Shown here: positions 1-64,000 of the stretch, in pieces
Numbering within the stretch: the stretch's first letter is position 1
Layout: every line of letters starts with the position of its first letter
Source: Chloroflexota bacterium
Lineage (GTDB): Bacteria > Chloroflexota > Limnocylindria > Limnocylindrales > CSP1-4
NCBI GenBank assembly: GCA_016191345.1
Contig: JACPOU010000014.1
Location: 1-64,000, forward strand
DNA length: 64,000 bases
Direction of reading: 5' to 3'
Position numbers and translations under genes: made by a program
The notes under the pieces: model-generated
The model's database searches: none
The model's input: the letters and a program-made list of their open reading frames with translations, nothing else
What the model was told of the DNA's origin: nothing

Positions 1-330
1 CCGCCGCAGCAGCGCCCGCCGCCACTCCCATCGCGCCGCCCTTGCCCGTGGCGGCCGCCGCTATTCCAAGAACGCTTATCGATCGCTCATAAGCCGAGAA
101 TCCGGCCGCAGAGCGGGTTGATCGCGGTGCCCTACGCCTCGTTGGAATATCTGGGCGTCGAAATGCCCTCGAACCGCCTCGCTCGCGCGGCGCGGGGCCG
201 CGCAGCTCGTTTGCTAATCCTTCTTGGAATACCCATCGCACCGCCGACGGGAGCAAGGCGCGCGGGCGGAAGCGGCGCCGCGCAGGTCGCCTGCCACGCC
301 TTCCTGGACCCGCCCCAGTCCGGCGCGCAC

Positions 331-465
331 GGGAGCGCGGTGTCGTGCGGCGCGGACGGGAGCGCGGTGTCGTGCGGCGCGGACGGCAGCGCCGTGTCGC
401 GCGGCGACCACGGGAGCGCCGTGTCGCGCGGCGACCACAGCCGTGCCGTGTCGCGCGCCGACCAC
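331..465. repeat. Five tandem copies of a degenerate 27-bp unit (gggagcgcggtgtcgtgcggcgcggac-like)
   Basis: Read directly: units at 331, 358, 385, 412 and 439; length is a multiple of 3 and it is open in several frames. Confidence 0.85.
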
Positions 466-550
466 GAGAGCGCCACCGCGACCACGCGAGCCGCACGACA
501 CGCGGCACCTCTGAAGCAACGCGGGCCAGCGCCCGAGCCGAGCTGCGGCC

Positions 551-955
551 TCAGGTCATCCCGAGCTCGTCCAGGCGGTCGTCGTCGATGCCGAGGTGGT
601 GGGCCAGCTCATGGATCACGGTGACCCGGACCTCGTCGGCGAGGTCATGCGGGTCGGGAAAGTCGTCCTCGAGCGGGAACTGGAAGAGCGTGATCCGGTT
701 GGGGGACATCGCCCAATCTGCGGCCCACTCGGTCCGCGGGACGCCTTCGTACAACCCGTAGAGCGTGTCGTCGGGACCGAGGTCGTTCTCCTCGAGCTGT
801 TCGTCGGTCGGCTCGTCCTCGATGACGATCGCGACCTCTCCCAGCGCGTCGCTGAATGGCGCGGGGATCGAGGCCAGGGCGCGGTCGACCAGTCGCTCGA
901 AGGCATCCGATCGGTCGACGCGCCGGTGCTGCCGGCCGCGGATCCGTCTGGGCAT
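551..955 (-). CDS. Zincin-like metallopeptidase family protein
   Basis: HELAHHLGIDDDRLDELG (HExxH plus downstream motif) typical of the small zincin-like family. Confidence 0.85.
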   Translation of the reverse strand: MPRRIRGRQHRRVDRSDAFERLVDRALASIPAPFSDALGEVAIVIEDEPTDEQLEENDLGPDDTLYGLYEGVPRTEWAADWAMSPNRITLFQFPLEDDFPDPHDLADEVRVTVIHELAHHLGIDDDRLDELGMT

Positions 956-1085
956 CGTCCCCGGATGGTACGAGCGTCGCCGGTCGCCGGCGCGGCCGGG
1001 GTGGCGGCCCGCGGAGTCGGAGCAGAGGCCCGCGAGGCTTCATGGGCTCCGCCGCGGCCGCGAAGGCGGACGGGCGCCAAGTACC

Positions 1086-2213
1086 ATGCCGCCGATGAAG
1101 GTCGTCTACACGCCGCGCCACCTCGTCCACGACGTGACCTACGAGACCTATCTCGGCGTCCAGGTTCCCGCGAACGAGGTCGCCGAGCGCGCGGAGCGAA
1201 TCCGCGCCGCCCTCGAGGCCGACGGCGGATCCGAGCTCGTCGAGCCGACGGAACACGGCGAGGCGCCGATCCTCGCCGTCCACGATGCGGGCCTCGTCCG
1301 GTTCGTGGGCGAGGCGTGGGCAGCCGCGCGTCGCGAGAACCTCGGCCGGACCGCCCTCATCGCGGACACATACCCCGTCCGGGCGATGTTCGAGGGCATG
1401 AGTGAGGCCGCCATCGCCCGGCTGCGCGAGCCCCGCGCGGTGGGCGGCCGGACGGGCTGGTGGGGCCTCGACTCGAGCAATCCCCTCGTCCCGGGCACGG
1501 CCGAGGCCGCCCGCTGGGCGGTGGACGTGGCGCTCACGACCGCGGACCTCGTGCTCGCCGGCGAGGCGGCTGCCTACGGCCTCTGCCGGCCGCCGGGCCA
1601 CCACGCCGGGCGCTCGATGGCCGGCGGGTACTGCTTCTTCAACAACGCCGCGATCGCCGCCGAAGACATCACGACGCGCACCGGCGAGCGGGTGGCAATC
1701 CTCGACGTCGACATCCATCACGGCAACGGCACGCAGCAGATCTTCTGGCGTCGCGGCGATGTTCTCTACGCCTCGATCCACGCCGATCCCGCGGACCTCT
1801 ACCCCTTCTTTGTCGGCTATGCCGACGAGACCGGCGAGGGCGAGGGCGAGGGCGCCACCTTCAACCAGCCGCTTCCCGCCGGAACCGGCGACGCCGCCTA
1901 TCTCGACGCCGTCGACCGGGCCCTGGACCGGATCGCCGGCACGAGCGGCTCGATCGTCGTCGTCTCACTCGGCTTCGACACGTTCGCCCAGGATCCCATC
2001 GGGACGTTCGCCGTCACGACCGCCGCGTACCACGAGATCGGGCGCCGGGTCGCCGCCCTCGGCCGCCGCCTCGTGATCCTCCAGGAGGGCGGCTACCACC
2101 GGCCCTCGCTCGGCGAGAATGCCCGGGCCTGGCTCCGGGGCGCGGAGGGCCGGCCGCACGATCCCATCCCCGCGGGCGGGTTCGGGCCGGATGGGGCGAG
2201 AATGCCCGCATGA
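1086..2213 (+). CDS. Histone deacetylase family protein / acetylpolyamine amidohydrolase-like
   Basis: [39 protein letters not shown] motifs; start could be ATG 1086 or 1095. Confidence 0.88.
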
Positions 2214-2989
2214 ACGACCGAGCGCCGCATGACCGACCGAGTGCCCGCATCAGCGACCGAGCGCCGCATGACCGACCGAGTGCCCGGATGAGCGATCCGC
2301 TGCCCGCCCACGTCCGGGAGCTCGTGACCGAGATCGAGACCGAGATCGGTGAATCCGACGACGCGGTCCTGGCCGCCCCGATCGACGGCTCCCGCGCATG
2401 GTCGATGGCCCGCGACCACGACAACGGCCGCGTCGAGGATGCGGTCCGCGACATCCTCGTCGAAATCGGCGAGGACCCGACGCGCGAGGGCCTCGTCGCC
2501 ACCCCGGACCGCGTCCATCGGATGTACCTCGAGCTGACTGCCGGCTACCACGTCGATCCCGAGCGGCTCGTGAACGACGCGATCTTCGAAGTCGACTACT
2601 CGGAGATGGTCGTGGTCAAGGACATCCCGTTCTACTCGCTCTGTGAGCACCACCTCCTGCCGTTCTTCGGCACGGCGGCCGTTGCCTACATCCCCCGCGG
2701 CCGCGTCGTGGGCCTCTCGAAGATTCCCCGGATCGTCGAGATGTATGCACGGCGTCTGCAGGTCCAGGAGCGCCTCACCCAGCAGGTCGCCGAATTTCTC
2801 AACGAGCGGCTGAATCCCCAGGGCGTGGGCGTCGTCATCGAGGCGACCCACCTCTGCGCCGTCATGCGCGGCATCCGGAAGCCGGGCACGATCATGACGA
2901 CCTCGGCCGTCCTGGGGCTGTTCCGGTCGCGCGACCGGACCCGGGCCGAGTTCTTCAGCCACCTGGACCGTCGCGCTCCGGGCGCGTGA
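2210..2989 (+). CDS. folE: GTP cyclohydrolase I
   Basis: [43 protein letters not shown] motifs; ATGA overlap with upstream stop. Confidence 0.92.
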
Positions 2990-3017
2990 GCTCCGGCCCG
3001 CAACCTACAATCGCGGC

Positions 3018-3422
3018 ATGACCGACCGACCACTCAAGGTGCTCATCGCGAAGCCGGGCCTCGACGGCCACGATCGCGGCGCGAAGGTCCTCGCCCGTGG
3101 CCTCCGCGATGAGGGCTTCGAGGTCGTCTACACGGGACTCCGCCAGACGCCCGAGATGGTCGCGACGGCAGCACTCCAGGAGGACGTCGACGTCGTCGGA
3201 CTGTCGATCCTCTCCGGGGCCCACCTGACGCTCGTTCCGCGGGTCTGCCGGCTGCTGAAGGAATCCGGCCTCGACGACGTGCTCGTCGTGGTCGGTGGGA
3301 TCATCCCCGACGTCGATGCGACCGAGCTCCGTGCCGCGGGCGTCGCCGAGATCTTCGGCCCCGGGACGACAATCGCCGAGGTCGCCGCGTACCTGCGCGA
3401 CAACGCCCGCGCCCGCGACTGA
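3018..3422 (+). CDS. Cobalamin-binding (methylmalonyl-CoA mutase C-terminal/small subunit) protein
   Basis: [36 protein letters not shown]12-binding DxHxxG motif; stand-alone 134 aa. Confidence 0.9.
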
Positions 3423-3423
3423 C

Positions 3424-4539
3424 GTGGCGCCGCAGGGCGCCGAGGCGCATCGACCGGATCCCGCCGCGCGAGCCGCCGAGCTGACATCGGCCGCGGTGGC
3501 CGGCGACCGGCGCGCGCTGGCCCGGCTCCTGACCGCGGTCGAGAACCGGACGTCGGTCGCGGAAACCGCCCTCCGGACGCTCTATCCGAAGGCCGGCACG
3601 GCCCATCTCGTCGGCATCACCGGCGCGCCGGGCGCGGGCAAGTCCACCCTCGTCTCGGCGCTGATCGCGGCGGTCCGCGAACGCGGCCGGAGCGTGGGCG
3701 TCATCGCCGTCGATCCCTCGAGCCCGATCACGGGCGGCGCGCTCCTCGGCGACCGGGTCCGGATGCAGGCCTATGCCGGGGACCGCGACGTCTTCATCCG
3801 CTCGATGGCGTCGCGCGGCCACGCCGGCGGACTGGCCTCGACGTCGGCCGCCGCCGCCGCGGTCCTCGACGCCTGTGGCTTCGACCTCGTGCTCATCGAG
3901 ACGGTCGGCACCGGCCAGAGCGAGGTCGAGGTCGCCGCCGCGGCGGACACGACAGTCGTCCTGGAGGCGCCCGAGATGGGCGACGAGGTCCAGGCCATCA
4001 AGGCGGGCCTCCTCGAGGTCGCGGACATCGTGGTCGTCAACAAGGGCGACCGGCCGGGCGCGCAGCGAACGGCCTCGCAGCTCCGGGCGATGCTCGTCGC
4101 CGTCGGTCGCGTCGGCGCGGCCGAGCGGGGGCATCACGGGCCGGGCGCGGGCTCCGCCGCGGAGGCCACCGCGCCCGCTCAGGCCGCCTCGGAGCCGGCG
4201 ACGGCAACGTCCCCGGCGACCCCAGCGGACACGGCGCCGCGCGCTCGCCCGAAGGAGCCCGTCGTCCTCGTCACGACGGCCACGAGCGGGGAGGGGATCG
4301 ACGCGCTTCTCGCGGCGCTCGACGCGCATCGGGCGAAGGGTCGGGGCGTCGATGGCGCCACCGCCCGCCTGGCCCGGGCCGAAGCCCAGGTCTGGGCGAT
4401 CCTCGCGGAGCGGATCCGGGCGGAGCTCCACGCGCCCGAGCGTCGCGTGGAGTCTGATGACATCCTCCGGGCGGTCGCGGACCACGAGCTCGACCCGTTC
4501 GCCGCAGCGGACCGGCTCCTCGACCGCCTTCGCGCGTGA
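3424..4539 (+). CDS. meaB: Methylmalonyl-CoA mutase-associated GTPase MeaB
   Basis: GITGAPGAGKSTLVSALI Walker A, VDPSSPITGGALLGDRVRM, ETVGTGQSEVEV; GTG start immediately after upstream stop. Confidence 0.9.
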   Translation: MAPQGAEAHRPDPAARAAELTSAAVAGDRRALARLLTAVENRTSVAETALRTLYPKAGTAHLVGITGAPGAGKSTLVSALIAAVRERGRSVGVIAVDPSSPITGGALLGDRVRMQAYAGDRDVFIRSMASRGHAGGLASTSAAAAAVLDACGFDLVLIETVGTGQSEVEVAAAADTTVVLEAPEMGDEVQAIKAGLLEVADIVVVNKGDRPGAQRTASQLRAMLVAVGRVGAAERGHHGPGAGSAAEATAPAQAASEPATATSPATPADTAPRARPKEPVVLVTTATSGEGIDALLAALDAHRAKGRGVDGATARLARAEAQVWAILAERIRAELHAPERRVESDDILRAVADHELDPFAAADRLLDRLRA

Positions 4540-4706
4540 GCGACGCACCGGGCTCGGGCGCGACCGCGCCCATCCAGCGCGCGCCGGACCCCGACGCGCG
4601 ACTCATGACCCGTCGTTCGCCGGGATCTCGGTCTCCGTCCTCGCCTTCTTCATCGCCAGCGGCACCGGCCGCGGCCACGCCCGTCTGATCGTCCGAGCGC
4701 TAGGCT

Positions 4707-5576
4707 GTGCGCATGCCCATCGATCGAATCTTCGTCGCCGGCGCCGGGCTCATGGGCCATGGCATCGGCCAGGTCCACGCCGCCATCGGCAAGCAGGTCA
4801 CGCTCTACGAGCCGGATCTCGCCAGGGCACGGGCCGGTCGCGATCGGATTGCCGGCAACCTCGATCGTGCGGTCGCGAAGGGAAAGCTGGACGGCACGAC
4901 ACGCGACCAGATCCTGGGGCGCGTGACGGCGACCTCGGACATGTCGGACGTTCGCGACGCTGACCTCGTCGTCGAGGCGGTGTTCGAGGACCTCGAGGTC
5001 AAGCAGGCCCTCTGGCGCGAGCTCGATGCCCTCGCCCTGGCATCGACGATCTTCGCCTCGAACACGAGCTCGATCTCGATCGACCGGCTCGCCTCGGCGG
5101 TTTCACCGGCCCGTCGCGAGCGGTTCGTCGGGATGCACTTCTTCAGCCCCGTGCCGGTGATGCCGCTCGTGGAGTTGATCCGGGGCGCCGCGACGACCGA
5201 TGCCACCGAGGCCGCGATCCGCGAGCTCACGGACGACCTCGGCAAGCAGCTGATCGTCTCGGCGGACCGGCCCGGCTTCATCGTCAACCGGATCCTGATG
5301 CCGCTCCTCGCCGAGGCGATGCGGGCGTACGAGGAGGGGACCGGCACGGCCGATGACATCGATACGGGGGCGAAGGTCGGCCTCAACCACCCGATGGGCC
5401 CGCTCGAGCTGGCCGACTTCATCGGCCTCGATGTCTGCCTCAACGTCATGAAGGTGCTCCACGAGGGCATCGGCGGCGAGCACTTCCGGCCGCCGAAGGC
5501 GCTCGAGGACCTCGTCGCCGCCGGCCATCTCGGCCAGAAGACGGGCCGCGGCTTCCACAGCTACCCGAGGGGCTGA
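4707..5576 (+). CDS. 3-hydroxybutyryl-CoA / 3-hydroxyacyl-CoA dehydrogenase
   Basis: FVAGAGLMGHGIG Rossmann motif, SNTSSISI, GMHFFSPVPVMPLVEL, NRILMPLLAEA. Confidence 0.92.
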   Translation: MRMPIDRIFVAGAGLMGHGIGQVHAAIGKQVTLYEPDLARARAGRDRIAGNLDRAVAKGKLDGTTRDQILGRVTATSDMSDVRDADLVVEAVFEDLEVKQALWRELDALALASTIFASNTSSISIDRLASAVSPARRERFVGMHFFSPVPVMPLVELIRGAATTDATEAAIRELTDDLGKQLIVSADRPGFIVNRILMPLLAEAMRAYEEGTGTADDIDTGAKVGLNHPMGPLELADFIGLDVCLNVMKVLHEGIGGEHFRPPKALEDLVAAGHLGQKTGRGFHSYPRG

Positions 5577-5580
5577 GGGC

Positions 5581-6804
5581 GTGGCGGCAGCTGGCGAGCC
5601 ACCCGGCCTGGGCGCCGGAGGCCTGACCGCCGAGGAGCGCCTCCTCCGCGACACGGCCCGCGAGTTTGCCCAGCGCGAGGTCGCCCCGACCGCGATCGAG
5701 CGGGACGAGGCGGAGCGCTTCGACCGCTCGATCTTCACCCGGATGGGGGAGCTGGGGCTGACCGGTGCGCCGCTCCCGGAGTCCGTCGGCGGGGCCGGCT
5801 TCTCCTACCTCGGCTGGACGCTCGTCATGGAGGAGCTCGGGGCCGCGGACATGGCCTCGGCGGTGACGCTCTCGGTCCACGTCCTCAGCCAGTACCCCGT
5901 GGTGACATTCGGGACGGCGGCCCAGCATACTGACTGGCTCGCCCCGATGGTCGCCGGCGAGGCGCTCGGGGCGTTCTGCCTCACCGAGCCGCACGCCGGT
6001 TCGGACGCCGCGGCGCTCCGGACGCGGGCCGTCCGGCTCGCGGCGGACGGCTCCGAGATCGCGGCGGACGCCCCGTCCACCGATGTCGCGTCGTACCGGC
6101 TCCACGGCTCGAAGATCTGGATCTCGAACGCGCCCGAGGCGGACCGCTACCTCGTGTTCGCGACGATCGACGCGGCGAAGGGTCCCAAGGGCATCACCGC
6201 GTTCCTCGTGGAGAAGGGGACGCCCGGCTTCCGGTTCGGCGCGCACGAGCGGAAGATGGGCATCCGGGCCTGTCCCGCGGCCGAGCTGATCTTCGACGGC
6301 GCCGACATCCCGGCGGCGAGGCGTCTCGGCGACGAGGGCCAGGGCTACCGGATCGCCCTGTCGGCCCTGGCGGAGGGCCGGATCTCGATCGCCGCGGCCT
6401 GCGTCGGGATCGGCCGCAGCGCGCTCGAGCAGTCCGCCGCGTACCTCCAGCAGCGGACCGCGTTCGGCGCGCCGCTCGCCGAGCTCCAGGGCCTCCGATT
6501 CACGATCGCCGAGATGGCCCGCGAGGTGGCCGCGGCGCGGGCCCTGACCCATGAGGCAGCGCGGGCGAAGGACCGCGGCGAGCCGATCGGGGAGTGGTCG
6601 TCGCTCGCGAAGTGGACCGCCTCGGACGCCGCCATGCGGGTGGCAACGGACGCCGTCCAGCTGTTCGGCGGGAGCGGCTACTCGCGCGAGACGGGGATCG
6701 AGCGGCTGATGCGCGACGCCAAGGGTGCCCAGATCTACGAGGGCACGAACCAGGTTCACCGCGAGATCGTGGCCCGGGAGGTCCTGGCGCGAACCTCGAT
6801 CTGA
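5581..6804 (+). CDS. Acyl-CoA dehydrogenase
   Basis: CLTEPHAGSDA, QLFGGSGYSRETGIERLMRDAKGAQIYEGTNQVHREIVAR; GTG start. Confidence 0.92.
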   Translation: MAAAGEPPGLGAGGLTAEERLLRDTAREFAQREVAPTAIERDEAERFDRSIFTRMGELGLTGAPLPESVGGAGFSYLGWTLVMEELGAADMASAVTLSVHVLSQYPVVTFGTAAQHTDWLAPMVAGEALGAFCLTEPHAGSDAAALRTRAVRLAADGSEIAADAPSTDVASYRLHGSKIWISNAPEADRYLVFATIDAAKGPKGITAFLVEKGTPGFRFGAHERKMGIRACPAAELIFDGADIPAARRLGDEGQGYRIALSALAEGRISIAAACVGIGRSALEQSAAYLQQRTAFGAPLAELQGLRFTIAEMAREVAAARALTHEAARAKDRGEPIGEWSSLAKWTASDAAMRVATDAVQLFGGSGYSRETGIERLMRDAKGAQIYEGTNQVHREIVAREVLARTSI

Positions 6805-6989
6805 CCCGCTCCTGATCTGCCCCGCGATTCATGGGACGGCCGCTCGCGGCCGCAGCCGCCATCAATGGGCGGATCGGCCCCTGATGGACGGCCACTCGGA
6901 CCCTGCGACCGGCGACACGCCACCCCTATCGTGCGATGATCCGGCGGCCGGAGAAGGCCGCTCCGCTGTCCGCCTGGAGTTGCCTGACG

Positions 6990-8351
6990 ATGAGCTCCCC
7001 GATCGCGTCCCCCTCACCCCAGCCTGACCTTGCCCCCGAGGACGACCCTGCTGTCCCGGACTCGAGCTGGCCGGCAACGCTGGCATCGGCACTGAGCCGG
7101 CGAGGATTCCTTCGTGCCGCTGCGATCACCGGCGGCGGCCTCGTCGGGACGCTCGCGGCCTGCGCTCCGGCGACCCCGACCCCGGGCTGGACCCTGGGGC
7201 CCCTGGCCGGCAGCAGCCCCTCGCCGACGCCACCCCCGGCCGGCAGCTCCGTGCCAGCCAGTCCCGCGCCGTCCGTGCCCATCGCGAGCGCCCTGCCGTC
7301 CAACATCCCGGCGGGCTGGACGGAGAACGACACGGCGGCGCGAACCGTCGTTCGCCGCTACCTCGGCAACCTGCCGCCGGCGCTGAAGGGCATCTTCGGC
7401 GAGGCCGCCTTTTCGAAGCTCGCGACGATCCTCGGCGCGGCCGACAACTATCCGGAGCTGAGCCTCAAGCCCGCGTTCGCGCAGGTTCCCCAGCTCGGCC
7501 TCAGCGACGCCCTGGCGCCGCTCACCCCGGAGGTCGATGGCGTGGTCAAGGTCTTCAGGCTCACGATCGACGAGATCGAGCAGTCGATCGACGAGATCAA
7601 GCCGCCCATGGCCGCGCTCGGCTACAACGGGCAGACCCCGGGGCCCTCGATCCGGGTCAACCAGGGCGACCGGGTCCGGGCGATCTTCACGAACAACCTC
7701 AAGGAGACGACGAGCGTCCACTTCCATGGCGTGGAGTTCGACGACTTCTTCCAGGACGGCGTGCCCTTCGTGACGCAGCTGCCGATCGTGCCCGGCGAGA
7801 GCTACACCTACGAGTTCACGGCCAGGAATCCCGGATCGCTGATGTACCACTCCCATCACAACGCGACGGACCAGGTGGGCCGAGGCCTGCTCGGCGCGTT
7901 CATCGTCCAACCGGCCGACAACCCGGTGGCCTACGACCGGGAGTACATCTGGGTCTCCAACGATGTCCTCGGCGGGTTCACGATCAACGCCCACGGCTTC
8001 CCGGCCACGTTGCCGATCCTCGCGGCGGTGGGCGAGAAGGTTCTCGTCCGGTTCATGAACGAGGGCGTCATGATGCACCCGTTCCACAGCCACGGATTCA
8101 CGATGCGGATCGTTGCCCGTGACGGCCACCCGCTCGGGAGCGCGGCGTATGACTGCGACACGCTCGGCGTGAATCCGGGCGAGCGCTTCGACGCGCTCAT
8201 CACCGTGGACCGGCCCGGCGTCTGGGCCTTCCATTGCCACATCCTCCCCCACGTCGAGGGCGCCGGCGGCATGTTCGGCATGGTCACCACGCTGATCGTC
8301 GTGCCGGAGAAGGCCCAGGTGGATGCGATCGTGAACCTGCTCCTCGCGTAG
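6990..8351 (+). CDS. Tat/lipoprotein-type multicopper oxidase
   Basis: SRRGFLRAAAITGGGLVGTLAAC (Tat motif then lipobox-like LAAC), HFHG, YHSHHN, HPFHSHG, HCHILPHVEGAGGM copper ligands; start is one of several in ORF 6936..8351. Confidence 0.85.
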   Translation: MSSPIASPSPQPDLAPEDDPAVPDSSWPATLASALSRRGFLRAAAITGGGLVGTLAACAPATPTPGWTLGPLAGSSPSPTPPPAGSSVPASPAPSVPIASALPSNIPAGWTENDTAARTVVRRYLGNLPPALKGIFGEAAFSKLATILGAADNYPELSLKPAFAQVPQLGLSDALAPLTPEVDGVVKVFRLTIDEIEQSIDEIKPPMAALGYNGQTPGPSIRVNQGDRVRAIFTNNLKETTSVHFHGVEFDDFFQDGVPFVTQLPIVPGESYTYEFTARNPGSLMYHSHHNATDQVGRGLLGAFIVQPADNPVAYDREYIWVSNDVLGGFTINAHGFPATLPILAAVGEKVLVRFMNEGVMMHPFHSHGFTMRIVARDGHPLGSAAYDCDTLGVNPGERFDALITVDRPGVWAFHCHILPHVEGAGGMFGMVTTLIVVPEKAQVDAIVNLLLA

Positions 8352-8441
8352 CGGCCAGGCGGCGGCCTGGGCGACGTTCCCGGCCGCGCTTCGACGGCGG
8401 GCCGGCCGGCAGTGCGGGCGACCCGGTGTAGCATCGAAGGC

Positions 8442-9683
8442 ATGCCCCAGCCAGCGCCCTCGGGCCCGAACGGCCACGTCTACATCGTCAGCGCGGCGCG
8501 CACGCCGATCGGCAAGTTCGCCGGCGCGCTGTCGACCATCCCTGCCGTCGAGCTCGGCGGAATCGCGATCCGGGCCGCCGTCGAGCGGGCCGGCCTGCCC
8601 GAGGGAACGGCGATCGACGAGGTCCTCATGGGCCAGGTCCTCCAGGCCGGCGCGGGCCAGGCGCCGGCCCGCCAGGCGGCGCTGCGGGCAGGCCTCCCGG
8701 AGACCACCTCCGCGACGACGATCAACCGCGTCTGCGGCTCCGGCCTGAAGGCGATCATGCTCGCCGCGGCCGAGATCAAGGCGGGCGACGCGGAGGTCGC
8801 GATCGCCGGCGGCATGGAATCCATGAATCTCGCGCCCTACCTCCTGCCCGGGGCAAGATTCGGCCTCCGGCTCGGCGACTCCAAGCTCGTGGACGCAACC
8901 GTCCACGACGGCCTGTGGTGCTCCGTCGAGAACTGCCACATGGGCACCCACGCCGAGCGGGTCGCGATCAGGGACCATGTCAGCCGCGCGGACCAGGACG
9001 CCTTCGCCCTCGAGAGCCATCGGCGGGCGATCGACGCCATCGATGCCGGCCGGTTCGCGGACGAGATGGCCCCGGTCACGGTCCGCGACGCGAAGGGCCG
9101 CGAGACGGTCATCGACACCGATGAGGGCCCGCGGCGCGACTCCACGGCCGAGGCGCTGGCCCGCCTCAAGCCCGCGTTCGCGCTCCCGGCCGGCGAGGAC
9201 CGCGGCGACGCGTCGGACGGGACGGTCACCGCGGGCAACGCCCCCGGCATCACCGACGGCGCGGCCGCGACCGTCGTCGCCAGCGAGCGCGCGGTCGAGC
9301 GTCTGGGCCTCGAGCCCCTTGCCCGGATCGTCGGCTATGCCCAGGCCGAGGTCGCCCCGAAGTGGCTCTTCCTCGCCCCGATCGAGGGCGTCCGCCGGCT
9401 CCTCGAGCGGACCGGCCTCGCGATCGCCGACTTCGACCTCATCGAGATCAACGAGGCCTTCGCCGCCCAGACCCTCGCGGACGGCCGCGAGCTCGGCTTC
9501 GACTGGTCGAGGGTCAACGTCAACGGCGGCGCCATCGCGCTCGGCCATCCCATCGGCGCGAGCGGCGCCCGGATCGTGGCGACGCTCCTCCACGAGTTGC
9601 GGCGCCGGGAGGGCCGGTACGGCCTCGCGACGCTCTGCCTCGGCGGCGGCGGGTCGGTCGCCGCGGCCTTCGAGCGGGTGTAG
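8442..9683 (+). CDS. Acetyl-CoA acetyltransferase (thiolase)
   Basis: SAARTPIGKF, NRVCGSGLKAI, GGMESMNLAPYLLPGARFG, NVNGGAIALGHPIGASGARI. Confidence 0.93.
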   Translation: MPQPAPSGPNGHVYIVSAARTPIGKFAGALSTIPAVELGGIAIRAAVERAGLPEGTAIDEVLMGQVLQAGAGQAPARQAALRAGLPETTSATTINRVCGSGLKAIMLAAAEIKAGDAEVAIAGGMESMNLAPYLLPGARFGLRLGDSKLVDATVHDGLWCSVENCHMGTHAERVAIRDHVSRADQDAFALESHRRAIDAIDAGRFADEMAPVTVRDAKGRETVIDTDEGPRRDSTAEALARLKPAFALPAGEDRGDASDGTVTAGNAPGITDGAAATVVASERAVERLGLEPLARIVGYAQAEVAPKWLFLAPIEGVRRLLERTGLAIADFDLIEINEAFAAQTLADGRELGFDWSRVNVNGGAIALGHPIGASGARIVATLLHELRRREGRYGLATLCLGGGGSVAAAFERV

Positions 9684-9844
9684 GGCGGCCCCGGTGCGGG
9701 TCGCAGCTCGGCATCCCGAGCCCGCGATCGACGCGGTCTACGCGATCCCTGAGCCCTGGGCGGTCCGGGGCGCCCTGCCACCGGCCGAGCGCCGAACGCT
9801 CGACTGATCTGGTCCGCGACCGGCCAGCGGCTATCCTGTCCGCC

Positions 9845-11389
9845 ATGACCGAGACCGCGAGCCCCGCCGCGAGCCCCGCCGCGAGCGCCGCCCGAACCAC
9901 CGTCCCCACGTTCCGGCACTTCATCGCCGGCGAATGGGTGGATGGGGTCACGGGCGAGACCTTCGAGAGCGTCAATCCCGCCGATCGCCGGGACGTGATC
10001 GGCCGGTTCCAGGCCGGGACCGGCGCGGACGCCGGCCGGGCGGTCAAGGCCGCGGAGATGGCGTTCCCCGCCTGGCGCGCGACCCCGGCGCCGAAGCGCG
10101 GCGAGGTCATGTATCGCTTCGCCGAGCTCATGGCCCGGCAGAAGGAGCGCCTCGCCCGGGCGATGAGCCGGGAGATGGGCAAGGTCCTCGCGGAGGCGCG
10201 TGGCGACGTCCAGGAAGGCATCGACATCGCCTACCTGATGGCCGGCGAGGGTCGCCGGATGTTCGGCGACACGGTGCCTTCGGAGCTGCCCGACAAGTGG
10301 GCGATGAGCATCCGCCAGCCGATCGGCGTGGCCGGGATCATTACGCCCTGGAACTTCCCGATCGCGATCCCGTGCTGGAAGATGATGCCGGCCCTCGTGA
10401 CCGGCAACACCGTGGTCTTCAAGCCGGCCAGCGACACGCCCCACTGCGCCACGCTCCTCGTCGAGCTGATGGCCGAGGCCGGGTTCCCGCCGGGGACCGT
10501 CAACCTCGTCACCGGGTCGGGCGCCGCGGTCGGCGACACGATCGTCGACTCGCCGGACGTGCCCGTCATCTCGTTCACCGGCTCATCGGCGACCGGCAAG
10601 CGGATCGCGGAGCGCGCCGGGCGACGCCTGAAGCGCGTCTCCCTCGAGCTGGGCGGCAAGAACGGTGTCGTCGTCCTCCGGGACGCGGACCTCGACCTCG
10701 CGACCGACGGGATCCTCTGGTCCGCCTTCGGGACGACCGGACAGCGCTGCACGGCGTGCTCGCGGGTCATCGTCGAGCGGCCGGTCCTCGAGCCACTGCT
10801 GGCGCGCCTCGAGAAGCGGGCGAAGGCCCTCCGCCTCGGGTCCGGCCTGGAGGACGGCGTGGACATCGGGCCGCTCATCAATGCCGCGGCCGTCGAGAAG
10901 GTCGCGGGCTACGTCGAGGTCGGCCGGCGGGAGGGCGAGCTCGTGATGGGCGGCGCCGCGGCCACGGACGGAGACCTCGCGCATGGCAACTTCTTCGCGC
11001 CCACGATCTTCAGCGGCGTGAAGCCGATGGACCGGATCGGCCAGGAGGAGATCTTCGGGCCGGTGCTGTCCGTCATCCCGGTCGACGACCTCGATGCCGC
11101 CGTGACGGCGCTCAACCAGACTCGCTATGGCCTGTCCGCCTCGATCTTCACCCGCGACGTGAACACGGCCTTCCGGGCGATGCGCGACTTCGAGGCGGGG
11201 ATCGTCTACGTCAACGCCGGCACGACCGGCGCCGAGACGCACCTCCCGTTCGGCGGCTGGAAGGAGACCGGCAACGGCCACCGCGAGGCCGGCCACGTCG
11301 CGATCGACACGTACACCGAGTGGAAGTCGATCTACGTGGACTTCTCCGGCCACCTCCAGCGCGCCCAGATCGACAACCAGCCAGACTGA
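9845..11389 (+). CDS. Aldehyde dehydrogenase family protein
   Basis: TPWNFPIAIPCWKMMPAL, SFTGSSATGKRI, LELGGKNGVVVLRDADLD, GQRCTACSR, EEIFGPVL. Confidence 0.92.
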   Translation: MTETASPAASPAASAARTTVPTFRHFIAGEWVDGVTGETFESVNPADRRDVIGRFQAGTGADAGRAVKAAEMAFPAWRATPAPKRGEVMYRFAELMARQKERLARAMSREMGKVLAEARGDVQEGIDIAYLMAGEGRRMFGDTVPSELPDKWAMSIRQPIGVAGIITPWNFPIAIPCWKMMPALVTGNTVVFKPASDTPHCATLLVELMAEAGFPPGTVNLVTGSGAAVGDTIVDSPDVPVISFTGSSATGKRIAERAGRRLKRVSLELGGKNGVVVLRDADLDLATDGILWSAFGTTGQRCTACSRVIVERPVLEPLLARLEKRAKALRLGSGLEDGVDIGPLINAAAVEKVAGYVEVGRREGELVMGGAAATDGDLAHGNFFAPTIFSGVKPMDRIGQEEIFGPVLSVIPVDDLDAAVTALNQTRYGLSASIFTRDVNTAFRAMRDFEAGIVYVNAGTTGAETHLPFGGWKETGNGHREAGHVAIDTYTEWKSIYVDFSGHLQRAQIDNQPD

Positions 11390-11455
11390 CGGCGGCCTGC
11401 CCAGCGTCCCCCCAGCGTCCCCAGACCCTGCCCAGCGTCCCCAAACGGAGCCCCC

Positions 11456-13828
11456 ATGCCCGCCTTCGCCCCGGCCCCTTCGGAACTCCCGGCTCGCGCG
11501 CCCGCGACGGTCCGCGTCGCGATGTGGAGCGTCCGCCATCGCTGGCTCGTCGCCGTGCTCTGGTTCGTGGGCACGCTCGGCACATTCGGAGTCAGCCTCC
11601 AGGCCGGCGGCATCAGGTCCCTCGATGCCAGCGGCGACCCGAACGAGCAGGCCACCGAGGCCCAGACGGCCTACGACGTGTTCAACGCCGCGGGCGGGAG
11701 CGGGACGACCATCGACGAGCCCTCCGAGCGGCTCGTGTTGGTCCTCGCCGGGTCGCCGGGGGCCGCCACCGACCCGGCCTTCCAGGCGATCGTGACGAAG
11801 CTCCTCGCCGACCTCGGTGCGGCGACGGTCGAGATTGATGGGAGCCGGACGCCGACGTTCCGCGAGCTCGTCGATCCGTTCTCCGCGCCGCCGGCCGCGG
11901 GTCTCGTCTCGAGCGACGGGTCAGCCGTCCGGATCGTGGGCCGGGTCCCCGGCGAGCGCCCGGCGGTCAAGCGGCTCCTCGTGCCTGTCCGGCCGATCGT
12001 CGACGCCGTGCGCGCCGCGAACCCCGACCTCGCGATCCACATCGTCAGCTCGACGTTCATCAACGACGACATCGACGGGCTCATCTCGGGCGACCTGGAC
12101 AGCTCGCTCCGGCTGACGATCCCGCTGACGTTCCTCATCCTCCTGCTCGCGTTCGGCGCGATCGTCGCGTCCGTCATCCCGCTCGTCCTCGCGATCACCT
12201 CCCTCCTCGGCGCGTTCGGCATCCTCGGGCTGTACAGCCAGCTGATCGGCGCGGTGAGCCCCAATGCGAGCCAGCTCATCGTCCTCATCGGCCTGGCCGT
12301 CGCGGTCGACTACTCGCTCTTCATGGTCACCCGCTTCCGGACCGAGCGGCGCGGCGGCCGCAGCGTCCCCGAGGCGATCCAGGTCTCGAGCAGCACCGCC
12401 GGCCGGGCCGTCTTCTTCTCCGGCGTCGCGGTGGTCATCTCGCTGGCCGGCCTCTTCACGCTCGGCATCGCGCTGTTCTCCTCGATGGCCGTCGGGACGA
12501 TCGGGGTGGTCCTCGTGTCGGTCGTCGGCAGCCTGACGTTCCTGCCGGCGACGCTCGCGATCGCCGGCGATCGGGTGAACCTCGGCCGGCCGGCGACGTG
12601 GCTGCCGCGCCTGGCCCGCCGCGTTCCGATCGGTCCCGTCCGCGGCTGGGGCGCCTCGGCGCTCGCCTGGCTGGAATCGCGGGCCGCCCGACCGGAGGGC
12701 AGTGGGTTCTGGGGTCGCCTCGTGACGGCGGTGATGGCCCGCCCGGTCGCGCTGACGCTCCTGGCCACGGCCGTGCTCCTCGCCGCGGCGTCCCCGGTCA
12801 CGCGGCTCCACACGGGCGTGACGGACATCACCGGCTTCCCGTCGTCCATCGACGGCGTGGCCGGGATCCGGCTCATCAACGAGAAGTGGCCGCAGGGCAC
12901 GGACCTGACCCTCGACGTCGTCGTCACCGATGCGGCCGACCCGGCCACGCAGGCGGCGATCGAGACGTTCAGGACCAGGGCGCTCGCCCTGCCCGGGCTC
13001 GGCGAGCCGGTCACCGTGGCCCCGACCCGCGACGGGTCCGTGGTGATGCTGTCGTTCACGATGTCGGGCGGCCAGAACGACCGGGCGAACCGGGAGATCG
13101 TCCGGACGATCCGGGCCACGACGGCGCCGTCCGCCTTCGGGAATCTCGAGGGTGTGCGCGTGTACGTGAGCGGCGACGCGGCCAACTCGCTCGACGTCAC
13201 CGACATCTATGCGAACGGGACGCCGCGCATCTTCGCCTTCGTGCTGGGCCTGTCATTCCTGCTGATGCTGGTCGCCTTCCGCTCGATCGTGATCCCGATC
13301 AAGGCGATCCTCCTGAACCTGCTCTCGACCGCAGCCGCGTTCGGCCTCCTCGTGCTCGTCTTCCAGGACGGCTGGCTCGCGGAGCCGCTCGGGATCACCG
13401 CGGGCAGCGTCATCGAGAGCTGGGTCCCGGTCTTCATCTTCACGATCCTGTTCGGGCTCTCGATGGACTACCACCTGTTCATCCTGACCCGCATCAAGGA
13501 GGCCCGGGATCGCGGCCTCGACTCGAGGGCGGCCGTCGCCCAGGGGATCTCCGTGACCTCCGGCACGATCACGAGCGCGGCCTCGATCATGGTCGTCGTC
13601 TTCGCCGTCTTCGTGACCCTGAAGTTCGTCTTCATCCAGCAGCTGGGCCTCGGGCTCGCGGTCGCGGTCTTCATCGACGCGACCCTGATCCGGAGCGTCC
13701 TCCTGCCGGCCTCCATGACGCTCCTCGGCGAGTGGAACTGGTGGCTCCCGGGGTTCCTGCGCTGGCTGCCGCAGGTGACGATCGAGGGCCACGTCGAGGA
13801 GCCCGCCACCGCGGCGGCGTCGGGCTGA
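11456..13828 (+). CDS. MMPL/RND family transporter
   Basis: Two repeated TM blocks, VDYSLFMVTRFRTE and MDYHLFILTRIKEARD motifs characteristic of MMPL proteins. Confidence 0.88.
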   Translation: MPAFAPAPSELPARAPATVRVAMWSVRHRWLVAVLWFVGTLGTFGVSLQAGGIRSLDASGDPNEQATEAQTAYDVFNAAGGSGTTIDEPSERLVLVLAGSPGAATDPAFQAIVTKLLADLGAATVEIDGSRTPTFRELVDPFSAPPAAGLVSSDGSAVRIVGRVPGERPAVKRLLVPVRPIVDAVRAANPDLAIHIVSSTFINDDIDGLISGDLDSSLRLTIPLTFLILLLAFGAIVASVIPLVLAITSLLGAFGILGLYSQLIGAVSPNASQLIVLIGLAVAVDYSLFMVTRFRTERRGGRSVPEAIQVSSSTAGRAVFFSGVAVVISLAGLFTLGIALFSSMAVGTIGVVLVSVVGSLTFLPATLAIAGDRVNLGRPATWLPRLARRVPIGPVRGWGASALAWLESRAARPEGSGFWGRLVTAVMARPVALTLLATAVLLAAASPVTRLHTGVTDITGFPSSIDGVAGIRLINEKWPQGTDLTLDVVVTDAADPATQAAIETFRTRALALPGLGEPVTVAPTRDGSVVMLSFTMSGGQNDRANREIVRTIRATTAPSAFGNLEGVRVYVSGDAANSLDVTDIYANGTPRIFAFVLGLSFLLMLVAFRSIVIPIKAILLNLLSTAAAFGLLVLVFQDGWLAEPLGITAGSVIESWVPVFIFTILFGLSMDYHLFILTRIKEARDRGLDSRAAVAQGISVTSGTITSAASIMVVVFAVFVTLKFVFIQQLGLGLAVAVFIDATLIRSVLLPASMTLLGEWNWWLPGFLRWLPQVTIEGHVEEPATAAASG

Positions 13829-13829
13829 G

Positions 13830-14507
13830 GTGGCTCGAACCGTCGTCCTCACCGGCGCGACCGGCAAGCTCGGCCCGACCGTGGCCGCGGTGTTCGCGGC
13901 CGGCGGGGATCGCCTCGCGCTCCTGGCCAGGGACGGCGACGAGGTCGCGGCGATGGCCGCGTCGCTCCCGGGCGGGGTCGACAGCCATGCCGGGTTCGCG
14001 GTGGACCTCAAGTCCGCCGACGGGGCACGCCGGGCGGCGACGGCCGTTCGGGAGCGGCTCGGCCCGGCGTCGGTGCTGCTCCACCTCGTGGGCGGCTACG
14101 CCGGCGGGACCACGCTCGAGGACGCCGACGAGCGGCTCTGGCGGGACCTCTTCGAGCTGAACTTCTGGGCGACGTTCCACACCCTGCGGGCCTTCCTGCC
14201 GGACATCCGCGCGGCGGGCGAGGCGGGCCGGATCGTCACGGTCTCGACGCCGCTCGCCGGGGCGCCGGTCGCGAACATCGGGCCCTACGCGGCCTCGAAG
14301 GGCGCGGTCGAGGCGATCACCCTGACCGTGGCCCGGGAGCTCGCGGGCACGGGCGCCACGGCCAACGTGGTCCTCGTCCGGACGATCGGCGACGCGAAGC
14401 CCACGCACACCCGCCCCGAGGAGATCGCGGCAGCCATGCTCTGGCTCACATCGGCGGAGGCGGGCGCCACGAGCGGCCAACGGATCCTGCTCATCGGGAG
14501 AGGCTGA
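13830..14507 (+). CDS. SDR family NAD(P)-dependent oxidoreductase
   Basis: VLTGATGKLGPTVA, GPYAASKGAVEAITLTVAREL (YxxxK); GTG start. Confidence 0.85.
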   Translation: MARTVVLTGATGKLGPTVAAVFAAGGDRLALLARDGDEVAAMAASLPGGVDSHAGFAVDLKSADGARRAATAVRERLGPASVLLHLVGGYAGGTTLEDADERLWRDLFELNFWATFHTLRAFLPDIRAAGEAGRIVTVSTPLAGAPVANIGPYAASKGAVEAITLTVARELAGTGATANVVLVRTIGDAKPTHTRPEEIAAAMLWLTSAEAGATSGQRILLIGRG

Positions 14508-14600
14508 TCGGCGTCTGACCCCGGGCTGTCAGGGCGCCGAGACGGCGCACCCGCCGCTGCCTCGCCGCTTCCCCGGCGCTCGCGCCTATGATCCACCCAG

Positions 14601-17600
14601 GTGTCCCTCAACCGACGACCCGCGCTTCGCCCGATTCTCGCTCGACGGCCCGTCCGGCGGTCGCCCGCTCCACTCGGAGACCTCGGCGCCCCGATCGTCT
14701 CCGAGCTGTTCAGCGTCGAGCGCCTCGAGCAGCACGCCCGGACCCTTGCCGCCGCCCAGGACGTCACGACCGATCCGCGCCGGGGTCGCTCGATGGGGCC
14801 GCGGATCGCCGACAACGGTCGGGTCCTCCTGGCCGCCTATCGGGCGCTCGCCGGCGCGATCAGGGAGGAACGCTCGATCACCCCGGCCGCGGAGTGGCTG
14901 GTCGACAACTTCCACATCGTCGATGAACAGCTTCGCGAGATCCGCGACGACCTGCCGGCGGACTATTACGATGAGCTGCCCAAGCTCGCGAACGGCCACC
15001 TCGAGGGCTATCCACGCGTCGTCGGACTCGCCTGGGCCTATGTCGCCCACACCGACAGCCGGTTCGATCCCGATTCCCTCCGCCGGATGGTCGCCGCCTA
15101 CCAGGACGTCGAGCCGCTGACGCTCGGTGAGCTCTGGGCGGTCGCGATCAGCATCCGCATCGTGCTGGTCGAGAACCTCCGGCGACTCGCGGGCCAGCTG
15201 ATCCGCAGCCGCGACGCGCGCCAGCGCGCCGACGAGCTCGCGGACAGCCTCCTCGGGATCGGGCGGGAATCGCCGGGGGACGCCGCGGCCTCCCTCCGCC
15301 GCCTGAAGGACCAGCAGCTCCCGACGGCCGGCCGCGTCCAGCTCTTCCAGCGGCTGAGAGACCAGGACCCGGCAACCACTCCGGCCCTGGGCTGGCTCGA
15401 GGCGCGGCTCATCGAGACCGGCACGACCGCCGAGGAGACGGTCCGAGTCGAGCACCACCGCCAGGCGGCGATGAACGTGACCGTCCGCAACGTCATCACG
15501 AGCATGCGGCTCATCTCGTGGTTCGACTGGGCGAACTTCGTGGAGAGCGTCAGTCTGGTCAGCGGGGTCCTCCGGGACGGCAGCGACTTCGACCGGATGG
15601 ATTTCGCCACCCGCGACCGGTATCGCCACGCGGTCGAGACCCTGGCCCGGTCGTCCGGGCGCTCGGAGCTCGACGTGGCTCGCGAGGCGAGGGCAATGGC
15701 CGGCCCGGAGCGCGATGCCGGAGAGCTCCTGATCGGCAGCGCGCGACCGGCGCTCGAGCAGGCTCTCGGTGCCACGATCCCGTTCCGGGGCCGCCTGCGC
15801 CGGGCCTACTCGGGGGCCGGTATCAAGGCGTACGTCGGCACGCTCGGCCTCGTCACGGCCGCGCTGGTCCTGCTCGCCCTCGGCCTCTCCCAGCCGCTCG
15901 GGGCCGGCGGGGCCGGCCTCATCCTCGTGGCGCTGCTCGCGATCGGGCCTGCGTCCGACCTCGCCGTGGCGCTCGTGAACCGGTTCCTCACTGGCGCGCT
16001 CGGGCCCCGGGCACTGCCCCGCTTCGAGCTCGCGGACGGGGTCCCGGCCGGGATGCGGACGCTCGTGGTCGTCCCGACGCTCCTGACCAGCCGCGAGGAG
16101 GTGGAGGCCCAGGCCAACCGCCTCGAGATCCATTACCTGGCCAATCCAGAGGGCGACGTCCGGTTCGCGCTCCTCTCGGACTGGCTCGACGCGCCGAGCG
16201 AGCATGTGGGCGGGGACGAGGAGCTGCTGGCGGCGGCAGCAGCCGCGATCGAGGGACTGAATGCCACCCACGGCGAGGCCCCCGGCGGGGGAGCCCGATT
16301 CCTCCTCTTCCACCGCAGCCGCCGGTGGAACGAGGCCGAGGGGCGGTGGATGGGCTGGGAACGCAAGCGGGGCAAGCTCCACGACCTGGACGCCCTGCTG
16401 CGCGGCTCGACGGCCACGGACATCCTGGTGACGGGCCGCCCCGCCACCACGCCGCCGCCGGACGTCCGCTACATCGTCACCCTCGATGCCGATACGCGTC
16501 TCCCCCGCGGCGCTGTTGCCCGGCTCGTCGGAACGATCGCCCACCCGCTGAACCGGCCGGTCTTCGAGGAGGCAACCGGGCGAGTCGTCCGGGGCTACGG
16601 GATCCTCCAGCCCCGGATCACCCCGACTCTCCCCTCCGAACGCGATGCCTCCATCTTCCAGCGGACCCACTCGGGCGACGCCGGCATCGATCCCTACGCC
16701 TCGGCCGTCTCCGACGTCTACCAGGACCTGTTCGGGGAGGGGACCTACACGGGCAAGGGCGTGTACGACCTCGACGCCTTCGAACGGGCGATGGATGGAC
16801 GAGTCCCGGAGAACGCCCTCCTGAGCCACGACCTGTTCGAGGGCTCCTTTGCCCGTGCCGGGCTCGTCACCGACATCGAACTCTTCGACGAGTTCCCGTC
16901 CAACTACCTCGAGTCGGCGGCGCGCCAGCACCGCTGGGCGCGTGGCGACTGGCAGCTGCTGCCCTGGGTGCTCGGCCGCGCCCGGGACGGGAGCGGCGCC
17001 CCGGAGCGGCGAGGCCTGCCCGGCATCGCCCGCTGGAAGATGATCGACAACCTCCGCAGGACGCTGTCTGCGCCGCTCTCCCTCGCCGTGCTGGCGCTTT
17101 CCTGGCTCGTCCGCGACATCCCCGCGGGCCCGTGGTCAGCCCTCGTGCTCGCGGCGCTCGTGATTCCGGCGGGCATCCCCGTGCTCGACGGACTCCTGCC
17201 GCAGCGACGGGGCATCTCCAAGCGGACGCACCTTCGCGCGGTCGCCTCCGACGTCGCGCTTGGCGGCTCCCACGTCCTGCTCGGGCTGGCCTTCCTCGCG
17301 CACCAGGCTGCCCTGATGGCCGATGCGATCGCCCGGACGATCCTCCGACTCGCGGTGACCCACCGGCGGCTGCTCGAGTGGACGACCGCCTCGCAGACGA
17401 AGGCGAGCGTGACGGGCACCCTCGGCGGGTTCTACCGCCAGATGGTCGCCGCGCCGATCATCGCCGTCCTGGTCCTCGTCCTGGCGATCGCGTCCAGGTC
17501 CGCGGACCTCGCCGTCGTGACCGCCTTCGTGGTCCTGTGGCTCGCCTCGCCGGCCATCGCCTGGTGGGTCAGCCGGCCGCCCGTCAATGTGACCGCCCGG

Positions 17601-20600
17601 CAGCTCCGCCCGGCCGATGCGGATGCGCTTCGGCTGACCGCCCGGCGCACGTGGCGCTTCTTCGAGCGCTTCGTGGGGCCGGACGACAACGCGCTCCCGC
17701 CGGACAACTTCCAGGAAGATCCGGCGCCCATCGTGGCCCACCGGACGTCCCCGACGAACATCGGGATGTACCTCCTGACCGTCCTGGCGGCCCGGGACTT
17801 CGGCTGGATCGGGACGACGGACCTCGTGGACCGTCTCGAGGCGACCCTGCGGACGATCGACCGCCTTCCTCGCTTCCACGGGCACCTCTACAACTGGTAC
17901 GGCACCCGCGACCTGCGCCCGCTCGACCCGGTCTACGTCTCGTCGGTGGACAGCGGCAACCTCTGCGCGGCCTACCTCGTCCTCGCGGCCGCCTGCCGGG
18001 CCATGGCCAACCATCCGCCGCCCCGGGACGGCGCGCTCCGCGGCATCGACGACGCCGTGCAGCTGGCGCGCCTGGCCGCGGCCTCGATCGCCGATGACCG
18101 CCGGACGCAGACCGTGTCGCGTCGGGATATCGCGACGGCCCTCGATGCCGTCGCCGAGCCGCTCGCCGACCTCGACGCATCGCCCGCCGGCGTGGCCTGG
18201 TCGGCGCGCCTGGATGACCTCGCGCTCCGCGCCCGGGTCCTCGCCGACGTCGCGGCCGCCATCACGGCCGAGCGGGGCGACCCGCTCGACAACGCCTTCG
18301 TGACCCGGGCGGAGGCCATCGGCGAGTCGATCGAGAGCCATCGACGCGATGCCGCGACGCCGGTCATCGACGAGGACGAGCCCATCGCGTTCACGCTGTC
18401 CCGGCGTCTGCGGGCCATCGCCGACCGGGCCCAGCAGCTCTTCGCCGAGACGGAATTCGGGTTCCTCTTCGACCCGACGCGAAAGCTCTTCTCGATCGGC
18501 TTCCGGGTCATGGATGGGACCCTCGACCCGAGCTACTACGACCTCCTTGCCTCCGAGGCGCGGCTGGCCAGCTTCCTCGCCATCGCCAAGGGCGACGTCC
18601 CGCCCGAGCACTGGTTTCGCCTCGGGCGGGCGCTCACGCCGGTCGGCCGCAGCTCGGCACTCATCTCGTGGTCGGGCTCGATGTTCGAGTACCTCATGCC
18701 GGCGCTCGTCATGCACGCCCCGGCCCGCAGCCTGCTCCGCCAGACGTACGACCTCGTCGTGGCCCGGCAGATGAGCTACGCCGCGGAGCGCGGCGTACCC
18801 TGGGGGATCTCCGAATCGGCGTTCAACGCGCGGGACCTGGAGCGGACCTACCAGTACTCGAGCTTCGGCGTGCCCGGGCTGGGCCTCCAGCGCGGCCTCA
18901 GCGAGGACGTCGTCGTCGCTCCCTACGCCACCGCGCTCGGGGCGATGATCGATCCGGGGGCCGCGGCCCGGAACTTCGCCCGGCTCGCGGCCGAGGGCGC
19001 GGTGGGACCGTACGGCTTTCGGGAGGCCCTCGACTACACGGCCCGGCGGCTCCCCCAGGGTGCAACCGTCGCGGTCGTGAACAGCTACATGGCACACCAT
19101 CAGGGGATGGCTCTCGTGGCGATCGACAACGTCCTCAACGACGACGTCATGGTCACCCGCTTCCACGCCGATCCCCTGGTCCAGGCGACGGAGCTGCTCC
19201 TCCAGGAGCGCATGCCGCGCGACGTCCTCGTTTCCCGGCCGCGGGCCGAGGAGGTCAAGAGCGCCGCGGACGTCCGTGACGTCGTCCCGCCCGTCGTCCG
19301 GCGCTTCACGTCGCCCCACGACATGACCCCCCGGACGCATCTCCTCTCGAATGGTCGGTACGCCGTGATGGTCACGGCTGCGGGGTCCGGCTACAGCCGC
19401 TGGGGCGACATCGCCGTCACGCGCTGGCGCGAGGACGTCACCGGCGACAGCTGGGGCTCATACCTCTTCCTTCGCGACACGCGCACGGGCGCGGTCTGGT
19501 CGGCCGCCCATCAGCCGACGGGGGTGGAGGCGGACAGCTACGAGGTCCGCTATTCCGAGGAGCACGCGGAGTTCCTTCGCCGCGACGGATCGATCGCCAC
19601 GACGATGACCGTCGTCGTCTCGGCCGAGCACGACGCGGAGATCCGACGGGTGTCCCTCACGAACCTCGGCTCACAGCCCAGGGAGATCGAGCTGACGTCC
19701 TGCGCGGAGGTGGCCCTCGCGCCCCAGGCCGCAGACATCGCCCATCCGGCATTCCAGAACCTCTTCGTGCAGACCGAGTTCATCCCCGAGATCGGAGCGC
19801 TTCTCGCCACCCGGCGGCCGCGCTCGGCCGACGAGCGGCCGGCCTGGGCAGCCCATGTCGTCGCGGTCGAGGAGCAGCTTGCGGGTGTGCTCCAGTACGA
19901 GACCGACCGGGCGCGCTTCCTGGGTCGGGGCCGCTCGATCCGGGCGCCTGCCTCGGTCATCGACGGCCGGCCGCTCTCGAACACGGTTGGTCCGGTCCTC
20001 GACCCGATCTTCAGTCTTCGCTGCCGCGTGTCGCTGGCTCCGGGGGCCACCGTCCACGTCATCTTCTCGACCGTCGTCGCGACCTCTCGCGAGGACGCGC
20101 TCGACCTCGCCGACAAGTACCGCGAGGCGGCCACGTACGAGCGAGCCGCGACCCTCGCCTGGACCGCCGCCCAGGTCCAGCTCCACCATCTCGGCATCGA
20201 GGGCGACGAGGCCCATCTCTTCCAGCGGCTCGCCAACCGCATCCTGTTCTCCGATCCGACCCTCCGGCCCTCTTCGGGGCTGCTGGCGCGGAACGAGCTC
20301 GGTGCGCCCGGCCTGTGGGCGTACGGCATCTCGGGCGATCTCCCGATCGTCGTCGTGAGGATCGACGAGAACGAGGACATCGACATCGTCCGCCAGCTGC
20401 TCCGGGCCCATGAGTACTGGCGTCTGAAGCTCCTCGATGTCGACCTGGTGATCATCAACGAGCACGGCGCCTCGTACGCCCAGGACCTCCAGGGCTCGCT
20501 CGAGGCGGTCGTCCGGACGAGCCAGTCGAAGCTCGGCGGCGATCGGAGCGGGGTTCGAGGCGGCGTCTTCATCCTTCGCGGCGACCAGTTGCCGGCCGCC

Positions 20601-23176
20601 GATCGGACGCTGCTCCAGAGCGCGGCCCGGGCTGTCCTGCTGAGCCGGCGGGGGAGCCTCGCCGACCAGGTCCTGCGCGTGGATCGCCCGGAGTCGGCAG
20701 CGCCGGCCACCGCCCCCGCGATCCCGCCATTGCCAGCTGCCGCCGAGCCTCCGGTCGCCCGCCCGGACCTGGAGTTCGACAACGGGCTCGGGGGCTTCGC
20801 CGACGGCGGGCGAGCGTACGTGACCATCCTCGGACCGGGCCAGTCGACGCCGGCGCCGTGGATCAACGTCATCGCCAACGAGGAGTTCGGCTTCCAGGTC
20901 TCCGAATCGGGCTCCGGGTACAACTGGTCGGGCAACAGCCGGGAGAACCAGATCACCCCCTGGTCGAACGATCCGGTGAGCGATCCGGCCGGCGATGCCA
21001 TCTACGTTCGAGATGAGGAAACCGGAGCCCTGTGGGGCCCGACCGCCCTCCCGGTCCGGCTCGAGGGCTCGACCTACGTTGCCCGGCACGGCCCCGGCTA
21101 CAGCCGGTTCGAGCACCTCCACGACGACATCGGCCTGGATCTCCTCCAGTTCGTCCCGGTCGGCGCGGGCCTCAAGGTCTCGGTGCTGACCATCGAGAAC
21201 CGCTCCAGCCGGACCCGGCGCCTGTCCGTCACCGCCTATGCCGAGTGGGTCCTCGGGACCTCACGCGGCACCGCCGCACCGCAGGTCTCCAGCGAGCTGG
21301 ACCTCGTCACGAAGGCCCTCTTCGCGCGCAGCCCGTGGAACACCGAGTTCGCCGGCCGCATCGCCTTCCTGGACCTCGGCGGGGCACAGGGGTCGTGGAC
21401 CGCGGATCGGACGGAATTCCTGGGCCGGAACGGGACGGCCGCCGCGCCGGCCGGCCTGGAGCGCGGTCACCGGCTGTCCGGCCTGACGGGCGCGGGGCTG
21501 GATCCCTGTGCCGCCCTGCAGGGTCCGGTCGAGCTGGCGCCGGGCGCCCGCGCAACGATCCGCATTCTCCTCGGCCAGGCCGCGGACCGGACTGCCGCCA
21601 CGGAGCTCATCGAGCGCTGGCGCGCCGCCGACCTCGCGACGAGCATGGAGGCGGTCCGGAGCTCGTGGGACGACATCCTCGCGACGCTCCAGGTGCGGAC
21701 GCCGGACCGGTCGATGGACATCCTCCTCAACGGCTGGCTGCTCTACCAGGCGGTCGCCTGCCGGCTCTGGGCGCGGACGGGCTTCTACCAGGCCGGTGGC
21801 GCGTACGGCTTCCGCGACCAGCTCCAGGATTCGATCGCCCTCGCGACGGCCCGCCGCGAGCTGCCCCGGGCGCAGCTGCTCCGGGCCGCCGCCCAGCAAT
21901 TCGTCGAGGGTGACGTCCAGCACTGGTGGCATCCACCCACGGGCTGCGGTGTCCGGACGCGCATCTCCGACGACCGCCTGTGGCTTGCCTACGCGGCGGA
22001 CCGCTACCTCCAGGTCACGGGCGACGCGGCCGTCCTCGATGAGCCCGTGCCCTTCATCGAGGGCCCCGAGCTCCGGCCGGAGCAGGACGACCTCTACTTC
22101 CAGCCGGATCGATCCGGGGAGAAGGCGACGCTCTTCGAGCACTGCGCGCGGGCGATCGACCGGAGCCTCGGGCTCGGTGCCCACGGCCTGCCGCTCATCG
22201 GGTCCGGCGACTGGAACGACGGCATGAACCGGGTCGGCCGTGAGGGTCGAGGGGAGAGCGTCTGGCTGGGCTGGTTCCTGTGCACCGTCCTCGATGCCTT
22301 CGTGCCGATCGCGGACGGGCGTGGCGAAGCCGGCCGGGCCGAGCGCTGGCGGACCCACCGGAAGGCACTCGGGCGGGCGCTCGAGCGGGACGGCTGGGAC
22401 GGCGACTGGTACCGACGGGCCTTCTTCGACGATGGGACGCCGCTGGGCTCGGCGTCGAACGCGGAGTGCCGGATCGACTCCATCGCGCAGTCCTGGGGCG
22501 TCCTGTCTGGGGTCGCCGAGCCGGCCCGTGCCGTCCGGGCGATGGCGGCGGTCGAGGAGTTCCTCGTCCGGCGCGGCGACGGCCTGGTCCTCCTGTTCAC
22601 GCCGCCCTTCGACACCTCGCCGGTCGATCCCGGCTACATCAAGGGCTACCTGCCCGGCATCCGCGAGAACGGCGGCCAGTACACCCACGGGGCGATCTGG
22701 TCCGCGATGGCCTTCGCGGCGCTCGGCGACGGCGACAAGGCGGGGGAACTGTTCTCGCTCCTCAACCCGATCAACCATTCGAGCACCCGGGCTGGGGTTC
22801 ACCGCTACAAGGTGGAGCCGTACGTGATGGCGGCCGACGTGTATGCCGAGCCGCCGCACGTGGGCCGTGGCGGCTGGACCTGGTACACGGGCTCGGCGGG
22901 CTGGATGTACCAGGCCGGCGTCGAATCGATCCTCGGCTTCCGGCTCCGGGGCGAGACGCTGACGATCGATCCCTGTATCCCGCGGGCCTGCCCGGCTTCG
23001 AGCTCGAGTTCAGGTATCACTCGTCCCGCTATGCCATCGCCGTCGAGAACCCGCATGGCGCCAGTCGAGGGGTCTCGATCGCGGAGCTCGACGGGACCGC
23101 CGTCGCGGCCGACGGCGCGGCGATCCCGCTCGTCGATGACGGTGGCACGCATCGGGTCCGGATCGTCCTGGGGTAA
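14601..23176 (+). CDS. Cyclic beta-glucan synthase NdvB/ChvB-like (N-terminal domain, GT84, TM, GH94-like); frameshift near 22990
   Basis: VTLDADTRLPRG, SHDLFEGSFARAGLVTDIELFDEFP, QHRWARGDWQLLPW, NSYMAHHQGMALVAI, GGAYGFRDQLQD, GSGDWNDGMNRVG, YIKGYLPGIRENGGQYTHGAIW. The C-terminus LPGFELEFRYHSSRYAIAVENPHG continues in another frame, ending at TAA 23174-23176. Confidence 0.88.
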
Positions 23177-23283
23177 CGAGGGACTCCGCGCCGCGGCGCT
23201 GCGATGTGCCCCCGGCGCCACCTCGCGCCGCGCCTCCTCGCGCCGCGCCACCCGTCGCGGGTTGGGGTATCCTCCCGGCTCGC

Positions 23284-23358
<75 letters not shown>

Positions 23359-23363
23359 CTGTC

Positions 23364-23411
23364 ATGAGTCGCGACATATGAGTCACCTGAGTCGGGACAT
23401 CCGAGTCACTG
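23364..23411. repeat. Tandem imperfect 23-24-bp repeat resembling an IS481-family terminus
   Basis: catgagtcgcgacatatgagtcac / ctgagtcgggacatccgagtcac in succession just 3' of tRNA-Lys. Confidence 0.5.
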
Positions 23412-23556
23412 TGATCCTCCTGTCGCCCGGGACCCCGGCCATCGGCCGGGGTCCCGTCGCGTGTTGCGCCAGTAGCCCTTGTCGGGTTCGATCCGGTTGG
23501 TCGAGAGGATCTCGCCGGTGTCGAGGGCGACGACCGTGACCTCGGTCTCGTCCCGA
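23406..23556 (-). pseudogene. C-terminal fragment of IS481-like transposase/integrase
   Basis: SDRDETEVTVVALDTGEILSTNRIEPDKGYWRNTRRDPGRWPGSR resembles IS481-family transposase C-termini; no catalytic core present. Confidence 0.5.
23428..23456. terminator. Perfect 13-bp hairpin with 3-nt loop (terminator-like)
   Basis: cgggaccccggcc-atc-ggccggggtcccg read directly; no strong T-tract. Confidence 0.5.
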
Positions 23557-24201
23557 TCAGAACGAGCAGTTCGTCCTGAAGCTGAAGGTCCCCCTGCCCA
23601 TCGCCGCGTTGGTGGCATCGATCGACCCCTCGAACGAGGCCTGACGGAAGCTCCCTTTGTCGGCATAGACCTGGACACACAGACCGTCGTCGTAGCTGAA
23701 CCTGCCCGCGTTCGTGACGACCGGCCCCTCGCCGGTCCACGTCCCCGACACGGTCGTGGAGCCGGCCGGGTACTCCGCGCAGCCCGAGGGATCACACGTG
23801 AACCCGGTGAGATCGATTGCCGTCGGAGCGAGGATGACCAACGAGAGATGGTCGACGGTCAGGGTGCCGGCGTCGAGCGCGCACCCGAACCGACTCACCG
23901 AGTCGACGATCTCCCCGGTGTTGGAGTCGAAGGTGTAGCGGTAGTCTCCAGCGCAGACCTGCTGGCCCCTTCGGGTCGGCGCCCCGCCCTCGCGCAGCGA
24001 GCCCTCGAAGACGTCGATGGACTGACCCTCGCAGGACGTCGTTCCGTTCGCATCGTCGACGCACTCTTCCTGGGAGGCATAGGCATTCGTGCCGGATTGC
24101 TTTGACGTGGTCCATGGACTTGCCGCCGCGACCGGCGCGACGACGAGGATGGTAGCCAGCAGCGCGACGATCGCACTCGTGCGCCTCGAGCGTGGACCCA
24201 T
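23557..24201 (-). CDS. Secreted hypothetical protein
   Basis: N-terminal MGPRSRRTSAIVALLATILVVAPVAAAS signal peptide; multiple Cys; no recognised domain. Confidence 0.6.
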   Translation of the reverse strand: MGPRSRRTSAIVALLATILVVAPVAAASPWTTSKQSGTNAYASQEECVDDANGTTSCEGQSIDVFEGSLREGGAPTRRGQQVCAGDYRYTFDSNTGEIVDSVSRFGCALDAGTLTVDHLSLVILAPTAIDLTGFTCDPSGCAEYPAGSTTVSGTWTGEGPVVTNAGRFSYDDGLCVQVYADKGSFRQASFEGSIDATNAAMGRGTFSFRTNCSF

Positions 24202-24403
24202 GACGGCCTCCTTGGTGCTGGCCGCGTCGTGCGGCCATGTCAACACGACGCCTATGGCGGCCCGTTGTCACCGGTCCTCCAGCGCCGCTCTTTGCCATCC
24301 GCACTGACCGAATTGGGCTCCCGCCCGATGTGCTCGCCGCCGACTCAGACCCAGTGTCGCCCCAGGGCCGACACGGACGCCGGCCCCGAATCAAGGGGCG
24401 ATC

Positions 24404-24916
24404 ATGGAGACAGGACCTGACCTCGAGCGAACCATCGGCGCTACCTACCAGCGTTATCGCGGACCGTTGCAGCGCTACCTTTCCGCCATCACCCGGGATC
24501 CGGCCGCGGCCGAGGAGCTCACCCAGGACGCGTTCCTCCGACTGATCACCGAGGGCCGGGCCGGTCGCTTCCCGGACGATCCGGGTGCTTGGCTCCATCG
24601 CGTCGGCCACAACCTGGCGATGAGCCGAGGCAGGCGGATCGCCGTGGCGGATCGCCGCCGCGCCGACCTCGTCGAATCGGACCGCTCGCCATCTCCGGAG
24701 GCGCTGAGCGTCGTCGACGAGGAGCGGCGCGAACTGCGCGCCGTTCTCGACACTTTGGGTCGAAGCGATCGCGTGGCGCTCATCCTGTCGTCGCATGGGT
24801 ACCGAGGCTCGGAGATCGCCAGGACGCTCGGACGATCCGACGGGGCCACGCGGACCCTCCTGACGCGGGCCCGCGGCAGATTGCGCGCGCGGATGCTCGC
24901 CAGCCAACCGGGCTGA
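24404..24916 (+). CDS. RNA polymerase sigma factor, ECF/sigma-70 family
   Basis: YQRYRGPLQRYLSAITRDPAAAEELTQDAFLRL region 2; HTH in region 4 YRGSEIARTLGRSDGATRTLLTRARGRL. Confidence 0.85.
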   Translation: METGPDLERTIGATYQRYRGPLQRYLSAITRDPAAAEELTQDAFLRLITEGRAGRFPDDPGAWLHRVGHNLAMSRGRRIAVADRRRADLVESDRSPSPEALSVVDEERRELRAVLDTLGRSDRVALILSSHGYRGSEIARTLGRSDGATRTLLTRARGRLRARMLASQPG

Positions 24917-24963
24917 AGCGGCCCCTGGGTGGTGCTCTACGCGGCCGCTATCATCGAAGGGAA

Positions 24964-27900
24964 GTGGCCGAGCGTGACGGTGGTTCTGGGATCGTCGGGC
25001 GGGATCGCGAGCGCGCACGACTGGAAGCGGGCTTCGAGGCAGCGGCCCAGGGCCGTGGCTCGACGATCATCGTGGGGGGCGAGGCCGGGATCGGAAAGAC
25101 CACGCTCGTCGGGCACCTTGCCGCGACTGCACGAGCGGCTGGAGCCACGATCCTCACCGGGGCGTGCCTGCCGACAGGAAGTGCCAGCATCCCGTATGCG
25201 CCACTCGTGGAGGCCCTCCGGACGCTGACACGCGCCGTGGACCCGGCACGCGCTGCGGCCCTGCTGGGGCCCGCCCGTCACGAGATCGCGCGGCTCCTGC
25301 CCGAGGTCTCGCCGGGCCTCGCCACGGCGCCCGACCGACTCGAGTTCGACCGCGCCGGGCAAAGCCGGCTCTTCGAGGCCGTCCTTGGTGTCATCGAGCG
25401 CCGCTCCAGCGTCGGCCCGGTCGTGCTGTTGGTCGAGGACGTCCAGTGGGCCGACGACGGGACGCGGGGTCTGCTCGGATTCCTGTCGCGAACCCTGCAC
25501 GGCACCCCGGTGTTGCTGCTCCTCACCCTCCGGATCGGGGAGCTCGATCGACGCGACCCGGCACAGGCATTCGTCGCCGAACTCGAGCGCCAGGGATGGG
25601 TCGAGCGCTTCGATCTGGATGTGCTCGACAGTCGCGACGTGGCCGTGCTCCTTCGGAACCTGGTCGGCAGACCGCTCGCGGCCGAAGCGCTCGACGACGT
25701 CATGGTGCGGAGTGGCGGGAACCCATTCTTCGTCGAGCAGCTGGCCTCGACCATTGCCGACGGGTCCAAGGGTCGAGCGCTGCCGCCGGGGCTGCGCGAC
25801 GTGCTCACCGGACGACTTGCCGGGCTCCCGGACGCGACGCAACGCCTGCTCCGGGCGGCCTCGGCCGCGGCCCGGTGGGTCGACGACGACCTCCTCGCAG
25901 CCGTGCTGGACATGCCGCCCCAGGTCGTCGCCGACGCACTCCGTCCGGCGCTCGTCCAGCGGATCCTCATCGACGCGGACCGGACGCGCGACGATCACGG
26001 CGGCTACGCCTTCCGACATGCATTGGTTGCCGAAGTCGCGTACGGCGACCTGTTGCATGGCGAGCGCGATCGCCTGCACGCGGCATTTGGTCGGGAGCTC
26101 GAGCGGCGCGGCGAGGTTGGTGGCGTGCCGGTCACCCCCGCAGAGCTGGCCCACCACTGGGTGGCCGCTCGGGATGGCACCCGCGCTGCCCCGGCCCTCG
26201 TAGCCGCCGGCGCGGCCGCGGAGTCGGTCTATGCCTTCGCTGAGGCGCGCCGTCACTATGAGCTGGCGCTCGAGCTGTGGGACCACGACAGCCGGCCGCC
26301 CGTCACCCACGACCGTGTCACCGTCCTGCAACGGGCGGCTGAATGCGCCGTCCTCTCCGGCGCCTACGGACGGGCGATCGAACTCGGCCGGGCCGCCATC
26401 ACGACCGAGCAGACGTTCGAGGGCCGCGATGGGCGACTGGACGGTGGCCGCCTCGGCATCCTCCACGACCGGCTTCGCTGGTACCTGTGGGAGGCGGGCG
26501 ACCGCGTGGCGGCCGAGGCGGCCGTCAACGAGGCCGTCCGTCTGATCCCGGCCGACCCTCCATCGGCGGCCCGGGCGCGGGCACTGGCACAGTTGGCCGG
26601 GCTGCGACTCTTCGCGGGCGACCCGGCCCAGGCCGAGCGCCTGGCGATGGACGCCATCGGGACGGCGTTGGCGGCCGGGTCGTCGTCGGAGGAGGCCCTC
26701 GGGTTGGGGGTCCTTGGCTGGGCCAGGGCCGTGACTGGCGACGTCGAGGCTGGGCTGGCGACGTATCAGGAGGGACTCGCCATCGCCGAGCGGCTGGGCG
26801 GGGTGGAGGGCATCGCCCTGGGCCACGCGAACCTCGCGGCGTTGCTCGACCGGGTCGGTCGCACCGAGGCTTCGCTGGCCGCCGCTCGAGAGGGATACGC
26901 CATCGCCCGGCGACTTGGCGTCGCCAGGACCTACGGTGGTGGCCTCATCGGTCATGTGACCAAGGCCCTTTTTGACCTTGGCCGCTGGGATGAGGCCGCA
27001 GCCGCGGCGGACGAAGGTCTGGACCTGGATCCGGTCGGGCGGTCGGCGATCATGCTGCACCTTTATCGCGCGCGCGTTGATACCAACCAGGGCCGGTTCG
27101 AGGCCGCGCACGGGCACCTCCGCCAGGCCGCGGGCATCGACGCAGCTCGGAGTGGCGCGATCCCCTCCAGAGCCGCGCTGTGGGCGGCCATCGCCGAGCT
27201 CGCGACCATGCAGGGCGATCTGCAGGCCGTTCGGGCGGTGGTCGACGAAGCCCTTGGCTCGCTCGATGAGGAACTGCCCATCGATCCGGCCCTCGGATGG
27301 CTCGGCTGGCATGCCCTGCGGGCCGAGGCGGATGCTGCCGGCGTGGCGCGCGCCCGCCACGACGAGGTATCGGTCGGCGAGATCGGGCGACGGGTCGCCC
27401 CGCTCGCGGAACGACTCCTTGGCTCGGGCCGACATGTCGCCACGACGGACCCTCGGCTCGCTGCGCTCAGTGGCCTGTGCCACGGTGAAGTGAGCCGGGT
27501 GTCGGGACGCTCGGACGCGGCGACCTGGACGCGGACGGCGACGGACTGGGATGGACTGTCGCGTCCGGCGCCCGCCGCCTATGCCCGCTACCGGGCCGCG
27601 GAGGCGGGCCTGGGGGCGAACGGGGACCGGTCGGTCGCCGCGACCGCCCTTCGAGCGGCGCATGTCGCCGCCTTCCGACTGGGCGCGGGTCCGCTCGCTC
27701 ACGACATCCAGCGCCTGGCACGCCACGCACGGATCGACCTCGACGTTGGCGGATCCGGTGCAGAGCGCCTGGCCGACCCGCTGGGCCTGACGGAACGTGA
27801 AGCGGAGGTCATCCGGCTCGTCGCGGCAGGGCGGTCCAACCAGCAGATCGCCGACGCCCTGTTCATCACCCGCAAGACCGCGAGCGTCCACGTGTCCAAC

Positions 27901-27990
27901 ATCCTTGGCAAGCTCGGAGTCGCGAACCGCGTCGAGGCCGCCGCCGTCGCGCAGCGGCTGGGTCTGCATGGGGATCGCGAACGGAACTGA
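24964..27990 (+). CDS. ATPase-containing LuxR-family transcriptional regulator (BREX-unrelated, MalT/LAL-like)
   Basis: GRDRERARLEAGF, VGGEAGIGKTTLV Walker A, TPR-like middle, C-terminal LTEREAEVIRLVAAGRSNQQIADALFITRKTASVHVSNILGKLG; GTG start. Confidence 0.88.
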   Translation: MAERDGGSGIVGRDRERARLEAGFEAAAQGRGSTIIVGGEAGIGKTTLVGHLAATARAAGATILTGACLPTGSASIPYAPLVEALRTLTRAVDPARAAALLGPARHEIARLLPEVSPGLATAPDRLEFDRAGQSRLFEAVLGVIERRSSVGPVVLLVEDVQWADDGTRGLLGFLSRTLHGTPVLLLLTLRIGELDRRDPAQAFVAELERQGWVERFDLDVLDSRDVAVLLRNLVGRPLAAEALDDVMVRSGGNPFFVEQLASTIADGSKGRALPPGLRDVLTGRLAGLPDATQRLLRAASAAARWVDDDLLAAVLDMPPQVVADALRPALVQRILIDADRTRDDHGGYAFRHALVAEVAYGDLLHGERDRLHAAFGRELERRGEVGGVPVTPAELAHHWVAARDGTRAAPALVAAGAAAESVYAFAEARRHYELALELWDHDSRPPVTHDRVTVLQRAAECAVLSGAYGRAIELGRAAITTEQTFEGRDGRLDGGRLGILHDRLRWYLWEAGDRVAAEAAVNEAVRLIPADPPSAARARALAQLAGLRLFAGDPAQAERLAMDAIGTALAAGSSSEEALGLGVLGWARAVTGDVEAGLATYQEGLAIAERLGGVEGIALGHANLAALLDRVGRTEASLAAAREGYAIARRLGVARTYGGGLIGHVTKALFDLGRWDEAAAAADEGLDLDPVGRSAIMLHLYRARVDTNQGRFEAAHGHLRQAAGIDAARSGAIPSRAALWAAIAELATMQGDLQAVRAVVDEALGSLDEELPIDPALGWLGWHALRAEADAAGVARARHDEVSVGEIGRRVAPLAERLLGSGRHVATTDPRLAALSGLCHGEVSRVSGRSDAATWTRTATDWDGLSRPAPAAYARYRAAEAGLGANGDRSVAATALRAAHVAAFRLGAGPLAHDIQRLARHARIDLDVGGSGAERLADPLGLTEREAEVIRLVAAGRSNQQIADALFITRKTASVHVSNILGKLGVANRVEAAAVAQRLGLHGDRERN

Positions 27991-28026
27991 CGCCCGGTCC
28001 CGGCCCGCGGTGGTACCCTTCGGGCG

Positions 28027-28086
28027 TCCTTTCATGGCCCGTCCTGTGAGGCTGGCGTACCGGTCCCGTGAGGCCGGCGAAGGAGG
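28027..28086 (+). promoter_or_regulatory. PyrR-binding-type RNA leader element upstream of carA
   Basis: tcctttca...cgtcctgtgaggctggcg...ccggtcccgtgaggccggcgaaggagg; two GTCCYGTGAGGCYGG loops, 5' CCTTT complementary to 3' AAGG. Confidence 0.65.
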
Positions 28087-28093
28087 CTCTCGG

Positions 28094-28189
28094 ATGTCTG
28101 CGCATGCCCCCGCCCACCACGCCACCGCGGCCGGTGGGTGTTTTGTTGCCTGGGGCAGCTCGCCGAGGATTGGGGCTGCGATCGCGTGA
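28094..28189 (+). CDS. Putative leader peptide upstream of carA (MSAHAPAHHATAAGGCFVAWGSSPRIGAAIA)
   Basis: ATG 8 nt after AAGGAGG; 31 codons; TGA overlaps predicted carA GTG start (GTGA). Confidence 0.45.
   Translation: MSAHAPAHHATAAGGCFVAWGSSPRIGAAIA
28113..28146 (+). terminator. Intrinsic terminator-like hairpin in carA leader
   Basis: cccacc...ggtggg(tg) followed by ttttgtt; internal caccg-cggc-cggtg alternative. Confidence 0.5.
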
Positions 28190-29331
28190 TCGTCCCACCG
28201 TCGCCGCGGGCCTCAGCCGTCGTCGATCCGAGGATCGGGGACCTGGGTCCGGCGTTGCTGGCGCTCGAGGATGGGACCGTCTTTCCGGGCGTGGCCTTCG
28301 GGGCCCCGATCGCGGCCGGCGGCGATCTCGTCGTCAACACGAGCCAGACGGGCTACCAGGAGGTCTGCACCGACCCCTCGTACGCGGGCCAGGTCGTCGT
28401 CATGACGTACCCGCTCATCGGCAACTACGGGCGCCTCGCGGAGGACGATCAGTCGCTCCAGCCCTGGCTCCGCGGCCTCGTCGTGGCGAACGCCACCGCC
28501 GCGGTCCTCGACGATGCGCGCCAGCTTGCCGCGCTCCTCCGCTCGAACGGCATCCCCGCGATCGCCGGCGTGGACACGCGAGCGCTGGCCCGGCACCTCC
28601 GCACCCACGGCAGCCTGCGGGGGATCGTCATGGCGCCCGGCGACCTTGACCCCGGGCGGGCCGCGGCCGCGGCGCACGCGGTGCCCCGCTGGGAGGATCA
28701 GGACTTCGTCGGTCAGGTCTCGCCGGCCGCGGTCGTGGAGCACGGAGATCCCGGTGCCGAGGGTCCGCTCGTCGCGATCGTGGACTTCGGGCTGAAGGCG
28801 AACATCGTCCGGAGCCTCGTCCGGCGCGGGCTCCGCGTCCGTGTCCTGCCCCACACGAGCGACGCGGCGGACGTCCTCGCACCGGAGATCGCCGGCGTGG
28901 TCCTGTCTCCGGGGCCCGGCGACCCGGCGCGACTGGACGGCCCCGTGCAGCTGGCCCAGGCGATCATCGACGACGGCCGTCCGCTCCTCGGCATCTGCCT
29001 CGGCCACCAGATCGTGGCGCGCGCGGCCGGGGCCGACACCGGGCGCCTCCGCTTCGGCCACCACGGCGCGAACCACCCGGTCCAGGACCTCGACTCGGGG
29101 CTCGTCCAGGTGACCGCCCAGAACCACGAGGTCCAGGTCATCGCCGGCTCGCTCCCCGCCGGCGGCGGGTTCCACGTCAGCCAGGTCAACTTGAACGACG
29201 GCTCCGTGGAGGGCCTGCGGCATCGGAACCTGCCGATCGAGACGGTCCAGTACCACCCCGAGGGCGCGCCCGGGCCCCTGGATGCGCTCGCGGTCTTCGA
29301 CCGCTTCGTCGCCGCGGTCCGGGGCGGCTGA
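28186..29331 (+). CDS. carA: Carbamoyl-phosphate synthase small subunit
   Basis: LEDGTVFPGVAFG, TSQTGYQEVCTDPSYAGQ, ICLGHQIVARA class I amidotransferase, QYHPEGAPGP; GTG start inferred. Confidence 0.93.
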   Translation: MIVPPSPRASAVVDPRIGDLGPALLALEDGTVFPGVAFGAPIAAGGDLVVNTSQTGYQEVCTDPSYAGQVVVMTYPLIGNYGRLAEDDQSLQPWLRGLVVANATAAVLDDARQLAALLRSNGIPAIAGVDTRALARHLRTHGSLRGIVMAPGDLDPGRAAAAAHAVPRWEDQDFVGQVSPAAVVEHGDPGAEGPLVAIVDFGLKANIVRSLVRRGLRVRVLPHTSDAADVLAPEIAGVVLSPGPGDPARLDGPVQLAQAIIDDGRPLLGICLGHQIVARAAGADTGRLRFGHHGANHPVQDLDSGLVQVTAQNHEVQVIAGSLPAGGGFHVSQVNLNDGSVEGLRHRNLPIETVQYHPEGAPGPLDALAVFDRFVAAVRGG

Positions 29332-29366
29332 CCGACGCAGCTGACCGACGCAGCTGACCGACGCAG
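29328..29366. repeat. Tandem 13-bp repeat ctgaccgacgcag x3 (plus degenerate copies to about 29385)
   Basis: Read directly across carA stop codon. Confidence 0.9.
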
Positions 29367-29439
29367 TTGACCGAGCATCTGACCGGGGCCGCTCACCGCC
29401 TGTCCCGGAGGCGCCTCCGGTGGTAGCCTATCGGGGCTG

Positions 29440-29494
29440 CCTTGAACTCGGTCCCGAGAGGCCGGGGGCTGGTCCTGTGAGGCCGACAAGGAGG
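29440..29494 (+). promoter_or_regulatory. PyrR-binding-type RNA leader element upstream of carB
   Basis: ccttgaactcggtcccgagaggccgggggctggtcctgtgaggccgacaaggagg; two GTCCyGnGAGGCC loops, CCTT pairs with the AAGG of the ribosome-binding site. Confidence 0.65.
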
Positions 29495-29499
29495 GTCCA

Positions 29500-32400
29500 T
29501 TGCCGCTGCGCGCCGCCCGCGACGCCGTCACGCCGCCGGCAGGTTCGCGCTCCCGCGGCAAGCCCGCATCCGTCCTGATCATCGGCTCCGGCCCGGTCGT
29601 CATCGGCCAGGCCGCCGAGTTCGACTACGCCGGGACCCAGGCCTGCCGCGCCCTCCGCGCCGAGGGCGTGCGGACGATCCTCGTCAACTCGAACCCGGCG
29701 ACGATCATGACGGACCCCTCGGTCGCCGACGCCATCTACCTCGAGCCACTGACCGTGCCGGCGATCGAGGCCGTCATCGCGGCGGAGAAGCCGGAGGGCC
29801 TCCTCGCTGGCCTCGGCGGGCAGACGGCGCTCAACCTGGCGATGGACCTCGCCAAGGCCGGGGTACTCGAGCGGCACGGCGTCCGGCTCCTCGGCACGCC
29901 GCTCCGGGCGATCGAGATGGCGGAGGACCGCGAGGCGTTCCGCGACCTCCTCGACCGGATCGGCCAGCCGTACGCGCCGTCGCGGATCATCGAGGGGGCC
30001 ACGCCGGCCGAGCGCGCCGAGTCCGCGGACATCGCCCTCGCCGAGATCGGCCTGCCCGCGATCGTCCGGCCCGCGTTCACGCTGGGTGGCACGGGCGGCG
30101 GCATCGTCGAGACCGAGCCCGCCTACCGGGAGCGGGTCCGGGCCGGGCTCCGGGCCAGCCCGATCGGCCAGGTCATGATCGAGAAGTGCCTCGTGGGCTG
30201 GCAGGAGATCGAGTACGAGGTCATGCGCGACGCCGACGACACGTGCATCGCGGTGTGCTCGATGGAGAACGTGGACCCGCTCGGGGTCCATACCGGCGAC
30301 TCGATCGTCGTGGCGCCCGTCCAGACGCTCACGGACGCGGTCCATCAGCGGCTCCGGAGCGCGGCGCTGGCGATCATCCGGGCGCTCGGCGTCGAGGGCG
30401 GCTGCAACGTCCAGTTCGCGCTCTCGCCGGACAGCACGGACTACGCGGTCATCGAGGTCAACCCGCGGGTTTCGCGATCGTCGGCGCTCGCCTCGAAGGC
30501 AACGGGCTACCCGATCGCCCGGGTCGCGGCCCAGATCGCGATCGGGCGGCGGCTCGCCGAGATCCCGAATGTCGTCACCGGCACGACCGTGGCGGCCTTC
30601 GAGCCGGCGCTCGACTACGTCGTCGTGAAGCTGCCGCGCTTCCCGTTCGACAAGTTCCCGACGGCGGACCGCTCGCTCGGCAGCCAGATGAAGGCGACCG
30701 GAGAGGTCATGGCGATCGACCGGACGTTCGGCAGCGCCCTCAACAAGGCGCTCCGCGGCCTCGAGCAGGCGGGTGCCGGGCCGCTCGCCGAGGATCCGGC
30801 ATGGGCCGGCACCGTCGGCTACCTGGCCGCCGCCCTGGCGCCGCGCGCCGATGACGACGGCGATGAACAGCCCGACGCGCCGATCCGCTGGATCGACGAA
30901 CGCGGCGAGGCCTGCGAATCCACGCGCCACGCTCAGCGGACCGCGGCGCCGATCGTCCTTCGCCGCTTCCTCGGGCCGTCAGACGATCGCCTGTGGCGCA
31001 TCCTCGCCCTGCTTCGCCGCGGGGTGACCCAGGCAGACGTGGTCGCAGCGACCGGCATGAACCCGTGGTTCCTCTCCGAGCTTGGCAGGAATGTCGCCCT
31101 CGAGGCCGCGGCGCGCGACGCCGGGCCGGCGCTCACGGACATGGCCGCCGATGGCGCGCCGGAGCTCCTCGCGACCCTCAAACGGGCCGGCTTCGGGGAC
31201 CACGAGCTGGCGGGCCTGGCCGGCGTCACCGACGCCGCGATCCGCGAGGCCCGGCTCGCCATCGGCCTCGTGCCCGGCTACGCGATGGTGGACACGTGCG
31301 CCGCCGAGTTCGCCGCGGAGACGCCCTACTTCTACTCGACGTACGCGGCCGCGGGCTCCGCCCCGGAGGCGCCGCCGGTGCCCCGCAGAGCCGCCCTCGT
31401 GATCGGCAGCGGGCCGGTCCGGATCGGCCAGGGGATCGAGTTCGACTACTGCGCGGTGCAGGCGGCGGACACGCTCCGGCGGCTCGGCTGGTCGGCGGTG
31501 ATGATCAACTCCAACCCGGAGACCGTCTCGACCGACTTCGACGCCTCGACCCGCCTGTACTTCGAGCCGCTGGACCCCGAGAGCGTCCGATCGGTCATCG
31601 ACGCGGAGACCGGGCCCGGCCAGCCGCTGCTCCCCGCGTTCGTGGCGTTCGGCGGCCAGACGCCGCTCAACCTCGCCGGGCCACTCTCGCGGGGCGGCGT
31701 CGAGCTCCTCGGCTCCGACCTGGAGGCGATCGACCAGGCCGAGGAGCGGACCCGCTTCTCGGCGCTGCTCGACCGCCTCGGGATCCCGCAGCCCGAGGGC
31801 GGCATGGCCCACTCGGTCGAGGAGGCGCTGACCCTTGCCGAGCGGATCGGCTACCCCGTCATCGTCCGGCCCTCGTTCGTCATCGGCGGACTCGCGATCG
31901 ACTTCTGCTACTCGCCCGACGACCTGGAGCGCCAGCTGGCGCTGGCCACCGTCGTCGATCCGGACCGGCCCGTCCGCATCGACCGCTACCTCGAGGGCAT
32001 CGAGGTCGACGTGGACGCCGTCTCCGACGGCCGGGACGTGCTGATCCCCGGCCTCCTCGAGCACATCGAGCGGGCGGGCGTCCACTCCGGCGATTCGGTC
32101 GGCGTGTTCCCGCCGCAGACGGTCGGGGAGGGCGACCAGGGGCTCATCGTCGCGACGATGGAGCGGATCGTCCTCGCGCTCGGCGCCAGGGGGCTCGTGA
32201 ACGCCCAGTTCATCGTCCGCGAGGATGGCGTCTACCTCATCGAGGTCAATCCGCGGGCGTCGCGGACGGTGCCGTTCCTCTCGAAGGTCACGGGCGTGCC
32301 GATGGTCGAGCTCGCCGTCCGGATCGCGCTCGGCGAGACCCTGGCCGGGCTCGGCTGGCCCGGCGGCCTGCTCCCGGAGCCGTCGCTCGTCGCGGTCAAG

Positions 32401-33030
32401 GCGCCGGCGTTCTCGACGGCCAAGCTCCGGGGCGTCGACCCGTCGGTCGGACCGTTCATGCAGTCGACCGGCGAGGTGATCGGGATCCACGCGGATGCCA
32501 GGGTCGCGGTCGCCAAGGCGCTCCAGGGGGCGGCGCTCATCCCGCCGCGGGCCCGCGGCGGGGCAGGGGAGACCGCGCCGCTGGCCCTCCTCTCCATCGC
32601 GGATCGCGACAAGGCGCTGCTCCCCAGGCTCGCGACCGCGCTCCGGGTGGCCGGCTACGACCTTGCCGCGACGCCCGGCACCGCGGCCGCCCTGGAGGCG
32701 GCCGGGTTGTCCGCCGAGGTGGTCGCGAAGCTGGGGGCAGAAACGCCCGGGCTGCCCGGGATCCTGGACCGGATCGCCGACGGCTCCGTCCGGCTGGTGG
32801 TCAACACGCCGACGCCGCGCTCCGGTGCGATCCGCGATGCGGCGGAGATCCGGCACGCGGCGATCGCCGAGGGCATCCTCTGCCTGACGGCCGTCGAGAC
32901 GGCCGTCGCCGCCGCCGAGGCCCTCGATCCCGCGCTGGCGAACGGGCTGTCCGAGGTGCGATCCCTCACTTCGTGGGTGCCAACCGCCGGTCGGCGACCG
33001 TCGCTGGCGGCCTCGCCGGTTCTCGGCTGA
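29500..33030 (+). CDS. carB: Carbamoyl-phosphate synthase large subunit
   Basis: Two ATP-grasp halves: IGSGPVVIGQAAEFDYAGTQACRAL and IGSGPVRIGQGIEFDYCAVQAADTLRR; EVNPRVSRSSALASKATGYPIA; TTG start. Confidence 0.94.
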   Translation: MPLRAARDAVTPPAGSRSRGKPASVLIIGSGPVVIGQAAEFDYAGTQACRALRAEGVRTILVNSNPATIMTDPSVADAIYLEPLTVPAIEAVIAAEKPEGLLAGLGGQTALNLAMDLAKAGVLERHGVRLLGTPLRAIEMAEDREAFRDLLDRIGQPYAPSRIIEGATPAERAESADIALAEIGLPAIVRPAFTLGGTGGGIVETEPAYRERVRAGLRASPIGQVMIEKCLVGWQEIEYEVMRDADDTCIAVCSMENVDPLGVHTGDSIVVAPVQTLTDAVHQRLRSAALAIIRALGVEGGCNVQFALSPDSTDYAVIEVNPRVSRSSALASKATGYPIARVAAQIAIGRRLAEIPNVVTGTTVAAFEPALDYVVVKLPRFPFDKFPTADRSLGSQMKATGEVMAIDRTFGSALNKALRGLEQAGAGPLAEDPAWAGTVGYLAAALAPRADDDGDEQPDAPIRWIDERGEACESTRHAQRTAAPIVLRRFLGPSDDRLWRILALLRRGVTQADVVAATGMNPWFLSELGRNVALEAAARDAGPALTDMAADGAPELLATLKRAGFGDHELAGLAGVTDAAIREARLAIGLVPGYAMVDTCAAEFAAETPYFYSTYAAAGSAPEAPPVPRRAALVIGSGPVRIGQGIEFDYCAVQAADTLRRLGWSAVMINSNPETVSTDFDASTRLYFEPLDPESVRSVIDAETGPGQPLLPAFVAFGGQTPLNLAGPLSRGGVELLGSDLEAIDQAEERTRFSALLDRLGIPQPEGGMAHSVEEALTLAERIGYPVIVRPSFVIGGLAIDFCYSPDDLERQLALATVVDPDRPVRIDRYLEGIEVDVDAVSDGRDVLIPGLLEHIERAGVHSGDSVGVFPPQTVGEGDQGLIVATMERIVLALGARGLVNAQFIVREDGVYLIEVNPRASRTVPFLSKVTGVPMVELAVRIALGETLAGLGWPGGLLPEPSLVAVKAPAFSTAKLRGVDPSVGPFMQSTGEVIGIHADARVAVAKALQGAALIPPRARGGAGETAPLALLSIADRDKALLPRLATALRVAGYDLAATPGTAAALEAAGLSAEVVAKLGAETPGLPGILDRIADGSVRLVVNTPTPRSGAIRDAAEIRHAAIAEGILCLTAVETAVAAAEALDPALANGLSEVRSLTSWVPTAGRRPSLAASPVLG

Positions 33031-33160
33031 CCGGCCGGGCCGGTTCGAGTCTCGCGGCGTCCGCCGCGGCCGACGTCAGGACGCCTCGCTCACGTGCGCC
33101 TGCGCGCGGGCGGCGGCGGTGTACCCGGACGGGAGCCGGCCGATCAGGAGGCGCGGGCGT

Positions 33161-33478
33161 TCAGGCCGCCATCGGGCGAGCCGGCCGGGCGACCGGCGAG
33201 CCGGAGGAGCCGGGCTCGCCGGCGACGCGACGCCCGGCCTGGATCAGCAGCCGCCCGACGGTTCGTCGGAGGCCGCTCGGGGTGGCGCGAGCGCTCGCGG
33301 CCAGCCGCGCATTGGCGGCCTCGAGCTCCCGCTCCCGGATCAGCCTCCGGATCACCACCTGGTTCTGTTCGGTCATGCCCTGCATCGGGTTCCTGTCGCT
33401 TCCCGTGCGCCCGGCCCGGGCGCGGTCGTCGAAGCTGATGAGCTGAGTGTCGGTCTTGATCTGCTTTGTGTTAGTCAT
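33161..33478 (-). CDS. Small hypothetical protein (105 aa)
   Basis: ORF downstream of and codirectional with the ArsR-type gene; start codon overlaps GTTAG-N8-CTAAC motif. Confidence 0.5.
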   Translation of the reverse strand: MTNTKQIKTDTQLISFDDRARAGRTGSDRNPMQGMTEQNQVVIRRLIRERELEAANARLAASARATPSGLRRTVGRLLIQAGRRVAGEPGSSGSPVARPARPMAA

Positions 33479-33487
33479 CTGTCTAAC
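33470..33487. promoter_or_regulatory. GTTAG-N8-CTAAC inverted repeat, second copy
   Basis: gttagtcatctgtctaac; same arms and spacer as 34696-34713. Confidence 0.45.
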
Positions 33488-33538
33488 CTTCCCGCCTGAA
33501 GAAGGGCCGCCGGGAGCCGGCGGCCCGTGGGTTGCGCG

Positions 33539-34648
33539 CTAGCCGATGAGGAAGCGCTTGATCTCGTGGGCGGCGTCGTCGAGTCGCTCCCGCTTGAGGT
33601 TGTAGTAGACGACCGCCCCCGATTCCACGACGGTCACGAGACCGGCGACGCGGAGCTGCGAGAGGTGGTGCTTGATGGTCGGCTTCGAGAGGTCCAGCTG
33701 CTGCGCGATCTCGGTGAGGTAGAGGTCACCGCCCGCGAGGAGCTTGAGGATCCGGAGCCGGGTGCCGTCACCGAGCGCGCGATGGAAGCGCAGGACGGAG
33801 AGGGGAGCGGCGAGCGGGTCCAGGAGGTCGAGGGCGTCGTCCGCGACGGGGTAGCCGAAGAACCGCCAGTCGCTGCCGGCAAGGAGGAAGTTGTACGGCC
33901 GGGAGAAGTACGACGGCGCGAGGACGACGCGGCGCACTCCCGGCTCCGGAAGCCAGCGGACGCCGCCCGTGGTTCGCTCGATGAGGTCCGGGCCGGCGAG
34001 GGTCGCCCGGTCCGGCGCGCGGAGGTCGTAATCGCGGACCAGGATGTCCCGGATCCGGCCCTCGATGGGCCGGTACGCGTCTGCCCAGGCTTGGGTCAGG
34101 GCCAGGATCTCGGCATGGGTCGCGGCCGGGTCCTCGAGCAGGCCCAGGCGCTCCTTCTTCTTCCATTCCGGGAGCGCGACCTCGAGCTCGCGGAGCGCCT
34201 CGCGATCGCCGCCGAGCACGCGCTCGAGGAGCGGCTCGGCAGCCGGCTGGGCGGTGAGCGCCTCGGAGAACATCGAGCGGAGGAGGGGGGCCGGGCCGGC
34301 GGCCTCGAAGGCCGCGACGAGGTCGTCGGCGGTGGTGATGTCCCGCCGCTCCACGACGTAGGAGGCGAGGTGCACGGCGAGGTCCGTCTCCAGCATTCGC
34401 TGGAACAGGGCCCTGGCCGCCTCCGGAAGGGCGGCCCGCGATTCGGTGAGCCAGCGCCGGTCGTCCGCGGGCAGGTCGTCCGACGCCCCCGCCTCGCCCG
34501 AGAGCGAGAAGAGGAAGTCGTAGACGGGGCGGACGTCCCACTCGATCGTGTGGCCGCCCGATCCACCCGTGAAGTCGCGGACGGCGGGGCGCGCCGGGGC
34601 GTCGCCCGATGGGGTGGCGGCAGATCGACGGTTCGACGGTCGGGCCAT
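33539..34648 (-). CDS. ArsR-type winged-helix transcriptional regulator with long N-terminal domain
   Basis: C-terminal HRALGDGTRLRILKLLAGGDLYLTEIAQQLDLSKPTIKHHLSQLRVAGLVTVVESGAVVYYNL; about 270 aa N-terminal extension. Confidence 0.82.
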   Translation of the reverse strand: MARPSNRRSAATPSGDAPARPAVRDFTGGSGGHTIEWDVRPVYDFLFSLSGEAGASDDLPADDRRWLTESRAALPEAARALFQRMLETDLAVHLASYVVERRDITTADDLVAAFEAAGPAPLLRSMFSEALTAQPAAEPLLERVLGGDREALRELEVALPEWKKKERLGLLEDPAATHAEILALTQAWADAYRPIEGRIRDILVRDYDLRAPDRATLAGPDLIERTTGGVRWLPEPGVRRVVLAPSYFSRPYNFLLAGSDWRFFGYPVADDALDLLDPLAAPLSVLRFHRALGDGTRLRILKLLAGGDLYLTEIAQQLDLSKPTIKHHLSQLRVAGLVTVVESGAVVYYNLKRERLDDAAHEIKRFLIG

Positions 34649-34694
34649 GGGGTGGCGGCTCCTGGCTTGCGCGGCGCTCCGCGTCGCGAGTGTA

Positions 34695-34714
34695 TGTTAG
34701 ATAGCAATCTAACA
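34695..34714. promoter_or_regulatory. Palindromic operator candidate in divergent intergenic region
   Basis: TGTTAGAT-AGCA-ATCTAACA, perfect 8-bp arms, AT-rich within GC-rich sequence. Confidence 0.65.
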
Positions 34715-34812
34715 CATGGAACATGGTTGTCAAGCAACGACCCGCGCTCGCCTGCGGTACCCTTGCCGCCGCGGCGCGACGCCCGCACCAGTCACGGAGC
34801 CTGCACGCACCC

Positions 34813-36120
34813 ATGCGCGTACCCACGATCGACTTCAGCGACCAACGCCTCCCGAACGGGCTCCGCCTCATCGTGGCCGAGGATCACCTCGCGCCGGTGG
34901 CGGCCGTCAATCTCTGGTACGGGGTCGGCTCGAAGCACGAGGTCGAGGGCAAGACCGGGTTCGCGCACCTCTTCGAGCACGTCATGTTCCAGGGTTCCGC
35001 GCACGTTTCGAAGGCCGAGCACATCGGCCTCATCCAGTCGATCGGCGGGACGATGAACGGGACGACCTGGCTCGATCGGACGAACTATTTCGAGACCGTC
35101 CCGTCCCACCAGCTGGAGCTCGCCCTCTGGCTCGAGGCGGACCGGATGGGGACCCTCCTCGCCGCGCTCAGCCAGGAGAACCTCGACAACCAGCGCGAGG
35201 TCGTCAAGAACGAGAAGCGCTGGTCGTACGACAACCGGCCCTACGGCTCGTGGAACGAGCGGCTCCTGGCCGGCCTGTTCCCGCCCGAGCACCCCTACCA
35301 CCACCCGACGATCGGCTCGATGGCGGATCTCGACGCGGCCTCGATCGAGGACGTCAGCGCCTTCTTCCGGATGCACTACGCACCGAACAACGCGGTCCTG
35401 TCCGTCGTCGGCGATGTCGACACCGCCCAGGTGGCGGCGTGGGTGGAACGATACTTCGGCCGCATCCCGAGGAACCCGGCGCTCCCCGTGGACCTCGGCG
35501 ACCTGTCGCTGCCGCCGACGCTCGGCGGCGAGCGGCGGGAGATCGTCCCGGACGAGGTCCCGCTGCCACGGATCTACTGGGGCTTCCGGTCCCCGGTCTT
35601 CGGCGACCCGCGCCTCGACGCCCTGGACCTGGCCGGCCAGATCCTGGCGGGCGGCAAGGGGAGCCGGCTGCACCGCCGACTTGTCCGGCAGGAGCGGCTC
35701 GCCCAGGACGTCGCGCTCTTCTCGCTCGGCTTCATCGGTGGTGCCTCGGTCACCGCGGGCTGGGCGACGGCCCGCCCGGGCGTGGACCTCGAGCGGCTCG
35801 AAGCCGTCTTCTGGGAGGAGCTGGAGCGGATCGCGCGCGAGGCGCCCTCGGCAGACGAGCTCGAGCGGGCGAAGGCCCTCACGGAGTCCGATGAGCTCGG
35901 CGCGCTCCAGCGGGTCGAGGAGCGCGCGGACCGTCTCTCGATGTACGCCACCCTCTTCGACGATCCGGGTCTCGTGAACCGGATGCTGCCGCGCTACCTG
36001 TCCGTGACGGCCGAGCAGATCCGCGACGTCTGCGCGTCGGTCTTCCGCGAGGACAACCGGTTCGTCCTGACCTACCTCCCGGCGGGCCAGGTAGCCGGCG
36101 ACGCGGAGGCCGCGGCATGA
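34813..36120 (+). CDS. M16 family metallopeptidase, catalytic-type subunit
   Basis: HLFEHVMFQG (HxxEH) and downstream Glu region; N-terminal LPNGLRLIVAEDHLAPVAAVNLWYGVGSKHE. Confidence 0.9.
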   Translation: MRVPTIDFSDQRLPNGLRLIVAEDHLAPVAAVNLWYGVGSKHEVEGKTGFAHLFEHVMFQGSAHVSKAEHIGLIQSIGGTMNGTTWLDRTNYFETVPSHQLELALWLEADRMGTLLAALSQENLDNQREVVKNEKRWSYDNRPYGSWNERLLAGLFPPEHPYHHPTIGSMADLDAASIEDVSAFFRMHYAPNNAVLSVVGDVDTAQVAAWVERYFGRIPRNPALPVDLGDLSLPPTLGGERREIVPDEVPLPRIYWGFRSPVFGDPRLDALDLAGQILAGGKGSRLHRRLVRQERLAQDVALFSLGFIGGASVTAGWATARPGVDLERLEAVFWEELERIAREAPSADELERAKALTESDELGALQRVEERADRLSMYATLFDDPGLVNRMLPRYLSVTAEQIRDVCASVFREDNRFVLTYLPAGQVAGDAEAAA

Positions 36121-37604
36121 CCGACCTCGAGGCCGTCGTCGTCGCGGAGCGTCCGTCGCCCGGTGAGCCCCGGCCGTATGCCTTCCCCCCGTTCACGCGG
36201 ACCCGGCTCGAGAACGGGATGAACGTCCTCGTCGTGGACCTTCCGGGCCGGCCCCTCGTCTCTGCGGCGCTCGTCCTCGCGGGCGGGTCCGCCGACGATC
36301 CCGACGAGCTGGCCGGCGCCACGGTCCTCATGGCCCGGGCCCTGACGGAGGGCACCGAGCACTACGACGCGATCGAGCTGGTCGAGGCCGGCGAGCGGCT
36401 CGGGGCGTCGCTCCATGCCGAGGCGGGCTGGGATGCCGTGTCCGTGTCGGTGGACGTGCCGGCGGAGCGGCTGGGGCCGGCGCTCGACCTGGTCGAGGAG
36501 GTCCTCGCCCGGCCGACCTTCCCCGCCGGCGAGGTGGAGCGGCTTCGGGAGGAGCGACTGAACGACCTGCTCCAGGCGAGGGCGGACCCCCGGCGCCGGG
36601 CCGAGGAAGCGTTCGTCGGGGCGATCTACGGCCCGGCGTCGCCGTACCGGCGCTCGTCGTCCGGCGTCGAGGAGACGGTCGCACGCCTCGACGACGCCAC
36701 CTGCCGGGCCGCGCTGGCACGCCGGTTCGATCCGGCCGGCATGACCCTCATCGTCGGTGGCGACCTCGCCGGCCTCGACGTCGCCGCGATGGCCGCCGAG
36801 CGCTTCGGCAGCTGGCGCGCATCCGCGGACGCCTCGGCTCCGGGCGGTGTCGACGACCGGCCGGCGGCCACGAATCGCCGCGTCCTCGTCGTCCATCGGC
36901 CGGGCGCCGTCCAGACCGAGATCCGCGTCGGCCATCCTGGCGCGCCCCGCCGCATTCCGGACTTCCACGCCACCTCCGTCATGAGCGCGATCCTCGGCGG
37001 GCTCTTCAACTCGCGCCTGAACCGGAAGCTGCGCGAGGAGAAGGGCTATACCTATGGGGCGAGCGCGGGCTTCGACCTTCGACGCGCCGCCGGCCCGTTC
37101 GCGGCACGAGCGGCGGTCAACACGGAGGTCACGGTCCCGGCCCTCCTCGACATCATGGCCCAGCTCGAGGGCATCCGGAACGGCGTGAGCGCCGAGGAGC
37201 TCGGCGACGCCCGCGACTACCTCGTCGGCGTCTTCCCGCTGCGGTTCGAGACGCCGGCCGCCGTCGTCGGCGCCCTGGCCGGGCTCGTGATCCAGGGCCT
37301 CCCCGACGACGAGCTGACCCGCTATCGCCCGGCGATCGACGCGGTCACCATCGATGCGGTCGCGGCGGCCGCCCGAGCGCGCGTTCGCCCGGACGAGGCG
37401 GCAATCGTCCTCGTCGGCGACGCGGACGCCTTCCTGCCGGCCCTCGAGGTGGCGTCCCTGGGACTCATCGTGGTGGAGCGCGACGCGCTGCCGGGTGGAG
37501 ATGCCGGTGCCCGAGCGGCCGATGCGGCCGACGCTTCCGGCGCGGCCGACACGACGCTCGACGTGGCCGGCACAGCGCCCGACGCGACCGACGGCGACGC
37601 CTGA
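36117..37604 (+). CDS. M16 family peptidase, non-catalytic-type subunit
   Basis: LENGMNVLVVDLPGRPLVSAALVLAGGS but no HxxEH; NRKLREEKGYTYGASAGFD retained; ATGA overlap with partner. Confidence 0.88.
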   Translation: MTDLEAVVVAERPSPGEPRPYAFPPFTRTRLENGMNVLVVDLPGRPLVSAALVLAGGSADDPDELAGATVLMARALTEGTEHYDAIELVEAGERLGASLHAEAGWDAVSVSVDVPAERLGPALDLVEEVLARPTFPAGEVERLREERLNDLLQARADPRRRAEEAFVGAIYGPASPYRRSSSGVEETVARLDDATCRAALARRFDPAGMTLIVGGDLAGLDVAAMAAERFGSWRASADASAPGGVDDRPAATNRRVLVVHRPGAVQTEIRVGHPGAPRRIPDFHATSVMSAILGGLFNSRLNRKLREEKGYTYGASAGFDLRRAAGPFAARAAVNTEVTVPALLDIMAQLEGIRNGVSAEELGDARDYLVGVFPLRFETPAAVVGALAGLVIQGLPDDELTRYRPAIDAVTIDAVAAAARARVRPDEAAIVLVGDADAFLPALEVASLGLIVVERDALPGGDAGARAADAADASGAADTTLDVAGTAPDATDGDA

Positions 37605-38988
37605 GCCGGTCGATCCCACGGGCGGACCCGACGCACCGGGCGCGGCCGCGAGCGGGCCCGACGCACCGGGCGCGGCCCCGCCGGCGCGTGGCCTGACCGG
37701 TCGATTCCCGGCCATCGGCTCGCCGGTCTACCGGCGCCTCCTGGCGGGCAACCTCCTCGCGACGCTCGGGGCGTTCATGCAGGCGACGTCGCAGGGCTGG
37801 CTCGTGCTCCAGCTGACGAACTCGCCGGGCCTGCTCGGGCTCGTGGGGGCGATCGCCGGCGCGCCGACGCTCTTCCTCGCGGTCGTGGCCGGCGTCCTCG
37901 CCGATCGCCTCGACCGGCGGCGCCTCCTCGTCTGGAGCTACGCCGCCGCGGCCGCCCTCGCGACGCTCCTCGCATTCCTCACCTCGGCCGGCCTCGTCGC
38001 GTATTGGCAGGTGGCCGTCATCGCCTTCCTCGGCGGGATCCGCCTCACGGTCCAGATGCCGGCCAGCCAGGCGATCGTCTCGACCGTCGTGGACCGGGCG
38101 GCCCTGGGGAGCGCGATCGCGCTCAACTCCGCCCAGTACAACCTCATGCGGATCGTCGGGCCGTCCCTGGCCGGATTCGCGATCGTGGCCGGCGGCCTGG
38201 CGCTCGGCTTCTGGGTGAACGCCCTGATGCTCGCGGTCGTGGCGATCATCTTCGCCCGGCTGCCGCTCGTCCAGACGCGGGCCGCCGGCCGGCTCCAGGC
38301 CGCTCTCTGGGGCGACCTCCAGGACGGCGTCCGGCACGTGGCCGCGGATCGAGTCCTCACCACCCTCGTGGTGCTCGCGGCCGCGCCCGCGCTCTTCGTC
38401 CTGAGCTACCTCACCTTCCTCCCCGTGTTCGCCCGCGACATCCTCCGGATCGGCGCGCCAGGGCTGGGCCTGCTCACCGGGTCGATCGGAATCGGGGCAC
38501 TTGCCGGGGCCCTCCTGATGGCGACGCGCCGGCCGTCGGGGGGCAGCGGCCGGCTCCTGCTGCTCGGGCTGGCGGCGATGTCCGTCTCGCTCGCCACGTT
38601 CGCCCTTTCGACGTTCGTGCCGCTGACCATCGTGGCGCTCGCGATCCTGGGGGCGAGCCAGGTCGCCTACTACTCGACCACGAACACCCTGCTCCAGACG
38701 CGCGTCCCGGCTCGCCTCCGCGGCCGCGTCCACAGCCTGTACGTGCTGACGTCGATCGGCCTCCTGCCGGTCGGCAACCTCGTCGTCGGCGCGATCGCGG
38801 AGCGCACCGGGGTGCCGATCGTCCTCGCCGCTGGCGGTGCCCTCACGCTCCTCGCCGTCCTCATCGCGGCGGTCGCCCGGCCCGAGCTCGCCGGGCTGAC
38901 GCCCGATCGCGCGGGTGTCACCGCCGGAACGGCGGTCTCGACCGGGAGTGGCGCCGACGGGCCGTCCGGCTCGACCCGGGCGCCCTGA
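37501..38988 (+). CDS. MFS transporter
   Basis: About 12 TM helices, ADRLDRRRLLVWSYAAAAALATLLA; start codon uncertain, overlaps upstream gene. Confidence 0.8.
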   Translation: MPVPERPMRPTLPARPTRRSTWPAQRPTRPTATPEPVDPTGGPDAPGAAASGPDAPGAAPPARGLTGRFPAIGSPVYRRLLAGNLLATLGAFMQATSQGWLVLQLTNSPGLLGLVGAIAGAPTLFLAVVAGVLADRLDRRRLLVWSYAAAAALATLLAFLTSAGLVAYWQVAVIAFLGGIRLTVQMPASQAIVSTVVDRAALGSAIALNSAQYNLMRIVGPSLAGFAIVAGGLALGFWVNALMLAVVAIIFARLPLVQTRAAGRLQAALWGDLQDGVRHVAADRVLTTLVVLAAAPALFVLSYLTFLPVFARDILRIGAPGLGLLTGSIGIGALAGALLMATRRPSGGSGRLLLLGLAAMSVSLATFALSTFVPLTIVALAILGASQVAYYSTTNTLLQTRVPARLRGRVHSLYVLTSIGLLPVGNLVVGAIAERTGVPIVLAAGGALTLLAVLIAAVARPELAGLTPDRAGVTAGTAVSTGSGADGPSGSTRAP

Positions 38989-39013
38989 AACCTTTTCGAA
39001 GCCGGATGTCTCA
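38986..39013 (+). promoter_or_regulatory. ECF-sigma-type promoter candidate
   Basis: tGAAACC - 15 nt - GTCTCA upstream of 39067 gene, next to an ECF sigma gene. Confidence 0.4.
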
Positions 39014-39066
39014 GTCGTTCGTTACACGCCGGTCGTGCGGCCGGGGGACACGAGGAGAGACGGCAG

Positions 39067-39507
39067 ATGACAGAGCGGTTCGGCATTCGTGCCGTGCGAA
39101 CCTTGGGCGTGGCGGGCGTCAGCATCCTGCTGATCGCCGGCGGGGCCTTCGCGGCGGATCGGCTCGCGAGCTCGGGCCCGAGCTCGGACAACCTCTCCGG
39201 CGGCGCCCCGGGCGCCACGACCGGGGCGGAGCTGACCGACGGCCCCGACGCGACCGACGACAACGGGGTTGACGCCTCGGAGAGCCCCGAGGCCTCCGAC
39301 GACAACGGCCAGGACCAGGACGGCAACGGCGACGCGACCGCCGGCCCCGGCGCCACCGACGACAACGGCGACGATGCGGCCCAGTCCCCCGAGGCGTCCG
39401 ATGCCTCGGACGGCCCCGATGCCTCGGACGGCCCCGATGCCTCCGGCGACCACGGCGGCGACCGCGGCTCGCCCGAGCCGTCCGACGACAACGGCGGCGA
39501 CGACTGA
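39067..39507 (+). CDS. Secreted or membrane-anchored acidic low-complexity protein
   Basis: N-terminal hydrophobic segment GVAGVSILLIAGGAFA then D/S/E/G/P/N-rich repeats. Confidence 0.65.
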   Translation: MTERFGIRAVRTLGVAGVSILLIAGGAFAADRLASSGPSSDNLSGGAPGATTGAELTDGPDATDDNGVDASESPEASDDNGQDQDGNGDATAGPGATDDNGDDAAQSPEASDASDGPDASDGPDASGDHGGDRGSPEPSDDNGGDD

Positions 39508-39534
39508 CCGGACGCCGGTCGGACCTGTCGGGAC

Positions 39535-40239
39535 GTGACGAACGGCTCCCCATGGGAAGGCCCCGAACCCGCCACCATTGGGTCGACCCGATTCGGCAGC
39601 TCGCCGGACGGGTCGACGCCGTGGAGGCCAGCCATCGAGACCGCCCTGCCTCGCCGAACCATCGGGGCCCAGGACGATGATCGTTCGATTGTCGATGCCG
39701 TGCTCGGGGGCGACCGCGATGCGTTCAGGCTGCTCGTGGACCGTGAATCCGGGGCGGTCGTCCGGGCCTGCCACCGCGTCCTCGGCGATCTCGCCGAGGC
39801 CGAGGATGTCGCCCAGGAGGCCTTCGTGATTGCCTACCGGTCGCTCGCCACCTGGCGCAGCGACGGACCCTTCGGTGCGTGGCTGGCCCGGATCGCGGTC
39901 CGGCTGGCCCTCCGCCAGGCGAAGCAGCGCCGGGCCGTGGCCTGGATCCGCCCGAGCCGCGACGCGGAACCCGATGCCCACCTTCGCGCCATTCCTGCCG
40001 GCCGTGCCAGCGACCCGGAGGGCGTGGCCCTCCACGAGGAGCGAAGCCAGACGCTTCGGCGCGCGGTCGCCGGGCTCGGCGAGCCGTACCGCGAGGTCGT
40101 CGCCCTGCGATTCTTCGCCGAACGGTCGCTCGACGAGATCGCCATGATCACGAGCCGGCCGATCGGCACGGTGAAGACCCAGCTGCATCGCGGATTGCTC
40201 CGCCTCCGGGACCGGGTCGGGGAAGGAGGGGACCGATGA
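39535..40239 (+). CDS. RNA polymerase ECF sigma factor
   Basis: DRDAFRLLVDRESGAVVRACHRVLGDLAEAEDVAQEAFVIAYRSL; YREVVALRFFAERSLDEIAMITSRPIGTVKTQLHRGLLRLR; exact start uncertain. Confidence 0.9.
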   Translation: MTNGSPWEGPEPATIGSTRFGSSPDGSTPWRPAIETALPRRTIGAQDDDRSIVDAVLGGDRDAFRLLVDRESGAVVRACHRVLGDLAEAEDVAQEAFVIAYRSLATWRSDGPFGAWLARIAVRLALRQAKQRRAVAWIRPSRDAEPDAHLRAIPAGRASDPEGVALHEERSQTLRRAVAGLGEPYREVVALRFFAERSLDEIAMITSRPIGTVKTQLHRGLLRLRDRVGEGGDR

Positions 40240-41000
40240 TCCAGTCGCCCGGTTCCTTCCGCCCCGGCGAGTTCGACGGCGCCGATCGGGGCATCTCCGA
40301 GGCCGACCTGCTCGCCGCGGCGACGACCGCCAGCGAGCTGGAGCGGGCGCTCCCGATGGAGTCGATCGCGCCGTCGGCGGGTTTCGCGGACCGGATCATG
40401 GCCGCCGTGGCTCGGGAGCCGGCCCCGCGGCCGCTCGGATTCCTTGCCGGCCTCCGTGCCCACCCGGGTCCGGCAACCTTCGTCGCGAGCGTCCTTGAGG
40501 CGTGGGGCCTTGCCACGCACGGCTCGGGCCGTCCATCCAGGGCCCGCGGCCTCGCGCTCGCCTATGTCCTCGCGGTCATCCTCGTCGGGACGTCGATCAC
40601 CGGCTTTGCGGCCTACGGCTGGGCCGGCGCCCTGGGGATCCTCCCGGCCGAGGCCTCCCCGTCCCCGAGCCCGTCGCTGCTCACGCCGAGCCCGAGCCCG
40701 AGCCCGTCACCCGACGCATCGGAACCCGACGCCTCGGGATCAGCCTTGCCGGGCGAATCCACCGAGCCGAGTGAATCCTCGGAGCCGAGCGAATCGCCGG
40801 GTTCGGAGCCCTCGGACGACGGCGCCGGAACGGCCGAACCCGATCGGAGCAACCTGCCGACGTCCCCGTCGGGATCTGCTGAACCCTCCGACGACCACGG
40901 CGGCAGCCCATCCTCCAGCCCGGATGACAGCTCATCGCCCGAGCCCTCGGACACGCCGCGGCCATCGGACACGCCGAAGCCCTCGCAGACCCCGAACTGA
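40236..41000 (+). CDS. Single-pass membrane protein with Ser/Pro/Glu-rich tail, putative anti-sigma factor
   Basis: ATGA overlap with sigma gene; cytosolic N-term, one TM (ALAYVLAVILVGTSITGFAAYG), low-complexity exterior. Confidence 0.6.
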   Translation: MIQSPGSFRPGEFDGADRGISEADLLAAATTASELERALPMESIAPSAGFADRIMAAVAREPAPRPLGFLAGLRAHPGPATFVASVLEAWGLATHGSGRPSRARGLALAYVLAVILVGTSITGFAAYGWAGALGILPAEASPSPSPSLLTPSPSPSPSPDASEPDASGSALPGESTEPSESSEPSESPGSEPSDDGAGTAEPDRSNLPTSPSGSAEPSDDHGGSPSSSPDDSSSPEPSDTPRPSDTPKPSQTPN

Positions 41001-41045
41001 CGGATACGTGGTGGAGTCTCGCCCCAGCGCCAGGTCGGGTTGGAG

Positions 41046-42524
41046 CTACTGGACGAGACCGACGCCCGCAAGTTGGAACACGCCGCCCGCGTCATAGGTC
41101 ACGGTCAGTGTCCCGCCCGCGCCGGTGACCTTGAAGTCGGAGGCGATCACCTGGACTGAAAGGCTGGTGGCTCCGCTCCCGTTCACGGTGATCGAAGAAT
41201 TCGGAGCATAGATGGTCCCGTTCAGGAGGAGGTCCGTCGAGGATCCGTTGAGGGTGATGTCCCCTCCGGTCGTCCGAGCCCCGAAGATCAGCATGTTCTT
41301 GTAGATCGTGTCCTGAATCGGCATCAGCTTGGTTCCGGCACTCGATCCATTGAAGGTCATCGTCCCGACGCACCCCGCACCAGTTCCGCCAACGCAGTAG
41401 CTGGGATCGGCGAACTCTCCGTTGTAGAGGAGGACCCCGCCACCATACGTCTGCGTCCCGGAGTCGACCGTCACGACCATCACGCCATTTCCGCCCATCG
41501 ACACGCCCCCGCCGCCGATGTAGTAGATGCCGGGCTCCATGTAGAAGTTGCCGGCATTCAGCTTGAAGCCGCCCGGATAGTAGCCCGGCGTCATGCGGTA
41601 GTTGTGCGTGGCGAAGCTTGCGTTGAACGTACACGTCAGCGGCGACGTCGCGGACGTGGAGGATCCGCCCGATGGACAGCCGCTCGGGGGGTCCTTCGAC
41701 TCGCCTGGCTCCTTGATGAAGCTCCCCAGCGTGGCAGGGACCGCGGGCGGGGGCAGTTCGCGCAGAGGATCGCCGGACGCTTGCATCCCGGAACTCATCA
41801 CGGAGCAGCCGCTGCCACCTCCGCTGATCTGGTACGAGCCAACGGTGTCGCACTCGGGGCTCTGGAGTGTCCCGCCCCCGGAGATCTTGAGGGCGGGATT
41901 GCACGCCGAGTCGACCTGGACGCTGCCGTTCACGGCCACGCCGCCGTTGCCAGTCACACTCGAGGTTCCGCACGGGTTGAGGGCAAGGAGGGAATAGGGC
42001 AGGCTGTATCCCGACGAGTTCGACGCGACGCCGAGCGCGCCGGTGTTCCGGGCCGTGATTCCAAAGAGGCCGGCGAAGAACGATGCTCGGGTGGCGTCGA
42101 TCTGAACCTCGATGTTGCCTTCGAGGTTGCTGAAGATCGACTCCGGCCCGGGCGGGTATTTGACAGTCACCGTGGCGGCCATTCCCTCCGCTGAGAGGTA
42201 GGCTGTCGCCACGTCACAGGCCGTGTTGACGTGCTTGAGCTGTGCGTCGGCCAGTTGCCCAGACGTTCGCGACGCGCACGTTCCCTGGAACGTACCTGTC
42301 GTCGTTGGGATGTAGCGGGCGCCGGCAAGAGCGGCGGCGTCCGCGGCATTCTGTTCGGTGCGCCGGTCAAGGAGCGCCTGGCCAATGTCGAAGACAAGCG
42401 CCGCGACTGCGATGATCAGGACGAGACCGCCTGCGAAGATCACGAGGACCTGACCGCGCTGGCGATCCGAGCCGCCCCGCACCCGGGACTCGCTAATGAT
42501 TGATGACAAGGGTTGAACTCCCAT
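41046..42524 (-). CDS. TadG-like pilus-associated protein with Gly/Asn-rich C-terminal domain
   Basis: RQRGQVLVIFAGGLVLIIAVAALVFDIGQALLDRRTEQNAADAAALAGA; start may be GTG 42482. Confidence 0.78.
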   Translation of the reverse strand: MGVQPLSSIISESRVRGGSDRQRGQVLVIFAGGLVLIIAVAALVFDIGQALLDRRTEQNAADAAALAGARYIPTTTGTFQGTCASRTSGQLADAQLKHVNTACDVATAYLSAEGMAATVTVKYPPGPESIFSNLEGNIEVQIDATRASFFAGLFGITARNTGALGVASNSSGYSLPYSLLALNPCGTSSVTGNGGVAVNGSVQVDSACNPALKISGGGTLQSPECDTVGSYQISGGGSGCSVMSSGMQASGDPLRELPPPAVPATLGSFIKEPGESKDPPSGCPSGGSSTSATSPLTCTFNASFATHNYRMTPGYYPGGFKLNAGNFYMEPGIYYIGGGGVSMGGNGVMVVTVDSGTQTYGGGVLLYNGEFADPSYCVGGTGAGCVGTMTFNGSSAGTKLMPIQDTIYKNMLIFGARTTGGDITLNGSSTDLLLNGTIYAPNSSITVNGSGATSLSVQVIASDFKVTGAGGTLTVTYDAGGVFQLAGVGLVQ

Positions 42525-42969
42525 CGACGGTGATTGGCGGCAAGGGGATCGGCAGGAGCGTCGTGAAGAGGGTCTGGGCCACGACGGTCACGTTCGCGCC
42601 GCGCGCATTGTCGACTGGCCAGCAGGGGTTGGCGACGCCGCCCGCGCAGCCGCTCTGGGCCGGGAATGCAACGTTCGCGCCCGCGACGCCAACCGCGAAG
42701 TTCCTCACGACGTCCTGGACCTTGATCCCGTAGGGATCACAGGCGTTCGTTGCCAGCCCGGGCATCGGCCCGGACGGGCAGAGGCTGAGCGATCCGTGGG
42801 TGATCGCATATCTCGCGCCCTCGCGCGCCGCGTTGTTCATCACCTGCGCCACGTAGACGTATCGCCCGAATTCGATGATCGAGTAGAGGACGAGGAGGAA
42901 GATCGGCAGGACGAATGCAAACTCCGTGAGTGCCTGGCCTCGGACCCGCCTGCCATCTCGGCGTCTCAT
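42493..42969 (-). CDS. TadE-like pseudopilin
   Basis: RVRGQALTEFAFVLPIFLLVLYSIIEFGRYVYVAQVMNNAAREGARYA. Confidence 0.82.
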   Translation of the reverse strand: MRRRDGRRVRGQALTEFAFVLPIFLLVLYSIIEFGRYVYVAQVMNNAAREGARYAITHGSLSLCPSGPMPGLATNACDPYGIKVQDVVRNFAVGVAGANVAFPAQSGCAGGVANPCWPVDNARGANVTVVAQTLFTTLLPIPLPPITVDGSSTLVINH

Positions 42970-43565
42970 GGACCTGCCGGGACGGGAAGGTCGGAGATGC
43001 GGAAGATGCTCTCGCGATCGAAGGTCACCGACGGGGGCAGCGGGGGGATTCGCAGGAATGTCTGGAACGTGTACGTGAGCGTGACGTGAATGGTGCAGGG
43101 AGGCTCCGTCGTCGACTCGGCACACAGGCCTGTCGCCCCGTCATACGTCGCACAATCCTGGGCAGGGGATCCGTCTGACGGTTCAACCGCACAGGTGATC
43201 ACCGGGTTGCTGCACGTCGCATGGTTGACCGTCCCCGGGGGTTCCGAATAGTCCTCGAGGTGGCTGCCTGCAGCGGCGGTGCAGGCTCTCCGCTCCATCT
43301 CGCCGGCGGTCGTTGCGGCGTTGGCCGCCGTCCAGTAGGTCGCCTTGAACGATCCGTAATCCGCCGCTTCCCGTGCAGCCGACTCCACGGCCACCATGCT
43401 GGTGTACAGGCGCCCGAAGTCCGAGATGGCGACGACCATCAGAAAGAGGATCGGGATCACCAGCGCGAACTCGGTGGTGCTCTGGCCGGCACTCCCGCCC
43501 GGACCGGCGTCCGCGACGCGACCGCGCCCTCGGGCGGCCCATGGCCAGATTGAATGGAAGCTCAC
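42966..43565 (-). CDS. TadE-like pseudopilin
   Basis: GQSTTEFALVIPILFLMVVAISDFGRLYTSMVAVESAAREAADYG; 4-nt overlap with next gene. Confidence 0.8.
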   Translation of the reverse strand: MSFHSIWPWAARGRGRVADAGPGGSAGQSTTEFALVIPILFLMVVAISDFGRLYTSMVAVESAAREAADYGSFKATYWTAANAATTAGEMERRACTAAAGSHLEDYSEPPGTVNHATCSNPVITCAVEPSDGSPAQDCATYDGATGLCAESTTEPPCTIHVTLTYTFQTFLRIPPLPPSVTFDRESIFRISDLPVPAGP

Positions 43566-43682
43566 GCCGCCGACCTTAGCCTGCCACACCTTGCAGGCGC
43601 AATGTCCGGTGGTGCGTGGAGGCCCCACGGCTCGGACCGTGAGGCTCCGGCTCAGGAGCCGGCCGACGAGTACGCTTCACAT

Positions 43683-44258
43683 GTGATCGTCGTGTGCGGC
43701 AATCTCGCGGGCAACGACCGCCGGCGCAACGTGGATCCGGCGGCGATCGCCGCCGCTGCGGCGCGTGGCGGTGTGGAGGTCCAGCTGATCGCCGTCGTGC
43801 CGGAGGGCCCGGCCGGCGATGCCCGCCTGATCGCCCTTGCCCAGGCCGGCGTGGGCCACGTGGCGGTGCTCCGGGCCGCGGAGCGGCCCCTGGAGGCGGC
43901 GGACGTGGATCTCGCCCTCCGCTACCTGCCCGACACGAAGGTCGTCGTCACGGTCGGCCTGTCCGGCGACGTGCTCGCCGCGGCGAGCGAGCGATCCACC
44001 TGGAACGGCGCCTTCCTCATCGTCCTCGAGGCACCGGACAGTCCTGCCGACGTGGGTGAGCCGGCGGCCGTTGCCGACGCGGCGGCGATCGTGCTTCGTG
44101 CCCCCGCGTCGGATCCGGACGGGACGTTCGCCGGCTTCGTCGGCGCCTTCGCGGCGCGGCTGGACCGCGGCGAAGTCCCCGCGGACGCGTGGGCGGCGAC
44201 GACCCGGGCGCTCGCCGTGGACGCGGTCGGAGGCCGTGGCCGGCCGTCGAGCTTCTAG
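43683..44258 (+). CDS. Ribokinase/PfkB-like protein, apparently truncated and lacking the GAGD catalytic motif
   Basis: GDARLIALAQAGVGHVAVLR and C-terminal DPDGTFAGFVGAFAARLDRGEVP...ALAVDAVGGRGRPS resemble the family but without GAGD. Confidence 0.45.
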   Translation: MIVVCGNLAGNDRRRNVDPAAIAAAAARGGVEVQLIAVVPEGPAGDARLIALAQAGVGHVAVLRAAERPLEAADVDLALRYLPDTKVVVTVGLSGDVLAAASERSTWNGAFLIVLEAPDSPADVGEPAAVADAAAIVLRAPASDPDGTFAGFVGAFAARLDRGEVPADAWAATTRALAVDAVGGRGRPSSF

Positions 44259-44965
44259 GGATCCTCGGTCGGTTCGCCGAGGAGCGTCGGTGGCTCCTCC
44301 AGCGGCAGGATCAGGCCGGGCCCGTCGTTCCGCACATCGTTCACGGCGCGACTGACAGGGTAGAGGGCGAGGACGCCCACCTCGGCCGGGACGAGCAGGC
44401 CATTGAGCTCGCCCGGGTCCGGCAGGGTCGGATCCAGCCACCGATCCCAGGCTTCCGGCGGCACGACGACGGGCATCCGGTTGTGGATCGGTCGGATGAG
44501 GTCGTTCGGTCCCGTCGTCACGATCGTGAAGGTACGGCGGACTTCCTCGGTCTCGGGGTCGCGCCAGCCGGCCCACAGACCCGCCAGGGCGAGCGGTCGA
44601 CCGTCGGTCCTGACAACCCGGAATGGCTGCCGCGCCTTGCCGTCGCGTCGCCATTCGTAGAAGGAGTCCACCGGGACGAGGCAGCGGCGCTTCTTCAGCG
44701 CGGCACGGAAGGCGGGGGACGTCGAGAGCGTCTCGGCCCGGGCGTTGAACATCCGGCTGCCGACGCTGGCGCTGTCGGCCCAATGGGGGATGAGGCCCCA
44801 GCGGAACGCCGTCAGCGCGCGCTGGTCCTCGCGCTGGACGACGACGGCGGCCTCGTCGGTGGGGGCCACATTGAAGCGGTTGCCGGGCGCGAGGACGCGG
44901 TCCTCGGCCTCGAAGATCTCCGCGAGCTCCGAGGTCGGGCGCTCCTGGGTGAACCGTCCGCACAT
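44255..44965 (-). CDS. SOS response-associated peptidase (SRAP/YedK/HMCES family)
   Basis: MCGRFTQ, FNVAPT, RWGLIPHWA, NARAET, RCLVPVDSFYEW, HNRMPVVV. Confidence 0.93.
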   Translation of the reverse strand: MCGRFTQERPTSELAEIFEAEDRVLAPGNRFNVAPTDEAAVVVQREDQRALTAFRWGLIPHWADSASVGSRMFNARAETLSTSPAFRAALKKRRCLVPVDSFYEWRRDGKARQPFRVVRTDGRPLALAGLWAGWRDPETEEVRRTFTIVTTGPNDLIRPIHNRMPVVVPPEAWDRWLDPTLPDPGELNGLLVPAEVGVLALYPVSRAVNDVRNDGPGLILPLEEPPTLLGEPTEDP

Positions 44966-44990
44966 CGCGCGTCCAAGTATCCTCCGGCCG

Positions 44991-46187
44991 ATGGATCCGC
45001 ACGCCGCCGGCGACCTCCCGGCCGACCTCGAGGCCGCCCTGGCGACCCCGGGCCCGTTGCCACGATCGACGGCCCTGGCCCTCGTGGAGCGCGGCCGCAC
45101 CCAGCTCGACGACGGCGAGTTCGAGGGCGCCGCCCGGAGCTTCTCCCGGGTGACGGGGTTCGACGACGTTGCCATCACGGCCTCCGCGCTCCTCGGCCTC
45201 GGCGAGGCCTTCTACCGCCTCGACCTCGAGGACGATGCCGTCGCCAGCTGGGAGGAGGTGCTCCTCCTGCCGGAGAGCCCCAGCACCTACGCCGCGTGGC
45301 GGAACGTCGCGGCGGCCCGCGTCCGCGGCGGCAATCTGGCCGGCGCGATCACGGCGTATCGCGAGGCGGACCGGCGAGCCCCGCTGGAGCACAAGGCGGA
45401 AATCGCGGCCCGCCTCGGCTGGCTCGCCAAGGAGACGGGCAACGCCGGGGCCGCACGCCGCTACTTCGCCCGCAGCCGCGGCCATGGACCGGCCGTCCCG
45501 CTGGCCTACGTGATCCTCGGCCTGACGGTCGTCGTCTCGTTCCTGGCGCTCTCGAACGACGGCCTCGAGGTCTTCCGCGGCCTCGAGCTCGACAAGGCGA
45601 AGCTCGCCGGCGGCGAGCTCTACCGGCTCGTCACGGCCAGCCTCGTGCACGTCAACATCGTCCATCTCGCGCTGAACATGTACGCCCTGTACCTCCTGGG
45701 CCCCCTCGTCGAGGGGATCTGGGGCACGCCGACCTTCGGGCTCTTCTACGTCCTGACGGCCGTGGCCGCCTCCACGGCCAGCTTCTTCTTCTCGCCGATG
45801 GAGAGCGTCGGCGCCTCGGGTGCGATCTTCGGCCTCGTCGGCGTCCTGCTCGCCGGCACCCGCGTCCACCATCCGGTGCTCGATGCCCGGGCCCGGGCGA
45901 TCGTTCCCCAGCTCGGCACGATCGTCCTCGTCAACCTCGCCTTCGGCTTCCTGTTCGCCGACCAGATCGACAACGCGGCCCACATCGGCGGACTTGCCGC
46001 CGGCCTGTGGCTCGGGTTCTTCGTGCCGCCGGGCCGGGTTCCGGGCCTCTGGGCGCTCCGGAGTGCTGCCCTGCCGGCAGGCGGTCGCCCGTGGGCCGGC
46101 ATGGGTCTGGCGGCCCTCGGGATCCTCGTGCTCGTCGCCGCGATCCTCGCCGTCCTCGTCGTCCGGAAGGTTCCGCCGTTCTCGTAG
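44991..46187 (+). CDS. Rhomboid family intramembrane serine protease with N-terminal TPR-like region
   Basis: HLALNMYALYLLGPLVEGIWG, GASGAIFGLVGVLLAG (GxSx), NAAHIGGLAAGLWLGF. Confidence 0.9.
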   Translation: MDPHAAGDLPADLEAALATPGPLPRSTALALVERGRTQLDDGEFEGAARSFSRVTGFDDVAITASALLGLGEAFYRLDLEDDAVASWEEVLLLPESPSTYAAWRNVAAARVRGGNLAGAITAYREADRRAPLEHKAEIAARLGWLAKETGNAGAARRYFARSRGHGPAVPLAYVILGLTVVVSFLALSNDGLEVFRGLELDKAKLAGGELYRLVTASLVHVNIVHLALNMYALYLLGPLVEGIWGTPTFGLFYVLTAVAASTASFFFSPMESVGASGAIFGLVGVLLAGTRVHHPVLDARARAIVPQLGTIVLVNLAFGFLFADQIDNAAHIGGLAAGLWLGFFVPPGRVPGLWALRSAALPAGGRPWAGMGLAALGILVLVAAILAVLVVRKVPPFS

Positions 46188-46247
46188 CCGAGGCCGCGGA
46201 TCGCGACCCACGGCGTCAGCTGAGGTAGGCGCGCCGCTCGTCGCCGG

Positions 46248-46333
46248 GCCGGCGCCCGGCCGTCGGCACCGCCGACGCGCCCGTCCCGCGGCCGGCGCCC
46301 GGCCGTCGGCACCGTCGACCCGCCCGTCCCCCG
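46248..46333. repeat. Two tandem 43-bp direct repeats with internal dyad symmetry
   Basis: gccggcgcccggccgtcggcaccg[c/t]cgac[g/c]cgcccgtccc read directly at 46248 and 46291. Confidence 0.85.
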
Positions 46334-46469
46334 GCCGCCGCGCTCCTCTCCCATCTCGGCGCCGAGGCCCGTGCCTCGCGACGGATGGCATCGATCTGCT
46401 GTCGTGGCCCTTCCGTCGCGCGGGACGTCGACCGGCCGGAGGGCGGCCCGGTGCTACGATCCGGCGCCG

Positions 46470-47534
46470 ATGTTCGCCACCCTCCTCGGCGCACTGCCGC
46501 GCCCACCGCTCCCCGATGAGACGGCCAGTGTCGGCCGTGACCCCAGCTCGTCCGGGATCGCGCCCCGGCTCCTCGACGCACTGGTCCGACGGGTCCTCGA
46601 GGCACAGGCGTCGGCGGGCCTGGAGCTCCTCACCGATGGCCGGCTTCGATGGCCCGGCCCGTTCGGGCCGGCGATGGCGCTGGAGGGGATCGCGCCGCCG
46701 GGAGTTGCTCGGGATCCCTCCTCGATCGACGTTCATGCCGTCCCGAGGTGGCGCCGCCCGCTGACGGTGGAGGGCTGGCGCTTTGCCGCCGCCGAGGCGG
46801 GCATGCCCGTGAAGCAGGCGCTGCCGGGTCCCTACACCCTGGCTCGAAGGGCTCGTTCCGCGGCCGGCACGCCCGCACCGGACATCGACGCGACCGGCTT
46901 CGCCTTCGCGGCCGCGCTGCGGGCCGAGATCGGGGCGCTTGCCGAGGCCGGCTGCCCGGTCATCGAGATCGAGGAAGCCGACGCGCAGCACATCGGGGCG
47001 GACCCGCTGGAGCGGCGCCGCTTCCGCGACCTCCACGCGGCCCTCACCGACGGCCTGACGGGCGTCCACCTGTCCCTCGCGATCACCGGAGGCTCGGCGG
47101 ACGGGGCCGGCGCGGAGACGATTCTCGCTGCCCCCTATGCGAGCCTCGCGGTGGACCTCATCGACGGGCCCGACAACTGGCGGCTCGTCCGCGCCGCGCC
47201 GGGCGAACGCGGCATCGTCTGCGGCGCGCTCTCCGCGCGGCCTGAGGCCGACGAGGGCCCGGAGCTCCTGCTCTGGGCGGCCGCCTACGCGGCCTCGAGC
47301 AACGGCCGGGGTGCGGCTCGAACCGGCCTCGCGACGTCCGGCAGCCTCGCCCACCTGTCGTGGCCGGATGCGGAGCGGAAGCTCCGGCGGCTCGGCGACG
47401 CGGTCCGGATCGCCGCACTCCCGGAGGACGCCGCGCTCCGCCGGCTCGACCCGCGCGCGATCGACATCCGGAGTGCCGCGACAGGCGAGTACCGGCCAGC
47501 CCCGGAGCGAACGAGACCCCGCCCGAAGCGCTGA
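46470..47534 (+). CDS. Cobalamin-independent methionine synthase C-terminal-domain-like (MetE/UROD fold) protein
   Basis: LLGALPRPP, TDGRLRWPGPFGP, ALPGPYTLA, AGCPVIEIEEADAQH. Confidence 0.7.
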   Translation: MFATLLGALPRPPLPDETASVGRDPSSSGIAPRLLDALVRRVLEAQASAGLELLTDGRLRWPGPFGPAMALEGIAPPGVARDPSSIDVHAVPRWRRPLTVEGWRFAAAEAGMPVKQALPGPYTLARRARSAAGTPAPDIDATGFAFAAALRAEIGALAEAGCPVIEIEEADAQHIGADPLERRRFRDLHAALTDGLTGVHLSLAITGGSADGAGAETILAAPYASLAVDLIDGPDNWRLVRAAPGERGIVCGALSARPEADEGPELLLWAAAYAASSNGRGAARTGLATSGSLAHLSWPDAERKLRRLGDAVRIAALPEDAALRRLDPRAIDIRSAATGEYRPAPERTRPRPKR

Positions 47535-47696
47535 ATCGGGTTGCCGGGCGCGCGCGAGAGGCGCATCATCGTCGCCTGCCCGGGGGTCGGGCGACCCTCC
47601 GGCCGCAATCGCGACGCGGCCACGGACGCCTCGCACTCCGGTCCGTCGACGCTCCAGGATCCACGTCTTCGTGCCCTGACGGAAGGAGGTCGGCCC

Positions 47697-48212
47697 GTGG
47701 CCGAGCACGTCTCGCTCGTCGTCAACGGTATTCCCCGCGAGGTGGACGTGGAGCCGAGGCGGCTCCTCGTCGAGCTCATCCGGGAGGACCTCGACCTCAC
47801 CGGCACCCACATCGCCTGCGACACGTCGCAGTGCGGCGCCTGCACCGTCCACGTCGACGGGCGGGCCGTGAAGTCCTGCACGATGCTCGCCGTCCAGGCG
47901 GACGGGGCGCAGGTCACCACGATCGAGGGGATGGCCACGCCGGAGGGGCTCCACCCGCTGCAGGCCGCGTTCTGGGAGCACCACGGGCTCCAGTGCGGCT
48001 TCTGCACGCCCGGGATGATCATGGCCGCCGCGGACCTGCTGGCCCGGACCACCGACCCCACCGACGACGAGATCCGCCACGCGATCGAGGGCAACTTCTG
48101 TCGCTGCACGGGCTACCAGAACATCGTCACCGCGATCCGCGCTGCCGCCGCCACGGTGCGCGCCGGCGTGCCGGCCCCCAGCGGCGCCGTCCAGCAGGGG
48201 AGCGCGTCATGA
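47697..48212 (+). CDS. Molybdenum hydroxylase (form II CODH-like) small [2Fe-2S] subunit
   Basis: [53 protein letters not shown] start. Confidence 0.92.
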
Positions 48213-50611
48213 CCACGGACATGCTCGGCAAGCGCGTCAAGCGCGTCGAGGACCAGCGCCTCATCACCGGCAAGGGCCGTTACGTCGACGACATCAAGCT
48301 CCAGTCGATGGCGTACTGCGCCATCCTCCGCAGCCCGTATGCCCACGCCCGCATCCGGTCGATCGACACGAGCGGGGCGAAGGCGATGCCCGGCGTCCTC
48401 GACGTCATGACCGGCGCGGACGTCCCGTACAACCCCCTCCCGATGGCCTGGCCCGCGGGCGGCTCGGCGGGCATCCAGAACAACGTCAACACGCCCCGCG
48501 CGCTCGCCACGGACGACGTGAAATGGACCGGCGAGGGTGTCGCCGCGGTCATCGCCGAGACGCCCGAGCAGGCCTTCGACGCGATGGAGGCGATCGTCGT
48601 CGACTGGGAGCCGCTGCCCGCCGTCGTCGATGCCGAGGCGGCCATCCAGCCCGGTGCGCCGCAGCTCCACGAGAACGCGCCGAACAACGTCGTCTTCGAG
48701 TGGTCGGTCGGCGACAAGGCCGGCACCGACGCCGCGGTCGATGCGGCCGAGGTCGTCGTCCGGCAGCGGATCGTCAACCAGCGCCTCATCCCGAACCCGA
48801 TGGAGACCCGCGGCGACATCGGGCTCTACAACCCCGGCACGGACGAGTACACGATCTGGATGTCCAGCCAGACGCCGCACATCCAGCGGATCCTCCTGGC
48901 GATCTTCGTGATGGGCATCCCGGAGCACAAGCTCCGCTGCATCAGCCCGGACGTCGGCGGCGCGTTCGGGACGAAGATCTTCTGCTACGCGGACTACGTC
49001 GTCGTGCTCCTCGCCTCGAAGCGGATCGGCGGCCGGCCGGTCAAATGGGTCGAGAGCCGTCGCGAGAACTACCAGGCCACGATCCACGGCCGGGACCACA
49101 TCACCTACCTCGAGATCGCCGGCAGGCGCGACGGCGAGATCACGGGCCTCCGGGTCAGGACCCTGGCCAACCTCGGCGGCCGGCTCTCGACGATCGGCCC
49201 CGGCATCCCCACGACGCTCTACGCCCGTGTCCTGACCGGCTGCTACCGGATCCCGAACGTCCACGCGGAGGTGACCGGCGTCTACACGCACACCGTGTTC
49301 TTGGATGCCTATCGCGGCGCCGGCCGGCCGGAGGCGCCCTACGTCATCGAGCGGGCGATGGACCTCTTCGCGGCCGAGATCGGCATGGATCCGGCCGCGA
49401 TCCGGCGGAAGAACTTCATCGCCCCGGACCAGTTCCCGTACGAGAACCCCTCGGGGCTCGGGACGGCGTCCGGCGGGGCGAAGATCTACATCGACTCCGG
49501 CAACTACGAGCCGGCCCTCAACCGGGCGCTCGTCATGTCGGGCTACCTCGACGCCGAGGCGGCGAAGGCCGAGGCGCGCACGCGCGGCAAGTACCTCGGC
49601 TTCGGGCTCAGCTCCTACCTCGAGGTCTGCGGCGTCGCGCCGTCCAAGTGGATCGGCGCCGTCGGCGAGGGCTGGGGCGCCGCGATGTGGGAATCGGCGA
49701 ACATCAAGGTCCACCTGACGGGCAAGGTCGTCGTCACGATGGGCACCCAGCCGCAGGGCCAGGGCCACGAGACGACGTACGCCCAGGTCGTCGGCCACGA
49801 GCTCGGCATCCCGATCGAGGACATCGTCGTCCAGCACTCGGACACGCAGGGGACGCCGTTCGGCTACGGCTCGTACGGCAGCCGGACCTCGTCGGTCGGG
49901 AGCACCGCCGCGATCAAGGCCGCCGGGAAGATCCGCGACAAGGCCCGGCGCTACGCCGCCCACATGCTCGAGGCCTCGGTCGAGGATATCGAGATCGATG
50001 GCGCGGAGTACCGGGTCAAGGGCTCCCCGGACAAGAAGAAGACGTTCCAGGAGATCGCGTTCGCGCTCGACCTCGCCTTCGATGCCCCCGAGGGCATGGA
50101 GCCGTACCTCGACGAGACGGCCTACTATGACACCCCGAACTGCACCTGGCCGTTCGGGACGCACGTCGCCGTCGTCGAGATCGACGAGGCGACCGGCTTC
50201 ACGGACCTCGTGAAGTACGTCGCGGTGGACGACGTGGGCAACAAGATCAACCCGATGATCGTCGACGGCCAGCTCCACGGCGGCATCGTCCAGGGCGTCG
50301 GCCAGGCGCTCTGGGAAGGTGCCGTCTACGCGGACGACGGCCAGCTCCTCACCGGATCCATGCTCGACTACGCCGTCCCGCGCGCCTCCTGGCTGCCCCA
50401 GCTGGAGCTCGACGAGACGGTGACGCCCTCGCCGGTCAACCCGCTCGGCGTCAAGGGCGTCGGCGAGGCCGGCGCCATCGCGAGCACCGCCGCTGTCGCC
50501 AACGCCGTCGGCGACGCCCTCCGCCCGATCGGCATCCGCCACCTCGACATGCCGCTCACGCCCCAGCGGGTGTGGAAGGCGATCCAGGCCGCGAAGGGAG
50601 CCCAGGCATGA
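48209..50611 (+). CDS. Molybdenum hydroxylase (form II CoxL-like) large subunit
   Basis: Xanthine dehydrogenase-family large subunit with AYRGAGR active-site motif (49307-49327). Confidence 0.92.
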
Positions 50612-51462
50612 TCCCCGCCGCATTCGACTACGTCCGGGCCACCTCGCTCGACGACGCCCTCGCCCGCCTCGCCGCGGGTTCCGGCTCGGCGAAGGCCATC
50701 GCCGGTGGCCAGAGCATCCTGCCGCTCATGAAGCTCCGGCTCGCGCGGCCGGAGCTGCTCGTGGACATCGGACGGCTCGGGGAGCTGCGAGGGGTCCGGC
50801 GCCTGCCCGACGGCCGCGTGGCCGTGGGCGCGCTGACGACCTACGACGAGATGCTCCGCGACGACACGCTGCGCCAGTACGGCCTCCTCGTCGACGCGCT
50901 GCCGAACATCGGCGACGTCCAGGTCCGGAACCGGGGCACGATCGGCGGGTCCATCGCCCATGCCGATCCGGCATCGGACTTGCCGGCGATCCTCCTCGCC
51001 CTGGACGCGGAGATCGTGGCGCGCTCCGCGCGCGACGAGCGGGTCATCGCGGCGACGAGCTTCTTCGAGGGCCCGTTCACGAGCGTCCTCGAGCCCGACG
51101 AGCTGATCACGGAGGTCCGCCTGCCGGGGGGTCGCGACGACGTGGCGTCCGCGTACCGGGCCTTCGAGCAGCCTGCGAGCGGCTACTCGATCGCCGCCGT
51201 CGCGGCGATCGTTGGCGGCCACGATGGGACCCGCTGGAACTTCTGCTCGGTCGGCGTCACCGGGGTCGGGGATCACCCCTACCGGGCCTCGGCCGTGGAG
51301 CAGGCGGTCCGCGAGGGGGCGCCGTTCGACGAGGCCGCCGTGCATGCCAGCCAGGGCCAGGCCGTGGCGTCGGACATCCATGCCGACCGGGAGTATCGGA
51401 TCCATGTCGCGAGCGTGATCGTGCGACGCGCGCTGGAGGCAGCGGCGGTGCGGCTCGGGTGA
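50608..51462 (+). CDS. FAD-binding medium subunit (CoxM-like, form II cluster)
   Basis: [47 protein letters not shown]. Confidence 0.92.
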   Translation: MIPAAFDYVRATSLDDALARLAAGSGSAKAIAGGQSILPLMKLRLARPELLVDIGRLGELRGVRRLPDGRVAVGALTTYDEMLRDDTLRQYGLLVDALPNIGDVQVRNRGTIGGSIAHADPASDLPAILLALDAEIVARSARDERVIAATSFFEGPFTSVLEPDELITEVRLPGGRDDVASAYRAFEQPASGYSIAAVAAIVGGHDGTRWNFCSVGVTGVGDHPYRASAVEQAVREGAPFDEAAVHASQGQAVASDIHADREYRIHVASVIVRRALEAAAVRLG

Positions 51463-51784
51463 TCCGCCCCCGCGGCACCCCGCCGCGCCCGCCGACCTCC
51501 TGTTGCCCCGTCGCTCCCGCCGCACCCCGGTCGTTGCCAGATACGAATGCGGATCGTGTTGGGCGCGGCCTGTCACTTCGACGGCCGGCGGGGCGGTCCG
51601 CCGTGAGCGTGGCTGCGGAAGCCTGGGCTGCACTTGAGGCGCCGATCGACCGATTTCCGCACCTACCACGACGGGGGTTCGTAGCTGGAGGCGATCTGCG
51701 GCTTCTGCGGCGGTACGACGACGCTGGTTCGTACCCGGTGGCCGCGGACCTCTCCCACGAGCGGCCTGCTACGATCGCGACCCG

Positions 51785-52687
51785 ATGACGACGCCCCTGA
51801 GCTCCACCGACGCGATCACCGAGGCCTTCCGCGAGCGCGGCTACATCGCCGATCGCTCGATCGCGACCGCGGTATTCCTTGGTCTGGAGCTGGGACGGCC
51901 GCTGCTCCTCGAGGGCGAGGCCGGCGTCGGCAAGACGGAGCTCGCGAAGGTCCTCGCCAGCTCCCTCGGCACGCGCCTCATCCGGCTCCAGTGCTACGAG
52001 GGCCTGGACGTCAACACCGCGGTCTACGAGTGGAACTACCCGCGCCAGATGCTCGAGATCCGGCTCCTCGAGGCCCGCGGCCAGGCGGACCACGCGACCG
52101 CCCACGACATCTTCGGCCCGGAGTTCCTCATCAAGCGGCCGCTCCTCCAGGCCCTCGAGGCGGGCGCGGACGGCGAGCCGCCGGTCCTCCTCATCGACGA
52201 GATCGACCGGGCGGACGAGGAATTCGAGGCCTATCTCCTCGAGATCCTGTCCGACTTCCAGGTCACCGTGCCGGAAATCGGGACGATCAAGGCGGAGCGT
52301 CCGCCCCGCGTGATCCTGACCTCCAACCGCACACGCGAGGTCCACGACGCCCTGAAGCGTCGCTGCCTCTACCACTGGATCGACTACCCGTCGGCGGCCA
52401 AGGAGTTCGAGATCGTCCAGGCCCGCCTGCCGCAGGCGTCGGAGCAGCTCGCCCAAGCCGTCGTCGCGTTCGTCCACCGGCTCCGCGAGGCCGACCTCAC
52501 GAAGGTGCCCGGGATCGCCGAGACGCTCGACTGGGCCGCCGCGCTGATGGCCCTGGGCGCGACCGAGCTGACGCCGGCTGTCGTCGACGAGACCCTCGGC
52601 GTGGTCCTCAAGTACGAGGAGGACATCCGGCAGATCCGCGGCGAGACCGTGAAGAGCTACCTCGCCGAGGCGCCGGCCGGCCGCTGA
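51785..52687 (+). CDS. MoxR-family AAA+ ATPase (CoxD-like)
   Basis: LLEGEAGVGKTELAKVLA Walker A, VLLIDEIDRADEEFEAYLLEILSD Walker B. Confidence 0.9.
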   Translation: MTTPLSSTDAITEAFRERGYIADRSIATAVFLGLELGRPLLLEGEAGVGKTELAKVLASSLGTRLIRLQCYEGLDVNTAVYEWNYPRQMLEIRLLEARGQADHATAHDIFGPEFLIKRPLLQALEAGADGEPPVLLIDEIDRADEEFEAYLLEILSDFQVTVPEIGTIKAERPPRVILTSNRTREVHDALKRRCLYHWIDYPSAAKEFEIVQARLPQASEQLAQAVVAFVHRLREADLTKVPGIAETLDWAAALMALGATELTPAVVDETLGVVLKYEEDIRQIRGETVKSYLAEAPAGR

Positions 52688-52716
52688 GGCCGGCCCCGCG
52701 GGCAGCGGACCTGGCA

Positions 52717-54093
52717 ATGACCGACCCGGCGATCGTCCCGAGCGGGCCGCGCGAGGCCGTCGACGGCCACCGTCTCCTCGCGCGCGCCGTCGGGTTCGGT
52801 CGCGAGCTCCGCAGGGCCGGCCTCGGCGTGGACCTCGGGGCGGAGATCGACTTCACCCGGGCCCTCAGCGTCATCGACATCGGCGACCGCGAGCAGGTCC
52901 GGGCGGCCGGTGCGGCGGTCTTCACCCGGCGCCGCGACGACCGGCCCGTCTACGACCGGGTCTTCGATCGCTACTGGCGCCGCCGCTCCCTCCAGCCGAA
53001 CCTCGAGGCACCGGGCTCGGAGCAGCACCCCGAATCCGCCCCCTCGGACGAGGGCGTGCCGCAGGACGCCGCGATGCCCGGCGACGAGCGCTCCGAGCTG
53101 CCCGAGGACCGGGCGGGGATGCCGATCCCGACGGACGGCGACGTCGAAGCGGACGAGGCGGCCCCCGACATCGTCACGATCTCGCCGGACGCCTACAGCC
53201 GCTCGGATACGCTCCGCCATCGCGACTTCGACCGGATGACGGCGCAGGAGCTCCGGGACGCGGAGCGGCTCGTGGACCTCCTCGAGCCGCGTCTGGAGCT
53301 TCGCCGGACGCGCCGCTACGAGCTCCACCGGCACGGGCGGCGTCTCGCGCCGCGGGCGATGTTCCGGCGCAATCTCGCGACGGGCGGCGAGATCATCGAC
53401 TGGGTCTGGCGGCGGCCGGTGAAGCGGCCCCGCCCGCTCGTCGTCCTGTGTGACATCTCGGGATCGATGGAGCGCCACTCGCGGCTGCTCCTGCGCTTCG
53501 TCCAGGCCCTCTCCTCGTCGTCCGCCGTGAAGACGGAGTCGTTCGTGTTCGGAACCCGCCTGACCCGCGTCACGCGGCTGCTCAAGGACCGGAACCGGGA
53601 TCGTGCGCTGGCCCGCGTGGCGGACACCGTGACCGACTGGGCCGGCGGGACCCGGATCGGGGAGTCGTTCCGCGACTTCAACCACCGCTGGGCCCGCCGG
53701 ACGCTCCGGACGAGCGGCGTCGTGATCGTCGTCTCCGACGGCTGGGATCGCGGCGACCCGAAGCTCGTGGAGCAGGAGACGGCCCGCCTCCGCCGCAACT
53801 GCCATCGCCTCGTCTGGCTGAACCCGCTGGCCGGGACGCCCGGCTACCAGCCCCTCGCCGCCGGGATGCGCGCGGCGTACCCGTACATCGACGACTTCCT
53901 GGCGGCGGGCACCGTCGCGAGCCTGGAGCGGCTCGGCGAGATCCTTGCCGGCGGCCGCGCCTCCGACACCCGGCGCGGGAGCGAGGCGGCCGCCCACGTC
54001 GCCCCGAGCCCGGACGCGGCGCGAACCTTTGCCCCGCCGGCCAAGGTCGAGCGCCGGCCGGCCGACCCGTTCGCGGCCCAGCCGCTGCGTTGA
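52717..54093 (+). CDS. VWA domain-containing CoxE-like protein
   Basis: LVVLCDISGSMERHSRLLLRFVQAL MIDAS, TRIGESFRDFNHRWARR. Confidence 0.9.
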   Translation: MTDPAIVPSGPREAVDGHRLLARAVGFGRELRRAGLGVDLGAEIDFTRALSVIDIGDREQVRAAGAAVFTRRRDDRPVYDRVFDRYWRRRSLQPNLEAPGSEQHPESAPSDEGVPQDAAMPGDERSELPEDRAGMPIPTDGDVEADEAAPDIVTISPDAYSRSDTLRHRDFDRMTAQELRDAERLVDLLEPRLELRRTRRYELHRHGRRLAPRAMFRRNLATGGEIIDWVWRRPVKRPRPLVVLCDISGSMERHSRLLLRFVQALSSSSAVKTESFVFGTRLTRVTRLLKDRNRDRALARVADTVTDWAGGTRIGESFRDFNHRWARRTLRTSGVVIVVSDGWDRGDPKLVEQETARLRRNCHRLVWLNPLAGTPGYQPLAAGMRAAYPYIDDFLAAGTVASLERLGEILAGGRASDTRRGSEAAAHVAPSPDAARTFAPPAKVERRPADPFAAQPLR

Positions 54094-54130
54094 GCCCGGG
54101 ACAACCGCGGCCCCCGAGTAGGATGTCCGC

Positions 54131-55246
54131 ATGCGCGACCTTCTCGACACGATCGACGCCTGGCGGGAACAGGGAATGGAGGCGGGGCGCGCCGTCGTTG
54201 TCCGGACGTTCGGGTCGGCGCCGCGGCCGGAAGGCGCGGTGCTCCTCCGCGCGACGGACGGGCGCCTGATGGGCTCGGTGAGCGGCGGCTGCGTGGAGGG
54301 CGCGGCGGCGGAGGAGATCGAGCGGGCCCGTGCCACCGGCAACGCCCGGGTGATCCGCTACGGCATCAGCGACGAGGAGGCCTGGGGCGTCGGGCTCGCC
54401 TGCGGCGGGACCATCGACGTGCTCATGGAGCCCCACGTCCGGCCCGAGGTCGTCGAGGCGGCGCGCCGGTCCGCCGGCACGCGCGGGGAATCCGTCGCCA
54501 TCGCGATCCCGCTCCCCGCCGACGCGCCACCCGCCGAGGCTGGCGCGCATCCGCCGGGGGTTGGCGCCCCGCCGGAGCCGCCGATCGTCGTCGTGGCCGG
54601 CCACGGCATCACGTCCGGCTCCACGGGGACGGATGCCGGCGATGCGGAGCTGGTCGTGGCCGCCGGCCAGCTGCTCGAGGAGGGCCGTTCCCGGATCGTC
54701 GAGACCGCCGGCCGTGCCTTCTTCGTCGAGGCCTATCCGGTGCGCCCGCGGCTCGTCGTCGTCGGCGCGGTGGAGGTGGCCCGGTCGCTCGTCCGCTACG
54801 CCCGGGAGCTGGGCTACGAGACCGCCGTCATCGATGCCCGGGCTGCCTTCGCGACCCGCGAGCGCATCCCCGATGCGGATCGCCTCGAGGTCGCCTGGCC
54901 CGACGAGGCATTCGCGACCCTCGAGGTCGGGCCGAACGACGCCGTCGCGATCCTGTCCCACGACCCGAAGTTCGACGAGCCGGCGATCGTGGAGGCCGTG
55001 CGGCGGGGCTGCCGCTATGTCGGCGCGGTCGGGTCGCGGAAGACGCAGGCGAATCGGCGGGCACGTTTGGCCGAGAGCGGCCTGACCACCGCGGAGATCG
55101 CCACGGTCCACGGGCCCATCGGCCTGGACCTCGGCGGCCGGGAACCGGCCGAGACGGCCCTCGCGATCATGGCCGAGATCGTCGCCGAGCGGCGCGGAGG
55201 GACCGGGTCGCCGATGCGCCAGCGCATGGCCGCCGCGGTCGGGTGA
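54131..55246 (+). CDS. XdhC/CoxF family maturation protein
   Basis: GSAPRPEGAVLLRATDGRLMGSVSGGCVEG; GCRYVGAVGSRKTQANRRARL; GLDLGGREPAETALAIMAEIVA. Confidence 0.92.
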   Translation: MRDLLDTIDAWREQGMEAGRAVVVRTFGSAPRPEGAVLLRATDGRLMGSVSGGCVEGAAAEEIERARATGNARVIRYGISDEEAWGVGLACGGTIDVLMEPHVRPEVVEAARRSAGTRGESVAIAIPLPADAPPAEAGAHPPGVGAPPEPPIVVVAGHGITSGSTGTDAGDAELVVAAGQLLEEGRSRIVETAGRAFFVEAYPVRPRLVVVGAVEVARSLVRYARELGYETAVIDARAAFATRERIPDADRLEVAWPDEAFATLEVGPNDAVAILSHDPKFDEPAIVEAVRRGCRYVGAVGSRKTQANRRARLAESGLTTAEIATVHGPIGLDLGGREPAETALAIMAEIVAERRGGTGSPMRQRMAAAVG

Positions 55247-55277
55247 GCCGGCGCCACACGCTGAGCCGAGAGTCTGC

Positions 55278-56705
55278 GTGAGCCCGCGCGTCACGGCGAT
55301 CGTCCTCGCGGCAGGCGCCGGTACCCGATTTGGCGGGGCCAAGCTCCTTGCACGAATCGACGGACGCCCGGTCCTCCAGCACGTCCTCGACGCCCTGGTC
55401 GCCGGCGGGATCGACGATCCGGTCGTGGTGCTCGGCAACGACGCGCTGGCGCTCGAGGCCGCCATCGACTGGCGCGTCGCCCGCCGGATCCGGAACCCGG
55501 AGCCGGGTCGCGGCCTCGCCAGCTCGCTCCATCTCGGCTGGGCAGCGGCGATGGGTGACCCCGTGCGCCGCCCCGACGCCGCGATCGTCGCGCTCGGCGA
55601 CCAGCCGCTCCTCGACCCTGATGTCCTGCGGGCCCTCGTCACGGCGCCGCTGGACCCTGCCCGCCCGATCCTCGTCGCCCACCACGCCGACGGCGCGAGG
55701 AACCCGGTCCGGATCGAGGCCGCGGCGGCCGACCTCGTCGCCGCGGCGAGTGGCGACCGCGGGCTGGGTCCGCTTCTCGACAGCCAGCCGGACCGGGTCC
55801 GCCGCCTCGACGTCGAGAGCCGGAACCCGGACATCGACCGGCGGGGCGACCTCGTCGCGATCCTCGAGGCGCGGTGGCGCGCCCGGGTCGAGGCGAACGC
55901 GGCCCAGGTCGAGCGATTCCGGGAGGCCCCGGACGGCGCCGACTTCTACGCGACGGTGAGCCGGACCTTCGTCGGGGATCCGGGGCGCTCCGACGATCCC
56001 GTCCTCGCGGCCCTGCTGGACCTCGCTCGCCCCGGCGACACGTGGCTGGACGTCGGCGCCGGCGCTGGCCGCTATGCCCTCCCGATCGCTCGCCGGGTCC
56101 GGGCCGTGATGGCCGTCGATCCGTCGAACTCGATGCTCGACGCTCTCCGCGCGGCGGCATTCGAGCATCGGATCGAGAACGTTCAGGCCCTGCATGGGCG
56201 CTGGCCACCATCAGCGGAACTGCGGGCTTCGCTCGGCCCCGACCCCGTCGCGGAGGTGGCCCTGGTCGCCCATGTCGGGTACGACGTTGCCGCGATCGGC
56301 CCGTTCGTCGAGGCCCTGGAACGCGCCGCTGCGCGCGGCTGCGTTGCCGTCCTCATGCATGAGAGCCCCGCGGCGATCGCCGCCCCGTTCTGGCCGATCG
56401 TTCATGGCGAGGATCGGGAGCCGCTGCCGGCGCTTCCGGCCCTCGTGGAGCTCCTCGAGGCACGGGGCGCGAGGCCGGTCGTGGCCCACGTCCGCGGCGA
56501 GCGTCGGCGATGGGCAGACCGTGAGGAACTTCTGGCCCTCCTGCGCCGCCAGCTCTGGGTCGTCCCGGGAACCGGCCCGGATCGCCGCCTGGCTGGGGCC
56601 ATGACCCAACTCGTCGGGCGTGATTCCGACGGCTCACTGACGATCCGGGGCACGCCGCCCCCGGATATCGGAATCGTCACGTGGAGTGGCCGCGAATCCC
56701 GTTGA
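55278..56705 (+). CDS. MobA/MocA-like nucleotidyltransferase fused to class I SAM methyltransferase
   Basis: N-term VLAAGAGTRFGGAKLLARIDGRPVLQHVL ... ALGDQPLLDPDVLRALV; C-term DTWLDVGAGAGRYALPIARRVRAVMAVDPSNSMLDALR; one continuous ORF, GTG start. Confidence 0.88.
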   Translation: MSPRVTAIVLAAGAGTRFGGAKLLARIDGRPVLQHVLDALVAGGIDDPVVVLGNDALALEAAIDWRVARRIRNPEPGRGLASSLHLGWAAAMGDPVRRPDAAIVALGDQPLLDPDVLRALVTAPLDPARPILVAHHADGARNPVRIEAAAADLVAAASGDRGLGPLLDSQPDRVRRLDVESRNPDIDRRGDLVAILEARWRARVEANAAQVERFREAPDGADFYATVSRTFVGDPGRSDDPVLAALLDLARPGDTWLDVGAGAGRYALPIARRVRAVMAVDPSNSMLDALRAAAFEHRIENVQALHGRWPPSAELRASLGPDPVAEVALVAHVGYDVAAIGPFVEALERAAARGCVAVLMHESPAAIAAPFWPIVHGEDREPLPALPALVELLEARGARPVVAHVRGERRRWADREELLALLRRQLWVVPGTGPDRRLAGAMTQLVGRDSDGSLTIRGTPPPDIGIVTWSGRESR

Positions 56706-56873
56706 CGCAGCAACCGATCCGGGCAGATACTCGGCGGGACGCATTTCCCCGCTCCGGACACCGCGAGGCGCTCGCCTGTTCGGAAGATCGAGTCATCCAG
56801 GCCAGCCCCGTCATGCCGCGACGGGTCGCGCGCACCCTCCCGCTCGGAGGGCTGAAGGAGGATCGGTCGAGCG

Positions 56874-57743
56874 ATGATCCCGCCTGCATTCGACTACGTG
56901 CGACCCGCGGACCTGGGCGAAGCGCTCCGGATCCTCAAGGAACGTGAGGGAGACGCAAAGGTCCTCTCAGGTGGCTACAGCCTCCTGCCGCTCATGAAGC
57001 TCCGCCTGGCGCAGCCGGCGCTGCTCGTGGACATCCAGGACGTTGGCGGAATCGATGGGATCGACCGCACGGGGAATGTATTCCGGATCGGGGGCCGCGC
57101 AACGCACCGTCGGATCCTGGAGGACGCATCCCTTGGCTCCGTGCTCCCGATCATGCGTGACGTGGCCGCGGGCATCGGCGACCCGCAGATCCGCAACTGG
57201 GGAACCATCGGCGGCTCGGTCGCTCACGCAGACCCGGCGGCCGACTGGCCGGCGGTCCTCCAGGCCCTCCACGCCTCGATCGTGGTGCAGAGCGTGGCCG
57301 GCGAGCGCGTCGTTCCCGCGCGGGGCTTCTTCATCGACGCGTTCCAGACCGGCATCGAGCCGGACGAGATCCTGACCGAGATCCGGATCCCGGTCCCGGC
57401 TGGGCGGAGCGGAGGTTCGTACCAGAAATTGGAGCGTCGGGCCGGTGACTTCTCGACGGTCGGGGCCGCCGTCCAGCTGACGCTCGGGTCTGACGGCCGC
57501 GTCAGCGCAATCGGCATCGGCCTGACCGCGGTCGGGGACGCGGCGTTTGCGGCCACTGAGGCCGAGGGCGTGCTCCACGGCGCCGAGCCGGGTGATGAGG
57601 CGATCCGAGGAGCGGCTGCGGCGGCGTCCCGGCAGAGCCGTCCCGGGACGGACAGCCATGGCCCGGCCGAGTACAAGCTGGCGATGGTGACCGAGATGAC
57701 TGTCCGCGCGCTGCGCGCGGCCGTGGCCCGGGCGCAGGGGTAG
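56874..57743 (+). CDS. coxM: Form I CO dehydrogenase medium (FAD) subunit
   Basis: [52 protein letters not shown]; adjacent to form I coxL. Confidence 0.92.
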
Positions 57744-57751
57744 GGAGCAAG

Positions 57752-58279
57752 ATGACGACACAGCACGTCAGGGTCACCGTCAACGGCACCATCCGGGAGG
57801 CGGACGTGGAGCCACGCCTCCTCCTCGTGCACCTGTTGCGTGAGAACTTCGGGCTGACCGGCACCCACGTCGGTTGCGATACGAGCAACTGTGGGGCCTG
57901 CACGGTGCACGTCAACGGCATGAGCGCCAAGAGCTGCACGATGCTTGCCGTCCAGGCAGATGGCGCCGAGGTCAGGACGATCGAGGGGATGGCGGACGGG
58001 GCCACGCTCCACCCGCTGCAGCAGGCGTTCTGGGACCAGCACGGCCTCCAGTGCGGGTTCTGTACCCCGGGCATGATCATGCAGTCTGCCTGGCTCCTGG
58101 AGCAGAACCCTCAGCCGACCGAAGACGAGATTCGACTGGGGATCAGCGGCAACCTCTGCCGCTGCACGGGTTACGTGAACATTGTCAAGGCGATCCAGCA
58201 GGCATCCGGTCAACTCCCCGGCGGGGAGTCGGCTCCGGTAGAGGCTGCTGCGATCGTTGACACAGCACCGGCCAGCTGA
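57752..58279 (+). CDS. coxS: Form I CO dehydrogenase small [2Fe-2S] subunit
   Basis: [55 protein letters not shown]. Confidence 0.93.
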
Positions 58280-58290
58280 GGGACCACGAG

Positions 58291-60654
58291 ATGGCGACGG
58301 AGCTCCAGACCACCCCCGAAGTCGGGGGCATGGGCCACTCGGTCAAGCGCAAGGAAGACCCGCGCATGATCCGTGGGCAGGGCGAGTACATCGAGGACGT
58401 CAATCTGCCCGGCCAGCTCTGGATGGACATTGTCCGGAGCCCCTACGCCCACGCGACCATCAAGTCCATCGACGCCTCGGAGGCCCTCAAGATCCCAGGG
58501 GTCCTGGCCGTCATCACCGGGGCGGACCTCGAGAAGGCCGGCCTCCACTGGATGCCGACTCTGGCCGGCGACAAGCAGATGGTCCTGCCCACGACGACGG
58601 TCATGTACCAGGCCCAGGAGGTCGCGGCGGTCGTGGCCACGGATCGCTACGCCGCGGCCGACGGGATCGCCGCCGTCTACGTGGACTACGAGCCCCTGCC
58701 CGTCATCGTGGATCCCCACAAGGCGATGGAGAAGGACGCGTTCGTCCTCCGCCCCGATCGCGCCCCGGACAAGCAGACCAACCACATCTGGCACTGGGAA
58801 TCGGGCGACCGGGCGGCCACCGACGCGGCCCTCGAGAGCGCCGAGGTCCGCATCTCCGAGGACATCTACATCCCCCGAATCCATGTCGCCTCGATCGAGA
58901 CATGCGGCTGCGTCGCCGATTGGGACGCGGTCCGCGGCCAGCTGACGCTGCACATGACGTCGCAGGCGCCGCATGCCATCCGGACCGTGCTCGCCCTCGT
59001 GTCCGGCCTCCCCGAGCAGAACATCCGGGTGAAGACGCACGACATCGGTGGCGGCTTCGGCGGCAAGGTGCCGGTGTACCCGGGCTATGTTCTGGCGGTC
59101 GTCGCCTCCTTGACCGTCGGCAAGCCGGTCAAGTGGATCGAGGATCGCTCGGAGAACCTCCAGGCCGACAGCTTCGCCCGTGATTACCACATCCATGCCG
59201 AGATGTCGGCCACGAAGGCCGGGAAGATCACCGGCCTCAAGGTCAAGACGCTCGCCGACCATGGCTACTCGGACGCTGCCGCCGACCCCTCCAAGTACCC
59301 AGCCGGCCTCTTCAACGTGATCACCGGCTCGTACGACTTTCCGAACGCGTTCGTCGAGGTCGACGGTGTCTACACCAACAAGCCACCCGGGGGCGTGGCC
59401 TACCGCTGCTCGTTTCGGGTGACCGAGGCCGTCCATGCCATCGAGCGCATGGTCGACATCCTCGCCCACGACATCGGGATGGATCCGGCCGAGCTCCGGA
59501 TGAAGAACTTCATCCAGCCGGAGCAGTTCCCGTACACGACGCCAACGGGCTGGGAGTACGACTCTGGAAACTATCCGGCCGCGCTCCAGAAGGCCATGGA
59601 CATGATCGACTACGCCGGGTTGCGCCGGGAGCAGGTCGAGAAGCGCGAGCGCGGGGAACTCATGGGCATCGGCATCAGCAGCTTCACCGAGATCGTCGGG
59701 GCGGGGCCCTCCAAGGACTTCGACATCATCGGCATCAAGATGTTCGATTCGTGCGAGATCCGGGTCCATCCGACCGGCAAGGTCATCGCCCGTATCGGCG
59801 TCCAGAGCCAGGGCCAGGGCCACGAGACGACGTTCGCCCAGATCATCGCCGAGGAACTCGGCTTCCCGGCCGCCGACGTCAAGATCGAGTACGGCGATAC
59901 CGACACCGCGCCCTACGGGCTCGGGACGTACGCGTCGCGATCCACGCCGGTTGCCGGGGCGGCGACGGCCATGGCCTCCCGGAAGATCAAGGACAAGGCT
60001 CGCAAGATCGCGGCCCATCTGCTGGAGGCTGCCGAGGACGACCTGGAGTGGACGAACGGCAAGTTCACGGTGAAGGGCTCGCCGGATCGCTTCAAGACGA
60101 TCCAGGAGATCGCCTTCGCGGCCTACACGAATCATCCCACCGGGATGGAGGCCGGCCTCGAGGCGGTCGACTACTACGACCCGCCGAACCTGACGTTCCC
60201 GTTCGGGAGCTACATCTGCGTCGTGGACATCGACAAGGCGACGGGCCAGGTGACCGTTCGCCGTTTCGTCGCCGTCGACGACTGCGGCAACATCATCAAC
60301 CCCATGATCGTGGACGGGCAGATCCACGGCGGGCTCACGATGGGCTTCGCCCCGTCGCTGCTCGAATCGATCACCTATGACGAGCTCGGCAACAACCAGG
60401 CCGGGACATTCATGGACTACCTCCTCCCGACGGCAGTCGAGACCCCGCGCTGGGAGGTCGCAAAGACGATCACGCCGTCACCGCACCATCCGATCGGTGC
60501 CAAGGGCGTCGGCGAGTCGGCGACCGTCGGCGCGCCCCCGGCGATCGCGAACGCGGTGGTGGATGCGCTCTGGCACCTCGGCGTGCGGAACATCGACATC
60601 CCACTGACCCCGCAGAAGGTCTGGGCGATCCTCCACGAGAAGGGCATCGCCTGA
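58291..60654 (+). CDS. coxL: Form I aerobic carbon monoxide dehydrogenase large subunit
   Basis: VAYRCSFR (AYXCSFR form I signature, 59398-59418), M-S-L gene order. Confidence 0.95.
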   Translation: MATELQTTPEVGGMGHSVKRKEDPRMIRGQGEYIEDVNLPGQLWMDIVRSPYAHATIKSIDASEALKIPGVLAVITGADLEKAGLHWMPTLAGDKQMVLPTTTVMYQAQEVAAVVATDRYAAADGIAAVYVDYEPLPVIVDPHKAMEKDAFVLRPDRAPDKQTNHIWHWESGDRAATDAALESAEVRISEDIYIPRIHVASIETCGCVADWDAVRGQLTLHMTSQAPHAIRTVLALVSGLPEQNIRVKTHDIGGGFGGKVPVYPGYVLAVVASLTVGKPVKWIEDRSENLQADSFARDYHIHAEMSATKAGKITGLKVKTLADHGYSDAAADPSKYPAGLFNVITGSYDFPNAFVEVDGVYTNKPPGGVAYRCSFRVTEAVHAIERMVDILAHDIGMDPAELRMKNFIQPEQFPYTTPTGWEYDSGNYPAALQKAMDMIDYAGLRREQVEKRERGELMGIGISSFTEIVGAGPSKDFDIIGIKMFDSCEIRVHPTGKVIARIGVQSQGQGHETTFAQIIAEELGFPAADVKIEYGDTDTAPYGLGTYASRSTPVAGAATAMASRKIKDKARKIAAHLLEAAEDDLEWTNGKFTVKGSPDRFKTIQEIAFAAYTNHPTGMEAGLEAVDYYDPPNLTFPFGSYICVVDIDKATGQVTVRRFVAVDDCGNIINPMIVDGQIHGGLTMGFAPSLLESITYDELGNNQAGTFMDYLLPTAVETPRWEVAKTITPSPHHPIGAKGVGESATVGAPPAIANAVVDALWHLGVRNIDIPLTPQKVWAILHEKGIA

Positions 60655-61721
60655 TGTCCGGCGGCCGTTCGATCCACGCCCGCGCCGCGGCGCTGGAGGC
60701 GGACGGCCGTGTCTTCGCGTTCGCCACGGTCGTGGCCGTCCGGCGGCCGACGTCCGCCCGGCCGGGAGCGGCGGGGATCATCCATCCCGACGGCACGATC
60801 GAAGGCTGGGTCGGGGGCAGCTGCGCCGAGCCGGTCGTCCTCCGGGAGGCGCTCCGGGCCATGGCTGACGGTCAGCCCCGGCTTCTCCGGCTCTCGAGGG
60901 AGGGCCCCGGGGAGGGCCGCCGTGCCGACGGCGTCGTGGAGCTCGTGATGAGCTGCCATTCGGGAGGGACCCTGGAGATCTACGTGGAGCCGCACCTGCC
61001 AGCCCCGCACCTGTGGGTCGCTGGCACCACACCGATTGCCGGAGCACTCGTCGCGCTCGGCGCGGCGGCCGGCTGGCGAGTCACCGTCTTCGATCCCGAC
61101 GCGGACGCGGACGCGTTCCCGGGCGCCGAGGCAGTCCTCGGGGAGCGCGAGCTCTGCACCCTCGAGTTCGCCACCGCACCCTTCGTGGTGGTCGCAACCC
61201 AGGGTGTCTGGGACGAGGAAGCGACGGCCGCGGCGCTCCGCCGCGACGTGGCCTATGTCGGGCTCATCGCCTCGCCAACGCGCGCCGCCGTGGTGCGCGC
61301 CTGGCTTCGCGACGAAGGCACCCTGCCGGAGGAGCGGGTTGCGGCCCTCCGGGCCCCGGCCGGCATCGACCTGGGAGCGGAGACGGCCGAAGAGGTTGCG
61401 CTGTCGATACTTGCCGAGCTCGTCCAGGTCCGGCGTGGGCGTGCCGGGTTCGTCGCCGCGCCCGGTCCTGCCACGATCGCGGGTCGTCCCGCGTTCAGGG
61501 GTGACCCAGCGGCTCCCATCGTCGGCGACATCGTGCTTGTGGATCCCGTCTGCGGGATGAGGGTCGGCCGGCACGAGGCCCGGCACCTCGCCGAACACGA
61601 CGGCGTCGTCTATGCCTTCTGCGCGATGGTCTGTCGTACTCGCTTCATCCACGATCCGGCCGCCTTCGTGCCGCCTGCCGGATCGCCGATATCATCCGAG
61701 GTCGAACCCCCCGAGGCGTAA
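60654..61721 (+). CDS. XdhC family protein with C-terminal YHS domain
   Basis: GWVGGSCAEPVVLREAL, VAYVGLIASPTRAAVVRAWL, then DPVCGMRVGRHEARHLAEHDGVVYAFCAMVCRTRFIHDPAAFV. Confidence 0.85.
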   Translation: MSGGRSIHARAAALEADGRVFAFATVVAVRRPTSARPGAAGIIHPDGTIEGWVGGSCAEPVVLREALRAMADGQPRLLRLSREGPGEGRRADGVVELVMSCHSGGTLEIYVEPHLPAPHLWVAGTTPIAGALVALGAAAGWRVTVFDPDADADAFPGAEAVLGERELCTLEFATAPFVVVATQGVWDEEATAAALRRDVAYVGLIASPTRAAVVRAWLRDEGTLPEERVAALRAPAGIDLGAETAEEVALSILAELVQVRRGRAGFVAAPGPATIAGRPAFRGDPAAPIVGDIVLVDPVCGMRVGRHEARHLAEHDGVVYAFCAMVCRTRFIHDPAAFVPPAGSPISSEVEPPEA

Positions 61722-61764
61722 GCCGCTGCAGCCGCGGCGGGCGCCCCCGCAACGGAGATCGCTG

Positions 61765-62214
61765 ATGGAGTTCTCGGGCGCCGTCGACATTCCCGCCGCG
61801 CGCGAGCGCGTGTTCGCGTTCGTGACGAATCCCGACAAGGTCGGCCAGTGCGGCCCGGGCGTCGAGTCGATCGAGATCCTCGACCCCACCCACTTCCGGG
61901 CGAAGGCGAAGGTCGGTGTCGGGTTCATCACGGCGAGATTCGTCGTGGACCTCGAGATCACCGAGCAGCAGGCTCCGGACATGGCCGTCATCACGGCCCG
62001 CGGCCAGGCTCCCGGCAGCGCCGTCGACGCCGTTGGCCGGATGGACCTCGTGGAGGGTGCCGAGCCTGGGACGACGACGATGCGCTGGGCGGCCGAGGTG
62101 AGCATCAGCGGCATGATCGCCAGCGTCGGGGCCCGCCTCGTGGAGGGAACCGCCAACAAGATGATCGGCCAGACCTTCGACTGCATCCGGGCGAAGATCG
62201 TCGCCGACAGCTGA
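61765..62214 (+). CDS. coxG: CoxG-like SRPBCC family protein
   Basis: MEFSGAVDIPAARERVFAFVTNPDKVGQCGPGVESIEIL; location in cox cluster. Confidence 0.88.
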   Translation: MEFSGAVDIPAARERVFAFVTNPDKVGQCGPGVESIEILDPTHFRAKAKVGVGFITARFVVDLEITEQQAPDMAVITARGQAPGSAVDAVGRMDLVEGAEPGTTTMRWAAEVSISGMIASVGARLVEGTANKMIGQTFDCIRAKIVADS

Positions 62215-62235
62215 AGCGACGCCCTTTCGACCCTG

Positions 62236-63771
62236 GTGAAGGTCCTGGAGAGGAAGATCGCGACGCCCGTGGATGCCATCGACTCCCGTCGCCAGGCCGA
62301 GGCGGCGCTCGTCCAGACCCAGTCCGCGCTGGCCCTCGCGATGCGCGGCGGGCGGATGGGCTGGTGGCAGCGCGACCTGCGAACCGAGGTCGTGACGTGG
62401 AGCCCGGAGCTCGAGGAGCTGTTCGGCCTGCCCGCCGGGACGTTCGCGGGCGACGAGGGTGCATTCCTGTCCCTCGTCCACCCCGACGATCGGCACCGCA
62501 TCACCGATGCCGTCTCGACGGCCATCGCGACGGGTGGCGACTACGTCGTCGAGTTCCGCTTCCGCCGCGCGGACCATTCCTGGGGCTGGATGGAGGGCCG
62601 CGGCCGGGCGACATACGAGGACGGCCGGGCAACGATCCTCTACGGCCTCGGCATCGACATCACCGGCCGCAAGGAGGACGAGGCCTCGATCCGAGCCCGC
62701 GAGGAGCGCCTTCGCCTCGCCGCCGAGGCCGGCAACTTCGGCGTCTACGACTACGACCTGGTCACCGGCGGCAGCTACTGGTCACCCGAGCTGCTGCGGA
62801 TCCTCGCCCTCGACGACGCGCTGCCGATCGAGGTGGCTCCGGTCCACCCGGACGACCGGGACGAGGTCCTCCGCCGGTTCCTCGGCGCGCGGGAGCCGGA
62901 CAGCGAGGGCACCTTCGACCACGAGTACCGGGTCGTCCGGGGTGACGGCAGCGTGCGCTGGGTCTCGACCCACGGCCAGACGTTCTTCAGCGCCCCGGAG
63001 CCCGGCCCCGACCGCCAGGCCCTTCGCCAGATCGGGGTCGTCTTCGACGTGACCGAGCGCCGGCATGCGGAGGAGCTCCGCGACGTCTTCGTCGGGATGC
63101 TCAGCCATGAGCTGCGGACCCCCGTGACCGCGATCTACGGCGGCAGCCAGGTCCTCCGCCGGGAGAACGTCGACCCAAAGGTTCGCGACGAGATCATCCT
63201 CGACATCGTCGGCGAGAGCGAGCGCCTCGAGCGGCTCGTCGAGAACCTGCTCGTTCTCGCCCGGGCCGAACGCCACGCGACCCTCGCCGGCGGCGATCCG
63301 GTGGTCATCCGCCCGCTCCTGGCACGCATCCTGGAGGACAAGCGCCGGCGCTGGCCTGGCGCCACGTTCGAGGTCGAGATCGAGGGCGACATCCCGCCTG
63401 TCCGCAGCGACGAGGCGTCACTCGACCTGATCATCCGCAACCTCATCTCGAATGCCCTCAAGTACGGATCGCCGACCGGCACGGTCACGATCACGGCCGC
63501 GCGGCACGGGGACATGGTCGAGATCGGCGTGGAGGACGAGGGCCCGGGCGTGCCGGCGGAAGGGGCGGACCGCCTCTTCGACCTCTTCTACCGGGCAGAG
63601 GACGCCCAGCTCCGGGCGCAGGGCGCGGGCATCGGCCTGTTCGTCGTCCGGGCCCTCACCGAGGCAGCCGGCGGCCATGTCCAGGTCACGAACCGGTCGG
63701 CCGGCGGGGCCCGGTTCACCGTCTCGCTGCCGGTCTTCGCCGATCCGGATCTCGACGACTCGGACGACTGA
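62236..63771 (+). CDS. PAS-domain sensor histidine kinase
   Basis: Two PAS/PAC-like segments, VFVGMLSHELRTPVTAIYGGSQVL H-box, N-box NLISNALKYGS, GAGIGLFVVRAL; GTG start. Confidence 0.9.
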   Translation: MKVLERKIATPVDAIDSRRQAEAALVQTQSALALAMRGGRMGWWQRDLRTEVVTWSPELEELFGLPAGTFAGDEGAFLSLVHPDDRHRITDAVSTAIATGGDYVVEFRFRRADHSWGWMEGRGRATYEDGRATILYGLGIDITGRKEDEASIRAREERLRLAAEAGNFGVYDYDLVTGGSYWSPELLRILALDDALPIEVAPVHPDDRDEVLRRFLGAREPDSEGTFDHEYRVVRGDGSVRWVSTHGQTFFSAPEPGPDRQALRQIGVVFDVTERRHAEELRDVFVGMLSHELRTPVTAIYGGSQVLRRENVDPKVRDEIILDIVGESERLERLVENLLVLARAERHATLAGGDPVVIRPLLARILEDKRRRWPGATFEVEIEGDIPPVRSDEASLDLIIRNLISNALKYGSPTGTVTITAARHGDMVEIGVEDEGPGVPAEGADRLFDLFYRAEDAQLRAQGAGIGLFVVRALTEAAGGHVQVTNRSAGGARFTVSLPVFADPDLDDSDD

Positions 63772-63777
63772 GCGCCG

Positions 63778-64000
63778 ATGGAGCTCGTCACCCGGGTGGT
63801 CGGCCCGGCCGGCACGAACGTCCACCTGCTCGCGGACGCCCGTACCCGCGAGGCGATCGCGATCGACACGGCGATCCCGTCGCTGGCCTGGATCGCGGAC
63901 GAGCTCCGCGAGCGGGACTGGACCCTCAAGCTGATCGTGACCACCCACGGCCACTGGGACCACTTCGGCGAGAACGCGGCCGTCGCCGAGCACACCGGCG
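63778..64000 (+). CDS. MBL-fold metallo-hydrolase, N-terminal part (truncated by window)
   Basis: MELVTRVVGPAGTNVHLLADART...LIVTTHGHWDHFGENA (THxHxDH). Confidence 0.82.
   Translation, partial: MELVTRVVGPAGTNVHLLADARTREAIAIDTAIPSLAWIADELRERDWTLKLIVTTHGHWDHFGENAAVAEHTG

Follow-up and report, generated by a model that had tools for sequence, protein, structure and literature searches.

Aerobic CO dehydrogenase (CODH) requires the MCD form of its molybdenum cofactor, and its known helper genes come from a few model bacteria. MocA-like proteins are already known in CODH clusters. The accessory genes described for the Oligotropha-type enzyme are coxD, coxE, coxF, and coxG, with no methyltransferase in that description, and CoxG is not required in cofactor assembly (PMC4240915). 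CoxG is reported to be a menaquinone-binding protein that feeds electrons into the quinone pool (PMC13240472, citing Kropp 2025). In Mycobacterium tuberculosis, the gene for the MocA/MobA-like protein Rv0371c lies within the CODH cluster together with MoxR and VWA genes (PMC12657314), a setting like that of the nucleotidyltransferase described below. Removal of atmospheric CO has been demonstrated for Chloroflexota, among other organisms; the operon of Thermogemmatispora sp. T81 has the order coxMSLIG, and the main text of that report names no methyltransferase (PMC6776052).

Here we describe a methyltransferase that occurs in the cox operons of two distant Chloroflexota families and is, in one of them, repeatedly fused to a cofactor-finishing enzyme, which makes it a concrete candidate for a step that has so far been missed.

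The fused reading frame and its two domains

Within the window (the whole stretch of 64,000 nucleotides that was analysed), positions 55278-56705 of the plus strand form a single open frame of 475 amino acids without an internal stop, beginning with GTG 31 bp past the xdhC stop. Pfam placed NTP_transf_3 (PF12804) at residues 7-172 (E 7.5e-29) and Methyltransf_25 (PF13649) at residues 257-307 (E 4e-7, above its cut-off). The initial annotation, which had described an uninterrupted 475-residue frame joining a MocA-like domain to a class I methyltransferase, was therefore right in both its coordinates and its domain calls. AlphaFold2 yielded a confident two-domain model of the full protein (pLDDT 89, pTM 0.88), in which the last helix of the nucleotidyltransferase and the first helix of the methyltransferase together make up the joining helix. 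The frame and its neighbours are as follows.

48197-50611 (+): form II-type coxL with the AYRGAGR motif (TIGR02416, 735 bits, under the cut-off of 991)
51785-52687 (+): coxD-type MoxR AAA ATPase, a conserved neighbour (PF07728, E 1.7e-12; NF047784, E 1e-83)
52693-54093 (+): coxE-type VWA protein, a conserved neighbour (VWA_CoxE PF05762, E 4.6e-60, scanned in a longer frame)
54131-55246 (+): xdhC-type maturation factor directly upstream of the fusion, a conserved neighbour (PF13478, E 8.9e-40; PF02625, E 1.3e-18)
55278-55838 (+): N-terminal domain of the MocA-type CTP:molybdopterin cytidylyltransferase kind, residues 1-187 (PF12804, TIGR03310, fold, and motifs)
55842-55919 (+): joining segment, one continuous predicted helix, residues 189-214 (AlphaFold2 model, pTM 0.88)
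55854-56702 (+): C-terminal class I SAM-dependent methyltransferase domain (PF13649, motif I, AlphaFold2/Foldseek)
56874-57743 (+): coxM, FAD subunit of the form I enzyme, a conserved neighbour (open reading frame)
57752-58279 (+): coxS, 2Fe-2S subunit of the form I enzyme, a conserved neighbour (open reading frame)
58291-60654 (+): form I coxL with the AYRCSFR motif, large subunit of aerobic CODH (TIGR02416, 1222 bits, over the cut-off of 991)
60654-61721 (+): second XdhC protein, with a YHS-like domain at its C terminus (PF13478, E 1.9e-29; PF04945, E 4.6e-7, just below the cut-off)
61762-62214 (+): coxG, the partner common to the methyltransferase loci of two families (COXG PF06240, E 2.8e-29; methyltransferase-coxG adjacency)

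Two motifs separate MocA (LAAG, GLxxS) from MobA (LAGG, GPLAG) and reflect nucleotide specificity. The nucleotidyltransferase half carries LAAG, GLASS, and GDQP, and the other strong nucleotidyltransferase of the same genome carries LAGG, GGPLVG, and GDMP, the MobA type. Among the 48 nucleotidyltransferases of the family, LAAG is present in 46 and G-L/M/V-x-x-S in 47, and neither LAGG nor GPL[AV]G occurs in any. The half scored 86 bits against the MocA model TIGR03310, whereas MobA models gave no more than 38 bits; since this value lies below the curated equivalog cut-off of 186, we use the label MocA-type rather than MocA. Foldseek returned MocA/MobA-related proteins as its top matches, and the nearest solved chains in both sequence and fold are those of Rv0371c (2we9/2wee) and of Mycobacterium sp. 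JC1 (2waw). The whole N-terminal domain aligns with these proteins and with the E. coli MocA/YgfJ model TIGR03310, with the same motifs and, for 2wee, about 30% identity over about 200 columns (Foldseek). The solved chains are single-domain proteins of 197-199 residues, whereas the window protein continues into the methyltransferase. The motifs, model scores, and nearest solved chains make MCD synthesis the likely activity, and this reading agrees with the dependence of CODH on MCD. The half is probably the MCD synthase of the operon, and of an ordinary kind.

Composites of Moco nucleotidyltransferases are already present in family libraries, as the MobA/MobB model illustrates. Both the bifunctional MobA/MobB family (NF011056) and the 359-residue DVU_1551 family (NF045665) in NCBIfam combine a nucleotidyltransferase of the Moco type with an additional domain or region, but they align only to the nucleotidyltransferase part of the window protein (residues 4-118 and 6-197, respectively), and neither matches the methyltransferase half. 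The open-licence literature yielded no useful papers on DVU_1551/DVU_1556, and neither a published MocA-methyltransferase composite nor a recurrent cox-operon methyltransferase was found there.

The methyltransferase half has the features of a class I Rossmann fold, including the SAM motif LDVGAGAGR and AVDPS with an acidic residue after strand 2. Motif I (WLDVGAGAGRYALP) was kept in all 31 aligned relatives. This alignment contained 26 invariant columns, some within the SAM motif and others elsewhere in the domain, such as Q18, R23, D30, Y32, F39, W117, P118, D144, Q233, and W277 (domain numbering). Modelled alone, the domain reached a pLDDT of 86, and Foldseek matched it to the class I methyltransferases YcgJ (1xxl) and TTHA0223 (2yqz), structures listed without an assigned function. 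The Rossmann fold and SAM motif are held in common, at 13-20% identity and TM-scores of 0.5-0.6; unlike these two proteins, the methyltransferase family has a long helix at the N terminus as well as two conserved segments, RWP and FWPIVHGE. No NCBIfam model scored above its cut-off, the matches being confined to the SAM motif region, and no named methyltransferase family or solved homologue with a known substrate fitted past that motif. The dN/dS ratios were 0.16-0.35 for the nucleotidyltransferase half and 0.15-0.31 for the methyltransferase half, indicating that purifying selection has kept both. Together with the motif conservation, these values rule out a degenerate methyltransferase, and from motifs, fold, and selection the half is predicted to be an intact SAM-binding enzyme.

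Distribution and gene neighbourhoods

A search of the same genus produced matches in all 15 genomes, window included, and in 13 of them one open match ran across the junction, the relatives being 51-67% identical. The picture was mixed across 101 genomes of the same family: reading the frames at full-length methyltransferase loci, we counted 31 fused, 13 with split but adjacent nucleotidyltransferase and methyltransferase genes, and 4 unlinked. The fused forms occur in 12 genera (g1, g4, g6, g7, g8, g12, g15, g18, g19, g21, g23, and g25), and the fusion is also present in the public records L039 and L040. It is widespread within one Chloroflexota family, whose members are uncultured. The window comes from a draft metagenome assembly (64 contigs, 6.7% contamination), for which a mis-assembly or missed frameshift merging two genes might be suspected, and the initial annotation had raised the doubt of a collapsed junction. 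The same fusion recurs in independently assembled genomes of 12 genera, with identities mostly of 48-67%, and selection acts on both halves, which settles this doubt; an artefact is effectively ruled out, with a negligible chance of being correct. The same annotation had proposed that its view would fall if the fusion were already widespread and characterised. Widespread it is, in one family, but no characterisation was found in the open-licence literature.

Among the plasmid matches listed, only nucleotidyltransferase-sized ones appeared, and no record covered 80% of the query. A pattern scan retrieved two Acidobacteria loci, in which the match is limited to some 40 residues at the SAM motif. 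In the tree of the methyltransferase half, about six changes between fused and not-fused states were counted, at least four of them forced by well-supported branches, and we therefore conclude that fusion and fission have occurred repeatedly within a conserved gene pair.

In the window, the gene order is form II-like coxS-L-M, coxD, coxE, xdhC, the fusion, form I coxM-S-L, xdhC-YHS, and coxG. The form II-type coxL (48197-50611) and the form I coxL (58291-60654) thus share one gene run, with a single accessory set between them. Compared with the Oligotropha-type genes (PMC4240915), coxD, coxE, XdhC-type, and coxG homologues are present in a conserved order, and the operon has a methyltransferase in addition. 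Searches with the cox proteins of the window (tblastn) gave the general order for the home family (f1) as (form II-type coxS-L-M)-coxD-coxE-xdhC-nucleotidyltransferase/methyltransferase, and then coxG, either immediately or after form I coxM-S-L-xdhC/YHS. The xdhC gene adjoins in nearly all of these loci. Where no form I coxMSL intervenes, the gap between methyltransferase and coxG is 13-218 bp, and an unlinked methyltransferase without a nucleotidyltransferase (L081) has a coxG homologue 37 bp downstream.

Within the home family, the methyltransferase and CoxL occur together in 44 genomes, the methyltransferase only in 16, CoxL only in 5, and neither in 36 (Fisher p 1e-9, uncorrected for kinship). 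Some genomes bearing the fusion lack CoxL at E 1e-150, and Mo-hydroxylase large subunits were found in all 12 checked. Operons comprising coxS, coxM, coxD, coxE, xdhC, the fused gene, and coxG were seen with no nearby coxL match in three genomes (L088 and L175 in G010, L087 and L176 in G002, and L104 in G014), whose Mo-hydroxylase large subunits are situated elsewhere in the genome; in G010, about 28 kb around the operon contained coxS, coxM, and the other operon genes and gave no coxL match. The initial annotation had placed the fusion in a CODH maturation cluster. CODH-type genes do surround it, but the accessory set also occurs in genomes with other Mo hydroxylases and no CODH large subunit, so that "CODH-type/Mo-hydroxylase accessory operon" is the more accurate description.

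Comparison of phylum-wide methyltransferase and CoxL searches brought out a second family, f21, whose methyltransferase homologues lie some 2 kb away from form I CoxL. Eight loci were read there, some ended by contig ends, with the order coxM-S-L(I)-xdhC/YHS-coxG-methyltransferase; four more genomes have the same methyltransferase-coxL spacing by coordinates, and six further loci keep the coxG-methyltransferase pair, with coxL absent from the stretch read. None of the f21 cox operons read contained the nucleotidyltransferase. The methyltransferases of f21 form one clade (support 100/100), well separated from that of the home family. Cox operons of two lineages, f1 and f21, therefore carry the enzyme in different gene orders. 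The f21 order coxM-S-L-XdhC-coxG is the same as that of coxMSLIG in T81, which suggests that f21 is a Ktedonobacteria-like family of the T81 lineage; in f21 the methyltransferase follows coxG, whereas the main text on T81 mentions none (PMC6776052).

The link to CODH has limits. We inspected 40 loci of the methyltransferase family in other Chloroflexota families (20 at E 1e-52 to 1e-117 and 20 at E 1e-36 to 1e-57), with flanks up to 7-9 kb where contigs allowed, and found no cox, coxG, or nucleotidyltransferase neighbours. Their neighbours differ (for example ThrRS, GyrB, AlkZ-like, and PAC2). Ten neighbour proteins from six loci were unrelated to each other, and no conserved neighbour naming a substrate emerged. 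High-scoring methyltransferases also occur in some genomes with no strong CoxL match. In one such genome (G431), two stand-alone copies lie in tandem (L138, 8440-10073). The forty stand-alone loci rule out a strict tie to CODH: the enzyme is not restricted to CODH genomes, its family is broader than the CODH association, and, since most members stand alone, it has a CODH-independent role. The association in the home family and f21 arose either twice, or once with many losses.

Proposed role of the methyltransferase

On balance, we favour the reading that the fused gene encodes a two-enzyme accessory protein of a Mo-hydroxylase (CODH-type) operon, whose methyltransferase acts on a component of the system other than MCD. 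The N-terminal domain would transfer CMP from CTP to molybdopterin, giving MCD for CODH and its relatives, as family, motifs, and structural neighbours suggest. The C-terminal domain would be a SAM-binding methyltransferase of a Chloroflexota-wide family found in the cox operons of two families. Candidate targets would include the Mo hydroxylase itself, one of its maturation partners, and the electron outlet through CoxG and quinone. A target other than MCD seems most likely because the coxG association, and not the nucleotidyltransferase association, is common to both lineages, and the methyltransferase-coxG link persists where the nucleotidyltransferase is missing. The fusion would tie two products of the operon together in synthesis and in place; it appears dispensable for the activity of either half, given the frequent split neighbours and the several changes between fused and split states.

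The strongest rival, which we regard as unlikely but serious, is a fusion of neighbours with no shared pathway, in which a general methyltransferase (of a small molecule, RNA, or protein) is merely co-expressed and its fusion is a neutral accident. Such an enzyme would account for the many family members that stand alone beside differing neighbours, for the free switching between fused and split states, and for the high-scoring relatives in genomes with no strong CoxL match. It accords poorly with a cox/coxG link found in two distant families under different gene orders, with the retention of the nucleotidyltransferase or coxG pairing across many genera, and with the co-occurrence of the methyltransferase and CoxL in the home family. 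The initial annotation had instead suggested that the fused protein could modify the cofactor or a maturation intermediate; it is mainly the fusion itself that speaks for this. In its sharper form, the methyltransferase would act on the pterin cofactor or an intermediate, in sequence with the nucleotidyltransferase on the same molecule; in its favour are the covalent attachment to an MCD synthase, predicted to run through one helix, and the xdhC adjoining in nearly all home-family loci. We consider it improbable. The f21 relatives sit in cox operons with no nucleotidyltransferase, most relatives have no adjoining Moco gene, and methylation has no place in the published description of how the CODH cluster is assembled (PMC4240915). 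Cofactor modification is not favoured because the methyltransferase stays with coxG where the nucleotidyltransferase is absent, and, as originally worded, that proposal is not supported, given a clade beside coxG and a family whose members mostly lie away from cox genes. Since the methyltransferase is often a separate gene, free of the nucleotidyltransferase, or stand-alone, methylation of another component or of an unrelated substrate fits at least as well.

A further rival assigns the methyltransferase to the electron outlet, namely CoxG or its bound quinone, where it would tune electron delivery from CODH to the respiratory chain. It deserves consideration because CoxG is dispensable for cofactor assembly (PMC4240915) and, is described as linking CODH with the quinone pool through menaquinone binding (PMC13240472, citing Kropp 2025); moreover, coxG is the sole neighbour kept in both families, also where no nucleotidyltransferase is present. 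UbiE, UbiG, and MenG are, however, no closer to this enzyme than other class I methyltransferases, the fusion partner is a cofactor enzyme and not CoxG, and gene adjacency names no substrate. As a specific assignment, we judge it slightly less probable still than pterin methylation.

Returning to the favoured reading of an accessory protein that methylates a component other than MCD, the methyltransferase is probably a broader Chloroflexota enzyme that was recruited to the CODH operons of two lineages and became joined to the adjacent gene on repeated occasions. The finding suggests that these molybdenum enzymes have a helper that has escaped notice until now. More tentatively, and with some doubt, the aerobic CODH and related Mo hydroxylases of several Chloroflexota might require SAM-dependent methylation by this enzyme, directed at the enzyme, the cofactor, or the CoxG/quinone outlet. 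Such a step is not known from Oligotropha or mycobacteria, and in one family the methyltransferase performing it would be fused to the MCD synthase.

A minor observation concerns the second XdhC protein of the window, a relative of which also lies directly 3' of form I coxL in the f21 loci. Its YHS end might serve as a carrier of copper, or of some other metal, destined for the CODH site.
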